Translations under genes and position numbers: made by a program
Shown here: piece after piece, positions 1 to 58,906 of the stretch
Numbering within the stretch: position 1 is the stretch's first letter
Layout of the letters: each line of letters opens with the position of its first letter
Assembly: GCA_014860625.1 (NCBI GenBank)
Contig: JACZJJ010000024.1
Location: forward strand, 1 to 58,906
Reading direction: 5' to 3'
Length of the DNA: 58,906 bases
Source: Bacteroidales bacterium
GTDB lineage: Bacteria; Bacteroidota; Bacteroidia; Bacteroidales; FEN-979
Notes under the pieces: model-generated
Databases searched by the model: none
What the model saw: only the letters and a program-made list of their open reading frames with translations
Told to the model about the DNA's origin: nothing

Positions 1-364
1 ATGCAAAGAGATCTCCGTCGTTGTTGATAAAAACAGGAAGTTTAAAATGTTCGTGTAGCATCGGCCCCAGGGCAACTCCGCCTCTGAACAGTGGCAGGTT
101 CTGAAGATCTCCGATGATGCCGTTCAGGTAATCGGCTGGGCCGGGGAAAGCAAAGCTGATGGCAACTGGCTCTTCATGAAGCGATGATTTTACCTCCTCA
201 AACCCCTGGATGATATTCTTCAGGATGACCTCAAGCGACTCTCCCGACGATTTGATGTATACAGGTGAAACAATCTCCTGGTTTGCCCTGATGACAGAAA
301 AGACAAAATTGGTCCCCCCGGCATCCAGGGTGAGTACAGTGCGGGGATCAGTGGAATAATTCAT
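1..364 (-). CDS. ROK family sugar kinase / regulator, partial (C-terminus off the left edge)
   Basis: The N-terminal 121 codons are present, starting at the ATG complementary to 362-364; the rest lies outside the window. The N-terminus has the ROK/actin-fold phosphate motif LDAGGTNF (about residues 13-20), then AFPGPAD (about 75-81, the second glycine-rich motif) and INNDGDLFA near the edge, which matches the conserved ND segment of ROK glucokinases. ROK proteins phosphorylate glucose, fructose or N-acetyl sugars in the cytoplasm, and some are repressors; no N-terminal helix-turn-helix is present, so a kinase is more likely. It is followed by polA on the same strand 27 bp downstream of this start, in the order polA then ROK gene. 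Substrate cannot be judged from this fragment. Confidence 0.8.
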   Translation of the reverse strand, partial: MNYSTDPRTVLTLDAGGTNFVFSVIRANQEIVSPVYIKSSGESLEVILKNIIQGFEEVKSSLHEEPVAISFAFPGPADYLNGIIGDLQNLPLFRGGVALGPMLHEHFKLPVFINNDGDLFA

Positions 365-365
365 A

Positions 366-390
366 ATTCTTAATTCCTCATTCTTAATTG
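366..390. repeat. Short direct repeat at the polA stop
   Basis: ATTCTTAATT occurs twice, separated by CCTC, in the 27-bp gap between polA and the ROK gene, right next to the polA stop codon (392-394). The related word ATTCCTC occurs as two tandem copies inside murF-alr near 50822. It belongs to the window-wide family of short tandem tracts. Confidence 0.6.
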
Positions 391-391
391 A

Positions 392-3292
392 TTAGTGTGC
401 TTCCAGCCAGTTGTTCCCGGTGCTCATATCGATGACTACCGGAATATCCAATGGTATGGCTGCCGGCATCTTGTCGAGAAGAATCTCCTTAACAACAGCT
501 GCCTCTTCAAGCAGGGTATCAAAGACAAGTTCGTCATGTACCTGCATGATCATCTTAGATTTGAGTGTTCGTTTTTCGAATTCGTTGAAGATGCTGATCA
601 TGGCGATCTTGATCATGTCGGCCGCTGTTCCCTGAATCGGGGCATTGATGGCGTTTCGTTCGGCAAACCCTCGCACATTTCCATTTCCCGAGTTAATATC
701 GCGGAGGTAGCGTCTACGGTGCATCATTGTCTCGACATACCCGTGCTCCCTGGCAAATTCGATTGTCTCATCCATGTATCTCCGAATGCCGGGATATTCG
801 GCAAAGTACTGATGAATGATGTCAGATGCCTCCTGCCGGGGGATATTCAGCCGTTCCGACAACCCAAAAGCCGACATTCCGTAGGCTATCCCAAAATTGA
901 CAGCCTTTGCTTTCCCACGCATCTCGCGGGTTACCTGATCGATTGGAAGGCTGTAAATTTTCGCTGCTGTGGCAGTATGGATGTCTTTCCCTGCCCTGAA
1001 GTCTTCCATCATGGCAGGATCCTGGCTGAGGTGTGCAATAATCCGCAACTCGATCTGTGAGTAGTCGGCCGAAAGGAGGGTGTAGTTTTCGTTTCGTGGC
1101 ACAAAGGCTTTCCGGATCTCCCGTCCCCTCTCCGTACGGATGGGGATGTTCTGGAGGTTTGGGTTGTTTGAGCTCAGCCGGCCGGTTGCTGCCACCGCCT
1201 GATTGTAGGAGGTGTGGATCCGGCCGTCGCGGGGATTGACAAGTGTTGGGAGCACATCTACATAGGTGGAGGTTAGTTTTGTGAGGGAGCGGTAGTCCAG
1301 GATTTTTGAAATAATGGGATGTTTGCTGACCAGTTTTGACAGGATATCTTCACCGGTGGAGTACTGTTTGGTTTTGGTCTTTTTCGGTTTTTCCACGATC
1401 ACAAGTCGGTCAAACAGCACTTCACCCAACTGTTTTGGCGAAGAGATATTGAATTCAACTCCGGCATCCGAATAGATCTCCTGCTCCACCTTCTGAATTT
1501 CATGCGTTAACTCCAGCGAATAATTCTCAAGGGCTTTGCTGTCAATCTTAACACCCTCAGCCTCCATGGAGGCCAGCACCGGGATCAGGGGAACTTCGAT
1601 CTCATCAAACAGCTTACGGGTGCCTGTCTCGGTCAGCATCGGTTCAAATACCTCCTTCAGCTGCCAGGTGATATCCGCATCCTCGGCCGCATACTCCTTG
1701 ACAGTTCCCGTATCAACCATGCGCATGCTTAGCTGGCTGCTGCCTTTCTTTCCGATCAGGGATTCAATGGGGACAGGGGAGTAGTTGAGGTAACTTTCAG
1801 CGAGAAAGTTCATGTTGTGCCTCATATCAGGCTGCAGGAGGTAATGAGCGAGCATGGTGTCAAACAGGGGACCGCGAACTTCAATATCATACCATTTCAG
1901 GATGGCGATGTCAAATTTCAGGTTCTGTCCGGTCTTGCCGATAGCCGTATCTTCAAAAATTGGTTTGAAACCGGAAAGCAGCTGCTGGGCTTCGTGATAG
2001 TTCGCCGGAACCGGCATGTACCAGGCCTCGTGCGGATGCCAGGAGAAGGAGACCCCGACAAGCTCAGAGTCGTTGGGATCGAGCCCGGTGGTCTCGGTAT
2101 CAAAGCAAAAAGAGGCTTGTTTTTGGAGCAATGAAAGCAGTTCGGACTGAGTTTCAGGCGTGTCGGCCAGTCGGTAGTCATGAGGAGTGGTATCAATGGT
2201 AGCGAAGGGTGCGAAGTCTGTTTCGGAGAAAAGACTGGAAGCTGGATGCTGGATGCTGGAAGCCGATTTCACCCCTAAATCCCCTAAAGGGGACTTGCTC
2301 CCTTCGGGGAACTTATTGTGCAATCCAATGCCCTGTGCCCTGTGCCCTGTGCCCTGTGCCTTTTCTTCGTCCTTCGTCCCTCGTCCTTCACTGCCCACTG
2401 CCGACTGGGTTGATAGCCATGTAAAATACCGTTGTCCGAATGTCCTGAATTCGAGCTCATTGAATAGCTCCTTCAGGCCCTCAATATCGGGTGGCCCCAT
2501 CTTCAGATTCTCTTCCTCAAATGCAATGGGGACATCCAGAATAATGGTAGCCAGCCCTTTCGACATCAGGGCCTGATCCCCAAACTCCTCGACCTTCTCT
2601 CTCCACCTGGGGTTTGAGATCGTTGCTGCGCTGGCTACAAGGTTCTCCACCGAACCGTATTCGGCAATCAGTTTTTTTGCTGTAACCTCCCCGAATCCCG
2701 GGATGCCAGGGATATTGTCAGAGGCATCCCCCCACAATCCGAGAATATCCTTCACCTGTTCGGGGCGTTCAATCCCGAACTTCTCGCAAACCTCTTTCAC
2801 GCCCATGATCTCCGCCTTGTTGCCGAATTTTGCCGGTTTGTACATCAGGGTGTGTTCTGTTACAAGCTGGCCGAAATCCTTATCAGATGTCATCATGAAG
2901 GTAGTGAACCCGTGAATCTCGGCCTGCTTTGCGAGGGTTCCGATCACATCATCGGCTTCATATCCGTCCAAAGCCAGGATGGGGATATTCATCGCTGCAA
3001 TGAGCCGCTGGATGAGAGGGATGGAGGTTACGATATCTTCCGGGGTCTCCTGCCGGTGGGCTTTGTAGAAGTCGAACTCCTCATGCCTCACCGTTGGGGC
3101 ATAGGTGTCGAAAGCTACGCCGATATGGGTAGGGGCCTCATTTTTGATCACATCCAGCAGAGTGTTTGCAAAACCTAGAATAGCGGAGGTATTGACCCCT
3201 TTGGAGTTGATTCGTGGATTTTTATTCAGGGCATAATAGGCCCGATAGATGAGGGCCATGGCATCCAGGAGAAAGAGTTTCTTTGAATTCAT
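392..3292 (-). CDS. polA: DNA polymerase I
   Basis: About 966 residues from the ATG at 3292. The frame is open 42 codons further upstream, but a TAnnTTTG promoter element sits at 3310-3317, so the shorter start is preferred. Domains in order: 5'-3' nuclease (about 1-290, with MALIYRAYYAL and DGYEADDVIG), 3'-5' exonuclease (about 390-570, FDTETTGLDP and YAAEDADITW, so proofreading residues look intact), and family A polymerase (about 590-966, DYSQIELR near 743 and QVHDELVFD near 918). It fills gaps during Okazaki fragment maturation and excision repair. The oddity is a roughly 60-residue insert (about 294-353) between the nuclease and exonuclease domains, encoded by tandem DNA repeats (GGCACAG, GGACGAA, CCAGCAT words and a CCCC/GGGG hairpin). 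The frame is kept through it. Confidence 0.97.
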   Translation of the reverse strand: MNSKKLFLLDAMALIYRAYYALNKNPRINSKGVNTSAILGFANTLLDVIKNEAPTHIGVAFDTYAPTVRHEEFDFYKAHRQETPEDIVTSIPLIQRLIAAMNIPILALDGYEADDVIGTLAKQAEIHGFTTFMMTSDKDFGQLVTEHTLMYKPAKFGNKAEIMGVKEVCEKFGIERPEQVKDILGLWGDASDNIPGIPGFGEVTAKKLIAEYGSVENLVASAATISNPRWREKVEEFGDQALMSKGLATIILDVPIAFEEENLKMGPPDIEGLKELFNELEFRTFGQRYFTWLSTQSAVGSEGRGTKDEEKAQGTGHRAQGIGLHNKFPEGSKSPLGDLGVKSASSIQHPASSLFSETDFAPFATIDTTPHDYRLADTPETQSELLSLLQKQASFCFDTETTGLDPNDSELVGVSFSWHPHEAWYMPVPANYHEAQQLLSGFKPIFEDTAIGKTGQNLKFDIAILKWYDIEVRGPLFDTMLAHYLLQPDMRHNMNFLAESYLNYSPVPIESLIGKKGSSQLSMRMVDTGTVKEYAAEDADITWQLKEVFEPMLTETGTRKLFDEIEVPLIPVLASMEAEGVKIDSKALENYSLELTHEIQKVEQEIYSDAGVEFNISSPKQLGEVLFDRLVIVEKPKKTKTKQYSTGEDILSKLVSKHPIISKILDYRSLTKLTSTYVDVLPTLVNPRDGRIHTSYNQAVAATGRLSSNNPNLQNIPIRTERGREIRKAFVPRNENYTLLSADYSQIELRIIAHLSQDPAMMEDFRAGKDIHTATAAKIYSLPIDQVTREMRGKAKAVNFGIAYGMSAFGLSERLNIPRQEASDIIHQYFAEYPGIRRYMDETIEFAREHGYVETMMHRRRYLRDINSGNGNVRGFAERNAINAPIQGTAADMIKIAMISIFNEFEKRTLKSKMIMQVHDELVFDTLLEEAAVVKEILLDKMPAAIPLDIPVVIDMSTGNNWLEAH
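2234..2410. repeat. Composite tandem-repeat tract inside polA
   Basis: Read in the polA sense: a GGCAGTGG pair, GGACGAA/GGACGAG copies, four GGGCACA-type copies, a CCCC-TAAA-GGGG hairpin block, then CCAGCAT copies. All are 7-bp or near-7-bp units. The tract is translated in frame as a Gly/Ser/His-rich linker containing QGTGHRAQG. The same words occur in the tracts inside waaA, murF-alr and the GT2 gene. Confidence 0.85.
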
Positions 3293-3309
3293 AGAGGTTG
3301 TTTGCCTGA

Positions 3310-3317
3310 CAAAGATA
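3310..3317 (-). promoter_or_regulatory. Candidate polA -7 element
   Basis: TATCTTTG on the minus strand matches the Bacteroidota -7 consensus TAnnTTTG, 17 bp upstream of the ATG at 3292. I see no clean -33 TTTG. It supports the shorter polA start. Confidence 0.5.
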
Positions 3318-3458
3318 GCGGAAAAACCTGGTACCGTGTCAGCTGACTTCCCTTTTAACAATCCACTGTTTATATCTTCGGTGCCTTTTCCAAAGAATCC
3401 TCTCTTTCTTTTATACATTTAGACCAGCGAACATTTGTATTCATCTCATACAAAGCCA

Positions 3459-4796
3459 ATGGTAAAGAAAGCAACGAAGGAGAAGAAGATCTTTGTACTC
3501 GACACCAGCGTAATCCTCTATAACCACAACGCGCTGACTAATTTTGAGGATAATGACGTGGCAATTCCCATCACTGTGCTGGAGGAGCTCGACAATTTCA
3601 AGAAGGGAAATGACATCATCAACTTTGAAGCCAGGGAATTTATCCGGATCCTGGATAAACTTTCGAACAGGTCGACACTTACCCGATGGATCTCCCTGAA
3701 AAACCAGAAAGGAGGCAAGTTCAAAGTGGTGATGAATGAGAAGAGTGAGCTGGATGCGAACAAAGTCTTTGGAGAACATAAGGCCGACCATAATATCCTG
3801 AATGCCGCCCTGATCATGATTCAGGAAAATCCGGGAAAGGAGGTGATCCTTGTCTCCAAGGATATTAACCTTCGCCTGAAAGCGAAAGCGTTAAACATCA
3901 ACGCCGAGGATTATCAAACAGGGAAAATCAAGGACCTGGATATGCTTTATTCAGGAAAATCCCTGATTGAAAACATCGAGAAACCGGTGATCGACATGAT
4001 CTATGAAAACGGATTTTGCCTGCCCGAAGATGTCGGCGTGATCAATCCCATTCCCAACCACTATTTCATCCTCAAGAATGGGAAGAGCTCTGTGTTGGCT
4101 TTCTACAATCCACAAACAGAGCGTATTGAGAAGCTTGAGAAGCACCCCTGCTACCGGATTTTGCCACGCAATGCCGAACAGGTCTTTGCCCTCCATGCAA
4201 TCCTCAACCCGGAGGTCAAGCTCGTAACCCTGCAAGGGATCGCCGGTACCGGAAAAACTCTTCTTGCGCTGGCAGGGTCTCTTGAACAGAAGCGGAATTT
4301 CAAGCAAATCTACCTTGCGCGGCCGATTGTTCCGTTAAGCAACAAGGACATTGGATACCTGCCAGGCGATATCAAATCGAAGCTAAATCCATACATGGAA
4401 CCCCTTTGGGATAACCTGAAATTCATCCAGAACCAATACAATGAAAAGGATAAGGAGTTTAAAGCCATCACCGAAGCGATCGACAAGGAGAAGCTGACGA
4501 TTACTCCTCTGGCCTATATTCGCGGACGTAGCATTTCGAATGTTTTCTTCATCGTTGATGAAGCGCAGAACCTCACACCCCATGAGGTGAAAACCATCAT
4601 CACAAGAGCCGGTGAAAACACCAAGATCATATTCACCGGAGATATCTTTCAGATTGACACCCCATACCTGGATTCCCAGAGTAACGGATTGTCGACACTG
4701 ATCGACAAGATCAAACACAATCCCATCTATGCCCACATCCGGCTTGAAAAGGGTGAGCGGTCGGAACTGGCTAACTTAGCGAATGAGTTGCTCTAA
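3459..4796 (+). CDS. PhoH-like ATPase with N-terminal PIN domain
   Basis: 445 residues from the ATG at 3459; a TTG in frame at 3435 is a weaker start. The N-terminal PIN-like ribonuclease domain (about 10-145) shows FVLDTSVILYN, an EEL acid pair and ILVSKDINLRLKA. The C-terminal PhoH P-loop ATPase domain (about 230-445) has a Walker A GIAGTGKTLLALA, Walker B FFIVDEAQN and the TGDIFQIDTPYLD segment. PIN-PhoH proteins (also called PhoH2/YlaK) are thought to be RNA helicase-ribonucleases linked to RNA turnover. It is divergent from polA, and its stop directly abuts the convergent receptor gene with no spacer. Confidence 0.93.
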   Translation: MVKKATKEKKIFVLDTSVILYNHNALTNFEDNDVAIPITVLEELDNFKKGNDIINFEAREFIRILDKLSNRSTLTRWISLKNQKGGKFKVVMNEKSELDANKVFGEHKADHNILNAALIMIQENPGKEVILVSKDINLRLKAKALNINAEDYQTGKIKDLDMLYSGKSLIENIEKPVIDMIYENGFCLPEDVGVINPIPNHYFILKNGKSSVLAFYNPQTERIEKLEKHPCYRILPRNAEQVFALHAILNPEVKLVTLQGIAGTGKTLLALAGSLEQKRNFKQIYLARPIVPLSNKDIGYLPGDIKSKLNPYMEPLWDNLKFIQNQYNEKDKEFKAITEAIDKEKLTITPLAYIRGRSISNVFFIVDEAQNLTPHEVKTIITRAGENTKIIFTGDIFQIDTPYLDSQSNGLSTLIDKIKHNPIYAHIRLEKGERSELANLANELL

Positions 4797-7691
4797 TTAG
4801 AAGAGTGAATATTTTACGGATACTTTGAATGTCATTCCAGGGTTCAGCCTAAGGAAGTACTGATCGGCTGCCTCATAGGATTTATAGACAGATTCTTTTT
4901 TTGCATTCAGGATGTTTTCAACCTTCAGTCCAACCTGAACACGTTTTTTCTTTCCAAAATTTTTATTAGCATTGAAATTCAGGCTATTAAATGGCTTGGT
5001 GTAGATATCGGGACGGTCCACCATTCCAACGTATTCAAGGGTTAATCCCTGCACGTTGTAGTAGAGTCCGGCTTCGAATTCATTCCAGAAGCCATTTTTC
5101 CCGCCATTGTAGGATAATCCGCAGTTGATCACGTATGGAGCCTGACCAGCCATCGCCCTGTATTCACTGATTGACTGACCTGTGCGTGCATTAGCCAGCC
5201 GGGATTCATACTCTGTAGTGCTGAGTTTGATCCGGGATTTTACGTAGGTAAAATTTGCTGTAAACTGGAATTTTTCCAAAGCCTTTGCAATCAGATCCAG
5301 ATTAAGCCTGAGTTCCAGCTCTCCACCAAACACTTGTCCATCCCCAACATTGCGGGGCTGGAAGGCTCCTTGCAGTGTTGCATACTGGACAATCTCGATG
5401 GGACTGATAAAACGTTTGTAAAATCCACTGACTGAAATTGTTTGTCTGCTCCTTGGAAACCACTCCCAGCGAAGATCGAAATTGTGGATGTTTGTGCTTT
5501 TCAGGTTCCCGTCCCAGTAAACGATTCCTGCTGCATCATTGGCATCACGGAATAGCCCACCGATAAATGTCCTGCCACTGATGGGATCAAAGATTTCAGC
5601 ATACGAAAGCTCCTTGAATGATGGCCTGGCTATCGTCATAGCGTATGACAGCCGAAGGTTCTGTTTTTCGGTTAGTGAATAGATCAGGTTTACAGAGGGG
5701 AAGAAATTGTTATCCTCAAGCACTTTTTCGTTATCGAGCTTATGAATACCTAGTTGATCCTGACCAGTATACCGCTGAACATAGTTCTCAAATCTGACTC
5801 CTAGGATGGTTTTCAGGTGTTTGAAAACATTGATTTCAAAGGATAGATAACCTGCAGCATTGTTGACATTTGAATTGAACTGGTTTGGATTTACTGGAAT
5901 AAATGAAGCGTCGTATGTTGTCCCGCGGTTTACATTGCTGTCAATAGGCCAGAGATTTTCAGGGTAGAAAAGTTCGTCCGGATTCCCGGTAAGGGTGACA
6001 TTCCGAATGTTGAACGCAAAACTGCGGATGGCGAAGTCCCGTTCCTTGTAAGTAAAGGCGCCACCAAACTTCAGGATGGATTTCTGGTTCTTCATCTTAA
6101 ATGTCTTGGTTACATCAATCGTTGCGGGGATGTTGACCTCTTTGAGGCTCCGCCAGATCCTTTCAGGGAATCCCGACTCGGTCCCGATGATGTAAGCGCC
6201 ACCGTCAGTAATATACCGCGTGAATCGGATGTCGGGATCATTCATGGTGGAACGGGTGGGGGAGAGTTTCCAGACAATTTCCCAGTTGTCGTCACCGAAG
6301 AGGTGTTTCCCATCGATGAAAATATTTGTCATGGCTCGTTCACTGTAACCCAGGTTGTGTTGAAATCCGGAAAAATTGCTTCCCTGGTCGGCACCGATGT
6401 AATCAAAAATCCCTGCACTCGACTCCCCATTCTGAAGGTGCAAAAGGTTTAACCGGTATTTGGATTTTTTTGTCTTGATAGCAAATCCGGCAAGGCCTCC
6501 GAGGAGCACATTGTTTTCTCCAAGGTTACCTTTCTGGAATTCGCGGAGTTCCATCTCCGTAACATTGGGATCGGATGAGAGGCCGTAATGACCATATTCC
6601 GCATTTTTGTAGAAATCGGTATTATTTTTATATGAGATAGCGACGTTGTAACCAAATGTAACTTTTTTACCTGGGATCTGGTCTCCGATGGAGAAGCCCA
6701 TGCTATAATCCATGAAACTGGTCTGCGTGTGGGCAGCCATGGTGGGGTTGAATGACTCGAGGATCTCCTGGTAACGCATCCCCTGGGCTCCATAGGGATC
6801 GGTGACTACATCGGCATAAAAGGGGATGTTGCTGGTAGCCGGAATCTTTCTCGTACCATCATCAAAGCCTAGGAAATCGGTGTTTCCACCTTTATAGGTA
6901 AGATAATTTTTATTGAAGTGTGATCCGGGATTGTATCCGGCACTGATGCTGATACCCCCCTGTTTCTCTTCCGGTAAATCCTTCACCGTGATATCGATGA
7001 CTCCCCCGGTAAAATCGGCCGGAAGGTCGGCAGTGAATGATTTATAAACAATGATATTGTCAATGATATTAGTAGGAAAAATGTCCATCTGTAAGGTGTT
7101 CCGATCGGGATCGAGGCCGGGAATGTCCATCCCATTAAGCATCGTCTTGGTGTACCGGTCACCCAGTCCGCGAACATAGACATATTTACCTCCCTCAACG
7201 GAGAGTCCGGGCACCCGTTTCATGGAGGAAGCTGCATCGGAATCGCCTATTTTCCTGAAGTTTGCCGCAGATATGCCGTCGATCACGTTGGCAGACTTCA
7301 TCTTCATCATAAGCAAGGCTGTTTCGGTGTTGCGCACAACCTTGGCAGTGATGGTGACTTCGTTGAGTTCAATTGATGACTCCTTGAGGCGCAGGTTGTC
7401 AAGGAGGGTGACCTCACCCGATTTAACCTCCAAGTCTTTGATGAGCATTGTTTCATACGAGATATAGGAGACTCTAAGGGTGTAATCACCAGGGGGCACC
7501 TCCAGGCTGAATTTCCCGTCGAGGTCTGTCAGCGTTCCCATTGTTGTTCCCTCCAGGAAAATGGTAACCCCCGGTAGGCTTTCCCCCAACCCATCGTCGA
7601 ATACCGTTCCCCTGATAAAACCATTCTGGCCTTGTACAAGTGAGACAAGCAAAAGTGAAATGAGAATTGCAAATAGCTTAATTGATTGCAT
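4797..7691 (-). CDS. TonB-dependent outer-membrane receptor with carboxypeptidase-regulatory-like N-terminal domain
   Basis: 964 residues. A signal peptide (1-21, cleaved near VQG/QNG) is followed by a CarboxypepD_reg-like beta-sandwich (about 25-105), a plug domain (about 115-235, with RVPGLSVEGGKYVYVRGLG and LNGMDIPG) and a 22-strand-type barrel ending in a terminal phenylalanine. Such receptors import a ligand across the outer membrane using TonB energy. It lies 95 bp downstream of a surface lipoprotein gene on the same strand, so the two are probably one operon acting as receptor plus ligand-binding lipoprotein. The partner is not a SusD homologue, so a glycan-uptake (SusCD) role is not supported. 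The ligand is unknown; the nearby phosphate transporter is suggestive only. Confidence 0.9.
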   Translation of the reverse strand: MQSIKLFAILISLLLVSLVQGQNGFIRGTVFDDGLGESLPGVTIFLEGTTMGTLTDLDGKFSLEVPPGDYTLRVSYISYETMLIKDLEVKSGEVTLLDNLRLKESSIELNEVTITAKVVRNTETALLMMKMKSANVIDGISAANFRKIGDSDAASSMKRVPGLSVEGGKYVYVRGLGDRYTKTMLNGMDIPGLDPDRNTLQMDIFPTNIIDNIIVYKSFTADLPADFTGGVIDITVKDLPEEKQGGISISAGYNPGSHFNKNYLTYKGGNTDFLGFDDGTRKIPATSNIPFYADVVTDPYGAQGMRYQEILESFNPTMAAHTQTSFMDYSMGFSIGDQIPGKKVTFGYNVAISYKNNTDFYKNAEYGHYGLSSDPNVTEMELREFQKGNLGENNVLLGGLAGFAIKTKKSKYRLNLLHLQNGESSAGIFDYIGADQGSNFSGFQHNLGYSERAMTNIFIDGKHLFGDDNWEIVWKLSPTRSTMNDPDIRFTRYITDGGAYIIGTESGFPERIWRSLKEVNIPATIDVTKTFKMKNQKSILKFGGAFTYKERDFAIRSFAFNIRNVTLTGNPDELFYPENLWPIDSNVNRGTTYDASFIPVNPNQFNSNVNNAAGYLSFEINVFKHLKTILGVRFENYVQRYTGQDQLGIHKLDNEKVLEDNNFFPSVNLIYSLTEKQNLRLSYAMTIARPSFKELSYAEIFDPISGRTFIGGLFRDANDAAGIVYWDGNLKSTNIHNFDLRWEWFPRSRQTISVSGFYKRFISPIEIVQYATLQGAFQPRNVGDGQVFGGELELRLNLDLIAKALEKFQFTANFTYVKSRIKLSTTEYESRLANARTGQSISEYRAMAGQAPYVINCGLSYNGGKNGFWNEFEAGLYYNVQGLTLEYVGMVDRPDIYTKPFNSLNFNANKNFGKKKRVQVGLKVENILNAKKESVYKSYEAADQYFLRLNPGMTFKVSVKYSLF

Positions 7692-7724
7692 GATGTATCC
7701 TTCTGGTATTTCTGTTTATGTGTG

Positions 7725-7757
7725 AAACCTCGCAGGTTTTTGCCACCTGCGAGGTTT
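7725..7757. repeat. Perfect 13-bp inverted repeat between lipoprotein and receptor genes
   Basis: The arms AAACCTCGCAGGT (7725-7737) and ACCTGCGAGGTTT (7745-7757) pair perfectly around a 7-nt loop. No T-run follows on the minus strand, so a classic intrinsic terminator is unlikely. I know this word as a common interspersed palindrome in Bacteroidota. Inside the operon it could stabilise or attenuate mRNA between the lipoprotein and the receptor. Confidence 0.8.
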
Positions 7758-7786
7758 GTATTTCAGGCTGTTTTCAGTTGCAGTGA

Positions 7787-9229
7787 TTAAAACCCACTCA
7801 GCTCACCGGCTGCAGCTGCCCATGACCACCCCTGGAACACAGAAGCATTTGCTCCAACGGTATTGGCACCTTCTGCAACAACGGTTACGTAGGCATCTGA
7901 ACCATCTTTAAAGAAATCGGTTACAGCAAATCCGGCAGGGATTGTAGCCTGAAGATTTGAGGCATTCAATCCAACGGGATTCAGGTCAAAATCCTGTCCC
8001 TCTTTTATTCCGAAGAAATAGATGTTACTCATGGTTACAAGTGAATTGTCATCGAGGTCAACGAGGCCCTGAGCATCATCGGCGCGGGCAGAACCATTTA
8101 TAAGTGTATGGCTGTCTTCCATGGCGCCTTCCGGGCCGTCAAGCTCGAAACACTCATCGAAAGGGTTGATAATGATGAAATTATCGAGAGTGCCTCCCCA
8201 TGATTGGTCGGTATCTACGGCATCATCACCAACATTCCAGAAGATTACATTAGTCACGTTTACTTTACCGCCAAACCACTCAATTCCATCATCCTGGTTG
8301 GCAACGATCTCAATGTTTTCGATCACAGTACCAGAACCAACACCACCAAGGGTCAGACCATTGATCTCGTTTCCTTCTCCGATATTGGTACCACCGTGGC
8401 GAATTGATAAGTATCTGATCACACCGGAGTTATCGGTTGGGTTGTCACCACCATAAAGTCCGTTCGGATCTGAAGGAGGAATCCCTTCGATCTGCACCGA
8501 GGGGGCATCTGCCGAGATAGGAGCATAGCCAAGAATCAAAACTCCTCCCCAGAGACCATTGAGGTTGGGGTCGAGATTCGGACTGGCGATTTGGCCTGGC
8601 TGGATCTGGTCAGCAACCGATGTGAAAATGATGGGGGATGTTGCTGTCCCTTCAGCCATGAGTTTTCCACCACGGGCAATCAGGAGGGCAGTGGCATTTG
8701 CCCCTGTTCCGGCCTGGCCCTTCACCACGACGCCGGGTTGAATTGTCAAGGTAGCACCTGATACAACAGCGATCCGACTTTCAAGAATATAAGTTTTACC
8801 GGTTTCCCAGGTTGTGTTCTCTGTGATATTGGCAGTAACATGGAATACCAGCTGCTCTTCCACAATATTAATAACGGCAGTGGCAACTCCCATCTGACGT
8901 TCGTTATCGGTTACCGTGAGAACAACAGAACCCGCTCCTACATTGGTGCCGGCAGTATATGTTATTACAACTGATCCGGAAGAGGATCCGGCCGATCCGG
9001 TCGTTTTAATAACAGCTGTTCCACCGGTGGCAACGAGCGTGGCGGCATTGAATCCACCATCGGTTGTATAGTTAAATGTCAGGTCAACGGCAGTTTCCTT
9101 CTGAACCTCTGCGGTGGCAGGAGCCGTTACGGAGGGAAGTTGTTTTGTCTCGTCCTTTTTACATGAAGTGAATCCAACGAGCAGGGCAATCATGATTGCA
9201 CCTGTAATTTTTAAGTAGTTGATTTTCAT
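7787..9229 (-). CDS. Surface lipoprotein with Ig-like segment and predicted beta-helix, partner of the TonB receptor
   Basis: 480 residues from the ATG at 9229; the open frame runs 21 codons further upstream but that part lacks signal character. MKINYLKITG begins a lipoprotein signal with lipobox VGFTSC (Cys about 23) followed by KKDE. Residues about 35-125 look Ig-like or cadherin-like (repeated VTAPATA, ATLVATGGTAVIKTTG). Residues about 140-480 are glycine- and asparagine-rich with patterns such as IIFTSVADQIQPG, LNGLWGGVLILG and VENIEIVANQDDGIEWFGG, typical of right-handed parallel beta-helix proteins of Bacteroidota. Mature protein is expected on the outer membrane. It probably binds or processes the ligand of the downstream receptor. 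No catalytic residues can be assigned. Confidence 0.75.
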   Translation of the reverse strand: MKINYLKITGAIMIALLVGFTSCKKDETKQLPSVTAPATAEVQKETAVDLTFNYTTDGGFNAATLVATGGTAVIKTTGSAGSSSGSVVITYTAGTNVGAGSVVLTVTDNERQMGVATAVINIVEEQLVFHVTANITENTTWETGKTYILESRIAVVSGATLTIQPGVVVKGQAGTGANATALLIARGGKLMAEGTATSPIIFTSVADQIQPGQIASPNLDPNLNGLWGGVLILGYAPISADAPSVQIEGIPPSDPNGLYGGDNPTDNSGVIRYLSIRHGGTNIGEGNEINGLTLGGVGSGTVIENIEIVANQDDGIEWFGGKVNVTNVIFWNVGDDAVDTDQSWGGTLDNFIIINPFDECFELDGPEGAMEDSHTLINGSARADDAQGLVDLDDNSLVTMSNIYFFGIKEGQDFDLNPVGLNASNLQATIPAGFAVTDFFKDGSDAYVTVVAEGANTVGANASVFQGWSWAAAAGELSGF

Positions 9230-9508
9230 TGTCTTTCGATTTGGTTTGTGTAACAATTTGTATACTGCAAAGAACACCATATTACACTGCATGAATATGA
9301 ACGAATTGTTAAGCTATCTTTAAGAAATTGTATAGAAAATCAACCCGAAAACCATTGGAAAAAGGTAAGTAACAAATTGCTGAAAGCAAATGAAACTTAT
9401 GCAGATAATTAAATAGGAAAGTAACTAATTACCCGTGTGTTGAATTGATGAAGGAAAAAATCAAGATATAAATCTCTGCGTTAGGATTGTCGACAGGAGA
9501 GGATCTGA

Positions 9509-9973
9509 TCAATCGTATGTTTGCTTATTAACAAGCTTGCCGGTTTCGTCCCAGATGTACCAGGTCCCTTTTTTCTCACCCGATTTATAATACATCTCAA
9601 AACGCTTTTGACCAGTGTCATCCCAAACATACCAGAAGCCATTTTTCAGCCCGTTCCTAAAATTTGCTTCGGCAGTCTTTACTCCCTGACTATTCCAGGT
9701 GATCCAGGTCCCGTGTTTGACCTCCTTTTTAAAGCTGCGCTGCTCCTGGATGGTTCCGTTTTCAAAAAACAGGGTTGTGATTCCATCGATCAGTCCCTTT
9801 TTTACCTGCTTTTCAACTTGCGGATTTCCATTCTCATAATATTCCCGGTATGTTCCGGTGAAGAGAGATCCATCGGGATTACAATATTTGTTCCCCTTAA
9901 TGATGATTTCCTGCGCGGCACCAGATAGCGCCATAAGAAGAAGCAACAAACTTGATGCAATTATTTTTTTCAC
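9509..9973 (-). CDS. Secreted MORN-repeat (YwqK-like) protein
   Basis: About 154 residues if the GTG at 9971-9973 is the start. This begins VKKIIASSLLLLLMALSGAAQ, a clean signal peptide; a TTG at 10009 would add 12 residues. After the signal come four or five MORN-type repeats of about 22 residues with the pattern G-x-W-x-x-(Y/W)-x-x-x-G-x-(K/V) (for example KHGTWITWNSQGVK, KNGFWYVWDDTGQK and KKGTWYIWDETGKL). This family is often labelled YwqK-like antitoxin, but I see no toxin gene nearby and the secretion signal argues against that role. Function unknown. Confidence 0.75.
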   Translation of the reverse strand: MKKIIASSLLLLLMALSGAAQEIIIKGNKYCNPDGSLFTGTYREYYENGNPQVEKQVKKGLIDGITTLFFENGTIQEQRSFKKEVKHGTWITWNSQGVKTAEANFRNGLKNGFWYVWDDTGQKRFEMYYKSGEKKGTWYIWDETGKLVNKQTYD

Positions 9974-10122
9974 GCTATTCAAATTAATTATTCGCCTGAT
10001 ATTTTGCAAAACTAGGTAAAATTTTCACCTTAGTGTTTCAATGATAAAAGACGATCCCTTTGGAGATACAGAATTCATGCAGCTGATTCCAAAGGGACGT
10101 CTAACAAAAACCTGAAGGATTA

Positions 10123-10476
10123 TCAGGGCTCTACCGATTCAAGTTGGACCGATAGAGTATTTTGGACCGAACGCTGAACATCAAGGGAGACCACTTTATC
10201 TTTGTATGAGATGCAGCTGACCTTCACTTCATATTGGCCGGGCTGTAATCCGTCCAGTGAAAATGTTCCGTCGGGGTTGGAGTAAATTTTTGTATCTGTA
10301 TCTGTCATCTGAATGGTTACACCAGGGAGGGTTTCATTTGTGATTTTGTCTATCACTGTCCCCAAAACTGATAATGTGGTGGGTCCACTTGCTTTCGATG
10401 ATTCATTCTCGGCAAAGAGGGTTGCAGTAGCTACAAAAACCAATGTTGCCAGTAGAAAATATCTGATGTTTTTCAT
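10123..10476 (-). CDS. Small secreted stand-alone carboxypeptidase-regulatory-like domain protein
   Basis: 117 residues: a signal peptide (1-22, ending LFAEN) and then a single CarboxypepD_reg-like beta-sandwich (about 33-115) with the hallmark LPGVTIQMTDT, DGTFSLDGLQPGQYEVKVS and CISYKDK. The domain resembles the N-terminal domain of the TonB receptor at 4797-7691 (LPGVTIFLEGT, GDYTLRVSYISYE), but no plug or barrel follows. A near-consensus -7 (TACTTTTA) lies just upstream on the minus strand. It may be an independent periplasmic accessory or the remnant of a receptor; the clean frame and signal favour a real gene. Confidence 0.75.
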   Translation of the reverse strand: MKNIRYFLLATLVFVATATLFAENESSKASGPTTLSVLGTVIDKITNETLPGVTIQMTDTDTKIYSNPDGTFSLDGLQPGQYEVKVSCISYKDKVVSLDVQRSVQNTLSVQLESVEP

Positions 10477-10626
10477 GGTGATTAATTTTGGTGTAAAAGT
10501 ACTTTCTCTGAAGAACCTGGCTGTTAACAGAGGATTAATTGAAGATTAATTAATTGTTAATAAAAGAGGATTATCAATTTCCTTCGCTTATCCATTTATC
10601 CTTATTTTTACGCGAAAAATGATCCC

Positions 10627-12879
10627 ATGGAAATCTTTTACCTGTTCATTGTCATCGTTTTAGTGGTCCTTGCCTTGTCCGACCTGGTTGTCGGCGTTAG
10701 CAACGACGCAGTTAATTTTGTCAACTCGGCCATTGGCTCCAAAGCCGCTACCTTCCGAACAGTCATGATTATCGCTGCACTCGGCGTACTGGTTGGGGCG
10801 ACCTTTTCCAGTGGCATGATGGAGGTGGCACGGAAAGGGATTTTCAATCCCGAACATTTTGCTTTCAAAGAGATCATGATCATCTTCCTGGCGGTAATGA
10901 TCACCGACGTGTTGCTGCTCGACATGTTCAATACAGCCGGACTTCCAACCTCAACAACTGTATCGCTGGTGTTTGAACTCCTGGGGGCTGCTTTTGCCGT
11001 ATCTACCATTAAGATCATTCAGGCAGGCGCCACCATTGCTACTTACGCCGAATACATCAACACAGGAAAAGTATTTGCCATCATTTCCGGGATCCTTCTA
11101 TCCATAGCAATTGGTTTTACCATAGCGGCTCTTATCCAATATTTTGTGAGGATGGTATTCACATTCAAATACGAGGAGAAGATCAAATATTTTGGCGCCT
11201 TATGGGGAGGAATAGCCTTTTCGGCTATGGTATATTTTCTTTTTGTCAAAGGAGCCAAGGGCTCTTCCTTCCTCACGCCTGAAGTGATCACCTGGTTCAA
11301 TACAAATACCTGGCTGATCCTTCTGGCCAGTCTCATTGGCTCAGCTGTGATTTTTCAGGTTTTGTTCTGGCTGTTTAAGATCAACATCCTGAAGATCATT
11401 GTGATGGCAGGAACGTTTGCCCTCGCCATGGCTTTTGCCGGGAACGACCTGGTGAACTTTATCGGTGTCCCTCTGGCCGGATTGGAGTCTTTCCAGATTT
11501 TCCAGGCATCAGGGAGCAGTGATCCCGGTGGATTTATGATGGAGATGCTCCGAAATCCGGTGAAGACGCCTACTTTCTTCCTCCTGATTGCCGGCACCAT
11601 CATGGTAATCACACTCTTTGTCAACAAGAAAGCGCGCTCGGTTACCAGCACTACAATTAACCTCGGAAGGCAGGATGAAGGGGATGAGTCGTTCCAATCC
11701 TCTTTGCTTGCACGGGGAATGGTCTCCATGGCACTTCAGATGAACAAAGCATACACCTTCGTGATGCCAAAACCGGTATTAAGGGCTATCGATACCCGGT
11801 TTCAACAGGTTCACAAAAGCAAGCGCTCCAAAGATGGCCCTGCTTTTGACCTTGTAAGGGCCTCTGTGATCCTGATGGTGTCAAGTATTCTGATTACTAT
11901 CGGGACAAACCTCAAACTTCCCCTCTCCACAACCTATATCACCTTTATGGTGGCGATGGGAGCTTCCCTGGCCGATCGCGCCTGGGGCCGTGAGAGTGCA
12001 GTCTACCGTGTATCCGGCGTGGTCACCGTGATTGGAGGTTGGTTCTTCACCGCACTGATTGCCTTTACGATTGCAGGCATCATGGCTACACTCATCTATT
12101 ATGGTGGGTTGGTCGCCATTATTGCACTGATCGGACTGGCGCTTTTTTTTGTATACAGGACACATATCTTCCATCAGAAAAAGGAGAAAGAGAAAAAAGA
12201 GATTACGGCTATCGAAGAGCAGGAAGAGATGATTGACACCAAATCTATCTACGACAACTGTGAACTGAGGATGAACACGTTTGCCATGCAGATGGCAGAT
12301 CTATACCAGCGTGCTATCTCCGGACTGGTCAATGAAAAGAGGAAGCAGTTAAACAAACTGTCCAAAGAGCTGAAGGAGTTCCAGAAGGAAAACAAAGCGC
12401 AGCGAAAAAGATTTGACAAGGCAGTGAAGAAGCTCGATGACTCAGCCGTTGAAGCGGGTGTTTTTATGATCCAGGTCCTGGGGCAGATGAAAGAGACCCA
12501 CGGCTATATGAAGCAATTGCAACAATTGAGCTTCGACTATGTCGAGAATCATCATCCACCTTTCCTGAAGGATGAGAAACAGGATCTGATCCGGCTTTCA
12601 GAAGCATTCAAAAGTTTCCTCGATCAGGCACAGGTGATGATCAGGGGCAGATCTCTCACCGATCTGGTTGAACTTGATCAGCAAAAGACGGTTGTTTCCG
12701 ACCTCATTGACAAGCTGAAGATCGATCTGATCCACAAGCTGAAAAAGGCGGAGATCAGTACCCGGAAAAGTATGGCGGTGATGGACCTGCTGACCCTGAC
12801 TTCAAATTTGCTGGATCATTCGTATTCCATCGTTCTCATGCAACGGAGGTTCTTGAAGAAAATCCAGTCGAAAATCTGA
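10627..12879 (+). CDS. PiT-family inorganic phosphate transporter with C-terminal PhoU-like domain
   Basis: 750 residues. The N-terminal half has about 11 membrane segments and the two PiT signatures: GVSNDAVNFVNSAIGSKAA (about 23-41) and, in the second repeat, LPLSTTYITFMVAMGASLAD (about 428-447); AFAGNDLVNFIGVPLAG is the other repeat motif. PiT carriers import phosphate with a cation across the inner membrane. A basic-acidic linker (KKEKEKKEI) leads to a helical cytosolic domain (about 540-745) resembling PhoU/DUF47, which would give in-cis regulation. The gene stands alone between convergent and divergent neighbours. Base composition is like the neighbours. Confidence 0.92.
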   Translation: MEIFYLFIVIVLVVLALSDLVVGVSNDAVNFVNSAIGSKAATFRTVMIIAALGVLVGATFSSGMMEVARKGIFNPEHFAFKEIMIIFLAVMITDVLLLDMFNTAGLPTSTTVSLVFELLGAAFAVSTIKIIQAGATIATYAEYINTGKVFAIISGILLSIAIGFTIAALIQYFVRMVFTFKYEEKIKYFGALWGGIAFSAMVYFLFVKGAKGSSFLTPEVITWFNTNTWLILLASLIGSAVIFQVLFWLFKINILKIIVMAGTFALAMAFAGNDLVNFIGVPLAGLESFQIFQASGSSDPGGFMMEMLRNPVKTPTFFLLIAGTIMVITLFVNKKARSVTSTTINLGRQDEGDESFQSSLLARGMVSMALQMNKAYTFVMPKPVLRAIDTRFQQVHKSKRSKDGPAFDLVRASVILMVSSILITIGTNLKLPLSTTYITFMVAMGASLADRAWGRESAVYRVSGVVTVIGGWFFTALIAFTIAGIMATLIYYGGLVAIIALIGLALFFVYRTHIFHQKKEKEKKEITAIEEQEEMIDTKSIYDNCELRMNTFAMQMADLYQRAISGLVNEKRKQLNKLSKELKEFQKENKAQRKRFDKAVKKLDDSAVEAGVFMIQVLGQMKETHGYMKQLQQLSFDYVENHHPPFLKDEKQDLIRLSEAFKSFLDQAQVMIRGRSLTDLVELDQQKTVVSDLIDKLKIDLIHKLKKAEISTRKSMAVMDLLTLTSNLLDHSYSIVLMQRRFLKKIQSKI

Positions 12880-12891
12880 TCAGGGAACTTG

Positions 12892-13974
12892 TTATTTCTC
12901 AGAGTAGATCACAGTCAGTAACGTTTGCCCCACTGCCTGAAGAGTCCCCGGGTCAATCTTATCCAGGCTGTCATCAACAGTATGCCAGTGTTTGTACATC
13001 CCTGTTTCAGAGGTGTGGTCAAGGTGAATGATGTCGATCATCGGAATACCCCGGTCGCGGATCACATAGTAATGATCATCGGTGATATATCCTCCTCTTT
13101 GGAATAGAAAATAGGAGGAGTACCCGATCATGCCTCCGATATCCCACACTTTTTTCACCACCTGAGGAGCATGTTCCATCGAGACTCCTTCCATGAGAAA
13201 TGTTGCTCCGGCTGCGCCTACCATGTCAAGCAGGATGCCGTATTTGGCATAATAGTCGGGAAGGTGCGGGTTTTTCGCCCAGTACTGGGAACCAAGTCCC
13301 CAAAAATCCCCTGAATTCAATCCTTCCTGAAGCGCCTCAGGAGGCCCGTAGTCTTCTGCATCAAAAAAGATGATATCCACGCCGATGGGAGGAGCTTTTA
13401 AACGCAATTGCCGGGCGACTTCCAGCAACACGCCAACACCACTTGCTCCGTCGTTCGCTCCGTCAATTGCCTGGTAAAAATTCGCTTCATCAGGATCATG
13501 ATCGGCATAAGGCCGGGAATCCCAGTGGGCTCCCAGGAGGATCCTGTTATTTCCTGAAGGGCCGAATGAGGCAATAAGATTCTGGAACTTCAAAAGGGTT
13601 CCGTCAAAGGCAGTCACGGTTCCCGATTGGACGACCACTTCCTGAGAGTACTCCCGAAGTTTGGCCGTCAGGAAGGCGGCACATGCATCGTGTGCTTTCG
13701 TGTTGTTGACCCTGGGGCCGAAATCTACCTGTGTAGCAACAAAAGTAAATGCCGAATCGGCACTGAACACCGGGATATCTGAAGCGATATAGGGCTTTGA
13801 TTTCTCGGTAGAAGCTGTATTTTTTCCCGATTGGTTACACCCGGTCAGGATGATCCCCACTGTTAGGATGATAAGAACATAGAGAGGTAGGGAAGTAGGG
13901 AGGTAGTGTGGTTGGCATGCGGGGTGAAAAGAATGAGTGTGTGCGGGTGTGGGGGTGTGAGAATATGAGAGCAT
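12892..13974 (-). CDS. M28-family lipoprotein, glutaminyl-peptide cyclotransferase-like
   Basis: 360 residues. The catalytic domain (about 65-360) has the M28 zinc ligands: GAHWDSRPYADHD (His, Asp), DGANDGASGVGVLLE (Asp), FFDAEDYGPP (Glu-Asp) and HTSETGMYKHWHTVDDS (His). The single-zinc QC arrangement and the GLGSQYWAKNP loop resemble bacterial type II glutaminyl cyclases, which form N-terminal pyroglutamate on exported proteins; an aminopeptidase cannot be excluded. A lipobox (GIILTGC, Cys about 46) follows a hydrophobic stretch. The first roughly 30 residues are Pro/His/Thr-rich and are encoded by a tandem-repeat tract, so the original start may have been displaced; a start nearer the hydrophobic core is possible. 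Confidence 0.85.
   Translation of the reverse strand: MLSYSHTPTPAHTHSFHPACQPHYLPTSLPLYVLIILTVGIILTGCNQSGKNTASTEKSKPYIASDIPVFSADSAFTFVATQVDFGPRVNNTKAHDACAAFLTAKLREYSQEVVVQSGTVTAFDGTLLKFQNLIASFGPSGNNRILLGAHWDSRPYADHDPDEANFYQAIDGANDGASGVGVLLEVARQLRLKAPPIGVDIIFFDAEDYGPPEALQEGLNSGDFWGLGSQYWAKNPHLPDYYAKYGILLDMVGAAGATFLMEGVSMEHAPQVVKKVWDIGGMIGYSSYFLFQRGGYITDDHYYVIRDRGIPMIDIIHLDHTSETGMYKHWHTVDDSLDKIDPGTLQAVGQTLLTVIYSEK
13880..13972. repeat. Tandem tract covering the 5' end of the M28 gene
   Basis: GTAGGGAG-type and GTGTGGGG-type imperfect octamers occupy the first codons of the M28 lipoprotein gene and its start codon lies in the tract. Related GTAGGGAG/CTCCCTAC words recur at 20880-20920 across the rng stop codon. 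Confidence 0.7.
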
Positions 13975-13991
13975 GGGTTGATGTTTAATAG

Positions 13992-14588
13992 TTAAAAAAG
14001 TGGTGAAGGTTCTCCGAATTTTCCACTGAAGATCAGCTCCTTCAGCTCTTTCCTCTCCCGTGATGCCAATTCCCGCTCTTTCATCTCTTCCGGCAACGTG
14101 TCAGGGTCGCCATAATGTCCGATAGCCATTACAGCTAAGGGTTTGTAACCGTCGGGGATCTGAAACAGTTCAGTGGCCTTCTCTACCGAGAATCCGCCCA
14201 TCTGGTGAGTGAACAAGCCAAGGTTGGTGGCTTCCAGCGTGATGTGCGCCATCGCCTGACCGCAATCGTAAGCATGGAAGTTGTTTGGCTTTCCGTTGGA
14301 ACTGTAATTTTCCTTGCCTACCACCATCAGCAGAAGGGGAGCCCGGTCGGCCCACTGCTTATTCCAGCCAATCAGGGTGTCAAAGAGCTTTTCCCAAGAG
14401 GAGTCGCCTTTAATTCCCAGGATAAACCTCCAGGGTTGTTCGTTGATTGCACTGGGTGACCACCGGGCAGCTTCCAGTAGAGACGCGGCATGCCGCGTCT
14501 CTACTGGCTTGTCGGCAAACGCCCTGGGGCTCCACCGTTCGCGGCTGAGTTCATTGATCGGATAGTTGTTGTCAGCTGGTTTTTTCAT
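13992..14588 (-). CDS. Nitroreductase-family FMN oxidoreductase
   Basis: 198 residues, the usual single-domain length. Typical features are an N-terminal RWSPRAFADKPV (FMN-contacting Arg-x-Ser-x-Arg type), LLEAARWSPSAINEQPWRFI, YDCGQAMAHITLEATNLGL and KPLAVMAIGHYGDPDTLP. These enzymes reduce nitro compounds, quinones or flavins with NAD(P)H; the substrate cannot be predicted. The oddity is that residues about 27-38 (PVETRHAASLLE) are encoded by a perfect 34-bp palindrome, yet the alignment length to ordinary family members appears unchanged. The gap to lnt downstream is a tandem-repeat tract. Confidence 0.9.
   Translation of the reverse strand: MKKPADNNYPINELSRERWSPRAFADKPVETRHAASLLEAARWSPSAINEQPWRFILGIKGDSSWEKLFDTLIGWNKQWADRAPLLLMVVGKENYSSNGKPNNFHAYDCGQAMAHITLEATNLGLFTHQMGGFSVEKATELFQIPDGYKPLAVMAIGHYGDPDTLPEEMKERELASRERKELKELIFSGKFGEPSPLF
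14474..14507. repeat. Perfect 34-bp palindrome inside the nitroreductase gene
   Basis: CCAGTAGAGACGCGGCA is followed immediately by its exact reverse complement, with no spacer. Such GTAGAGACGCGGCATGCC words are interspersed palindromes in several bacterial phyla, as far as I know. Here it is translated in frame as part of the first FMN-side helix. Confidence 0.9.
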
Positions 14589-14600
14589 TGTTTCACCTTT

Positions 14601-14670
14601 TGCTATTCGCTATTCGTCTTTCGCTATTCGCTTCATCCCCACATCCCCACATCCCTACATTCCCACATCA
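14601..14670. repeat. Tandem tract between nitroreductase and lnt genes
   Basis: TATTCGC / CTTTCGC heptamers (14601-14632) are followed by CATCCCCA octamers (14634-14670). The lnt stop codon (14668-14670, TGA) lies inside the last octamer. Confidence 0.8.
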
Positions 14671-16299
14671 CCCTGCCCCCATCTTCCTTCCTGCAAAGAT
14701 AGACAAACCAAAGCTAACGAGCAGCAGCAGTGCTGTGAGCAACACGGCAATCCGGGCGATGTAGTCTCCGTACGTTACATAAAATGTGATCTCTTTGTTG
14801 GCATTGAGTTCTCCTTTTATTACGGCCGGAACCCAGTATTCAGTCACATCGTGGGCATCTCCCCGTTGGTCTATGAATGCTGAAATCCCGGTATTGGCAG
14901 AGCGGGCAATGCTGCGGCGGCTCTCAATGGCACGCAGGTGTGCAAAGGCAAAATGTTGCCGGTGACCCGGGGTGTTGCCCCACCAGCCGTCGTTGGTGAT
15001 AATGATCATCACCTGGGCGCCGTTCCTCACAAATTCGGCGAAAAACTCTCCGAATGCCGATTCATAACAGATAATCGGAGAAACAGGAACACCGCCGGCG
15101 GGGGCATAAACTTTCCGGAGGTTATCTGTCCCCAAACTTCCTACGGTGCCACCCAGGTCGATGGCATAATTTTCCAGCCACTTCGACCACCTGAATGAAG
15201 GCATCGCTTCCACCCCGGGTGTGAGCTTGGATTTATGGTAAAGCTGGAGGGAATCCGACGAATTGATCAGGATGGCTGTATTGTAGGCATCATAATAACC
15301 ATCTGAATTGGTGAATTTCCGGGCAGTACGGGTAATCGGTCCGCCTTTCTCATATGCTTTGAAGGTAGACCCCCCAATAAGTATGTTTAATTTTGGATAC
15401 GCTGTGATGATCTCCCTGAGCATCCTGAGAGTTGCAAATGTGCTCATATCGTTCTCCCACATGCTCTCCTGGATAGCTGATTCGGGAGCAACCAGGAAAT
15501 TTGTCGTGCTGTCGAGTTCCGGTCCGGCAAGATCCATGATTCTTCCTACTACGTTGCTGGGCGGAAGGGAGTATTGCTCGCTGTAGGGATCCACGTTTGG
15601 CTGAACCACCACAAAGTTCACGGGATCAGATTTCTCAGTATAATTATTATAGATGATGTTTGAAGCAATGATGGGGATACCGATCCAGAAAAGCGAAATG
15701 GCGAAATAGCGAAATGGCGAAATTAATTTCGTCTTTCGTCTTTCGTCTTTCGTACTTCTTATCGCCTCAAAAATCAGAATATTCGCCACCAGCACCCACA
15801 GCGTTCCCCCCAGCACTCCCGTGTATTCATACCACTGCACCCACATGTAATAGCTGCAAAAACCGTTGCCAACCGTCAGCCAGGGCCAGGTGAGCACCCA
15901 GTTGAGATGAAGGTATTCGAAGGCGATCCAAAACGAGATCAGAGCGAGATAGCCCGCAAATTTGGTCGGAAGCCGTCTTTTCGCCCAGGAGAAAGCCTGA
16001 AAGACAACAGCCAGGAACAGGGAGTTGAGAACCACAGCCATAACCGCTCCCATAAATGTGGAATTGTAGATCCACCAGGTTGTAAGCAGGTTCCAGGTAA
16101 AGAAGGCAGGATAGGAGTAAAAGAGGGTACTGAACTTAAGAAACTGGTCGCGGTTACGGGTCATGTAATCCTCAAGAAACAGCAACGGGACAAAACCGAT
16201 AAACAGCAATCCCGGGAAGCCGTTTTCGGGCCAGGCGAGGGCAAGGATCAATCCGGAGAGGACGGAGAGGAGAAACAGATGGATCTTTCTGATTTTCAT
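14668..16299 (-). CDS. lnt: Apolipoprotein N-acyltransferase
   Basis: 543 residues: about six N-terminal membrane segments (1-215), a nitrilase-like periplasmic domain (about 225-500) and a last membrane helix (about 505-530). The catalytic triad is visible: Glu in LVAPESAIQE, Lys in YHKSKLTPGVEAMP and Cys in SPIICYESAFGE. It transfers the third acyl chain to the N-terminal cysteine of lipoproteins in the inner membrane. A tandem-repeat tract encodes about residues 182-203 (KDERRKTK ... FRYFAISLF), a loop just before a membrane helix, and the stop codon lies in another tract. Confidence 0.94.
   Translation of the reverse strand: MKIRKIHLFLLSVLSGLILALAWPENGFPGLLFIGFVPLLFLEDYMTRNRDQFLKFSTLFYSYPAFFTWNLLTTWWIYNSTFMGAVMAVVLNSLFLAVVFQAFSWAKRRLPTKFAGYLALISFWIAFEYLHLNWVLTWPWLTVGNGFCSYYMWVQWYEYTGVLGGTLWVLVANILIFEAIRSTKDERRKTKLISPFRYFAISLFWIGIPIIASNIIYNNYTEKSDPVNFVVVQPNVDPYSEQYSLPPSNVVGRIMDLAGPELDSTTNFLVAPESAIQESMWENDMSTFATLRMLREIITAYPKLNILIGGSTFKAYEKGGPITRTARKFTNSDGYYDAYNTAILINSSDSLQLYHKSKLTPGVEAMPSFRWSKWLENYAIDLGGTVGSLGTDNLRKVYAPAGGVPVSPIICYESAFGEFFAEFVRNGAQVMIIITNDGWWGNTPGHRQHFAFAHLRAIESRRSIARSANTGISAFIDQRGDAHDVTEYWVPAVIKGELNANKEITFYVTYGDYIARIAVLLTALLLLVSFGLSIFAGRKMGAG
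15691..15753. repeat. Tandem tract inside lnt
   Basis: GCGAAATG/GCGAAATA octamers (15693-15721) and CGTCTTT heptamers (15730-15753) are joined by AATTAATT. Both words are open in the lnt frame and recur in intergenic tracts (14601, 29520). Confidence 0.85.
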
Positions 16300-16355
16300 T
16301 TGAACAGATGGTAGGAGTAAAGGAACAAATGTAGAGAAAAGTGTTCAACAATTGT

Positions 16356-16363
16356 TAATTTTG
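16356..16363 (+). promoter_or_regulatory. Candidate -7 element just before the hybrid kinase start
   Basis: TAATTTTG matches TAnnTTTG but ends only 4 bp before the GTG at 16368, so transcription would begin at or after that codon. Either translation is leaderless, the start lies further in, or the match is chance. Confidence 0.35.
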
Positions 16364-16367
16364 CAAA

Positions 16368-18482
16368 GTGAATCAATCTATTTTCATCGGATTATTGCAG
16401 AATATAGCGATCCTTCTTGCCCTGGGAATGCTGTACGATTACTTCTGGGCAAAAGATGAAAAAACCAAGAGCCTGGGATTTAAATTGCTTGGGGGGATCA
16501 TCATCGGAGCGGTTGGTGTTATTCTTATTCTGACGCCATGGACGCTGGTTCCCGGTCTTGTTTTTGATACCCGGTCGGTCATGCTCTCCATCTCCGGTCT
16601 TTTTTTCGGTCCGATCCCTACAATTATCGCAATGGTAATAACAGGCGGGTATCGGATCATGGTGGGAGGAGACGGAATGTGGATGGGCGTTGCTGTTATT
16701 ATCTCGTCAGGATCAATCGGGATTTTATGGAGGACCTTAAGGCCGCAATGGAGAAACAAGCGGTATATGATTGAATTGCTATCCATGGGCCTGTTGGTTC
16801 ATATCATGATGCTCGGGTGTACGCTGTTGTTGCCAGGACCAATCGTGTGGACCACCTTAAAGACCATCTTCATCCCGGTAATAGTCATTTATCCTGCCGG
16901 AACGATGCTTCTGGGGGCACTGATGATCAAGCAGACAGAAAACTGGGCAACACGGAAAGCATTGCAGCGCAGCGAGGAACGATGGCATTTTGCATTGGAA
17001 GGAGCCGGAGATGGAGTGTGGGACTGGAATCCCCAGACCGGGGAGGTCTTCTATTCCAAACGATGGAAAGAGATGCTTGGCTATACCGATGCCGAGATTA
17101 CAAACAACATTACTGAATGGGACGATCGGGTTCATCCTGACGACAGGGATGCTGCATACAAGGACCTGGACAAACACATTTCCGGGGAGATCCCTGTTTA
17201 CATAAATATTCACCGTTTGCGATGCAAGGATGGAACGTATTCATGGATACTCGATCGGGGAAAAGTGATGAACCGTGATGAAGAGGGCATGCCGGTGCGG
17301 TTTATCGGCACGCATACAAACATTACCGACCGGAAAATTGTGGAGGAGGAGCTGACGTTTGCAAAGCTGAAAGCGGAAGAGAGTGACCGGCTCAAAATGT
17401 CTTTTCTCAATAACATCTCCCATGAGGTGCGCACTCCGCTCAATGCCATCATGGGTTTTACAACCCTGCTATCTGAAGAGGAAAAGGAGGATGACAGAAA
17501 ACGATTCGGAAAGATCATCAATTCCAATGCCAATCAATTGCTTTCAATCATCGATGATGTCCTGGAGTTTTCAAGGCTCGAAACGGAGAGTGTAGTCTTT
17601 GAAAAACAATCGTTCTCTGTTACGGAATTGCTCGATGAACTCTATCACGCCATGAAGCCTTTTGCCGATGAGAAAAAACTCCAGTGGAGCTGTGAATCCT
17701 TGTTGGACAAAGATATGGAGATGGTTAAAGGGGACCGTTCCAGGATCCGGCAGGTCATCTCCTGTTTCATCAGTAATGCATTGAATTATACACTTCAAGG
17801 GTCGGTGGGCCTTCGTGTTGAAGAGGATGGAGGTACCCTGCGGTTTGCAGTCCGTGATACTGGCATAGGGCTTGAAAAAGCAGATCATCAGAAGGTCTTC
17901 GAACGGTTTTACCGTGCACCGGGAGCCCAGAAACTGGCTACCCGGGGAACCGGACTGGGGCTGAGTATCGCCAAACAATTGGTTGAGATCATGGGTGGGA
18001 CCATTGGAGTCATCTCCTTATCCCCTGATGGCTCCGAGTTCTATTTCCGGCTTTCGCTTGAAAGAGCTGAAGGACAAACGGATATCATACATAGTGAAGA
18101 GCCATTCTCCGACATATCGGGGATTCATGTGCTGATTGCTGAGGATGAAGAGGATAATTTTGAGTTTTTACGTGTTTTACTCTCGAAGAAGGTGGCGAAA
18201 CTTTCCCGGGCAAGAAATGGTGCCGAGGTTCTGGAAATCCTCAAAACAACCTCTCCCGACCTGATCCTGATGGACCTGAAGATGCCGGTTATGGATGGAT
18301 ATCAAGCTACCCGGGAGATCAGGAAAACGGATTCCCGGATTCCGATTGTAGCACTGACTGCTTATTCACAGTCCGAAGAGAAAAAGTTGGCCGTTGAAGC
18401 AGGCTGCACCTCCTTTGTTAGCAAACCGGTACAGAAAGTGATGCTTTTCGCCGAAGTAAGACGTGCATTATCGGGGAGATAG
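16368..18482 (+). CDS. Hybrid sensor histidine kinase / response regulator with LytS-like membrane sensor
   Basis: 704 residues from a GTG. The N-terminal 5-6 membrane segments (about 1-190) resemble the 5TM-LYT sensor module (SMLSISGLFFGPIPTIIAMVITGGYRI is the characteristic region; shown here as FFGPIPTIIAMVITGGYRI). A PAS domain follows (about 205-325, GDGVWDWNPQTGEVFYSKRW), then HisKA (His in NNISHEVRTPLNAIMGF, about 350), HATPase (RDTGIGLEKAD and RGTGLGLSIAKQ) and a C-terminal receiver (about 580-700) with DEED, the phosphoacceptor Asp in LILMDLKMPVMDG and Lys in VSKPVQK. An orphan with no adjacent output regulator, so signalling presumably goes through a separate phosphotransfer protein. 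Divergent from lnt. Confidence 0.9.
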   Translation: MNQSIFIGLLQNIAILLALGMLYDYFWAKDEKTKSLGFKLLGGIIIGAVGVILILTPWTLVPGLVFDTRSVMLSISGLFFGPIPTIIAMVITGGYRIMVGGDGMWMGVAVIISSGSIGILWRTLRPQWRNKRYMIELLSMGLLVHIMMLGCTLLLPGPIVWTTLKTIFIPVIVIYPAGTMLLGALMIKQTENWATRKALQRSEERWHFALEGAGDGVWDWNPQTGEVFYSKRWKEMLGYTDAEITNNITEWDDRVHPDDRDAAYKDLDKHISGEIPVYINIHRLRCKDGTYSWILDRGKVMNRDEEGMPVRFIGTHTNITDRKIVEEELTFAKLKAEESDRLKMSFLNNISHEVRTPLNAIMGFTTLLSEEEKEDDRKRFGKIINSNANQLLSIIDDVLEFSRLETESVVFEKQSFSVTELLDELYHAMKPFADEKKLQWSCESLLDKDMEMVKGDRSRIRQVISCFISNALNYTLQGSVGLRVEEDGGTLRFAVRDTGIGLEKADHQKVFERFYRAPGAQKLATRGTGLGLSIAKQLVEIMGGTIGVISLSPDGSEFYFRLSLERAEGQTDIIHSEEPFSDISGIHVLIAEDEEDNFEFLRVLLSKKVAKLSRARNGAEVLEILKTTSPDLILMDLKMPVMDGYQATREIRKTDSRIPIVALTAYSQSEEKKLAVEAGCTSFVSKPVQKVMLFAEVRRALSGR

Positions 18483-18527
18483 ACATCAGTAGAAACAGGA
18501 CCCCTGAACGATAGTGTTTACTGCATC

Positions 18528-19715
18528 TTACGTTCCACGTCCCACAATTTCCGGCCACCTGGTTACCTGGATTTTGCGCACCTCCTGGTATAAGATATTC
18601 CGGAAACTCTCTACATTGGTTTTCTCAACCGCCGAGATGAAGACTGATGGTGTATTCTCCTGTGCAATCCAGTTTTTTTTCAGATCGTCCAGGGTCAGGT
18701 TGCTGTCATCGGGTGGCGTTAAATCATCCGGATCTTTCTGTTCATGATGGTAAGCGTCAATCTTGTTGAAGAGCATGATCACCTGTTTGTCGGCTGCACC
18801 GATCTCGGCCAGGGTCTGTTTTACTACCCCGATCTGCTCTTCATGGTCGGGATGGGAGATATCGACCACGTGGATCAGGATATCCGACTCCCTTACCTCA
18901 TCCAGGGTTGACTTAAAGGACTCAATCAATGCATGGGGCAGCTTCCGGATAAACCCTACGGTATCGGAAAGCAGGAAGGGTTGGGTTTCGATTACGACCT
19001 TCCGCACGGTGGTATCCAGGGTAGCAAACAATTTGTCCTCAGCAAACACCTCCGATTTGCTCAGCATGTTCATGATCGTCGATTTTCCCACGTTCGTGTA
19101 TCCGACAAGCGCCACCCTGACCATCTTTCCCCGATTTTTCCGTTGTGTGGCGTTCTGCTTGTCGATCTCCTTCAGCTTCAGCTTCAGCAGTTTGATACGG
19201 GTACGAAGAATCCGGCGGTCGGTTTCGATCTCCTGCTCTCCAGGGCCGCGCATTCCGATTCCTCCCCGTTGCTTCTCCAGGTGGGTCCACAACCGCGTGA
19301 GGCGGGGTAGCAGGTATTCATTCTGAGCCAGTTCCACCTGTGTTTTTGCTGAGGCCGTTTGGGCACGCTGTGCAAAAATATCCAGGATCAGATTGTTCCG
19401 GTCGATAATCCGGCAGTTGAGTTCTTTTTCGATATTCCGGATTTGGCTTGGAGTGAGCTCGTCGTCGAAAACGGCAAGGTCAATCTCGTTTTCCTGAATA
19501 TAATTGCTGATTTCGATCAGTTTGCCTGACCCGACGTAGGTTTTGGGATCGGGATACTCAAGGTTCTGGATAAATCGTTTGCCGGGGATGCCGCCTGCAG
19601 TTTCAATCAGGAAAGCGAGCTCATCGAGGTGTTCCTGAGTAGTTGCAGGATCTTCGCCCGAACGGGTGATGCCAATAAGAATGGAGGTTTCAGTTGGGGC
19701 TGGGAATTCAGTCAT
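18528..19715 (-). CDS. hflX: GTPase HflX
   Basis: 395 residues from the ATG at 19715 (a TTG at 19727 is in frame). The N-terminal HflX domain (about 15-190) contains GGIPGKRFIQ and TYVGSGKLIEI, then a coiled coil, then the G domain with GYTNVGKST (G1), DTTVRK, SDTVGFIRKLPH (G3), NKID (G4) and SAVEK (G5). HflX binds the ribosome 50S subunit and rescues or splits stalled ribosomes after stress. The stop codon lies within an ACGTNNN heptamer pair (about 18528-18548). The next gene upstream, trpS, ends 53 bp before this start on the same strand, separated by a repeat tract. Confidence 0.96.
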   Translation of the reverse strand: MTEFPAPTETSILIGITRSGEDPATTQEHLDELAFLIETAGGIPGKRFIQNLEYPDPKTYVGSGKLIEISNYIQENEIDLAVFDDELTPSQIRNIEKELNCRIIDRNNLILDIFAQRAQTASAKTQVELAQNEYLLPRLTRLWTHLEKQRGGIGMRGPGEQEIETDRRILRTRIKLLKLKLKEIDKQNATQRKNRGKMVRVALVGYTNVGKSTIMNMLSKSEVFAEDKLFATLDTTVRKVVIETQPFLLSDTVGFIRKLPHALIESFKSTLDEVRESDILIHVVDISHPDHEEQIGVVKQTLAEIGAADKQVIMLFNKIDAYHHEQKDPDDLTPPDDSNLTLDDLKKNWIAQENTPSVFISAVEKTNVESFRNILYQEVRKIQVTRWPEIVGRGT

Positions 19716-19730
19716 TGAGTTTTTCAAAAC

Positions 19731-19773
19731 GTTCGTCGTTTCACGTTATACGTCTTACGTCTCACGTCTTACA
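19731..19773. repeat. ACGTNTN heptamer tract between trpS and hflX
   Basis: Five or six copies of an ACGTCTT-like heptamer (ACGTTAT, ACGTCTT, ACGTCTC) run up to the trpS stop codon, which is the TAA complementary to 19769-19771 inside the last unit. Confidence 0.8.
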
Positions 19774-20764
19774 TTTCTTTGAAACCGATGATTTCTCTCA
19801 CTTCCCGGATTGTTCTGGAGGCGCTTTCGCGGGCCTTTTCAGCTCCCATCCTGGCCACTTTGCCCAGGTATGCTTCGTCGTTGGCCAGCGTTTCCATCTT
19901 TTCCCTGAATGGGGTGGTGTAGGAGATGATGTCTTCGGCAAGTTGTTTTTTCATGTCGCCGTAACGGATCTCGCAACGGTTGTAGAGATTGCTGAAATGG
20001 GAAAAGGTATCCGGAGCAGAGAACGCCTGCATGAGCTGGAAAATATTCTCGATGGGCTGGGGTTTTGGTTGGTTAGGTTCGGTTGGACCGGCATCGGTAA
20101 CGGCTTTCATCACCTTTTTCCGGATCGCTTCGGGCGAATCGGCCAGGAAAATAGCGCTGTTCTCATTGTCCGATTTTGACATTTTCTGACCTCCGTCAAG
20201 TCCGGGTATCTTCACCAACTCCTCCCCGAAATTATAGGCTACCGGTTCGGGAAAATAATCAACATCATACATGCGGTTAAACCTTCCGGCAAAGGTGCGG
20301 GTCATCTCCAGGTGCTGCTCCTGGTCTTTCCCCACCGGAACTTTGTGTGCCTTGTGGATGATGATGTCGGCTGCCATTAAAGTAGGGTAAGTCAACAGGC
20401 CGGCATTGACGTTGTTGGGCATTGTTCTGATTTTCTCCTTGAAAGAGGTACAACGCTCCAGTTCACCCACATAGGCGTTCATATTCAGAAGCAGATAGAG
20501 CTCAGCAACCGCAGGAACATCACTTTGGATATATAAAGTGGATTTTTCAGGATCGAGGCCGCAGGCCAGAAATTCAACCAGAACGGTCTTTACGCTGTTG
20601 TGCAGATCGGCAGGAGTGGGGTGGGTGGTTAGCGAGTGGTAATCGGCAATGAAGAAATAACAGTGATTCGCCTCCTGCATCTTCACGAAATTCCGGATCG
20701 CCCCGAAATAGTTCCCGAGATGTAAATTTCCTGTTGACCGTATGCCGCTGACAACTATTTCCAC
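19769..20764 (-). CDS. trpS: Tryptophanyl-tRNA synthetase
   Basis: 331 residues, the normal bacterial length, from a GTG start. Class I signatures: the HIGH-type GNLHLGNYFGA (about 13-23) and KMSKS in GGQKMSKSDNEN (about 195-206). Charges tRNA-Trp in the cytoplasm. The upstream leader is entirely tandem repeats (20785-20920), and the stop codon also falls in a tract. Same strand as hflX and rng. Confidence 0.97.
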   Translation of the reverse strand: MEIVVSGIRSTGNLHLGNYFGAIRNFVKMQEANHCYFFIADYHSLTTHPTPADLHNSVKTVLVEFLACGLDPEKSTLYIQSDVPAVAELYLLLNMNAYVGELERCTSFKEKIRTMPNNVNAGLLTYPTLMAADIIIHKAHKVPVGKDQEQHLEMTRTFAGRFNRMYDVDYFPEPVAYNFGEELVKIPGLDGGQKMSKSDNENSAIFLADSPEAIRKKVMKAVTDAGPTEPNQPKPQPIENIFQLMQAFSAPDTFSHFSNLYNRCEIRYGDMKKQLAEDIISYTTPFREKMETLANDEAYLGKVARMGAEKARESASRTIREVREIIGFKEM

Positions 20765-20784
20765 TATTTCTAAATTCTAAATAA

Positions 20785-20920
20785 TTTCGCTTTTCGCTTC
20801 TCGCTTTTCGCTTCTCGCTTTTCGCTTCTCGCTCTTCCCTTTACCCTCACACTCTCCTACTCTCCTACTCTCCTACTCTCCTACTCACTTCCCTACCTCC
20901 CTACTTTCCTACCTCCCTAC
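20785..20920. repeat. Multi-word tandem tract between rng and trpS
   Basis: Three words in series: CTTTTCG/CTTCTCG heptamers (about six copies, 20788-20833), ACTCTCCT octamers (four copies, 20849-20884), then CTCCCTAC-like octamers (20886-20920). The rng stop codon (TAG, 20917-20919) is part of the last word. The gap of about 150 bp between the two genes is repeat throughout apart from 20 bp at the trpS side. Confidence 0.9.
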
Positions 20921-22476
20921 ATTTTTATCTCGTCCCCTTGCGCGTTGTAAAAATGGTACTCCATAAAATGGTTGGCGTTTTGTGAGGTCACTTTGATCTT
21001 TTGGTTGAATTTCCTGCGCCATTTCCACTGCAGGTTAAAGATGCCCTGCTTGATGAAGGCGTAAACAAAGGGATGGACTGAAAGAGTCAGGTCTTTTTCG
21101 TTTTGTTCCTGAAGCAGGTAGCTGATATTGTTCTCAATTTCGTCGGTAAGTAACAGGCTCGGTTTGATCTGGCCGGTTCCATCACATGCCGGACATTTTT
21201 CAAGGATCTGCACATTCATTTCGGGCCTGACGCGTTGCCGGGTGATTTGAACAAGGCCGAACTTACTGGGGGGGAGGATGGAGTGTTTTGCCCGGTCTTT
21301 TTTCATCTCATCCCGAAGCCTGTCAAATAGCTTCCTGCGGTTAACTCCCTGATTCATGTCAATGAAGTCGACTACAATAATCCCTCCCATATCCCGAAGG
21401 CGTAGTTGCCGGGCAACCTCCGTTGCTGCTTCAAGGTTCACCTCCAGGGCATTCGTTTCCTGGTTGTTATCAGCCTTAACGCGGTGTCCGCTGTTGATGT
21501 CAATCACGTGCAGCGCTTCAGTATGTTCGATGATCAGGTAGGTGCCGCTTTTGATGGTCACCTCTTTCCCGAAAGAGCTTTTGATCATTTTATCCACACC
21601 GTGAGCCTCAAAAACCGGCGTTTTTGCCGTATGGTGCTTTACAATATGTACCTTATCGGGAAATATTTTCTGGATATAACTCCTGATCTCTTCGTAAAGG
21701 ATGCCATCGTTGACCGTTATCTGGTTGAACGATTCGTTCAGGACATCCCGTAAAATAGCTGAGGTACGGTCAATCTCCCCGATGATCTTCATCGGAGGCG
21801 TTGCTCCGTTAAGTTTCTGGGTGATTACTTCCCAGCGTTTGTAAAGCGTCCGGAGATCCTGGTCGAGGTCGGCTACCAGCTTGTTTTCTGCCACCGTGCG
21901 GATGATGATCCCGCAATTCTTTGGCTTGATGCTGGTGATAAGCCGTTTCAGGCGGTTCCGCTCTTCCTGGCTTTTGATCTTCTGGGAAACAGAGATCTTG
22001 TCGGAAAAGGGCATCAGCACCAGATACCTCCCGGCAAAGGCTATTTCGGAAGTGACACGGGGTCCCTTGGTCGAAATCGGCTCCTTGGCGATCTGGATCA
22101 GTACATTCTGGTTGGGTTTTAGAACCCCGGAGATCTTCCCGCTTTTCTGGATGTCAGCCTCCATGGGGAAATCCCCGATGGATAAATTTGGGTTTCTTCC
22201 CGACTGGGCGGTCTTGACATATTTCAGCAGCGACTGAACCTGGGGACCCAGATCCAGATAGTGAAGAAAGGCGTCTTTTCCATAACCAACATCCACGAAA
22301 GCTGCGTTCAACCCTGGCATGACCTTACGGACTTTGCCGAGGTAGATGTCTCCAACTCCGAATTCGTTGTTGATTTTTTCCTTGTTTAACTCAACAAGGA
22401 GCTTGTCTTCCAGTAAGGCAATCTCAACCCCCTGGGGGGTCGAATTAATAATTAGTTCCTTATTCACAACCGTCAT
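20917..22476 (-). CDS. rng: Ribonuclease G (Rne/Rng family)
   Basis: 519 residues. An S1-like RNA-binding segment (about 38-125) precedes the catalytic domain with IDINSGHR, the Mg-binding Asp region GGIIVVDFIDMN (about 370-381) and the zinc-link CPACDGTG (about 436-443). It cleaves single-stranded 5'-monophosphorylated RNA in rRNA maturation and mRNA decay; no RNase E scaffold tail is present. Order HU, bS22-like peptide, rng on one strand suggests co-transcription. The TAG stop is supplied by a repeat tract. Confidence 0.95.
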   Translation of the reverse strand: MTVVNKELIINSTPQGVEIALLEDKLLVELNKEKINNEFGVGDIYLGKVRKVMPGLNAAFVDVGYGKDAFLHYLDLGPQVQSLLKYVKTAQSGRNPNLSIGDFPMEADIQKSGKISGVLKPNQNVLIQIAKEPISTKGPRVTSEIAFAGRYLVLMPFSDKISVSQKIKSQEERNRLKRLITSIKPKNCGIIIRTVAENKLVADLDQDLRTLYKRWEVITQKLNGATPPMKIIGEIDRTSAILRDVLNESFNQITVNDGILYEEIRSYIQKIFPDKVHIVKHHTAKTPVFEAHGVDKMIKSSFGKEVTIKSGTYLIIEHTEALHVIDINSGHRVKADNNQETNALEVNLEAATEVARQLRLRDMGGIIVVDFIDMNQGVNRRKLFDRLRDEMKKDRAKHSILPPSKFGLVQITRQRVRPEMNVQILEKCPACDGTGQIKPSLLLTDEIENNISYLLQEQNEKDLTLSVHPFVYAFIKQGIFNLQWKWRRKFNQKIKVTSQNANHFMEYHFYNAQGDEIKM

Positions 22477-22487
22477 ATTTAGGTGTG

Positions 22488-22511
22488 GATCACAAAGTTG
22501 TGCTTGTGATC
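22488..22511. promoter_or_regulatory. Small inverted repeat in the rng leader
   Basis: GATCACAA (22488-22495) and TTGTGATC (22504-22511) flank an 8-nt loop, 12 bp upstream of the rng ATG. It could be an operator or an RNA hairpin acting on rng translation. No other support. Confidence 0.35.
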
Positions 22512-22546
22512 ATCTCGACAGAAGGAAATGTAGCAGAGGCAGGGAA

Positions 22547-22636
22547 TTACTTCTTCTTATGCCTGTTCTTGCGCAAGCGTTTTTTCCGCTTGTGCGTTGC
22601 CATCTTGTGTCTCTTTCTCTTTTTTCCGCTTGGCAT
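22547..22636 (-). CDS. 29-residue basic peptide, AURKAIP1/COX24-type small ribosomal protein (bS22-like)
   Basis: The peptide begins MPSGKKRKRHKMATHKRKK and continues Arg/Lys/His-rich to the TAA at 22547. More than half of the residues are basic. This is the short COX24/mS38-like protein found in Bacteroidota, homologous to bS22 of actinobacterial ribosomes and the C-terminus of mitochondrial mS38, sitting on the small subunit. It starts 22 bp after the HU stop and lies 70 bp before rng on the same strand. Its small size makes it easy to miss. Confidence 0.85.
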   Translation of the reverse strand: MPSGKKRKRHKMATHKRKKRLRKNRHKKK

Positions 22637-22658
22637 AATGAATGAATCCTTAGAGCGT

Positions 22659-22949
22659 TTATTTAACTTTTACGCTGTTTTTAATTTTGGTTACGAAAGT
22701 TTTGGCTGGTTTGAAAGAGGGGATATTGTGAGCGGGAATAATCAGGGTGGTGTTCCTTGAAATGTTTCTTCCCGTTTTTTCTGCTCTTTTCTTAATGATA
22801 AAACTGCCAAAACCTCTTAAATAAACGTTTTGTCCGTTTATCATGGAATTCTTTACAGAATCCATAAAAGCTTCAACTGTTGCCTGAACGGCTACTTTTT
22901 CAATACCGGTCTTACTAGCAATTTCTGCTACGATTTCTGCTTTTGTCAT
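22659..22949 (-). CDS. HU-family DNA-binding protein
   Basis: 96 residues, full length for HU/IHF. MTKAEIVAEIASKTGI opens the helical dimerisation part; GFGSFIIKKRAEKTGRN (about 46-62) and the arm with NPxT-like RNTTLIIPAHNIPSFKPAK follow. Binds and bends DNA, packaging the nucleoid. mutY lies divergently upstream, an arrangement common in Bacteroidota. A TATATTTG -7 element is at 23011-23018. Confidence 0.96.
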   Translation of the reverse strand: MTKAEIVAEIASKTGIEKVAVQATVEAFMDSVKNSMINGQNVYLRGFGSFIIKKRAEKTGRNISRNTTLIIPAHNIPSFKPAKTFVTKIKNSVKVK

Positions 22950-23010
22950 ACTACAGGTAATTAGTTATATTGTTAATAATGAATGAATTTGTTCATGGTT
23001 AAACGGGGTG

Positions 23011-23018
23011 CAAATATA
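23011..23018 (-). promoter_or_regulatory. Candidate HU promoter -7 element
   Basis: TATATTTG on the minus strand, 61 bp upstream of the HU ATG. A TTG lies 16 bp and a TTTC 20 bp upstream, so the -33 element is ambiguous. Confidence 0.5.
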
Positions 23019-23059
23019 TAACTTTTTTGAAAGACAATGAAATACAGGAAAAAAATACC

Positions 23060-23183
23060 AAGTTTGCAGTTGGCAGTTTGGAGTTTGCAGATCCTTGATG
23101 CCGGATGCCAGATGCCGGATGTGTGATTCAGAATTTGTACTTTTGACTTTTATCTGGTATCCGGTATCCGGTATCCGGGATCC
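23060..23183. repeat. Composite tandem tract in the mutY leader
   Basis: GCAGTTTG/GCAGTTGG units, then GATGCCG heptamers, then three GGTATCC(G) heptamers reaching to 12 bp before the mutY ATG. The candidate -7 element of mutY (23138-23145) lies between the words. Confidence 0.85.
23138..23145 (+). promoter_or_regulatory. Candidate mutY promoter -7 element
   Basis: TACTTTTG, 49 bp upstream of the mutY ATG, within the repeat-rich leader. Confidence 0.45.
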
Positions 23184-23194
23184 AATTTCCCTCT

Positions 23195-24250
23195 ATGTCC
23201 TTCACCTCTGACCTTATAGCCTGGTATGAAGAGAACAAACGCGATCTCCCTTTCCGTGGGATCCGTGATCCTTACCTGATCTGGGTATCAGAGGTCATTC
23301 TGCAGCAGACACGGATGGAACAGGGGTTAGACTATTACTGCAGGTTTATTGAACGTTATCACGACATCCGGTCTCTTGCTTCAGCCAGCGAAGAGGAGGT
23401 CCTTAAAACCTGGCAGGGAATGGGCTATTACTCCCGGGCCCGTAACATGCATGAATCGGCCCGGCAAATTGTAACCTCAATGGGAGGTCTGTTTCCGGAA
23501 ACATTTGAACAGATACTCAAATTGAAAGGAGTGGGCGACTATTCGGCCGCCTCCATTGCCTCCCTGGCGTTTGGCGAATGCCGGGCAGCCATCGATGGAA
23601 ACGTTTACAGGTTTATGGCCCGACATTTTGGCATCCGGGAAGAAACAGGTTCTTCAGCAGGAAAAAGGAAAATCAAAGAGATGGCCGAAACGCTGATGGA
23701 CAACGATCAGCCGGGAACATTCAACCAGGCAATGATCGAATTCGGGGCCATGGTATGTACACCGCAGAATCCATCCTGTCTCAGCTGTGTTTTTCAATCA
23801 TCCTGTTACGCATGGTTTCACCAATTGGTAAAGGAGATCCCTGCGAAAAAAAGGACGGCAAAAACCCGGAACCGATACCTTCACTACCTGGTAATGACCT
23901 TCAACTCCAGCAATGGACCTGGTGTGATTCTGAATAAACGGGAAGGGACCGACATCTGGAAAAATCTTTACGATTTTCCGGTCATTGAAAAAACAGAGAA
24001 GCTCTCCCTGAACAAACTGATGAATACCCTGGAATGGAAGGCAATTTTTGATGGGAAAAAGCCGGGAGACATCACCTTTTCGGAAGAATTCAAACACATC
24101 TTATCACATCAGGTCATCCACGCAACGTTTTTTCATATCTCCCTCAATGAACCTCCTTTACAGTTTGAAAACCGTATTGTCATTGAAGAAATGAATACTC
24201 TTCCCATTCCCAAACTCATTTCCAAATACTGGGAAAAATATTTTATTTGA
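23195..24250 (+). CDS. mutY: A/G-specific adenine glycosylase
   Basis: 351 residues. HhH-GPD fold with LQQTRMEQGLDYYCRF (about 33-48), LKGVGDYSAASIASLAF (about 110-126, helix-hairpin-helix), catalytic Asp in AAIDGNVYRFMAR, and the [4Fe-4S] ligands C-x6-C-x2-C-x5-C in CTPQNPSCLSCVFQSSC (about 189-205). A NUDIX-like C-terminal domain (about 225-350) recognises 8-oxoguanine. It removes adenine mispaired with 8-oxoG. Start taken at the ATG at 23195, directly after the repeat tract. Confidence 0.97.
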   Translation: MSFTSDLIAWYEENKRDLPFRGIRDPYLIWVSEVILQQTRMEQGLDYYCRFIERYHDIRSLASASEEEVLKTWQGMGYYSRARNMHESARQIVTSMGGLFPETFEQILKLKGVGDYSAASIASLAFGECRAAIDGNVYRFMARHFGIREETGSSAGKRKIKEMAETLMDNDQPGTFNQAMIEFGAMVCTPQNPSCLSCVFQSSCYAWFHQLVKEIPAKKRTAKTRNRYLHYLVMTFNSSNGPGVILNKREGTDIWKNLYDFPVIEKTEKLSLNKLMNTLEWKAIFDGKKPGDITFSEEFKHILSHQVIHATFFHISLNEPPLQFENRIVIEEMNTLPIPKLISKYWEKYFI

Positions 24251-24264
24251 TGGGATTTCGTCGC

Positions 24265-24272
24265 TATCTTTG
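24265..24272 (+). promoter_or_regulatory. Candidate promoter -7 element of the TPR histidine kinase
   Basis: TATCTTTG, 27 bp upstream of the ATG at 24300. A TTTG at 24246-24249 is 15 bp upstream, shorter than the usual spacing of about 19. Confidence 0.45.
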
Positions 24273-24299
24273 GCAATCTATCTGTAACAGCTCCATGAT

Positions 24300-26075
24300 A
24301 TGACGAAGTGTTTTGTTCCCATGATACTGTTTCTGCTGCTTCTCGTTGGTGGTAGCCGTGGAGAGGCTCAGGAGGCAAGCAAGTTTCTGATTGACGAACA
24401 GACATCCATTCAGATCCTTCATGAAATGGATTCACTCTATATGGTTGGGGACTATAGCAAAGCCATCGAGAATACACTGATCCTGATAGCTTATTACAAG
24501 AACAACGGTGATGTGAGAGGGCAAATCGTTTGCAACAACAAAATGGGTGATTTCCTGCGGGCTTCCGGATCCCCGACAGGAAGCCTCGATTTTTTATATG
24601 AGGCCATGAAACTCAATGCTCAGATTCACGACTCACTTCTCCTGGCACAAACATTCAACTTTCTGGCCGCAACATATTTTGAAAAAGATTATCCTAAATA
24701 TTTCGACAGCGCAGAAATGTATGCATCAATATCGATGGATATTGCTCGTCGTTTCAGGGAGGAAAAGTTGGAATACAGCGACCTCAACATCCTTGGAAAA
24801 GTGGAAGAGGGCAAAGGGAATCTGGACGGAGCGCTCGTTTTCATGACTCAGGCACTTGAAATCGTAAAACGTGTGAGTCCTGTGGACGAGACATTGGTAT
24901 TATGTAATATTGCAGGTACCTATTTTCTCAAAGGGAATATGTTGAAAGCCAAGGAGTTATCCAAAAAGGCATACGATCAGGCAAAACGTGATAACATCAA
25001 TACCTATCTCAGGTTAACAACTGCACTCCTTGAACGGATCTACCTGTATGAAGGAAATTTCCTTGAAGCTCACCGTTTCCTGGGCGAGCTAAGTCTGTAT
25101 ACACGAAATTTTCTGGATGAGAAGACAGAGGAGCGTGTTGGCGCAATGGAGGCACAGATAAGGCAGGCCGAGGCCCAGGCTGAAATCCGGCAAGAACTCT
25201 ATATGCGAAAGATATGGACCGTCTCATTGTTGGTCCTGATCGGATTGGCTTTTTTATTCATCATTGTATTTGCCAGACAGAAACTTTACCTCAGAAAAGC
25301 AAACCGTCAGTTAATCGCCCGGAATGAAGACCTCCGGAGACAACAGGAGGAGACAAGGAACCTGACACAGGAGTTGCAAACCACCAACGCTACCCTGAAA
25401 AACTTTATCTCCATCATGGCCCACGACCTGAAAAATCCCTTTAACACCATCATTGGATTTTCCGATCTCCTGAATACTGAATATGATACCCTGACCCCGG
25501 AAGAGCGGAAACTTGCCATCGAGAACACGCATAAATCGGCTCAAAGCGCCTTTTCGCTGCTCGAACAACTGCTTAGCTGGGCAAGATTACAGACAGGCAG
25601 TTTTCAGCTCGAACAGAACACCATTAACCTCTCACAACTGATTGAAGAGGTAATAAACCATCTCCAGACCTCTGCTTTCCTCAAAAAACAAACTCTCACC
25701 AAGCAGATTCCGGAAGACATACAGATCAGGGCCGATTACAACATGATGCTTGCTGTTTTCAGGAACCTGATTTCCAATGCAATCAAATTTACGCCAAATG
25801 GGGGTTCTATTGAGGTTTCAGCTTATGAATCGGATAACACCGTACAAATCGATGTCAAAGATTCAGGCATTGGCATCCCGGAAAACGGGATTGACAAACT
25901 TTTTAGCATTGATAAACCGTTTAAGACAGCAGGGACCAATGGAGAAAAGGGTACCGGTATCGGCCTTCTGCTCTGCAAGGAATACCTGGATAAGAACCAG
26001 GGAACCATTGCAGTTGAAAGCGTTTCAGAAAAAGGAACAACCTTTATTATCACCCTTCCTCTGGCAATGTCGTGA
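24300..26075 (+). CDS. Sensor histidine kinase with TPR-like extracytoplasmic sensor
   Basis: 591 residues. A signal peptide (1-24, ending GEAQ) is followed by about six TPR-like helical repeats (about 45-295), one membrane helix (about 303-323, SLLVLIGLAFLFIIVFA), a coiled-coil linker, HisKA with the phosphoacceptor in SIMAHDLKNPFNTIIGFSDL (about 375) and HATPase with NLISNAIKFTPNGG, DSGIGIPENGID and KGTGIGLLLCKEYL. No receiver domain and no adjacent response regulator, so an orphan kinase. The TPR region faces the periplasm and may sense protein partners. Confidence 0.9.
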   Translation: MTKCFVPMILFLLLLVGGSRGEAQEASKFLIDEQTSIQILHEMDSLYMVGDYSKAIENTLILIAYYKNNGDVRGQIVCNNKMGDFLRASGSPTGSLDFLYEAMKLNAQIHDSLLLAQTFNFLAATYFEKDYPKYFDSAEMYASISMDIARRFREEKLEYSDLNILGKVEEGKGNLDGALVFMTQALEIVKRVSPVDETLVLCNIAGTYFLKGNMLKAKELSKKAYDQAKRDNINTYLRLTTALLERIYLYEGNFLEAHRFLGELSLYTRNFLDEKTEERVGAMEAQIRQAEAQAEIRQELYMRKIWTVSLLVLIGLAFLFIIVFARQKLYLRKANRQLIARNEDLRRQQEETRNLTQELQTTNATLKNFISIMAHDLKNPFNTIIGFSDLLNTEYDTLTPEERKLAIENTHKSAQSAFSLLEQLLSWARLQTGSFQLEQNTINLSQLIEEVINHLQTSAFLKKQTLTKQIPEDIQIRADYNMMLAVFRNLISNAIKFTPNGGSIEVSAYESDNTVQIDVKDSGIGIPENGIDKLFSIDKPFKTAGTNGEKGTGIGLLLCKEYLDKNQGTIAVESVSEKGTTFIITLPLAMS

Positions 26076-26082
26076 AACGGAC

Positions 26083-26113
26083 TTTGCCTTTTCTTCGGGA
26101 TTATATACCTTTG
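26083..26113 (+). promoter_or_regulatory. Well-formed Bacteroidota-type promoter for the MgtE-like/CBS gene
   Basis: TTTG at 26083-26086, exactly 19 bp, then TACCTTTG at 26106-26113. This is an exact match to the -33 TTTG / -7 TAnnTTTG pattern, 58 bp upstream of the ATG at 26172. It overlaps the region just after the upstream kinase stop, so this gene has its own promoter. Confidence 0.75.
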
Positions 26114-26171
26114 TACTCAGATTTCAAGTTTCAGCATTGCATGGACGACGGCCCTGATATACGTTTGATAA

Positions 26172-27446
26172 ATGACCACACAGACTACATTCTACCTGAG
26201 CCAGGTACTGGGCAGAAAGTTTTTCTCTTCCGATGGAAATATCACCGGAAAGATCAAAGACTTTCTGGTAGATCTGGCTGCATTGGATCCCTCCCCCGGG
26301 AAGCCTCTCAGGCCGAAGGTGATCGCCGTTAAGGTGGATGTTGGTCCTTATGAACGTGTGCTTGACTTTTCATCCCTCGAAATCATTCATGAAAACCGCA
26401 CTTCACGGATCTTTGGCTCCGAAATTGAGGAGATCTCTACTGCCTACCTCTCCAATGTGATCTGGCTGAAAGAGAGTATTCTCTATCGACAGATTGTGGA
26501 TATCAACGGGAAAAAGCTTGAAAAGGTTTGGGATATCCGGCTGGTCTATATTCCCTCCGGAACCTTCGCTATTGCCGTAGATGTCGGATTCAGCGGATGG
26601 CTTAGGAAACACGGGCTCCTCACGCTGATGGAAAGGCTGAGTGGCTGGTTCAGAATGAACATCCCTGTTCAGCAAATTCTGTGGGATGATATCGAATCGG
26701 TAGATGTGGCCACATCCAAGCTTCTCCTGTCAAAATCCACCTCCAAACTTACTACGCTTCACCCCTCCGATCTGGCCGATATCATTGAAGATCTGGATAA
26801 AGCTACCCGGACCTATGTTTTTGCTGCACTCGACGAGGAACAGGCCGCCGATGTACTTGAAGAGATGGAGCCAAATGCACAGGTCCATATCATTGAAAGC
26901 CTGCCATTGGAAAAAGCCGCGGATCTGCTGGAAAAGATGGACGCCGACGAAGTTGCCGATATTCTGGATGAGCTGGAAGATCACAAAGTGGAGATGCTCC
27001 TCAAAGAGATGGAAAGAGAATCATCGGAGGAGGTAAGGGAACTGCTGGAGTACGACGACAATGAAGTTGGAAGTATCATGAACATGGAGGTCTTTACCCT
27101 GTCGGCCAACCTTACAGTGGAAGAAGCGATATCCGTGATCCGGGAAGCTCAGCCTGAACCGATGCATGTCAATACGGTTTTTCTGACAGACGAAAACGAA
27201 CGGTTTATCTCCGCGATCCCCCTGGCGGAGCTGGTCATCGCTAACCCTTCGAAACTTCTGTCGGAAATCATGGAGAGCAAGCCTGTTACCGTTCTCGACA
27301 CCGCCAAGATCGACATCCTTGCCGAAATTCTTTCCAAGTATAACCTGCTCTCCGTACCCGTCATCAATGCCGATAACCAGCTGGAAGGAATGGTATTGAT
27401 AGAGGATATTGTGGATGACCTTCTCGACAAGCGAAAAACCAAGTGA
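26172..27446 (+). CDS. PRC-barrel / MgtE N-domain / CBS protein without membrane domain
   Basis: 424 residues, soluble. Residues about 1-185 form two PRC-barrel-like halves (YLSQVLGRKFFSSDG, VDVGPYERVLDF). About 190-300 is the MgtE N-terminal superhelix with repeated LHPSDLADIIEDL, EEQAADVLEEME, LEKAADLLEKMD and ADEVADILDELE. About 305-420 is a CBS pair (VGSIMNMEVFTLSANLTVEEA; final LEGMVLIEDIVDDLLDK). In MgtE these parts sense Mg2+ and gate a channel, but the transmembrane domain is absent here. It could regulate a separate divalent-metal transporter; none is adjacent, although corA lies about 3 kb away. The stop codon directly abuts a repeat tract. Confidence 0.85.
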   Translation: MTTQTTFYLSQVLGRKFFSSDGNITGKIKDFLVDLAALDPSPGKPLRPKVIAVKVDVGPYERVLDFSSLEIIHENRTSRIFGSEIEEISTAYLSNVIWLKESILYRQIVDINGKKLEKVWDIRLVYIPSGTFAIAVDVGFSGWLRKHGLLTLMERLSGWFRMNIPVQQILWDDIESVDVATSKLLLSKSTSKLTTLHPSDLADIIEDLDKATRTYVFAALDEEQAADVLEEMEPNAQVHIIESLPLEKAADLLEKMDADEVADILDELEDHKVEMLLKEMERESSEEVRELLEYDDNEVGSIMNMEVFTLSANLTVEEAISVIREAQPEPMHVNTVFLTDENERFISAIPLAELVIANPSKLLSEIMESKPVTVLDTAKIDILAEILSKYNLLSVPVINADNQLEGMVLIEDIVDDLLDKRKTK

Positions 27447-27612
27447 CAGTCGGCAGTTGGCAGTCAGCAGTCGGCAGGTAGTGGTGGGCTTGGTACTCAG
27501 GTAACCAGCATCCAGCAATCCCTTCATCACCCCATGACCCCATGACCTCATGACCTCATGACCCCATGACCTCATGACCTCATGACCCCATGACCCCATC
27601 ACCTCATGACCC
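27445..27612. repeat. Multi-word tandem tract between the CBS gene and the MATE gene
   Basis: From left to right: TCGGCAG/TTGGCAG heptamers (27448-27478), CCAGCATCCAGCA (27507-27520), then about ten CATGACCT/CATGACCC octamers (27531-27610). It fills the whole convergent gap and contains the MATE stop codon (TGA, 27599-27601). Confidence 0.9.
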
Positions 27613-28906
27613 CTCTTGCATATATCGCCCTCCCCGACAGCAACCACAGTGAAATCCCTCTGGCTGCCAGCCAGATCATCGTGGCCAGCCATAACCCGTT
27701 GTTTCCCATTGGTTCCCTGAGGAGGTAGTAGGCAGGCAGAAATACGACTATGGTAATGATGACCATGGAGTTCCGCATCGGGACTGAAGCCGTGGCACCA
27801 ACATAGATCCCATCCCAGAGAAAAGCCGAGAATGTGACGAAGGGGATCAGGAAAATCCAGAATAAATAGGGTTGGGATGCCTCGATAACGGATTGATTGT
27901 TGGTCAGCAACCCAAGGATAAAATCCCCTCCGAAGCCATAGATCAGGGTGAAAATTCCGGCAAGCGAAAATCCCCAGAAGAACAGCAAACGAATTGCCCT
28001 TTTCAGCTGCAACGTGTCACGAGCCCCGATATATCTTCCGGAGAGAGCCTCAGCGGCGTAAGCATAGCCGTCGATAAAATAGGAGAAGAAGTAGAAGAAC
28101 TGGAAGAGAAGTGTGTTGACAGCCAGGATGGTGTCGCCAGAACCCGCCGATTCGGTCGTGAAAAAGGAGAGGACGAAAATCAAGCAGAGGGTTCGGATAA
28201 AGATATCTTTGTTTACCGAAACAAACGGCTTGATCGCCTGCCAGTTCATGGCTTCCCGCCAGTTGAAGTACTTTTTCAGCTTTTTAAAATAGCCTTGCAA
28301 AAAGAGCAGGCTCAAAAGAATTCCGGCACACTGCGAAAGAACATTGGCAAGAGCGATGCCGTCTGATTTCATTCCAACAAAATAAATAAAGCTGAGACTG
28401 AACAGAATGTTGAGCACGTTGATGGATATCGCAAGGATCATCGGCGTTCGGGCATTCTGCATTCCGATGAACCACCCTGTGAGTGCATACATGATTAAGG
28501 TGGCCGGAGCTGCATAAATCCGGATATAGAAATACTCCCTGGCAAGTATCTCCACTTCAGGACTTCCACCGATCAACAAAAAAGCAAGTTCCGTTATTGG
28601 GAACTGCAACAGGATCATCAGAATCCCCGCGCCAAGTGCTACTGCCACGGCTCGTACCAGAACCCTGGCAGCTTCCTGAAGATTCCGGCTTCCGAAAGCC
28701 TGGGCCGTAAATCCGCTGGTACCCATCCGCAGGAATCCAAAACCCCAGAAGAGGAAATTGAAGATCATGCTCCCGATCGCAATGGCTCCGATATAGATCG
28801 CCGACTCCAGATGTCCCATCAGCCCCAGATCTACCATACCCAGAAGAGGGATGGTGATGTTTGTCACAATATTCGGGATGGCCAGAAGGAGGATTTTTCG
28901 GTTCAT
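27599..28906 (-). CDS. MATE-family efflux transporter (DinF-like)
   Basis: 435 residues with about 12 membrane segments in two homologous halves. NIVTNITIPLLGMVDLGLMGHL near the start is the typical MATE helix 1 (GMVDLGLMGHL) and WFIGMQNARTPMILAISINVLNI is characteristic of DinF-like members (MQNARTPMILAISINVLNI). Na+- or H+-coupled drug or metabolite export at the inner membrane. The last residues (ARGVMR) and the stop codon are encoded by CATGACCT-type repeats. Confidence 0.92.
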   Translation of the reverse strand: MNRKILLLAIPNIVTNITIPLLGMVDLGLMGHLESAIYIGAIAIGSMIFNFLFWGFGFLRMGTSGFTAQAFGSRNLQEAARVLVRAVAVALGAGILMILLQFPITELAFLLIGGSPEVEILAREYFYIRIYAAPATLIMYALTGWFIGMQNARTPMILAISINVLNILFSLSFIYFVGMKSDGIALANVLSQCAGILLSLLFLQGYFKKLKKYFNWREAMNWQAIKPFVSVNKDIFIRTLCLIFVLSFFTTESAGSGDTILAVNTLLFQFFYFFSYFIDGYAYAAEALSGRYIGARDTLQLKRAIRLLFFWGFSLAGIFTLIYGFGGDFILGLLTNNQSVIEASQPYLFWIFLIPFVTFSAFLWDGIYVGATASVPMRNSMVIITIVVFLPAYYLLREPMGNNGLWLATMIWLAARGISLWLLSGRAIYARGVMR

Positions 28907-29036
28907 ACTGCGGGTTTCCGGAGGTGCAAAGGTGGGGAAAATAAAAAAAATGTAAAAAAATGTTTGTTGAACGTTTTACCTTTTGCCCTAAAATCCGATT
29001 AATGTCAAACAAATCCCGGGAGCCGGGAAAAATTTG

Positions 29037-29044
29037 TAATTTTG
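29037..29044 (+). promoter_or_regulatory. Candidate ssb promoter -7 element
   Basis: TAATTTTG, 33 bp upstream of the ssb ATG at 29078, in the AT-rich gap between the divergent MATE and ssb genes. No clear -33 element at 19 bp. Confidence 0.5.
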
Positions 29045-29077
29045 TTAAACGGAATCATTCACTAAAAAATTGAAGAA

Positions 29078-29515
29078 ATGGCAAACGGAGTAAACAAAGT
29101 GATTTTGGTTGGAAATCTTGGGAGGGATCCGGAGGTTCAGACTTTTGACAATGGCGTAAAGAAGGCAGCTTTCTCCCTGGCAACAACAGAGGGGTACAAG
29201 AATCGCGACGGAGAACGGGCGACCCACACCGAGTGGCATAACGTTGTGTTGTGGAGAGGGTTGGCTGAGGTGGCCGAAAAGTATCTCAAAAAAGGATCTG
29301 CTGTCTACGTGGAGGGACGGATTCGCAGAAGGGAATACGAAGACGAGAACAAACAAAAAAAGTATATCTTCGAAATCCTGGGCGACAACATGACCATGCT
29401 CGGCGGAGGCCCCAGAAGGGATGAAGGCGTTACCGACAACGGCAACGGCTCTGTATCGGTAGCCGATACATCCGGTTCGGAGACCTCGGCACCCGATGAT
29501 GATCTGCCTTTCTAA
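29078..29515 (+). CDS. ssb: Single-stranded DNA-binding protein
   Basis: 145 residues: N-terminal OB fold (about 1-108; KVILVGNLGRDPEVQ, EWHNVVLWRGLAEVAEKYLKKG, YVEGRIRRREYED) and an acidic flexible tail ending DDDLPF, the protein-interaction tip. Coats ssDNA in replication and repair. Followed 77 bp downstream by gldD, a pairing common in Bacteroidota. Confidence 0.97.
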   Translation: MANGVNKVILVGNLGRDPEVQTFDNGVKKAAFSLATTEGYKNRDGERATHTEWHNVVLWRGLAEVAEKYLKKGSAVYVEGRIRRREYEDENKQKKYIFEILGDNMTMLGGGPRRDEGVTDNGNGSVSVADTSGSETSAPDDDLPF

Positions 29516-29519
29516 AAAA

Positions 29520-29585
29520 TAGCGAAATGGTGAAATAGCGAAATGGTGAAATTTCGCTATTTCACTTCTCGCTATCTCGCTATTT
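29520..29585. repeat. Octamer tract and 15-bp hairpin between ssb and gldD
   Basis: AGCGAAAT/GGTGAAAT octamers alternate, then turn around: GTGAAATAGCGAAAT (29530-29544) and its exact reverse complement (29551-29565) form a 15-bp stem with a 6-nt loop. It starts right after the ssb stop codon and could end or attenuate ssb transcription before gldD. Confidence 0.85.
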
Positions 29586-29592
29586 TTCTACA

Positions 29593-30165
29593 ATGAAACA
29601 CCTATCAATCGCATTAATCTTATTAATCCTGCTACCTGGCTGTCAGTCAGACTACACCCCCAAACCACGGGGGTATTTCAGGATTGACCTTCCGGCCCAC
29701 GAGTACCAGGTGTTTGATACCAACTTCCCCTTCTCTTTCGAGTATCCCATCTACGCTACGATCTTTCCGGATTCGTCGGGGCTGGCCGAACCCTACTGGA
29801 TCAATATCAGCTATCCGGCATACAAAGCCCAGCTGCACATCAGTTACAAGGAGGTCCACGACAACCTGAACAACTACCTTGAAGATTCAAGGACCCTCGT
29901 TAACAAGCATATCCCAAAAGCTAATGCCATCACCCAGCAGCAGTTTCTCAACGAGAACCAGCGGGTGTATGGACTGACCTTCGCCATCAAAGGAACTGAA
30001 GCGGCCTCCCCTTATCAGTTTTACCTGACCGACAGCTTATCCAAATTTGTGCGTGGGGCACTCTACTTCAATATCGTTCCAAACAACGATTCTCTGGTTC
30101 CCGTCATCGACTTCCTGAAACAGGATATCGACCACATGATCAGCACTTTTCGATGGAATAATTAA
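29593..30165 (+). CDS. gldD: Gliding-motility lipoprotein GldD
   Basis: 190 residues. Lipoprotein signal with lipobox LLPGC (Cys about 16), then the family signature TPKPRGYFRIDLPAHEY (about 21-37), FPFSFEYP and a C-terminal DFLKQDIDHMISTFRWN. GldD is needed for gliding and type IX secretion in flavobacteria; in non-gliding Bacteroidota it goes with T9SS. Placement after ssb supports the call, and the T9SS-secreted protein at 37172-39574 shows the system is used. Confidence 0.93.
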   Translation: MKHLSIALILLILLPGCQSDYTPKPRGYFRIDLPAHEYQVFDTNFPFSFEYPIYATIFPDSSGLAEPYWINISYPAYKAQLHISYKEVHDNLNNYLEDSRTLVNKHIPKANAITQQQFLNENQRVYGLTFAIKGTEAASPYQFYLTDSLSKFVRGALYFNIVPNNDSLVPVIDFLKQDIDHMISTFRWNN

Positions 30166-30196
30166 GCTCAATGGTGCTTATCTCAGTCAGGGTTTG

Positions 30197-30204
30197 TATT
30201 TTTG
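30197..30204 (+). promoter_or_regulatory. Candidate corA promoter -7 element
   Basis: TATTTTTG, 47 bp upstream of the corA ATG; no clear -33 element. Confidence 0.45.
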
Positions 30205-30251
30205 CAGATTCCCACGATTGAAAACCTGAAAACCGGAAAGGAGGATCTTTC

Positions 30252-31163
30252 ATGATTGAAACCATCAAATACGGAACCCTGAGATGGTCACATATCGTAA
30301 GACCATCGGAAGAAGACCTGGAGATCCTGAACAGTCAATATCATTTCCATCCCCTCGACTTAGAGGATTGCCGAAGCGTGATAAACCTCAGGCCGAAGAT
30401 TGACGTCTACGATGATTACTACTTTCTGATCCTTCATTTTCCCAGTTTTGATTCGTCTGAAACGTTTGTTGACACCAAGGAGATCAAGGTCTTCTGGGGA
30501 AAGGATTTCCTGATTACGATCGGAAAATCTCACTGGCTGGTGAAAGATATGTTCAGCCAGGAAAAATCTGGTGCACTGGCAGGAAAAAAGATGGAAATTG
30601 GAAGTTCCGATGCCCTGCTGTACAAAATCCTGGAACGGTTGATGCAGGAGACTCAGTTTCTTGTTGAGAAAGTGGAAAAGTCTGTGGATAACTGCGGAAA
30701 GGCTCTCTTCAACAGAAAAGCCGAAAAGACCATTGAGAAGATCAGTATTACCCAGAAGAATGTGATCCTTCTGAATACCATGTTCAAACCACAGATAGCC
30801 CTTTTCAACAAACTTCAATCAGGAGCGATTCCTGGCTTTGCAGAAAATATGGCGGATTACTGGGGAAATATTCTCGACTATTACCAGAAGATCTGGGACA
30901 TGGTGGAGGATGCCGGTGAGTTGATACGAGGCTATTCCCGTACTTTTGACTCCCTGCAGGTGAACAAGACCAATGAGGTGATCAAAATTCTCACACTCAT
31001 CTCATCCATTCTGCTGCCTCTTACATTTGTTGCGAGCCTGTATGGGATGAACATTGATCTGCCCTTCTCCAACCATCCCTACTCGTTTTTTATTCTTACA
31101 CTTGGCATGGGTGTCTTAGCCATCGCCATGATCATCTATTTCAAGGCCAAAAAGTGGATGTGA
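30252..31163 (+). CDS. corA: CorA-family magnesium/cobalt channel
   Basis: 303 residues: cytosolic N-terminal domain (about 1-235), long stalk helix, then two C-terminal membrane helices (about 245-265 and 278-297) with the selectivity motif YGMN (about 266-269). The loop after GMN is IDLPFSNHPY. Homopentameric divalent-cation channel in the inner membrane. Its stop abuts the convergent aroG-pheA stop with no spacer. Confidence 0.93.
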   Translation: MIETIKYGTLRWSHIVRPSEEDLEILNSQYHFHPLDLEDCRSVINLRPKIDVYDDYYFLILHFPSFDSSETFVDTKEIKVFWGKDFLITIGKSHWLVKDMFSQEKSGALAGKKMEIGSSDALLYKILERLMQETQFLVEKVEKSVDNCGKALFNRKAEKTIEKISITQKNVILLNTMFKPQIALFNKLQSGAIPGFAENMADYWGNILDYYQKIWDMVEDAGELIRGYSRTFDSLQVNKTNEVIKILTLISSILLPLTFVASLYGMNIDLPFSNHPYSFFILTLGMGVLAIAMIIYFKAKKWM

Positions 31164-32255
31164 TCAGTCTTTTTTGTTCATCACATCGATTTGCCTTTGG
31201 ATAGACTCTTCATGAACAACCTCCAGCAACTTCATGATAAACTCGCGCGGTAATCCCAGTTGCTCTCCGTTTTCAACCCGCTCACTGAAAATCTGGTTCC
31301 ATCGTTTCAATTGCAGGATGGTAATTTTATTCTCTTTTTTGTAATTCCCGATCTGATCCACAATTGACATCCGCTGGGCAATGATATCGATCAGTTGCTG
31401 GTCAATCTTGTCGATTTCCGACCTCAACTTCTCCAGTTGATTTTGAAATTCTGTACTTCCAACAGGCTTCCGAAAGATCAATCCGGATAAGAGGGAAGCG
31501 AGCACCTCCGGAGTTATCTGCTGCTGCTTGTCTGTAAGGGCCTCTTTCGGGCGGATGTGTGTTTCGATCATCAGGCCGTTCATCTCCAGGTCAATGGCCC
31601 GCTGGGAGATGACAGAGAGCAGGTCCACCCTCCCGCAAATATGACTGGGATCAACGATAACAGGCAATTCAGGGCAAAGGCGTTTCAGCTCGATCGGGAT
31701 CTCCCACATCGGGTCGTTACGGTAGGGAGAGTGCTTGTAATAAGAAAACCCCCGGTGGATAGCGGCCAACTTTTTGACCCCGGAACGGTTGATGCGTTCG
31801 AGGGCGCCCATCCAGGTGGTGAGATCGGGATTCAGGGGATTTTTCACCATCACCGGGATATGGGATCCTTTCAGCGCCTCACCGATCTCCTGTACCGAGA
31901 ACGGGTTAACTACGGTGCGGGCTCCCAGCCATACCATGTCGATTCCCGCTTTCAACGCTTTCTCTACATGCGAAGGATTGGCAACCTCGGTAGTGATTTT
32001 CAACCCGGTCTCCTGTTTTACCCTGACGAGCCAGTTGAGGCCTTCATCACCCACTCCTTCAAACGTGCTTGGCCGGGTTCTGGGTTTCCACAATCCGGCG
32101 CGGAATACCTTTACCATCGGAATCTTTGCCAGCTCCCGTGCGGTTTCCATCACCTGCTCTTCCGACTCGGCTGAACAGGGTCCGGCAATGACACATGGTT
32201 TGTCACCGCATGGCATCCATTGATTCATTGGCTCGATATCGAAACAGTGTTCCAT
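31164..32255 (-). CDS. Bifunctional DAHP synthase / chorismate mutase
   Basis: 363 residues. The N-terminal type I-beta (KDO8P synthase-like) DAHP synthase domain (about 1-260) shows VIAGPCSAESEEQV, RAGLWKPRTRPSTFEGVG, GARTVVNPFSVQEIG, VKNPLNPD, HRGFSYY and VIVDPSHICG. The C-terminal AroQ-type chorismate mutase (about 268-355) begins LEKLRSEIDKIDQQLIDIIAQR. It makes DAHP from PEP and erythrose-4-phosphate and converts chorismate to prephenate; the mutase domain may also serve feedback control. The C-terminal mutase order is typical of Bacteroidota. It is 4 bp downstream of a small membrane-protein gene on the same strand. Confidence 0.95.
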   Translation of the reverse strand: MEHCFDIEPMNQWMPCGDKPCVIAGPCSAESEEQVMETARELAKIPMVKVFRAGLWKPRTRPSTFEGVGDEGLNWLVRVKQETGLKITTEVANPSHVEKALKAGIDMVWLGARTVVNPFSVQEIGEALKGSHIPVMVKNPLNPDLTTWMGALERINRSGVKKLAAIHRGFSYYKHSPYRNDPMWEIPIELKRLCPELPVIVDPSHICGRVDLLSVISQRAIDLEMNGLMIETHIRPKEALTDKQQQITPEVLASLLSGLIFRKPVGSTEFQNQLEKLRSEIDKIDQQLIDIIAQRMSIVDQIGNYKKENKITILQLKRWNQIFSERVENGEQLGLPREFIMKLLEVVHEESIQRQIDVMNKKD

Positions 32256-32259
32256 CAGG

Positions 32260-32694
32260 CTATTTTGAAGATCTGAAGATTAGTTTTAGGAGATGAACAA
32301 TCACACCGATGCCTGAAGCAACCATTCCTATGATGAATACAATGGGAAGAACAACGTCGAGCCATGACCACCCTCCAACCGTCGAAAAATCAAACGGATA
32401 GAGGAAGTAAAGAACCAGAAGAACCACCAGGCTGGCTGCATCCAGAACGGCCCGTACAACATGCCATAGCCAACTGAAATCCAGAAAAAAGATCAGAGCC
32501 CACCCGGCTATCTGCAGCAACAGGTTGAGGTTAAGAATCCAGAGAACGGTGTCGTACCGGTCGTTGATAAAGGGGAGACCCCATTCAGGGACTTTGTTGA
32601 CGAAGTAAAGGAATATCAGGTTCCAGACAATCGACCAGATTGCCTCTCCGCGATGCCGTTTGCGAGGTTTAACAATGGATGTTTCTTCAGTCAT
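32260..32694 (-). CDS. Small inner-membrane protein of unknown function
   Basis: 144 residues from the ATG at 32694. The frame stays open 54 codons upstream, but that part is repeat DNA. Basic N-terminus (KPRKRHRGE) then four hydrophobic segments (about residues 20-35, 58-75, 80-100 and 112-135). I do not recognise the family. Close spacing (4 bp) to the aroG-pheA fusion suggests co-transcription, which does not by itself reveal function. Confidence 0.7.
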   Translation of the reverse strand: MTEETSIVKPRKRHRGEAIWSIVWNLIFLYFVNKVPEWGLPFINDRYDTVLWILNLNLLLQIAGWALIFFLDFSWLWHVVRAVLDAASLVVLLVLYFLYPFDFSTVGGWSWLDVVLPIVFIIGMVASGIGVIVHLLKLIFRSSK

Positions 32695-32748
32695 GACAAT
32701 AAATTTGAAATGATAAAAGTATGATATTTTTCTCAATCTAGCGACCTG

Positions 32749-32860
32749 ATCCTGGATGCCGGATGCCGTTGCCGCGTCGCTTCGCTCCTCGCAATGACAA
32801 GACTGGATTGCTGGGTCACTGGGTTCTACTGCCCACTGCCCACTGCCAACTGCCAACTTG
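32749..32860. repeat. Composite tandem tract with REP-like element between the small membrane gene and asnS
   Basis: Read on the minus strand: TTGGCAG/TGGGCAG heptamers, CCCAGTGACCCAGCAATCCAG, a GCGAGGAGCGAAGCGACGC REP-like block (32768-32797 on the plus strand), then GGCATCC copies. The same words as in the tracts in polA and murF-alr. The REP-like block is a sequence I recognise from many bacterial genomes. Confidence 0.85.
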
Positions 32861-32873
32861 TAAAAGTTTTCCT

Positions 32874-32881
32874 TAATTTTG
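32874..32881 (+). promoter_or_regulatory. Candidate asnS promoter -7 element
   Basis: TAATTTTG, 19 bp upstream of the asnS ATG at 32901, just downstream of the repeat tract. Confidence 0.5.
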
Positions 32882-32900
32882 CAGGCTAATTTTTGTAAAC

Positions 32901-34298
32901 ATGGAACATCTCAGAAGATCAAAAGTGGCAGATCTCCTGCAATCGAAAGAGAGAGGCAGTGAGGTACTGGTAAAAGGATGGGTACGAACCAAGCGTGGCA
33001 ACAAAAATGTCAATTTCATCGCGTTGAATGATGGTTCGGTGATCCACCATATCCAGGTGGTTGCTGAGGTAGCCAAATTTGATGAGGAGCTCCTGAAGAA
33101 AATCACAACAGGTTCTGCCATTGCCGTGGAGGGTACCCTCGTTGAATCGATGGGACAGGGCCAGAATGTGGAGATCCAGGCACGTAAGATTGAACTCTTC
33201 GGAACGGCTGATCCTGAAACCTATCCCCTCCAGAAGAAAGGGCATACGCTGGAATTTCTGCGTGAAATCGCCCACCTTCGTCCACGTACCAATACCTTCG
33301 GAGCTGTTCTCCGCATTCGTCATGCCATGGCGTTTGCCATCCATAAATATTTCAACGACCACGGTTTCTTCTACATCCATTCCCCTATCGTTACCGGATC
33401 GGATGCCGAAGGGGCGGGAGCGATGTTTCGCGTAACAACCCTCGACCCCCTGCATCCACCCCTTACTCCGGAAGGGAAAGTGAATTATACCGAAGATTTT
33501 TTCGGGAAGGAGACCAGCCTTACTGTATCAGGCCAACTGGAAGCGGAACTTGCCGCCCTTTCACTCTCACTTGTTTATACCTTTGGACCTACGTTTCGGG
33601 CCGAGAATTCAAATACACCCCGTCATCTCGCCGAGTTCTGGATGATTGAACCTGAAATGGCATTCTACGACATCCACGACAACATGGATCTGGCCGAGGA
33701 TTTCCTGAAATCGCTGATGCAGTATGCATTGGATCACTGCATGGATGATCTTGAGTTCCTGAACAAAATGTATGACAATGAGCTGATCGACCGCCTTCAA
33801 CAGGTGATTGGAAGCAAGTTCGAACGGCTTACCTATACGGAAGCTATCGAGATACTCAAGGCATCGGGCCAGAGTTGGGAATTCCCTGTCGACTGGGGCT
33901 CTGACCTCCAGGCTGAACATGAGCGCTACCTGGTAGAGAAGCATTTTCACTGTCCGGTGATACTGACCAACTACCCCAGGGATATCAAAGCCTTTTACAT
34001 GAAGCAGAACGACGACAACAAGACTGTCAGAGGGATGGATGTCCTCTTTCCCCGGATCGGTGAGATTATTGGCGGATCTCAAAGGGAGGAGGATTATGAC
34101 AGCTTGCTTCGGCGAATCAGGGAGATGAATATCCCCGAAAAAGATGTTTGGTGGTATTTGGATACGCGCCGATTTGGTACCGCACCCCACAGTGGTTTTG
34201 GCCTGGGATTTGAACGATTGATCCTCTTCGTTACCGGGATGAGCAATATCCGCGATGTGATTCCATTTCCCCGCACCCCCAAGAACGCAGAGTTCTAG
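32901..34298 (+). CDS. asnS: Asparaginyl-tRNA synthetase
   Basis: 465 residues, class II. N-terminal OB anticodon-binding domain (about 15-115), motif 2 region [22 protein letters not shown] and motif 3 with [17 protein letters not shown] (about 428-444). The [14 protein letters not shown] segment and the length distinguish it from AspRS. Charges tRNA-Asn. The TAG stop codon is the first word of a GATACTG repeat (34296-34315). Confidence 0.96.
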
Positions 34299-34346
34299 AT
34301 ACTGGATACTGGATCCTTGATGCCTGATCGCGTATCTTGTATCGCT
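34294..34346. repeat. Tandem tract at the asnS stop codon
   Basis: Two GATACTG copies, GATCCTTGATGCCTGATC, then CGTATCTTGTATCG. It begins on the asnS stop codon and ends shortly before the recJ promoter region (TACTTTTA at 34355-34362, one mismatch from TAnnTTTG). Confidence 0.7.
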
Positions 34347-34379
34347 TTTTTTTGTACTTTTACAGGGATATAACTCTCT

Positions 34380-36125
34380 ATGGAAAAACGTTGGATCATC
34401 AAGGAGCGGGGTGATGAACAGGTTGTCGGACAGCTGTCGCGGGAACTGAACATTGACCAGCACCTGGCTAGCCTCCTGGCCCAACGTGGTGTTACTACCT
34501 TTGCCCAGGCCAAATCCTTCTTTCGTCCGCGTCTTGAGGATTTGCACGATCCTTTTCTGATGAAGGATATGGACAAGGCCATCAGCCGCATTGAAGCAGC
34601 CCTGACACAGGGGGAAAAGATTCTGATTTACGGTGATTACGATGTGGATGGAACCACAGCTGTCTCCCTGGCCTACCTGTTTTTCAAAAAATTTACGGAT
34701 AAGATTGAATTTTATATCCCCGACAGATACAATGAAGGTTACGGGATCTCATCCAAAGGGATCAAGTTTGCGGCTGATGAGGGATTCTCACTGGTGATTG
34801 CCCTCGATTGCGGCATCAAGGCGGTAGAGATGGTGAAACAGGCGAAAGCAAACGGAGTGGAATTTATCATCTGCGACCACCACCGTCCGGGAGCTGAATT
34901 ACCGGATGCCTCCGCCGTACTGGATCCGAAACGCCCCGATTGCAGCTATCCCTATAAGGAACTTTCCGGGTGCGGAATCGGATTCAAGCTCATCCAGGCT
35001 TATGCACAAAAAAACGACATCCCGTTTGAAGAGCTGAAAGAGTATCTCGACCTGGTGGTCGTCAGCATTGCTGCCGACATTGTTGACATCACCGGAGAGA
35101 ACCGCATCCTGGCCTATTACGGACTGAAACTGGTCAACATACGCCCTCGTCCGGGCATTGAAGCCGTGCTGAAGTACGCCAATGTTTCAAAGAAGGATGA
35201 AGATGACAGCAACCTCTTTTTTAACCGGGAACTGACCATCACCGATCTGGTCTTCCTGGTGGGTCCCCGGATCAACGCTGCCGGCCGGATTGAAAGCGGC
35301 CGGAATTCGGTGGAGCTTCTTATTGCTGATAATTTTAAGCTTGCCAGGGAGATCGGCAAGCAGATCGACGCCTACAACACGGAACGGAGAGCACTGGATG
35401 CGTTAGCCACCCAGCAGGCCATCGAGATGATCAGCAACGATACAACCCTTAAGCAGGCAAGGTCGACAGTGATTTTTCATCCCGACTGGCACAAAGGAGT
35501 GATTGGCATTGTGGCTTCCAGGCTGACGGAAGTGTTTTACCGCCCAACCATCGTTTTTACACAGGCAGGTGAGTTCGTCACCGGTTCGGCACGATCAATC
35601 AAGGATTTTGATATTTATGATGCCATCGATTCATGCAGTGAGCTTCTGGAACATTTTGGCGGACACAAGTTCGCTGCAGGGCTTTCACTCCGGCCGGAAA
35701 ACCTGGAGGCTTTTCAAAAAAAGTTCGAAGAGATCGCTACCGAAAAACTGGAAGGAATCGAGTTAATTCCGGAAATTGAGATTGACGCCGAATTGCCACT
35801 GTTTTCAATTCACTCGAGGTTCTTCAACATCCTGAAGCAATTTGCCCCGTTTGGCCCCGGCAACCTGGCCCCCCTGTTTATCACCAAAGGGGTTGTGAAT
35901 GCCGGAGGTACACGAATTGTCGGGAAAAACCACCTGAAACTCTGCGTGGTGCATCCAGATGTGCACGGAGGTCCTTTTTCAGGAATAGCCTTTCAGCAAG
36001 GCGACCATATGACGCTCATGGAAAAAGGTTTCCCCTTCGACCTGTGTTACAATGTGGAAGAGAACGAGTGGAACGGAACGGTTACTCTCCAGTTGAATGT
36101 GAAGGATATCAAATTCGGAATTTAA
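34380..36125 (+). CDS. recJ: Single-stranded-DNA-specific exonuclease RecJ
   Basis: 581 residues. DHH-phosphoesterase motifs: YGDYDVDGTTA (about 81-91), LDCGIKA, CDHHRPG (about 163-169), and DIVDITGEN; the DHHA1 motif is FGGHKFAAGLSL (about 425-436), with a C-terminal OB-like part. 5'-3' ssDNA exonuclease in recombination and mismatch repair. Overlaps the convergent pfkA stop by 4 bp. Confidence 0.96.
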   Translation: MEKRWIIKERGDEQVVGQLSRELNIDQHLASLLAQRGVTTFAQAKSFFRPRLEDLHDPFLMKDMDKAISRIEAALTQGEKILIYGDYDVDGTTAVSLAYLFFKKFTDKIEFYIPDRYNEGYGISSKGIKFAADEGFSLVIALDCGIKAVEMVKQAKANGVEFIICDHHRPGAELPDASAVLDPKRPDCSYPYKELSGCGIGFKLIQAYAQKNDIPFEELKEYLDLVVVSIAADIVDITGENRILAYYGLKLVNIRPRPGIEAVLKYANVSKKDEDDSNLFFNRELTITDLVFLVGPRINAAGRIESGRNSVELLIADNFKLAREIGKQIDAYNTERRALDALATQQAIEMISNDTTLKQARSTVIFHPDWHKGVIGIVASRLTEVFYRPTIVFTQAGEFVTGSARSIKDFDIYDAIDSCSELLEHFGGHKFAAGLSLRPENLEAFQKKFEEIATEKLEGIELIPEIEIDAELPLFSIHSRFFNILKQFAPFGPGNLAPLFITKGVVNAGGTRIVGKNHLKLCVVHPDVHGGPFSGIAFQQGDHMTLMEKGFPFDLCYNVEENEWNGTVTLQLNVKDIKFGI

Positions 36126-37165
36126 TTCCCTTCATCCCCAAAACATACACCCATTTTCCGTGTCTTGTGAATCAACGGAAGATCCATGGGAACAAGCCTC
36201 AGTTTTCCTCCAACGTCAGAGAGTGGAATGGAGCTGATCTTATTTCCCTCAAGGTTCACCATTTGACCGAATTTCTGCTGAGCAATCAGTTCCACGGCAG
36301 ATGCGCCAAACCGGGTTGCCAGTACCCTGTCCATGGGGGAGGGGCTACCCCCCCGCTGAATGTAACCGAGGATAGTTTCCCGGGTTTCCATCCCGGTTTT
36401 GGTCTTGATGGCATCTGCGATATACCTTCCGGCCGAATCCCCTTTTTTAAAGGGTATGCCTTCGGCAACCACCACAATAGAGTATGGTTTCTTGTGGATA
36501 GCCCTTCTTTTAAGGCACTTTGCCACGATGTCAATATCAAATTCCACTTCCGGAAGAAGAATTACGTCCCCGCCTCCCGCGATGCCTGAATAGAGTGCCA
36601 GCCATCCTGCATGATGACCCATCACCTCGATGACCATGATACGTTTGTGGCTGTTGGCAGTGGTGTGCAGCCTGTCGATGGCTTCAGTAGCAATCCAGAG
36701 AGCTGAGTCAAACCCGAAGGTCTGATCGGTACCCCAAACATCATTGTCGATGGTCTTTGGGATGCCAATCACATTGAGCCCCTCTTCGGAAAGGTGAGCG
36801 GCCGTTCTCATGGTGCCGTTCCCTCCGATGCAAACCAGGGCATCCAATCCCATCTCTTTGTAGTGTTTCCGAATCAGTTTGGGCTTGTCAACAGAAAGCA
36901 GCGAAGTGCTCTTCTTGAACGGATTCTCCCGGGAAGTCCCAAGGATGGTCCCTCCAACAGTCAGAATTCCCGACAGCTGATTTTCGTCCAGGATCGTATG
37001 CTCCTGGTTGATCAGTCCGAGAAATCCGGAGGAGATTCCAACCACCTCCATCCCATATTCAAGGATTGCTGTCTTGCCAACTCCCCTGATGGCTGCATTG
37101 ATTCCAGGGCAGTCGCCGCCGGCCGTTACAATCCCGATACGGGTTGCTCTTTTTGCGTTACTCAT
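36122..37165 (-). CDS. pfkA: 6-phosphofructokinase
   Basis: 347 residues. TAGGDCPGINAAIRG (about 14-28), GGNGT (about 114-118), the catalytic PKTIDND (about 136-142), EVMGHHAGWLA and the F6P-site RGGSPSPMDR are present. The residue pair that separates phosphate donors in this family is Gly (second G of the GGxG motif) plus Lys (PKTIDND): Gly favours ATP, Lys is usual in PPi enzymes, so this is the mixed class often predicted to use ATP. The Mg-binding position that is Asp in GGDG enzymes is Asn here. Starts 6 bp after the T9SS gene stop on the same strand. Confidence 0.93.
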   Translation of the reverse strand: MSNAKRATRIGIVTAGGDCPGINAAIRGVGKTAILEYGMEVVGISSGFLGLINQEHTILDENQLSGILTVGGTILGTSRENPFKKSTSLLSVDKPKLIRKHYKEMGLDALVCIGGNGTMRTAAHLSEEGLNVIGIPKTIDNDVWGTDQTFGFDSALWIATEAIDRLHTTANSHKRIMVIEVMGHHAGWLALYSGIAGGGDVILLPEVEFDIDIVAKCLKRRAIHKKPYSIVVVAEGIPFKKGDSAGRYIADAIKTKTGMETRETILGYIQRGGSPSPMDRVLATRFGASAVELIAQQKFGQMVNLEGNKISSIPLSDVGGKLRLVPMDLPLIHKTRKMGVCFGDEGN

Positions 37166-37171
37166 GGTTGT

Positions 37172-39574
37172 CTATTGTATCACCAGTTTGTGTATTTCGG
37201 TGGAGGAGATATCTTTCAGATGAAGAATATAAACGCCTTTCGGAAGATCTTCCACCCGCATCTCTTCATCAATTGGCAGAGGGAGATCAGCATAAACCTG
37301 TTGTGAGTAGACCAGGATGCCAAAGAGGTTGAAAAGCTCAATCTTTTCCAGCCGCTGTCCCTCTCCGCCTGTGATCCTGAACCGGCCTTGGTTCGGATTC
37401 GGGAAAACGCTGTACCGCCTGGTGGATGTTCCTTCCCGGATGCCGGTACAGGCTCCGAATGAAAAGATGATGTTGATATGGGCCGAATCCATGCAGCCAT
37501 TCTCATTTGTTACCTCAACCGTATACTCCTGAATTTCGTATCCGATTCCTGTGGAAGCAATCATGATGGTTTGCTCGTGCGACCCGTTTGACCACTTGTA
37601 AAGCGATCCTGAATTTCCGGCGCTGAGCACCAGGGTGTCGTAGATACAGACTGTAGTGTCGGGAGGCCCCAGGTAGATCACCGGTAACGGATTTACGGTT
37701 ACCTGGGTGCTGCCGCTGATCAGGTTGAAATTGTCGTCGACCGTGAGATGGTACGTTGTATTTTCGGAAGGGGTAACCTCCGGATTGGCATCCGAGGAGG
37801 TAAATCCCACGGGTGTTGAAGTCCAGCTGTAGGTGTACCATCCTGAGCCTCCTCCCGCAAGGGCAAAAAGCTGAGTGGAGGTTCCCAGGCATACCGTTGA
37901 AGGAGTGGCAACAGGGTTCACCGAAAGGGGACCGCCTTCAACGGCCACGATCACCGGATCCGGATCGCTCTTGCAGGAACTGGCTGCATCCGTTACTTCG
38001 AGATTGAAGATAGTAGAGAAGAAGACATTTCCGGTAAGGGGATCTTGCATCGTTGAATTGAAGCCCGGAGGGCTGGAAGTCCATTCCCAGGAGTATACGC
38101 CATACCCTCCGCTGGCGATTCCGTGAAGGGTGATCCCGGTCCCGTTTGCGATGGTGGTATCCTCCCCGGCGGAAGCAATGGGTTTGGGATGAACCAGTAT
38201 CATGGCTGTATCGTACAGCGAATTCAGGCACAGATCAGTAACCTGCACTGTATAAGCATTGTTTCCGACAGGCGGGATCAGCACAAGGATGCTGTCATTC
38301 CCTCCCGGAACATTCCAGGTATAGGTATATGGCTGAAGGCCTTCAGAAGGCTGGGAAAGAAGCGTCACCTCCTCACCGTGACAAACGGTTGCATCGTTCA
38401 TTGGCTGCAGTGTCATCGGAACGTAGTCGAGAATAGGAATTGTATCGGCCATCACGGTTCCGTCGCAGCTGATCTGGTCAATAGTGATGATCACATTTTC
38501 AGGACCTTCCGGAACAAGATCCAGGACAGGATGGATCACGATCGTCAGGCTGTCGGTCCCAGCAGGGAATGTAAGGTGATCGGGGATCAGTGTATAATCC
38601 ACTCCGTTTGTAGCCGTGCCGCTCACCAGGAAGTTCACGGTATAGGCTGTAGGCTGGGGGGAGGAGAGCAGGAAGTTGACCACCACATCGTTGCACCCCT
38701 CAACTGCAGTGTTCCCGATACCCGGATTGCTGTTGGAGGGCGACATCTCAACACCTACCGCACTGAAGCTGTTTTGTTCAAGAAATACTCCCGAGTCGAG
38801 GATGTGGTCAACGGCATCGGCAATAGCCAGCTTGATGTGGTATGTAGAACATGGTGTCACCACAGCGGTGGCAGTGAAGACATAGGTAAGAGCGTCGTAT
38901 TGGTAATAAACTCCGCCGCCATTATCCCACCGGCTGAAAGTATTCCCGCAAATGTTGTTTATCGTTACATACTGCGATGAGGACCCCGGCATCAGGGCAA
39001 TGTTGATGGCGTTGTTGGAGAAGGTCCCACTGATCCCTGGACCGCTGAGAAAAAACCCGAAGGCATCGTTGATCTGGTTGCAATACTCAAAAAATTCTTC
39101 CGAACCGAAGACATACCGAAACTGGATGGTATCGAACTGCGGGATAAAATCAAACTCCAGAAGGGCTTTGTCGAACGTTGCTGTTCCCGAGATGGCCGTT
39201 AGGTCGGGATCTCCACCGCCTCCAGTCCCAAGCCCAGCCCCGGTTTGGTTGTTTGGACCGATGGCAAGTGAGGCTTTTCCTGAAGTCATCAGAATCCCGC
39301 CGGGGAGGCCCAGCTGAATGTTTGCCCCTCCCGCAGTGGCGAACGTGCCGATCTGCGTGGATGAGATCATCCCTAAAGAGCCGTTGAAGGTGGCGTTAAA
39401 AATGGTGATGCCTTCACCGATCAGGTAGTTCTGGATCAGCTGCTCAGGGGTCATGTTCATGGCAGAACCCTCCACAACAGTCAGCTGGGCGCGGAGTTCT
39501 GCAAAGACACCAGAACTCAGTATCAGGCTGACAACAGCAATCAGGATACACAAATATCGGAAAGAGTGTCTCAT
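37172..39574 (-). CDS. T9SS-secreted protein with choice-of-anchor L domain
   Basis: 800 residues. Signal peptide (1-25 or so), choice-of-anchor L domain (about 35-260; MTPEQLIQNYLIGEGITIFN opening, LEFDFIPQFDTIQFRYVFGSEE core), a Calx-beta-like segment (about 275-375), PKD/Ig-like repeats (about 390-700) and a type A T9SS sorting domain (about 725-800; YSVFPNPNQGRFRI ... LPKGVYILHL). Exported through the inner membrane by Sec and through the outer membrane by type IX secretion, then attached to the surface. Probably adhesive or structural; no enzymatic motif. A -7 element lies at 39596-39603. Confidence 0.9.
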   Translation of the reverse strand: MRHSFRYLCILIAVVSLILSSGVFAELRAQLTVVEGSAMNMTPEQLIQNYLIGEGITIFNATFNGSLGMISSTQIGTFATAGGANIQLGLPGGILMTSGKASLAIGPNNQTGAGLGTGGGGDPDLTAISGTATFDKALLEFDFIPQFDTIQFRYVFGSEEFFEYCNQINDAFGFFLSGPGISGTFSNNAINIALMPGSSSQYVTINNICGNTFSRWDNGGGVYYQYDALTYVFTATAVVTPCSTYHIKLAIADAVDHILDSGVFLEQNSFSAVGVEMSPSNSNPGIGNTAVEGCNDVVVNFLLSSPQPTAYTVNFLVSGTATNGVDYTLIPDHLTFPAGTDSLTIVIHPVLDLVPEGPENVIITIDQISCDGTVMADTIPILDYVPMTLQPMNDATVCHGEEVTLLSQPSEGLQPYTYTWNVPGGNDSILVLIPPVGNNAYTVQVTDLCLNSLYDTAMILVHPKPIASAGEDTTIANGTGITLHGIASGGYGVYSWEWTSSPPGFNSTMQDPLTGNVFFSTIFNLEVTDAASSCKSDPDPVIVAVEGGPLSVNPVATPSTVCLGTSTQLFALAGGGSGWYTYSWTSTPVGFTSSDANPEVTPSENTTYHLTVDDNFNLISGSTQVTVNPLPVIYLGPPDTTVCIYDTLVLSAGNSGSLYKWSNGSHEQTIMIASTGIGYEIQEYTVEVTNENGCMDSAHINIIFSFGACTGIREGTSTRRYSVFPNPNQGRFRITGGEGQRLEKIELFNLFGILVYSQQVYADLPLPIDEEMRVEDLPKGVYILHLKDISSTEIHKLVIQ

Positions 39575-39595
39575 GGATACTCCATTTGTAAACTA

Positions 39596-39603
39596 CAAAT
39601 ATA
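39596..39603 (-). promoter_or_regulatory. Candidate promoter -7 element of the T9SS protein gene
   Basis: TATATTTG on the minus strand, 21 bp upstream of the ATG at 39574. Confidence 0.5.
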
Positions 39604-39617
39604 CGAAATTCAGAAGG

Positions 39618-40511
39618 TTAACGAAGTTCGAAAGATCCCTGACCGATTTCCCTGTCGTCGAAGAACACACCAACCATGTAGCGCCCTTTCATGGCTGCCG
39701 CATCATTGTCGCGCTTGATCCAGTCGACACATACCCGCATGGTTTTCCCTGCATAGTTGATGTCTTCACGTACCGAATAGGGGATCTCCTGACCGTTGAA
39801 AACAAACACGTCGTATTTGCTTTTTGTGACAACCACATTGTCGGGACGGGTAATCCGGATATACAGAATTTTTGTCCCCAACTCAATGAGTGGATTCTCA
39901 CCAATGGTGAAACAAATCTTCAGCTTGTCGGTGCGGTTGGCTTTGTCCGTCTCATTGCTGTTGACTCCACGCACTTTATATGCAGTGGTATTTACTCCAT
40001 AAGCCTGAAGTACAGCTGCCTGGTTCATCTTCTGAGTCAACTCCTCCTTGTCTTTGATCAGATTCTGGTTTCTGCCCTGTTCGGTACGTACGACCTGCCT
40101 GATGCGCTCATTCTCCTCTTTCAGTTCCCGGTTTACCGTATAGAGGGAGTCCATCTGGTGTACATATCCCTGGGCAACCTTCTGAAGCATGGCCATCTTT
40201 TTCCGGATCTTATAGTATTCGTATTGGGTATCGAGGAGTTTACGAATTTCAACAGCATTGGCCTGGATGATGCTGTCTTTGGATGATAAGGAGTCGGAGA
40301 GAGTGCCGTAAATCTCCTTGATGTTGTTGTGCTCCAGCATCAGAGAATCCAGCTCTTTCTGCATCTCAATCTTTTCAACCTCCCGGGCATCCACCAGGTT
40401 CATCAGCTGTGAACGCTGGAAAAAGAGCCAGAACAGCAATGCCAGGATAATAAGCGCGAGGATGGCTACGAAAATTTTCCACTTCCGGGAGCCCGAACTA
40501 GTTTCTTCCAT
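39618..40511 (-). CDS. Single-pass membrane coiled-coil protein, unknown function
   Basis: 297 residues from the ATG at 40511 (a TTG at 40523 is in frame). One membrane helix (about 11-31), a long coiled coil (about 40-165, heptad-rich with EKIEMQKELDSL and NRELKEENERIRQ) and a C-terminal globular domain (about 180-297) rich in beta strands (LKICFTIGENPLIELGTKIL, CVDWIKRD, YMVGVFFDDREIGQGSF). This architecture is conserved in Bacteroidota, but I know no assigned function. Likely periplasmic C-terminus. Confidence 0.75.
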   Translation of the reverse strand: MEETSSGSRKWKIFVAILALIILALLFWLFFQRSQLMNLVDAREVEKIEMQKELDSLMLEHNNIKEIYGTLSDSLSSKDSIIQANAVEIRKLLDTQYEYYKIRKKMAMLQKVAQGYVHQMDSLYTVNRELKEENERIRQVVRTEQGRNQNLIKDKEELTQKMNQAAVLQAYGVNTTAYKVRGVNSNETDKANRTDKLKICFTIGENPLIELGTKILYIRITRPDNVVVTKSKYDVFVFNGQEIPYSVREDINYAGKTMRVCVDWIKRDNDAAAMKGRYMVGVFFDDREIGQGSFELR

Positions 40512-40537
40512 GTCAATCGTCAATTATCAGATTAATT

Positions 40538-42244
40538 TTAATGTGCCGAACCGATAACTTTCACATTATCACCACAGTCGTCGGCGATCTTCTTCATCCA
40601 CCATTCAGGATAGCCAGGCTGATCGGGAAAAGCGGGAACGCCCCATTCATTGCGTTCAAATGTTCCGTCTTTCTCCTTTTTCACATTCCCGTCGTGGTAT
40701 TTCACCAGCAGGTACTGACCCAGGTCGCGCCAGGTGTCAACGGTAAAATTTCCCATGGCATCGGAGTAGTCGGTGAGGAATTCACGGGCTGCAGCCGGAC
40801 TCTCGCCATAGAGTGCCAACGCCTCTTTGTCAACTCCGGGTGTAGCATTGATGAAGAAATTTTCCATTCGGGTCTGTACCTTCTGGATATCCTTGATCAT
40901 GTAATTGTATTTTGTATAGGCCCAGTTGGAGACGAAGGTAAAGATCCAGAATGCGGAAGTTGGTGAGTAGGTCAGCATATCACCGTTCCCCACGGCAAAA
41001 GGTTCCGGAACTTCCAGGATGCCGCAGTACATCGGGGCATAGCAGTTGGTATAGGTGTCGTCAACACTGAACCAGAAGATCCCGCCGATCGGATCGGGGA
41101 GCCAGTTTCTGCTCTGCGTAACAAAGACAAAGCCGGTTTGCTGCGTGGAGGTAGCGCGCTCGTTGCAGTAACCCACACTGTCTACCTCCCATGTCATTGG
41201 TCTCCATCGGTAGGGTGACTGGAAAGGGCCGGCGCCAAAATCGTTGTTCATGTCCATCGAAGTGTTTTCATAATGGTCGCGCATCAGATCCATCACCTCT
41301 TTTACCGTCACTTTATGATCGGGCTTAACCCAGAGTGGCATCCGGTTGGCAGCGTAACCGTTGGCATCGTGTTCAATTACACCGCGGGCATAATTTTCAT
41401 ATGGTGCCATGCCTGAGTTTACCCTGTTAAACATGGCATAAACTCTGGCTTCACAAAAGCGTGCACCGCCAAAACCAACAGGTGCGTAGGTGTCAGAGAA
41501 GCTGAAATCTTTGTCGGAACCTTTCCACCACTCCTTCTCACGGGCAAACGAGATGACATCGGGAGCGTTGTAACACGTTGCATTTGCATCATTCCAGTTA
41601 TTCACTTTCTGATAGGGGAAGGTGGTGATACGTGCCTGATTGGCATGACCGCAGATGTATCCGTCGGGCACCTGAAGAGCAACCCAAACGGCTCCCTTTT
41701 GCCCTTCGCCTTTGCCGATGATCTCCATGATCCAAACTTCATTCTTGTCGGAGATGGAGAAGGACTCGCCGGAGCTGGCATATCCATAAGTGTCCATAAG
41801 CTCTGCAATGATTCGGATGGCATCACGCGCCGATGCAGCCCGCTGTAGCGTGACATAGATCAGGCTGCCGTAATCCATAATGGCTCCCGATTGTGTGGCA
41901 AGCTCTTCACGGCCTCCATAGGTAGTCTCCCCGATGGCGACCTGGTTTTCGTTCATATTCCCAACCACAGAAAAGGTGTGACTGATCTGCGGGATCTTTC
42001 CCAAAGGCTTTCCTGTATCCCATTCAACAATATCCAGCATAGCTCCTTCGGGATAGTCGGCTGCCGGCCAGAAATAGAGTTCGCCATAAAGGACATGCGA
42101 ATCGGCCGAGTAGGTTATCATCGTTGAGCCATCGGCTGAAGCCCCTTTGGTTATCAGGAAGTTGGTACAGGCAGATGAGCCGGCATGAATGCCAAACATC
42201 AATATCATCACCAGGGATGATGCAATGAGAAAGTTCTTTTTCAT
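40538..42244 (-). CDS. C69-family (U34) dipeptidase
   Basis: 568 residues. Signal peptide (1-25) ending GSSA, then the family's N-terminal nucleophile Cys in ACTNFLITKGASADGSTMI. Conserved VGNMNENQVAIGETTYGGRE, MEIIGKGEGQKGAVWVA and CGHANQARI follow. Cleaves dipeptides; the signal peptide places it in the periplasm, where cleavage next to the Cys would both mature and activate it. Divergent from the barrel genes, with its own -7/-33 elements. Confidence 0.93.
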   Translation of the reverse strand: MKKNFLIASSLVMILMFGIHAGSSACTNFLITKGASADGSTMITYSADSHVLYGELYFWPAADYPEGAMLDIVEWDTGKPLGKIPQISHTFSVVGNMNENQVAIGETTYGGREELATQSGAIMDYGSLIYVTLQRAASARDAIRIIAELMDTYGYASSGESFSISDKNEVWIMEIIGKGEGQKGAVWVALQVPDGYICGHANQARITTFPYQKVNNWNDANATCYNAPDVISFAREKEWWKGSDKDFSFSDTYAPVGFGGARFCEARVYAMFNRVNSGMAPYENYARGVIEHDANGYAANRMPLWVKPDHKVTVKEVMDLMRDHYENTSMDMNNDFGAGPFQSPYRWRPMTWEVDSVGYCNERATSTQQTGFVFVTQSRNWLPDPIGGIFWFSVDDTYTNCYAPMYCGILEVPEPFAVGNGDMLTYSPTSAFWIFTFVSNWAYTKYNYMIKDIQKVQTRMENFFINATPGVDKEALALYGESPAAAREFLTDYSDAMGNFTVDTWRDLGQYLLVKYHDGNVKKEKDGTFERNEWGVPAFPDQPGYPEWWMKKIADDCGDNVKVIGSAH

Positions 42245-42265
42245 AAATGTCTGTTTTAGTTAATG

Positions 42266-42296
42266 CAAAGGTAAAAATCCTCATCGAAACCGCAAG
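42266..42296 (-). promoter_or_regulatory. Candidate promoter of the C69 dipeptidase gene
   Basis: On the minus strand: CTTG, then 19 bp, then TACCTTTG (42266-42273). One mismatch to the -33 TTTG and a full match at -7, with the usual spacing, 21 bp upstream of the ATG. Confidence 0.6.
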
Positions 42297-42365
42297 GCTT
42301 CGTCTATGCTTTTGATCAGGTGGTCGATTTCCGCTGCCGGAAATGTGTATCTTCAGAATTCCATG

Positions 42366-42373
42366 TACCTTTG
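42366..42373 (+). promoter_or_regulatory. Candidate promoter -7 element of the first barrel gene
   Basis: TACCTTTG, 20 bp upstream of the ATG at 42394. It supports that start over the upstream frame opening. Confidence 0.5.
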
Positions 42374-42393
42374 TAATTCACGAATTGACCAAG

Positions 42394-43152
42394 ATGAAAA
42401 CAGGGATTCTAATTTTTGTGATGACACTGGCATCCGTTCTGTCATCCGCTCAGTCAGACACCACAACTGCCGTTCACAAAAAGAGCAGAAATGTCCTCCT
42501 CGATGTTCATGCGGGATATTCCATGGCTTTTGGCAAATACAGCATGACCGACAGGGAAAACAAGCAGGAGGGCTATGCTGCCGACGGTTTTTTTGTCCAG
42601 GTATCCGGATCCTGGCTGGGTAGAAGCGGACTCGGATTGGGGATTGGATACTGCTATCAGAACAACTGGCTTCAGTCGGGTGTTGCTGATGACACGCTTG
42701 TGGGGCATTATAAGGAGCTGGGTTCAAAACACTGGAGCAATCATTACTTTCTTGCGGGCCCGGTATTTATCCGGAGTTACGGGAAGTGGCTTGTCACACT
42801 GAAAGCCCAGGCCGGGGCAGTTCTTGCCTTTTCGCCGGTTTTCAGGATTTGGATGCCTTCAACGGATACACTCAATCCGAATAACACATCCCTGAGCGAC
42901 GGACCCGGAGCGGGCATTGCATTCCAGGGATTAGCCGGGATCGGATATAAGGTTACAGATAATTTAACCATCAATCTTGCGTTCTCCTATTTGGGCGGAA
43001 ATCCTAACAGGACAAAATCCTACAGTCAGTATGTATACGAGACTGACCCCGATACCGGAGATAAAAACCTGGTATTTTTGCAGGGAGAGATTCAACGGAA
43101 AAAGAAGATATCGACCTTCCATGTGGGTTTGGGCATTGTGTTCAAGTTATAA
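42394..43152 (+). CDS. Outer-membrane beta-barrel candidate
   Basis: 252 residues. Signal peptide (1-20, ending SSAQ), then alternating glycine/aromatic strands (LDVHAGYSMAFGKYSM, GLGLGIGYCYQNNW, ITINLAFSYLGGNPNRT-type) ending in a hydrophobic terminal strand GLGIVFKL. Looks like an 8-12-strand barrel. Family not recognised. 15 bp upstream of a second barrel candidate, so probably co-transcribed. Confidence 0.65.
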   Translation: MKTGILIFVMTLASVLSSAQSDTTTAVHKKSRNVLLDVHAGYSMAFGKYSMTDRENKQEGYAADGFFVQVSGSWLGRSGLGLGIGYCYQNNWLQSGVADDTLVGHYKELGSKHWSNHYFLAGPVFIRSYGKWLVTLKAQAGAVLAFSPVFRIWMPSTDTLNPNNTSLSDGPGAGIAFQGLAGIGYKVTDNLTINLAFSYLGGNPNRTKSYSQYVYETDPDTGDKNLVFLQGEIQRKKKISTFHVGLGIVFKL

Positions 43153-43167
43153 CATCATTTTCATCTC

Positions 43168-43926
43168 ATGATCAAACGCTTACTGTTTTTTCTCATGATC
43201 TGTATGGTGGCATCTTATGCCAACGGTCAGGTCAGCATCAAAGACTCGTCGATCGCTATCCCGATGGTGTATGCGACATACAGTTACCAGTTCCCGGCAG
43301 GGGACCTGGCTGTTCGGTTTGGTTCCAACTCGAGCATCGGAGGTGGATTTTTGGTCAAAACGAAATCCAACTGGCTGATAGGCGTTGAGGGAAACTTCCA
43401 GTTTGGAAGTACGGTGAAGAACCAGGACAGCCTGCTGACGACCATATCCACCCCTGAAGGATACATCATTGACGCAAACGGAAGGATCGCTGACGTAATC
43501 CTCTACATGCGGGGGTTTAGTTTTTTAGCCTCCTTCGGAAAACTTTTTGCCTGGGTTGGCCCCAACCCTAACAGTGGATTTACGCTGATGGGGGGTGTTG
43601 GATACCTTCAGAACAAGATGCGTATCCTGAATCCAGATAACACTGCTCCCCAGCTTCAGGGAGATTACAAGAAGGGATACGACAGGCAGAACGGGGGAGT
43701 TGCACTTACGGCCTCTGTCGGGTACCTCTTCATGAGTACCAGCCGGTTATTGAATTTCAGCCTTGGATTCGAATTTATCCAGGCCTGGACAAAGAGCAAT
43801 CGGGCGGTGGATTTCAATACAGGGCAACCCGATCCGGCAAAACTCTCCAGCCAGTATTACGGCATCAAGGCTACATGGAATATTCCGCTCTACCGGAGAA
43901 GCCCGAAAGAGTATTACCTCTACTAG
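43168..43926 (+). CDS. Outer-membrane beta-barrel candidate
   Basis: 252 residues. Signal peptide (1-20, ending YANGQ), then repeated Gly/aromatic strands (IGGGFLVKTKSNWLIGVEG, GFTLMGGVGYLQNKM, VALTASVGYLFMSTS) and the C-terminal KSPKEYYLY-like tail with aromatic end. Resembles proteins often found beside waaA in Bacteroidota, with no assigned function. Follows the previous barrel gene by 15 bp and precedes waaA by 79 bp of repeat DNA. Confidence 0.65.
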   Translation: MIKRLLFFLMICMVASYANGQVSIKDSSIAIPMVYATYSYQFPAGDLAVRFGSNSSIGGGFLVKTKSNWLIGVEGNFQFGSTVKNQDSLLTTISTPEGYIIDANGRIADVILYMRGFSFLASFGKLFAWVGPNPNSGFTLMGGVGYLQNKMRILNPDNTAPQLQGDYKKGYDRQNGGVALTASVGYLFMSTSRLLNFSLGFEFIQAWTKSNRAVDFNTGQPDPAKLSSQYYGIKATWNIPLYRRSPKEYYLY

Positions 43927-44004
43927 ATTTTCGATTTTCGATTAAATTTCCGTATTTCGTATTTCAATTTATTTACTGCCAACTGCCCACTGCGAACTGC
44001 CAAC
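43927..44004. repeat. Composite tandem tract in the waaA leader
   Basis: TTTTCGA copies, CGTATTT copies, then CTGCCAA/CTGCCCA heptamers reaching to the base before the waaA ATG. The last word is the reverse complement of the TTGGCAG unit found inside waaA itself. Confidence 0.85.
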
Positions 44005-44005
44005 T

Positions 44006-45361
44006 ATGAGTACACTCTACACGTTAAGCATTCTTCTCTACGGACTGGGAATCCGGATTGCAGCCCTGTTCAATCCCAAAGCCGGAAAGTGGGTACAGGG
44101 AAGAAAGGGGCTCTTCCGAAAGCTGGACAACTGCCTGAAAAATAAAGAGGGCGACTGGAAAGGGAATGTATGGTTCCATTGCGCTTCGCTGGGCGAGTTT
44201 GAGCAGGGACGCCCGGTGATTGAAGGGTTTCGCGCACTCTATCCCGAATACAGGATCATCCTCACCTTTTTTTCTCCCAGCGGATACGAAGTGAGGAGCG
44301 GGTATGAAGGTGCTGAAGGGATCTTCTACATGCCTCTTGATACCCCCCTGAACGCAAGAAAGTGGATCCGTCGCCTGAACCCCAAGCTGGTATTTTTTGT
44401 CAAATATGAGTATTGGTTCAATTTTCTGAAAGCACTCAACCAGAAGCGGGTACCGGTATTTATCATTTCTGCGAGGTTCCACGAAAACCAGCCGTTTTTT
44501 AAGAGCTACGGCAGCTGGTTTAAAAAACAACTCAACCACATATCCTGGTTCTTCCTTCAGGGCGAAGAGACGCAAAAACTGGCTGAAGTGCTGGGGATCA
44601 AGAATTTTACAATGACCGGCGACACCCGTTTCGACCGGGTATGGAGCATCCGGGAACAACGCAGGACATTTCCCCTGATTGAGCAGTTCACCAGAGATGC
44701 AAAACTGTTCCTGGGAGGGAGCACCTGGGGGCCGGATGAAGCACTTATACTGGATTTGTTCAGGCAGAATCTCCCCGATTTAAAGTTCATCATCGCTCCT
44801 CATGAGGTGCATCCTTCACGAATCGAAGCACTCGTGAACAGTTGGCAGTTGGCAGTTGGCAGTTTGCAGTTTGCACAGGGCACAGAGCACAGAATTGAGG
44901 ATCACGGATCACGGATCACGGATCGCGGATCAGCCGTTGTCAGGTATTCGCAGCTTACCACCGAAAACGCAGCTTCGGCCCGGGTCATAATCGTTGATTC
45001 CATCGGCATCCTCGCTCACCTTTACCAGTATGCCTCTTTCTCATACATTGGAGGGGGGTTTGGTGTGGGCATCCACAATATTCTGGAAGCCGCAGCTTTC
45101 GGACACCCTGTGTTATTTGGCCCAAATTTCCGGAAATTCACCGAAGCCAGAGATCTCATCCGATTGGGTGGCGCTTTCCCGGTTGGCAATGCGAAGGAGT
45201 TGTCATCAGTAATGAAAGATCTGTTAACGAGTGATGAAGAGTACCGGAGGATCTCCAGCATCTGCATGAATTATGTCGAAAGCAACTGTGGAGCTACTCG
45301 CCGTATCCTCCAGGGAATTCAAACTCTGGGCTTCATCGCCGTTCCAAAACAGAATTCCTGA
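44006..45361 (+). CDS. waaA: 3-deoxy-D-manno-octulosonic acid (Kdo) transferase
   Basis: 451 residues, GT30 family of GT-B fold. N-terminal domain: HCASLGEFEQGRPVIE (about 54-69, with the catalytic Glu region), FFSPSGYEV, FVKYEYWFNF, then GDTRFDRV. C-terminal domain: SYIGGGFGVGIHNILEAAAF (about 346-365) and GPNFRKFTEA. Transfers Kdo to lipid A precursors at the inner membrane. A tandem-repeat insert encodes about residues 279-309 ([18 protein letters not shown]...), between the two domains, in frame. Without it the protein has ordinary family length. Confidence 0.95.
   Translation: MSTLYTLSILLYGLGIRIAALFNPKAGKWVQGRKGLFRKLDNCLKNKEGDWKGNVWFHCASLGEFEQGRPVIEGFRALYPEYRIILTFFSPSGYEVRSGYEGAEGIFYMPLDTPLNARKWIRRLNPKLVFFVKYEYWFNFLKALNQKRVPVFIISARFHENQPFFKSYGSWFKKQLNHISWFFLQGEETQKLAEVLGIKNFTMTGDTRFDRVWSIREQRRTFPLIEQFTRDAKLFLGGSTWGPDEALILDLFRQNLPDLKFIIAPHEVHPSRIEALVNSWQLAVGSLQFAQGTEHRIEDHGSRITDRGSAVVRYSQLTTENAASARVIIVDSIGILAHLYQYASFSYIGGGFGVGIHNILEAAAFGHPVLFGPNFRKFTEARDLIRLGGAFPVGNAKELSSVMKDLLTSDEEYRRISSICMNYVESNCGATRRILQGIQTLGFIAVPKQNS
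44838..44932. repeat. Composite tandem tract inside waaA
   Basis: TTGGCAG/TTTGCAG heptamers (44841-44873), GGGCACAGAGCACAGA (44878-44893), then four GGATCAC/GGATCGC heptamers (about 44899-44930). All in the waaA frame with no stop. The word order matches the GT2 tract at 52592. Confidence 0.9.
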
Positions 45362-45425
45362 TCCCCCTGGCATCCGAATTTTCCTGAAAAAATCAATCGC
45401 TGCTTTCCACATGAACATTTTTCTC

Positions 45426-45433
45426 TATATTTG
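45426..45433 (+). promoter_or_regulatory. Candidate promoter -7 element of the DUF4136-like gene
   Basis: TATATTTG, 38 bp upstream of the ATG at 45472; a CTTT at 45403-45406 sits at the expected -33 distance but is not a full match. Confidence 0.5.
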
Positions 45434-45471
45434 TTTTAAATAAAAATTAGGTATCATCAAACGCACACACT

Positions 45472-46116
45472 ATGAAAAAAAGTTTCTTTCTATCCCTGGG
45501 TATAACTGCCGTAGCGATGGCATTTATTCTGTCAGGATGTTCCCCTGTAACACTCACCTCATGGAAAAACCCGAAAGTCAACGAACAAATCGGCAAAGTG
45601 GTTGTATGGGGCATGTTCAATAAGCTTGAATATGAAAAACCTTTCGAGGATGCCATGGTTTCCTATTTGAATTACAAGGGGATGAAGGCCATTTCGGCAC
45701 TTACCTTTCTGAACCCTACGGTCAAATACGAATACAAGGACCTTGAGCGGATGATCGACAGCATTGGTGCCGATGGCATTCTGATCTTTTCTTACAAAGG
45801 AACGGATAAGGAAAAGGATTACGTGCCAGTCTCCACCTCCATCTACCCCGATTACTATTACAACTACTATGGCTATTACAACTGGTACTATCCATACTAT
45901 AGTCCGGGTTACAGCGTAGTTACAAGCGGAGGATACTGGACAACCACAACCATCGTAAACCTGACCGCCAACCTCTATGGCAATTCAAAGGATGAACTTA
46001 TCTGGACTGCCCAGGTTAGCGTTACCGATCCCGATTACATCGACACGGCAGCTACCGAAGTGGCCAAACAGGTGTATCAGGATTGGGCGAAAAACGGCAT
46101 CCTGAAATTTAAGTAA
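45472..46116 (+). CDS. DUF4136-like lipoprotein
   Basis: 214 residues. Signal with lipobox ILSGC (Cys about 23), then SPVTLTSWKNPKV. The middle has a tyrosine-rich stretch (YPDYYYNYYGYYNWYYPYY, about 123-141), and the C-terminus ends DWAKNGILKFK. The SWxxP opening, IGADGILIFSYKG and the TANLYG...LIWTAQVSVTDP pattern resemble DUF4136-type lipoproteins. Function unknown; envelope location. Its end overlaps the convergent mqnC end by 8 bp. Confidence 0.75.
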   Translation: MKKSFFLSLGITAVAMAFILSGCSPVTLTSWKNPKVNEQIGKVVVWGMFNKLEYEKPFEDAMVSYLNYKGMKAISALTFLNPTVKYEYKDLERMIDSIGADGILIFSYKGTDKEKDYVPVSTSIYPDYYYNYYGYYNWYYPYYSPGYSVVTSGGYWTTTTIVNLTANLYGNSKDELIWTAQVSVTDPDYIDTAATEVAKQVYQDWAKNGILKFK

Positions 46117-47191
46117 AATCCTGATCCCGCTGCCTCGGCTCAAAACCGGCATCGCGGATAGCCTGCCGGATGCCGGCAGCATCAAACGTATGTGAGGCTC
46201 CTGCTACGGAGACGACGTTCTCTTCGATCATGATGCTTCCGAAATCATTGGCACCGGCATGAAGAGCCAGTTGAGCTGTTTCTTTGCCAACGGTAAGCCA
46301 TGAAGCCTGGATATAGGGAATATTGGGGAGCATGATGCGGCTGATGGCAATCATGCGGATATACTCTTCCGGCGTGACCTTGTTGGTGACGCCGGTTTTT
46401 TTTCTCAGCACGGTATTCTCATCCTGGAAAGGCCACGGGACGAAATTCAGAAACCCTTTATGGCCGGCAGGTCGTTCCGCCTGGAGGGTGCGCAGTGCGA
46501 TCAGGTGTTCCAGCCGTTCTGCGACGGTCTCAATATGCCCGAACATCATGGTGGCAGATGTCGTGAGGTTGAGTTGGTGGGCTGCCCGCATCACATCCAG
46601 CCACTCGGAAGCAGAGCATTTGACTGGGGAAAGCTCCCTGCGTACCCGGTCAACGAGGATCTCGGCACCGGCACCGGGCAGGCTGCTTAATCCGGCATCC
46701 ACAAGTTGCTGCAACACCTCCTTGTATGAGACTCCTTCCATCTTCGCCAGATGAACAATCTCGGGAGGGCCCAATGCATGAAGTCGCAGTGTGGGATAAT
46801 GACGTTTCAGGTCGCGGAACAGCTGCCGGTAGAATTCCAGTCCCAGTTTGGGATGCATCCCTCCCTGGAGCAGCAACTGATTGCCTCCCAGTTTCTGCAT
46901 CTCATCGATCTTCCGGATGTAGTCGTGAAGCGTGGTAATATAAGCGTCCTCACTTTTGGCTGTGCGGTAGAAATTACAGAATTTGCATCCCGAAAGGCAG
47001 ATGTTGGTAATGTTGACATTCCGGTCGATGATCCATGTCACCACCTTATCGGGATGTCGCTTCTGTTTCAGGGTATGGCCAAGTGTCATAAGGGTTGGAA
47101 GAGGAGTTTCGGAAAAAAGCAGAACGCCTTCACGGGTATCCGGAAACTCACCTGCAAGAACCTTGTCAATGATCTGATTCAGACTCAACAT
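46109..47191 (-). CDS. mqnC: Cyclic dehypoxanthinyl futalosine synthase
   Basis: 360 residues from the ATG at 47191; the frame is open 14 codons upstream. Radical-SAM cluster motif C-x3-C-x2-C in CLSGCKFCNF (about 59-68), then GGNQLLLQGGMHP, PGAGAEIL and MMFGHIE. The C-terminal GANDFGSIMIEENVVSVAG and FVPWPFQDENT are typical of MqnC and separate it from MqnE and CofH. It cyclises dehypoxanthine futalosine in the futalosine route to menaquinone. Other mqn genes are not in the window. Many Bacteroidota use the Men pathway instead. Confidence 0.9.
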   Translation of the reverse strand: MLSLNQIIDKVLAGEFPDTREGVLLFSETPLPTLMTLGHTLKQKRHPDKVVTWIIDRNVNITNICLSGCKFCNFYRTAKSEDAYITTLHDYIRKIDEMQKLGGNQLLLQGGMHPKLGLEFYRQLFRDLKRHYPTLRLHALGPPEIVHLAKMEGVSYKEVLQQLVDAGLSSLPGAGAEILVDRVRRELSPVKCSASEWLDVMRAAHQLNLTTSATMMFGHIETVAERLEHLIALRTLQAERPAGHKGFLNFVPWPFQDENTVLRKKTGVTNKVTPEEYIRMIAISRIMLPNIPYIQASWLTVGKETAQLALHAGANDFGSIMIEENVVSVAGASHTFDAAGIRQAIRDAGFEPRQRDQDFT

Positions 47192-47208
47192 TCGCCCTGT
47201 TTTTTTTC

Positions 47209-47216
47209 TAACTTTG
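47209..47216 (+). promoter_or_regulatory. Candidate promoter -7 element of the leucyl aminopeptidase gene
   Basis: TAACTTTG, 31 bp upstream of the ATG at 47248, in the short divergent gap with mqnC. Confidence 0.5.
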
Positions 47217-47247
47217 CAATCTTCAGCGCTCAAAATTAAGAAAAAAG

Positions 47248-48681
47248 ATGCACCCTAAAATCATTGACCAAACAGGGCTTTCACGGGGGGATAACCTTCT
47301 CCTGCTAACCGATTCGCCCAAAGCAATCCCAAACGGCCTCTTTTCTGCCCCGGAAATAGCCTTCATTACCGAACAATTTAAACGAAAAGTGGAGATGATC
47401 CCCTTTAACCGGCTTGATCACTGGGTGCTGATCCAATTTATCCCCGTTGCGAAAGACAGGGAGCAGCGCCTCGAGAAATGCCGCCTGGCAGGAGATAAGA
47501 TCCAGCTCTTTCTGAATGAACACAAGGTTAAGCGGGCAACACTTTTTGATATTAACACCCTGGAAGAAGAGGCCACGGCACTCCTGGAAGGAATGGCATT
47601 GGGGAGCTACCAGTTTTTCAAGTACAAGACCGACAAAGAGGGTGAGAATACCCTTCTGGAGATCGGCATCTTCAGTGGAAAAATTGGGAAACAAGAGGTT
47701 ACAGACCTTAACGCCATGCTTAACGGAGTTGAACTGACACGAAACCTTGTCAATGAACCCAACTCCTATCTTACGGCAACAACCTTTGCCAGAGAGATCG
47801 AAACGGCTTTAGAGAAAACGGTTATCACTGTTGAGATTCTGAGCAAGAAGAAGATTGAGGCATTGCAGATGGGCGGACTTTTAGGCGTCAATAAAGGAAG
47901 CCATGAACCCCCTCTTTTTATCATCCTGGAATACAAGGGCCGAAAAGCGAAAAACAAGAAACCCATTGTACTTGTCGGGAAAGGAATCGTTTACGATACC
48001 GGTGGGATGAACCTGAAAACCGAGTCGCACATGGAGAACATGAAGACCGACATGGCTGGGGGAGCAGCTGTGGCCGGAACCCTGCTCGCCGTTGCCAGGG
48101 CAAAACTTCCTGTGCATCTGATAGGCCTGATCCCGGCAACAGATAACCGTCCCGGCCCCCAGGCCATTGTTTCGGGAGATGTCCTCAAAATGCACAACGG
48201 AATGACGGTGGAGGTGATCAATACCGATGCCGAAGGCCGGCTGATCCTGGCCGATGCACTCAGCTATGCCACCCGATACAAACCCGAGCTCACCATCGAT
48301 CTGGCCACTCTCACCGGGTCGGCCGTTCGGGCCATCGGTAAACGGGCGATTGCCGGGATGCAGTCGGATGCAAGAAAAGAATTTGAAGAGCTGAGATCAT
48401 GCGGTTCCAACGTTTATGAGCGGATTGTTGAACTGCCATTATGGGACGACTATGGCGAAGAAATCAAGTCGCAACTGGCCGATCTGAAAAACCTGGGAGG
48501 TCCCGAAGCAGGTGCCATTACTGCCGGGAAATTCCTGCAGAAGTTCACCAGCTATCCTTACATTCACCTCGATATTGCCGGCCCCTCGTTCCTCGAAAAA
48601 CGCGACTCATACCGCGGCCAGGGAGCTACCGGTGTCGGTGTGAGGCTGCTGCTGGAGTATCTCAAACAGAAAACTAACTAG
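47248..48681 (+). CDS. M17-family leucyl aminopeptidase
   Basis: 477 residues. The N-terminal alpha/beta domain is followed by the catalytic domain (about 170-475) with the metal and substrate motifs VGKGIVYDTGGMNLK (about 242-256), NTDAEGRLILADAL (the M17 signature, about 328-341) and the bicarbonate-site Arg there. Hexameric dinuclear Zn/Mn aminopeptidase of the cytoplasm. Divergent from mqnC. Followed by a repeat tract and pdxA on the same strand. Confidence 0.95.
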   Translation: MHPKIIDQTGLSRGDNLLLLTDSPKAIPNGLFSAPEIAFITEQFKRKVEMIPFNRLDHWVLIQFIPVAKDREQRLEKCRLAGDKIQLFLNEHKVKRATLFDINTLEEEATALLEGMALGSYQFFKYKTDKEGENTLLEIGIFSGKIGKQEVTDLNAMLNGVELTRNLVNEPNSYLTATTFAREIETALEKTVITVEILSKKKIEALQMGGLLGVNKGSHEPPLFIILEYKGRKAKNKKPIVLVGKGIVYDTGGMNLKTESHMENMKTDMAGGAAVAGTLLAVARAKLPVHLIGLIPATDNRPGPQAIVSGDVLKMHNGMTVEVINTDAEGRLILADALSYATRYKPELTIDLATLTGSAVRAIGKRAIAGMQSDARKEFEELRSCGSNVYERIVELPLWDDYGEEIKSQLADLKNLGGPEAGAITAGKFLQKFTSYPYIHLDIAGPSFLEKRDSYRGQGATGVGVRLLLEYLKQKTN

Positions 48682-48696
48682 TTAAGGTCATATCCG

Positions 48697-48760
48697 CTCA
48701 TCAGCACATCAGCAAAAAAACAAATCAGCAAATCAGCACATCAGCACATCAGCACATCAG
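48697..48760. repeat. CAGCACAT octamer tract in the pdxA leader
   Basis: Six or so copies of CAGCACAT / CAGCAAAT with A-rich interruptions, ending 4 bp before the pdxA ATG. It is the entire gap after the aminopeptidase gene, so the pdxA ribosome-binding region is repeat sequence. Confidence 0.9.
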
Positions 48761-48764
48761 AATT

Positions 48765-49844
48765 ATGGATCAACCCACAGATAAAGAAAACCGCATCCGG
48801 CTCGGCATCTCACACGGAGATATCAACGGCATCAGCTATGAAGTGATCATCAAAACCCTGCAGGATCAGCGCCTGTTTGAAAACTATACGGTCATCCTTT
48901 ACGGCTCCTCCAAAGTGGCATCCTACTACCGGAAGCTGATGGATGCCAACGAGGTGAATTTTAACATCATCAAAAAAGCAGAACAGGCTCATCCGCGGAG
49001 GCCAAATATCATCAACGTCATCGAGGAGGAGGTACGGATCGATATCGGAAATGCCACACCCATTGCCGGAGAGCTGGCTTACAAAGCACTTGAGATGGCG
49101 ATGAACGACATCCTTCACGGTCATCTCGACGTGTTGGTTACGGCACCCATCAGCAAGAAAAATATTCAGTCTGAGAACTTCAGGTTCCCAGGGCATACCG
49201 AATACCTGACCGACCGCTGCAAGGTAAATGATTCGCTGATGCTTATGGTGAACCGCGATTTCCGTATCGGCGTTGTCACCGGACACCTGCCAATGAGAAA
49301 CGTACCGGATGCACTGACTCCTGAACTTATTCTTCGGAAGATCAACATCCTGAACGAATCCCTGATGCAGGATTTTGGGATCATTAAGCCGAAAATCGCC
49401 ATTCTGGCCCTCAACCCGCATGCCGGCGACGACGGACTGATTGGTGACGAGGATCAGAAAATCATCACGCCGGCGATTGACCAGGCGTTTGACAGCGGTA
49501 TCCTGGCCTTCGGGCCCTATCCGGCCGACGGATTGTTCGGCACTTCCAACTTTACGGAATTTGACGGGATCCTGGCCATGTACCACGATCAGGGGATGAT
49601 TCCGTTCAAACTGCTCTCCTTCGACGAGGGGGTGAATTTCACAGCCGGACTGCCCATCGTAAGAACCTCTCCGGCACATGGAACCGCTTTTGATATTGCA
49701 GGAAAGAATGAAGCCAATCCCCAGGCATTCAGAAATGCCCTCTTCCAGGGATGCGACATATTTACAAACCGGACGCTTTACAAGGAATTGACGAGCAATC
49801 CGCTGAAAACCCCGAAACAGGCAAAAGAGAACAGCAACGAATGA
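48765..49844 (+). CDS. pdxA: 4-hydroxythreonine-4-phosphate dehydrogenase
   Basis: 359 residues. HGDINGISYEVIIKTL (about 15-30), VTAPISKKNIQ, the metal-binding FPGHTEYL (about 140-147) and MYHDQGMIPFKLL (about 269-281), and VRTSPAHGTAFDIAG are diagnostic. NAD-dependent step of pyridoxal 5'-phosphate synthesis by the DXP-dependent route. The stop overlaps the ATG of murF-alr (ATGA, 49841-49844), implying translational coupling. PLP is the cofactor of the alanine racemase half of that next protein, a functional link. Confidence 0.96.
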   Translation: MDQPTDKENRIRLGISHGDINGISYEVIIKTLQDQRLFENYTVILYGSSKVASYYRKLMDANEVNFNIIKKAEQAHPRRPNIINVIEEEVRIDIGNATPIAGELAYKALEMAMNDILHGHLDVLVTAPISKKNIQSENFRFPGHTEYLTDRCKVNDSLMLMVNRDFRIGVVTGHLPMRNVPDALTPELILRKINILNESLMQDFGIIKPKIAILALNPHAGDDGLIGDEDQKIITPAIDQAFDSGILAFGPYPADGLFGTSNFTEFDGILAMYHDQGMIPFKLLSFDEGVNFTAGLPIVRTSPAHGTAFDIAGKNEANPQAFRNALFQGCDIFTNRTLYKELTSNPLKTPKQAKENSNE

Positions 49845-52405
49845 GTTCACTCCGGTATACGGCAGCATCCATTGCCCGGATCGTTGACGGAGAGATTCAA
49901 GACTCCGGCAACCGTGATCAGGAGATCCGTGAGTTGCTGATTGACAGCCGCCGGCTGACTCACCCCGACCGATCGATGTTCATCGCACTTGTGAGTGACC
50001 GAAATGACGGACACCGCTATATCCCGGAGCTTGTGGAACGGGGAGTGCGCTGTTTTTTAGTCAGCAGTGGGCAGTGGGCAGTGGGCAGTTGGCAGTTGGC
50101 AGTGGGCAGTAACCGGCATCCGGCAGCCAGCGTCCAGGATCCAGGGTCCAGCATCCACGATCCTCTCTTCATTGTCGTCCCCGACACCCTTGCAGCACTG
50201 CAGAAACTGGCTGCCCACCACCGGCAACAATTCACCTATCCGGTAATCGGAATTACAGGGAGTAACGGGAAGACCATCGTCAAAGAGTGGCTCTACCAGC
50301 TACTTTCGCCCGGTATGGATATCGTTCGAAGTCCGAAAAGTTACAACTCCCAGATCGGCGTCCCGCTCTCCGTTTGGAACATGGATGCACGCAACGACCT
50401 GGCAATCATTGAAGCAGGAATTTCTGAGCCCGGCGAGATGGAGCGGCTGGAACAGGTGATCAAACCGACAGTCGGGATTTTCACCACCATCGGTCCGGCT
50501 CACGACGTTCATTTCAAAAACAAAGCGGAGAAGGTAGACGAAAAACTGAAGCTGTTCCGCGATGCCGATATCCTCATCTACCGGTCCGACTATCCGATCA
50601 TCACCGAACGGCTTGATGCCTCCGCTGATTACAGGAACCTGAACCGATTCACCTGGGGTTCGCGGGAAAACGATAACCTGAAAATCACCGCCATCCATAA
50701 AGAGGGAGAGCACACCGTTATCAAAGGCATCTGCGAAGGCGAAATACGTGAAATCACCATTCCCTTCACGGACGATGCCTCTATTGAAAACGCCATCCAC
50801 TGCTGGGCCCTGATTCAATTAGGAATTCCTCATTCCTCATTAAATCGGTTCGCTGGCCTTTCCCCCATCGCCATGCGCCTAGAGCTGAAGGATGCGATCA
50901 ACAACTGTTCGCTGATCAACGACAGCTACAACGCCGATATCAACTCGCTGGGGATTGCGCTGGACTTTCTGGCCCGGCAGAAACAACATAGCAAAAGAAC
51001 GGTCATTCTCTCCGACATCCTACAAACAGGGCGAAGCGGGGAAGAGCTGTATGCAGAAGTGGCCGGCATCATCGGCTCGAGGAAGATCAACCGGATCATC
51101 GGTATTGGCAAGGAAATTTCACAGTTTCAACACAGGTTTACCATGCACACGGAGTTCTTCCCGACAACCGAAGAGTTTCTGGCGCATTTTCCGCTCTCTT
51201 CGTTTCGCGATGAAACGATCCTGCTGAAAGGGTCGCGTGTGTTTGGTTTTGAGCGGATCAGCCAGGCATTGCAGCAGAAGGCGCATGAGACCGTTTTGGA
51301 GATCAACCTCGATGCCCTCGTGCACAACCTCAACTATTTCAGGGCCAAACTGAAACCTGAGGTACAGACAATGGCCATGGTCAAGGCTTTCTCTTACGGC
51401 AGCGGCAGCTTTGAAATCGCCAACCTTCTGCAGTTCCATCAGGTCGACTGCCTGGCAGTTGCCTATGCCGACGAAGGAGTTGAGCTGAGAAAAGCGGGGA
51501 TCACCATGCCCATCATGGTGATGAGTCCGGAAGAACAGAGCTTGGATACCCTGCTGGCGTGGAACCTCGAGCCGGAGATCTACAGCTTCCGGATCCTGCA
51601 GATGCTGGCTGAGGCGATGACCCGCAGCGACCTCCCTTTGCATCAGGATGTCAGGATCCACGTGAAACTCGATACCGGGATGCACCGGCTGGGATTTTGC
51701 GAACCTGACCTGGAAAAACTGTCAGCCTTGTTGAAACAGAATCCACGGCTTAACGTCAGGTCGGTCTTCTCACACCTTGCAGCCAGTGAGGACCCGGCAC
51801 AGGATGCCTTTACCGGGGAGCAGTTCACACGGTTTCTGAAGATGAGCGATGCGGTTACATCCAGGCTTGATTATCCCGTCAAGATGCACATCCTTAACTC
51901 TGCCGGCATCAGCCGTTTTCCGGAGATGCAGCTCAACATGGTGAGGCTGGGTATCGGACTGTACGGCATTGGTTACAACCCGGAAGAGCAGCAAAAGCTG
52001 AGAAATGTCAGCCGACTGCGCACCGTCATTACCCAGATCAAGAAGGTGAAACAAGGCGAAACCGTCGGATACAACCGTCGTGGGGTGGCAGAGAAGAATA
52101 CTGTGATTGCAGTGGTTCCGGTGGGCTATGCCGACGGGCTCGACCGCCGCCTTGGGAACGGAACCGGTGTGATGTTTGTCAACGGGAAACCCGCTCCTAT
52201 CATGGGGAATGTTTGCATGGACCTCTGCATGCTGGATATCACCTCCATCGTGGAAGGGGGAATGAAGGTAGAAGAGGGGAACGAGGTGGTTGTTTTTGGG
52301 GAGGACTATCCGGTAACCAGCCTATCTGCGATCCTTCATACCATCCCTTATGAGATCATGACCGGCATCTCACGGCGTGTGAAACGGATCTATTACCATG
52401 AGTAA
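49841..52405 (+). CDS. Bifunctional UDP-MurNAc-tripeptide:D-Ala-D-Ala ligase / alanine racemase
   Basis: 854 residues from the ATG overlapping the pdxA stop. MurF half (about 1-480): GITGSNGKTIVKEW (P-loop, about 140-153), INDSYNADINS, and LKGSRVFGFE. Alr half (about 490-854): EINLDALVHNLNYFRAKL, the PLP lysine in MAMVKAFSYGSGSFEIA, HVKLDTGMHRLGF, GYNRRG and VPVGYADG. Both halves serve peptidoglycan precursor synthesis in the cytoplasm; the fusion is common in Bacteroidota. About residues 73-108 ([13 protein letters not shown]...) are encoded by a tandem-repeat tract in a loop of the N-terminal MurF domain. A second small repeat (ATTCCTC twice) lies at 50822-50843. Confidence 0.95.
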   Translation: MSSLRYTAASIARIVDGEIQDSGNRDQEIRELLIDSRRLTHPDRSMFIALVSDRNDGHRYIPELVERGVRCFLVSSGQWAVGSWQLAVGSNRHPAASVQDPGSSIHDPLFIVVPDTLAALQKLAAHHRQQFTYPVIGITGSNGKTIVKEWLYQLLSPGMDIVRSPKSYNSQIGVPLSVWNMDARNDLAIIEAGISEPGEMERLEQVIKPTVGIFTTIGPAHDVHFKNKAEKVDEKLKLFRDADILIYRSDYPIITERLDASADYRNLNRFTWGSRENDNLKITAIHKEGEHTVIKGICEGEIREITIPFTDDASIENAIHCWALIQLGIPHSSLNRFAGLSPIAMRLELKDAINNCSLINDSYNADINSLGIALDFLARQKQHSKRTVILSDILQTGRSGEELYAEVAGIIGSRKINRIIGIGKEISQFQHRFTMHTEFFPTTEEFLAHFPLSSFRDETILLKGSRVFGFERISQALQQKAHETVLEINLDALVHNLNYFRAKLKPEVQTMAMVKAFSYGSGSFEIANLLQFHQVDCLAVAYADEGVELRKAGITMPIMVMSPEEQSLDTLLAWNLEPEIYSFRILQMLAEAMTRSDLPLHQDVRIHVKLDTGMHRLGFCEPDLEKLSALLKQNPRLNVRSVFSHLAASEDPAQDAFTGEQFTRFLKMSDAVTSRLDYPVKMHILNSAGISRFPEMQLNMVRLGIGLYGIGYNPEEQQKLRNVSRLRTVITQIKKVKQGETVGYNRRGVAEKNTVIAVVPVGYADGLDRRLGNGTGVMFVNGKPAPIMGNVCMDLCMLDITSIVEGGMKVEEGNEVVVFGEDYPVTSLSAILHTIPYEIMTGISRRVKRIYYHE
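50058..50163. repeat. Composite tandem tract inside murF-alr
   Basis: AGTGGGC / AGTTGGC heptamers (about seven copies, 50063-50110), CCGGCATCCGGCAGCC, then CCAGGATCCAGGGTCCAGCA. Open in the gene frame. Word order GGCAG then CATCC matches the other composite tracts. Confidence 0.9.
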
Positions 52406-52416
52406 ATAACAACGGA

Positions 52417-53257
52417 ATGAACCAGAAATTATCCATCCTGATCCCGACCTACAACGAGGAAAAGACCATCACACAAATTCTTGATAGAATCCTGGCAGTC
52501 ATTCTTCCCGGAAGTCTCGAAAAAGAGATCATCATTGTGAACGATGCCTCCACGGATGCCACAGAGGAGATCGTGAAAGGGTATATCGAGAAGTTGGCAG
52601 TTGGCAGTTGGCAGTTGGCAGAAAAGGCACAGGGCGCAGAGCACAGAGCACAGAATTCCGAATCACAGATCTCGGATCTCGGATCTCGGATCTCGGATCC
52701 CAAATCCGGCATCTGGCATCATTCTGTTTAATCAACCTCAGAACCAGGGCAAAGGAGCGGCGATCCACAAAGGGATCGAGCTCGCAACCGGCGATTTCAT
52801 CGTAATCCAGGATGCCGACCTCGAGTACGATCCAAACGAATACACCGTCCTGCTGCAACCGATTCTCGACGGGGTAGCGGATGTGGTTTACGGATCGAGG
52901 TTCATGGGCGGAAAGCCACACCGGATCCTCTTCTTCTGGCACTCGATCGGCAACAAGATGCTTACCTTCCTCTCCAACCTGTTTACCAACCTCAACCTTT
53001 CGGATATGGAGACCTGCTATAAGCTTTTCCGGGCTGACATCCTGAAGGAGATTTATTTCAAGGAGCGACGGTTCGGGTTCGAGCCGGAAGTCACCTCCAA
53101 AATTGCCCGCTTCCCCGGCATCCGAATCTATGAAGTAGGGATCTCCTACTATGGCAGGACCTACGAAGAGGGAAAAAAGATCGGGATGAAAGATGCCTTC
53201 CGGGCAGTGATTTGCCTGGTGAAATACAACCTTTTTGACAGGAAGTTCAAGAAATAG
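52417..53257 (+). pseudogene. Family 2 (DPM1-like) glycosyltransferase, reading frame broken by a repeat tract
   Basis: The first frame (52417-52731) gives LSILIPTYNEEKTITQIL and IIIVNDASTDATEEI, the start of a GT2 domain. The rest ([18 protein letters not shown], the metal-binding [35 protein letters not shown]) is in the +1 frame, open from about 52601 to the TAG at 53257. Between them lies the repeat tract 52592-52715. Loss of one 7-bp unit (or gain of two) would join the frames without a stop. It may be a phase-variable gene in the OFF state, a pseudogene, or a copy-number error in the assembly. Such enzymes move sugar from a nucleotide donor to a polyprenyl phosphate carrier, matching the GT-C-like gene 12 bp downstream. 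Confidence 0.8.
52592..52715. repeat. Composite tandem tract that shifts the GT2 frame
   Basis: Four perfect TTGGCAG copies (52594-52621), GGCACAGGGCGCAGAGCACA-like units (52627-52652), four perfect ATCTCGG copies (52669-52696), then CCGGCATCTGGCATC. Two separate 4-copy heptamer runs in one gene are good substrates for slipped-strand mispairing. Confidence 0.95.
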
Positions 53258-53269
53258 CCAATCGCTGCC

Positions 53270-55141
53270 ATGACCAACCCAGTCAGCAACCCAGGAAAAC
53301 GTTCCCTTCTCGCATTCTACCTCCTTGTTGCCGTAGTTGTTGCAAGCCGGCTTACTTTTCCCCGATGGCTGACATACGACGTACTTTCCATTCTCTCCTG
53401 GGATGTTTTCGGCTACTACCTCTATCTCCCTGCCACCTTCATTCATCACGACTTAGGAATCTCTGACTTCTCGTGGGTTCAGCAGATTCTCGATACCTAT
53501 CACCCAACCAATGGTTTCTACCAGGCATACATGGGCCCTGCCGGCCATTATGTGATGAAATACCCAATGGGGCTGGCGATACTCTATGCTCCCTTTTTCT
53601 TAATCGGACACCTCTTCGCCGGGATGATGGGATTTCAGGCCGACGGATTTTCGCTGCCCTACCAGATCTCGGTTGCCATGGGATGCCTGCTGATCACCAT
53701 TGCCGGCATCTGGTTTCTGAGAAAAATCCTGCTGACCTGTTTCTCGGAGGGAGTCACCGCACTGACCATGGTGTTGGTTGTTCTGGGTACCAACTATTTT
53801 GAACTGACGGCATACGACGGAGCACTGGTGCATAACGCCCTCTTTACCATCTATACGCTCATTATCTGGTTCACCATCCGGTGGCATGAAACACCCACCT
53901 GGCGAACATCACTTCTTTTAGGACTACTCATCGGCTTGGCTGTCATCATCCGGCCCACCGAGATCATCTGCGTGCTGATCCCGCTCCTGTGGGGAGTCTG
54001 GGACAAGAAAAGTATGCAGAAGAAATGGGAACGGGTCACGGGTCACGGGTCACGGGTCACCGGTATCATCCTGGCCATCTTTTTGGTTGGCTCACTTCAG
54101 CTGATCTACTGGAAAGTCTACGCGGGAACATGGCTTTATTACAGTTATGAACCCAATGAGAAACTTCAGTGGATCGCTCCCTGGCTCTGGCAGGTGCTCT
54201 TCTCTTTCAAAAAGGGATGGCTGGTTTATACTCCGATGATGGTGTTCTCGCTGATTGGATTTTACCGGTTAGGGAACAGGTACAGGCAGATTTTTTACGC
54301 ACTGTTCCTCTTCACCGTTGCCAACATCCTGATCGTTGCCAGCTGGCCAACCTGGTGGTACGGAGGGAGTTTCGGTCAGCGTGCCATGATGCAGTCGTAT
54401 GCGGTGCTGGCATTCCCCCTGGCAGCACTTGTGCAGTGGCTTCTTGCCCGTAACATATGGATTAAGGTTCCGCTGCTTCTGGTCATGTTCCTTTTTATCC
54501 TGCTGAATCTCTTCCAAACATGGCAGTATATGAATTTTTTGATCCATCCGTCGCTGATGACAAGCGGTTATTACTGGCGGATGTTCGGGAAAACCAAAAC
54601 CGACAATGTGGCCAAAGGGTTTCTTGAAGGCTACAAAGAGGCCGGCTGGGAGGCAATGGGTCCCGAAGAGGAATACAACCGGAAGGTGCTTTTCCAAAGC
54701 GGGTTTGAACCTGACGAACCATGGATCTCCGGCATCCGGGAAGATTCGATTGTTCGCTCCGGAAGCTACTCCTGCCGTTTGGACCCTAATGAGGTATTCT
54801 TTACTGTTCTGGACCGGAAGATTGGGGAGACCACGGCAACTCCGGGAAGTTGGGTCCGGGTCACCTTCTGGCTTTATTCTCCCTACCTCTACAAATACAA
54901 TTCCGGTAACTTCGTTATTACGATGAACCATCAGGATAGCAACTACAAGTACCGGTTCCTGAAATTTGAAGAGGAGGGGTGGATCCCGCTGAAATGGAAT
55001 AAACTGGTCTATACCTACCAGATTCCATCCATAGAGGATCCCAACGACAGGTTGCAGATCTACCTCTGGCGGGAATCCCATTCAAACCTGTATGTCGATG
55101 ATATAACCGTTGAACTCTTTGAACCGAAAGATGAAGAATAA
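53270..55141 (+). CDS. Polytopic membrane protein, GT-C glycosyltransferase-like
   Basis: 623 residues. About 11-12 membrane segments up to about residue 430. The first loop has an acidic SWDVFGYYLYLPA (about 43-55), which is where GT-C enzymes carry a catalytic Asp. A soluble C-terminal part (about 470-620) looks like a beta-sandwich (VRSGSYSCRLDP, GSWVRVTFWLYSP, LYVDDITVELF), possibly carbohydrate-binding. Probably uses a polyprenyl-linked sugar, which the GT2 upstream would make. The repeat CGGGTCA x4 (54032-54059) encodes residues about 254-264 in a loop between helices. Overlaps the next gene by 11 bp. Confidence 0.75.
   Translation: MTNPVSNPGKRSLLAFYLLVAVVVASRLTFPRWLTYDVLSILSWDVFGYYLYLPATFIHHDLGISDFSWVQQILDTYHPTNGFYQAYMGPAGHYVMKYPMGLAILYAPFFLIGHLFAGMMGFQADGFSLPYQISVAMGCLLITIAGIWFLRKILLTCFSEGVTALTMVLVVLGTNYFELTAYDGALVHNALFTIYTLIIWFTIRWHETPTWRTSLLLGLLIGLAVIIRPTEIICVLIPLLWGVWDKKSMQKKWERVTGHGSRVTGIILAIFLVGSLQLIYWKVYAGTWLYYSYEPNEKLQWIAPWLWQVLFSFKKGWLVYTPMMVFSLIGFYRLGNRYRQIFYALFLFTVANILIVASWPTWWYGGSFGQRAMMQSYAVLAFPLAALVQWLLARNIWIKVPLLLVMFLFILLNLFQTWQYMNFLIHPSLMTSGYYWRMFGKTKTDNVAKGFLEGYKEAGWEAMGPEEEYNRKVLFQSGFEPDEPWISGIREDSIVRSGSYSCRLDPNEVFFTVLDRKIGETTATPGSWVRVTFWLYSPYLYKYNSGNFVITMNHQDSNYKYRFLKFEEEGWIPLKWNKLVYTYQIPSIEDPNDRLQIYLWRESHSNLYVDDITVELFEPKDEE
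54032..54060. repeat. CGGGTCA x4 tandem heptamer inside the GT-C-like gene
   Basis: Four perfect copies in 28 bp, translated as RVTGHGSRVTG. A gain or loss of one copy would shift the frame of the remaining 360 codons. Confidence 0.95.
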
Positions 55142-56438
55142 CCGATCAGCTGGTCTCATTGTATATGTAAAAGGAACCTTCCTGGTCGTGATCCTGCTCC
55201 TGCTGGTATCCCCAGTGATCCAGCAGGTTTCTTCCGTATTTTCAACTTCTCTGCTGCATGGATATTTTGAAATGCACGCCTACCCTCCCGTCAGCCTTCA
55301 GCGATGGCATACCGGCCAGTACCAGACGGAATGTGAACTGGCGATGAAAGATCATACCGGATTCCGCAGCGACCTTGTTAGGCTGTACAACCAGGTCGAT
55401 TTTTCCCTGTTTGCCATCCCCCATGCCGAGAAAATTATCATTGGGAAAGGGGGATACCTGATGGCCAGTCAGTACATCGATGCATGGCTTGGTCTTGACT
55501 TCAAAGGAAGGCCTTATATCAGGGAAAAGGTCAGAAAGTTTGTTCAACTTCAGGATCTGTTGTGGCAGAATGAACAAAAACTTCTTATCCTGGTCTTTCC
55601 TCCCGACAAAGGAACCTTCTATTCCGAGTATATTCCCGACCGGTATCTGAAGAAAATAAGGGAGGAAACAAACTACCGGGCCTATGTGGAGGAGCTGTCA
55701 GGGACGGGAGCTAATTTCATTGATTTTAACAGCTATTTTATGCAACTGAAGGAGAAATCACCATACATCCTCTACCCGAAAACCGGGATTCACTGGAGCA
55801 ATTTCGGTGCTTTGTTAGCGGCTGATTCTCTGACACATTATATCGAATCCAGCCTGGGAACCCATTTGCCAGCCATCATGATCGACAGTGTTGTGGAGAC
55901 GACAGAACTGAGAGATCCTGACGGAGATATAGAAAATACCCTGAATCTGATCTGGAAGATCTCACATCCAACCATGGCCTATCCTGCTTTCCATTTCGAT
56001 ACCACCGGCAAAAAGCGGATCAATGCCCTTATCGTGGGCGACAGCTTCTACTGGAACTGGTACAATTCAGGATTTATCAAAAACACCTTCGGGAATGAAG
56101 ACTTCTGGTATTACAACCGGGATGCCTATCCACAGCATTTTACTTCTCCCACTTCCATTTGGGATATTGATAGAAAGGAGGCGATAACCAGGGCTGATGT
56201 GATCGTAATTTTATTGGTCAATGCCGGATACGGAAATATCGGCTATGGATTTCTTGAAGAGCTGGCCTCCTACCTGGGAATGGAGGATCCGCAGGTTGAA
56301 AAGATACTTGTACAGATGAGGAATACACCAAAATGGCTAGAAGCGCTGGAGAAAAAGGCAAAGGAGAGAGGGATCCCTCTCAATGAAATGATGGTGATTG
56401 ATGCTCGTTATTTGCTGGAAGAGCGATTTGTCGAATAG
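55131..56438 (+). CDS. AlgJ/AlgX-like SGNH-fold protein, glycan O-acetylation
   Basis: 435 residues from the ATG at 55131 (a TTG at 55110 is in frame). N-terminal membrane anchor (about 8-33), then an SGNH-hydrolase-like domain (about 60-420): GKGGYLMASQYIDAWLG, KLLILVFPPDKGTFYSEYIP, TGIHWSNFGALLAADSL and the nucleophile GDSFYWNW (Ser about 304). AlgJ/AlgX transfer or accept acetyl on exopolysaccharide in the periplasm together with AlgI. The expected catalytic Asp before the His-Trp (DxHW) is Gly here, so activity is uncertain. Directly precedes the MBOAT gene, the usual partner. Confidence 0.8.
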   Translation: MKNNRSAGLIVYVKGTFLVVILLLLVSPVIQQVSSVFSTSLLHGYFEMHAYPPVSLQRWHTGQYQTECELAMKDHTGFRSDLVRLYNQVDFSLFAIPHAEKIIIGKGGYLMASQYIDAWLGLDFKGRPYIREKVRKFVQLQDLLWQNEQKLLILVFPPDKGTFYSEYIPDRYLKKIREETNYRAYVEELSGTGANFIDFNSYFMQLKEKSPYILYPKTGIHWSNFGALLAADSLTHYIESSLGTHLPAIMIDSVVETTELRDPDGDIENTLNLIWKISHPTMAYPAFHFDTTGKKRINALIVGDSFYWNWYNSGFIKNTFGNEDFWYYNRDAYPQHFTSPTSIWDIDRKEAITRADVIVILLVNAGYGNIGYGFLEELASYLGMEDPQVEKILVQMRNTPKWLEALEKKAKERGIPLNEMMVIDARYLLEERFVE

Positions 56439-56565
56439 TAAACTGATTGGAGCTCTTTTGGAGCGGCTTATACCGTTGATACGGTTAGCAGGTACATTTG
56501 AGGGTAGTCGATTCGTTAATGAAGACATCTTTCGCGTGATCAAAAAAGTGGAAAACGATAAATAA
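56401..56565 (+). CDS. Possible 54-codon ORF overlapping the AlgJ-like gene end
   Basis: An ATG at 56401 opens a frame (MLVICWKSDLSNSK ... VNEDIFRVIKKVENDK) that ends 6 bp before the MBOAT start and fills the 133-bp gap. It has no recognisable motif and the first 12 codons overlap the AlgJ-like gene in another frame. It could be a real coupled small gene or chance. Confidence 0.2.
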   Translation: MLVICWKSDLSNSKLIGALLERLIPLIRLAGTFEGSRFVNEDIFRVIKKVENDK

Positions 56566-56571
56566 ACGATA

Positions 56572-58041
56572 ATGATATTCAATACAAGCCTTTTCCTGTT
56601 GTATTTTCTGCCGGCATTTCTCATCATCTACTTTCTGCTGGCATGGATCCCAAAGTCGTGGCCGAAGAACACCTTCCTGCTTCTGGTCAGTATCTTCTTC
56701 TATTCTTGGGGAGCCCCGCTCTTTGTCTTTGTCGTGATCGGATCTGTTTTGGCCGACTTCTTCCTCATGAGAGAGGTGGGACGAAGTGAAGGAGGAAAGC
56801 GAAAAGCGCTGTTCTGGATCAGCGTGTTCCTTAATCTCGGGTTGCTTCTCTATTTCAAGTACATGAACTTCTTTGTCGACCAGTTTAACGACATCCTGAG
56901 CTGGTTCGGTTCTCCGCCGGCAGCCTGGACAGCAATAGCCCTTCCTATCGGGATCTCGTTCATCACGTTTCAGAAGCTCTCCTATACCTTTGACGTTTAC
57001 AAAGGCAGGCATGCCGTAGTGACCCGTCTTCAGGACTATGCCCTGTATATTTTCATGTTTCCGCAACTGCTCTCCGGTCCTATCGTGCGGGTTGGACAGA
57101 TCTACGACCAGATCAGGGATCGAAGCGCACAGGAGAATTCCAACGAGAGGCTGATCGGGTTCTACCGGTTTGTGATCGGACTGGCAAAAAAAGTGCTGAT
57201 CGCCGATGTGCTGGGTGTTACTGTGAATGAGATCTTTGCGCTGAACTCGTTCGAACTTTCCTCCAGCCTTGCCTGGGTGGGAGCGATTGCCTATACCTTC
57301 CAGATCTACTTCGACTTTTCCGGCTATACAGATATGGCGATCGGAATAGCAAAGATGGCCGGTTTCCGTCTTCCCGAGAATTTCAATTTTCCTTACATAT
57401 CCACAAGTATCACTGAGTTCTGGAAACGGTGGCACATGACCCTCTCGTTTTGGCTGCGAGATTACTTATTCCTGCCTATCGCCTACTCCACCTCCCGGAA
57501 ATGGAAAAAGAACAAATATTTCGGCATCAAAACGGATAAGCTCCTATACATATATGCGGCTGCCATCACATTCCTGATCTGTGGATTCTGGCATGGAGCA
57601 GCATGGACCTTCATTGTGTGGGGAGGTTATATGGCTTTTTTCCTGATCATCGACCGCCTCTTTTTGGTGAAGTGGATGAAAAAAGCAGGTCGGGTACCTG
57701 CAATTATCGTAACCTTCTTTTTCCTGGTGGTTGGCTGGGTGATCTTCCGCTCGGAGAGTCTTGATTTCGCCTACTTCTATATTCGCCGGATGTTCCTCTT
57801 TGTGGATATGCCCAACGACATCTGGCTGAATTCCAAGTTCTGGACCATGTTGGTGATTGCCGTCCTCTTCTCTTTCTGGGGAGGATGGAAATTCATTGAA
57901 CGGTGGAGTGAGAAGCTTTTTACCACACCGAAAAGCCTAACTGTTATCCTGATGACATTGACAGCGATTCTTCTGTTCATACTGAGTGAAGCCACCATCA
58001 CGGCATCCGGGTTCAGCCCGTTTATCTATTTCCGGTTCTGA
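56572..58041 (+). CDS. MBOAT O-acyltransferase (AlgI-like)
   Basis: 489 residues with about 11 membrane segments. Signatures: FNTSLFLLYFLPAFLIIYFL at the N-terminus, LPIGISFITFQKLSYTFDVY, SGPIVRVGQIYDQI, SITEFWKRWHMTLSFWLRDY (His about 284) and the catalytic His in GFWHGAAWTFIVWGGY (about 342). Moves acyl groups across the inner membrane for O-acylation of an extracellular glycan, with the AlgJ-like protein upstream. Tail ends GFSPFIYFRF. Confidence 0.92.
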   Translation: MIFNTSLFLLYFLPAFLIIYFLLAWIPKSWPKNTFLLLVSIFFYSWGAPLFVFVVIGSVLADFFLMREVGRSEGGKRKALFWISVFLNLGLLLYFKYMNFFVDQFNDILSWFGSPPAAWTAIALPIGISFITFQKLSYTFDVYKGRHAVVTRLQDYALYIFMFPQLLSGPIVRVGQIYDQIRDRSAQENSNERLIGFYRFVIGLAKKVLIADVLGVTVNEIFALNSFELSSSLAWVGAIAYTFQIYFDFSGYTDMAIGIAKMAGFRLPENFNFPYISTSITEFWKRWHMTLSFWLRDYLFLPIAYSTSRKWKKNKYFGIKTDKLLYIYAAAITFLICGFWHGAAWTFIVWGGYMAFFLIIDRLFLVKWMKKAGRVPAIIVTFFFLVVGWVIFRSESLDFAYFYIRRMFLFVDMPNDIWLNSKFWTMLVIAVLFSFWGGWKFIERWSEKLFTTPKSLTVILMTLTAILLFILSEATITASGFSPFIYFRF

Positions 58042-58061
58042 GAACTGTGCTGGTGCTCCTG

Positions 58062-58906
58062 TCAGGCGAATATCCAGGCACAGGATATATACATGTTGTA
58101 GAGGAAGGTGTACCACAAAATGGCATAGAGTGCCAGGATGGCGATGCAGGCAACCCTGAGAGCAGGTTTCAGGTACTGAAATACGATCAGGTAAAAGATC
58201 AGCAGTGAGAAGAGGATGTACCCCGAGTCCTTAAAATTCAGTCCGGTATAGAGCAAAAACAGAATGAAGACCATCCCGATCAGGAAGCCTGGCGTGAACA
58301 GGAGTAGTCGCTTTTTCAGGTTCATGGAGGGAAGCCGGTCGGTCAGGACAAGGATGAAGATGAAGAAATAGGGAGCGCTGATGGTGAACCTGTGAAAACA
58401 GTGGATTGATCCACCCCGGAAGAGAAGAATGTAGAGGAAGAAGCCGGTGAAAAAGACAATGGAATTGAGCATGAAATACCGCTTGATCTCTGAAATATCG
58501 CCTCCGAAAACAGAGGGGTATTTCGTGTCGTATTCCTTTGGTTTAACCTTATTCCAGAAGAGAAAATAGATCAATCCGGGCATGGTGACCAGGAAAATCG
58601 CTGCAATGTTCATCCCGAACCCTTCAATCGACCAGTCGGCCAGCGCTTTGGGCCACTGCAGGTTATTTGTCCAGTAGGTACTTTGTACCTCGTAGTATTT
58701 CAGGAAGTTTCCTGAATAGATGTAGTGGTAAGTAAATACCGCCAGCATCCCAATGACTACAGGCAACAGTTTCAGCGAAAGTTCACGGAGAAACCGGCCG
58801 ACTTTTCGCTCCCTGAAAAAGAAAAACAGGTCTGTGGCTACCAGTGAGGCAACGACGATGATGACTGACGCACGGGTCATGGCAGCAATGAGCATAAATA
58901 CAAAAT
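58062..58906 (-). CDS. Polytopic membrane protein, GT-C/ArnT-like candidate, truncated by the right edge
   Basis: At least 281 residues; the frame continues past the window edge through FVFMLIAAMTRAS, so the first ATG at 58895 is probably not the start. About seven membrane segments remain. The AAMTR motif at the start is typical of the mid-protein helix in GT-C mannosyl- or arabinosyltransferases. The convergent MBOAT gene ends 20 bp before this stop. The family is not certain. Confidence 0.55.
   Translation of the reverse strand, partial: FVFMLIAAMTRASVIIVVASLVATDLFFFFRERKVGRFLRELSLKLLPVVIGMLAVFTYHYIYSGNFLKYYEVQSTYWTNNLQWPKALADWSIEGFGMNIAAIFLVTMPGLIYFLFWNKVKPKEYDTKYPSVFGGDISEIKRYFMLNSIVFFTGFFLYILLFRGGSIHCFHRFTISAPYFFIFILVLTDRLPSMNLKKRLLLFTPGFLIGMVFILFLLYTGLNFKDSGYILFSLLIFYLIVFQYLKPALRVACIAILALYAILWYTFLYNMYISCAWIFA

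Follow-up and report, generated by a model that had tools for sequence, protein, structure and literature searches.

A double-foot REP-type palindrome in frame within a conserved helix of a Bacteroidales nitroreductase

Introduction

Among the TnpA-REP systems, subclass 2.4 is characterized by 'double foot' REPs, which carry GTAG together with its reverse complement; they occur in Cyanobacteria, Bacteroidetes and scattered phyla, and lie in frame inside the transposase gene (PMC6006769). Intragenic GTAG/CGTC REPs are likewise known as short palindromic repeats lying in frame in housekeeping genes, and in recB of two Xanthomonas species different REPs occupy about the same site (Di Nocera et al. 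2013, PMC3733652). Rickettsia palindromic elements (RPE), of which the RPE-1 elements are longer palindromic insertions (PMC3733652), are also palindromic and in frame within many conserved proteins, but their likeness to the case described here is one of effect only. Perfect inverted repeats are part of coding sequence in mitochondrial genes of Nematomorpha, too (PMC6649704); they reach up to 284 bp and apparently do not form a dispersed RAYT-type family.

The element described here was found in a window of 58,906 nucleotides, contig JACZJJ010000024.1 of a Bacteroidales bacterium. It has the GTAG/CTAC ends and the long self-complementary body in common with the double-foot REPs of subclass 2.4, and is also like them in the taxa that carry it and in its in-frame copies in the transposase gene between the HUH and Y motifs (PMC6006769). 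The element itself is of a known kind, and intragenic REPs as such are known. However, the copies reported in PMC6006769 are insertions in the transposase gene, whereas the present one is part of an unrelated enzyme, where it occupies a conserved helix without net length change; it differs in the same way from the REPs of Di Nocera et al. (PMC3733652), which are described as insertions, while the nitroreductase copy leaves the length unaltered. The unusual part is this length-neutral entry into a conserved helix, combined with turnover in place. In the literature as searched, neither length-neutral entry into a helix nor alternative palindromes at one coding site of sister species were described for double-foot REPs, and a search for the exact sequence GTAGAGACG returned a single match, an unrelated paper.

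Results

The palindrome (Table 1) consists of two arms of 17 nt each (14474-14490 and 14491-14507), which are 100% complementary and abut without a spacer (34/34 positions). The window contains no longer palindrome, the runner-up measuring 16 bp, and the longest one in 40 base shuffles of the window reached 24 bp. A single one of the 10,616,832 synonymous codings of PVETRHAASLLE gives rise to this palindrome. Both its length, unmatched in the window, and this count of codings show that the 34-bp palindrome is real and not a product of chance. It comprises a 28-bp element whose symmetry is prolonged by 3 bp on each side; this element starts with GTAGAGACG and ends with CGTCTCTAC, and thus has the 5' GT[AG]G and 3' C[TC]AC ends of a double-foot REP. 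In the mRNA, the palindrome is predicted to form a hairpin of -31 kcal/mol (z -5.7). Short tandem repeats (14602-14669; GCTATTC x4 and CATCCCCA x4.5) are found just upstream of the nitroreductase start, and other simple repeats lie between the same genes in a genome of the comparison, G002.

Table 1. Positions of the palindrome, the REP-type element and the host gene in the window.
Feature	Position	Strand	Basis
34-bp perfect palindrome CCAGTAGAGACGCGGCATGCCGCGTCTCTACTGG	14474..14507	.	Repeat search and shuffle comparison
28-bp double-foot REP-type element GTAGAGACGCGGCATGCCGCGTCTCTAC	14477..14504	.	Copies elsewhere in the same genome
Nitroreductase-family gene, 198 aa, palindrome in frame	13992..14588	minus	ORF list, Pfam, PDB, alignments, model

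The reading frame around the palindrome matches the Pfam family Nitroreductase (PF00881; E 2.3e-22, 80.4 bits against a curated cut-off of 23.5) and PDB entry 2fre (E 2.5e-40), bearing out the preliminary description, which had reported a perfect zero-spacer palindrome serving as nitroreductase coding sequence. The palindrome encodes P28-V-E-T-R-H-A-A-S-L-L38 and the first base of E39. In the predicted structure (mean pLDDT 86.9 for the whole model, about 91-96 for this block), residues 31-42 are helical, and according to this model the palindrome supplies the preceding loop and the N-terminal half of the helix; the earlier placement in a 'conserved first helix' is a fair one. Between the genome holding the window (G000) and that of a congener (G003), dN is 0.15 and dS 2.6 (saturated), and the gene is under purifying selection.

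In G000, which comprises 3.77 Mb, the palindrome is one of about 34 copies of a dispersed GTAGAGACG-N10-CGTCTCTAC family. The pattern TAGAGACG-N10-CGTCTCTA is found 34 times at ≤2 mismatches, compared to 3 times for the reversed control pattern, and the 28-bp core 17 times at ≤3 mismatches, so that the search for further copies proposed in the preliminary description was positive. Five other genomes of the genus hold 2-36 copies each, with 1-5 matches to the reversed control across these genomes and G000, and one dispersed copy, G004:C291, is identical to the nitroreductase-site palindrome at 26/26 positions. The centre of the element is variable, being mostly NGGCATGCCN but also CGATTAATCG, CCATTAATGG or ACCCATGGGT, and is perfectly palindromic in 54 of 75 copies. 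Where pairs in the same 75 copies differ from the commonest one, the change is matched on the opposite arm in 109 instances and unmatched in 100; pair 1/28 is G-C in 61 of the copies. Outside the 28-bp core, symmetry is in weak excess only, at the second and third flanking pairs. The dispersed pattern is also present in records named Cyanobacteria, Bacteroidales, Chloroflexi, Acidobacteria, Desulfuromonas and candidate phyla. Viral contigs across the whole collection hold the palindrome in only 6 stretches, so that phages do not stand out as a main carrier. One G000 locus (L014, G000:C133:16669-16830) holds a small tandem array, in which element copies follow one another and three are spaced at 34 bp.

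As is the case for double-foot REPs, the multicopy palindrome flanks or lies in a tnpA-REP gene. G000 has a single Pfam-level Y1 transposase gene (L232, 1417-1905), the stop codon of which is supplied by a palindrome copy, with another copy 97 bp further on. Its product scores 67 bits against NCBIfam REP_Tyr_transpos, under the 80-bit cut-off, and matched no transposase in a PDB search. The protein is a divergent RAYT, whose DHVH, WL (no WQ) and YILENP depart from the subclass 2.4 motifs NH[IFV]H, WQ and YIxNNP. When 118 loci were fetched by the palindrome alone, seven carried a homologue of this RAYT (E 5e-22 to 4e-46). In all seven, which belong to other genomes, the palindrome lies inside the transposase frame, between the HUH and tyrosine motifs, and three have flanking copies as well; the RAYTs with internal copies largely agree with the subclass 2.4 motifs, with NHVH or NHIH and WQ, but have a varying Y motif. 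The ordinary Y1 transposases of the family (L236-L263), considered as partners, are without GTAGAGACG palindromes, so that only the divergent RAYT group is linked to the palindrome. The incomplete assemblies of G003 and a further congener, G004, contain no Pfam-level RAYT; mobilisation there would be either past or due to a gene missed in these assemblies. In G005, another pair of palindromes, CTGCGCGATTAATCGCGCAG and TTGCGCGATTAATCGCGCAA, brackets RAYT-like genes (L234, L235); the centre of this pair is the one seen in the G003 nitroreductase palindrome.

No gap falls in the palindrome segment when the nitroreductase is aligned with eight relatives (40-76% identity), with 2fre or with other PDB nitroreductases, and in the PF00881 alignment 42 protein residues pair with 42 profile positions. 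The family spacing is thus normal, as had been assumed, and the clear insertion against which the preliminary description had set its reading is not seen. Orthologues in other genera lack the palindrome even in partial form: they are symmetric at 6-10 of the 34 positions and, within the same family, read V-E-P-E-K-L-I-S-L or similar at the site. Within the genus, by comparison, the same codons hold GTACAGACGCGATTAATCGCGTCTCTCC in G003, whose palindrome, AGACGCGATTAATCGCGTCT, has a different centre and 26 symmetric positions, and GTACCGGCGCGATTCATCGCGTCGTTG in G004, a decayed palindrome with the centre GATTCATC and 22 symmetric positions, against 34 in G000. The inner 20 bp of G000 and G003 show six differences, which constitute three complementary pairs in the centre, and both types of centre are also found in family copies at other places in these genomes. 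The element is old, as two sister species also have it or a decayed form of it. In the same-genus genome G002 (L218, G002:C80, reverse strand), the orthologue is a nitroreductase remnant that breaks off at about residue 26, a few bases short of the palindrome site, and the remainder of the gene is missing up to the next gene; this single case may represent a palindrome-provoked deletion.

Two of the three frames of the element are open, encoding V-E-T-x-H-A-x-S-L or R-D-x-A-C-x-V-S. Further in-frame copies are found in PurL (G000 and G004, with tandem VQTGHA units), Der (G001 and G003), MoeA (G001 and G004), ThiL (G003 and G004, altered in G001) and dihydrolipoyl dehydrogenase (Lpd; G000 and G004), gene names which, unlike those of nitroreductase and the PDB-tested TsaD and MutM, were assigned by reading the sequences. 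Compared to element-free orthologues, these other copies of the genus mostly lengthen the protein, as net insertions in loops or linkers. At one and the same place, ThiL of G001 and that of G004 contain different perfect palindromes, which is another case of symmetric change. The PurL genes of G000 (L010, G000:C33) and G004 (L228, G004:C24) carry tandem partial units, VETGHA, VQTGHA and VQTGHT, whose number differs between the species. In the TsaD gene of a record from another phylum, Komeilibacteria (L139, one copy at 716-743), three copies lie in frame and both open frames are used; relative to proteobacterial TsaD, two of these three 28-nt copies bring only about 3-4 extra residues, and loss of native bases on entry is therefore not unique to the nitroreductase.

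Discussion

The most probable reading, to which we assign a probability of roughly 0.75, is that the palindrome is a REP-type copy that entered the nitroreductase gene once, without changing its length, in an ancestor of the genus, and later exchanged its centre in the G000 lineage. The palindrome is a copy of a double-foot REP, with GTAG at one end, the complement CTAC at the other and a self-complementary body, and belongs to an element class that serves as substrate of REP-associated tyrosine (HUH/Y1) transposases. It would probably have been mobilised by the RAYT; the divergent motifs of the G000 RAYT and the lack of a Pfam-level RAYT in G003 and G004 speak against this. In the ancestor, the copy would have come to lie at native codons for V-E-x5-S-L, a pattern similar to the V-E-T-x-H-A-x-S-L of the element's own open frame, and this resemblance of the two peptides would ease both a microhomology-guided overwrite and its tolerance. 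To leave the length unchanged, native bases may have been lost at the junction, or the element may have been copied across the native segment by a template switch at short homologous ends. The helix encoded there would have stayed in register, with purifying selection on the gene continuing. In the G000 lineage, an ATTAAT centre was probably replaced afterwards, symmetrically, by GCATGC, the dominant centre of this genome; the simplest routes are short gene conversion and template switching, with another copy as donor. The preliminary description, which had proposed a replacement, perhaps by templated repair, or a very old co-opted element, was largely right in that the event was length-neutral and the element is old, while the replacing route is a conjecture of ours as well; two refinements are that the palindrome was not made in place but is a copy of a known transposase-associated class, the double-foot REP/RAYT elements, and that sister species have another centre at the same codons, which the letters of the window alone could not reveal.

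Beside templated repair, another possible, if clearly less probable, route is that about 28-30 bp were simply inserted and native codons then lost in one or more compensating deletions, under selection for the helix register; this would dispense with any replacing mechanism. It agrees with the net insertions that are the common outcome elsewhere: as most other in-frame copies of the genus are of this kind, in loops or linkers, replacement is not the usual outcome. On the other hand, the ancestor of three species would have had to regain the exact length within a conserved helix, and no intermediate was seen. Once selection had restored the original length, an insertion would be indistinguishable from a replacement. 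The nearest orthologues share only 72-76% identity, too little to date or order the steps at this site closely or to separate firmly a single length-neutral entry from insertion with trimming or from two landings.

The different centres could also stem from two independent landings of different REP copies at a preferred native target, one in the G000 lineage and one in the G003/G004 lineage. The loops of ThiL, MoeA, Der and Lpd, repeatedly hit in sister species by different copies, would fit such a preference, as would the recB site of Xanthomonas (Di Nocera et al. 2013). We nevertheless consider this unlikely, since arriving twice at the same codons of a conserved helix, in the same register and with zero length change, is less likely than one entry followed by an exchange, and the decayed G004 copy with its ATTCAT centre points to an older ATTAAT-like state. 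Even less probable is retention of the palindrome for a function at this site, for example as an mRNA hairpin or protein-binding site: perfect symmetry was maintained in G000, but decay has left only 26/34 symmetric positions in G003 and 22/34 in G004, with the gene still under selection. In-place formation from native codons by quasipalindrome correction, without relation to the dispersed family, draws on the template-switch mutation at imperfect inverted repeats described in PMC7202029 and on the symmetric changes common within the palindrome family, yet its probability is negligible given the 26/26 match to G004:C291, the one palindromic coding in 10.6 million and the lack of even a partial palindrome in other genera, just as a chance palindrome is ruled out by the genomic copies, the shuffles and the count of synonymous codings.

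Beyond this locus, one may speculate that double-foot REPs can spread by templated substitution at short homologous ends, taking the place of an equal length of resident sequence, and are then themselves overwritten in place by other variants. We regard this as doubtful at present; if true, segments of proteins would be rewritten by a mobile palindrome family with no insertion taking place. For the question of how REPs move, the nitroreductase copy, with its different centres in sister species that all belong to the family, offers a concrete test of insertion against templated overwriting. The case shows how selfish palindromes can join enzyme cores, and the Der, MoeA, ThiL, Lpd and PurL loops of the genus, repeatedly hit by the same element, provide a natural series for ordering such events.
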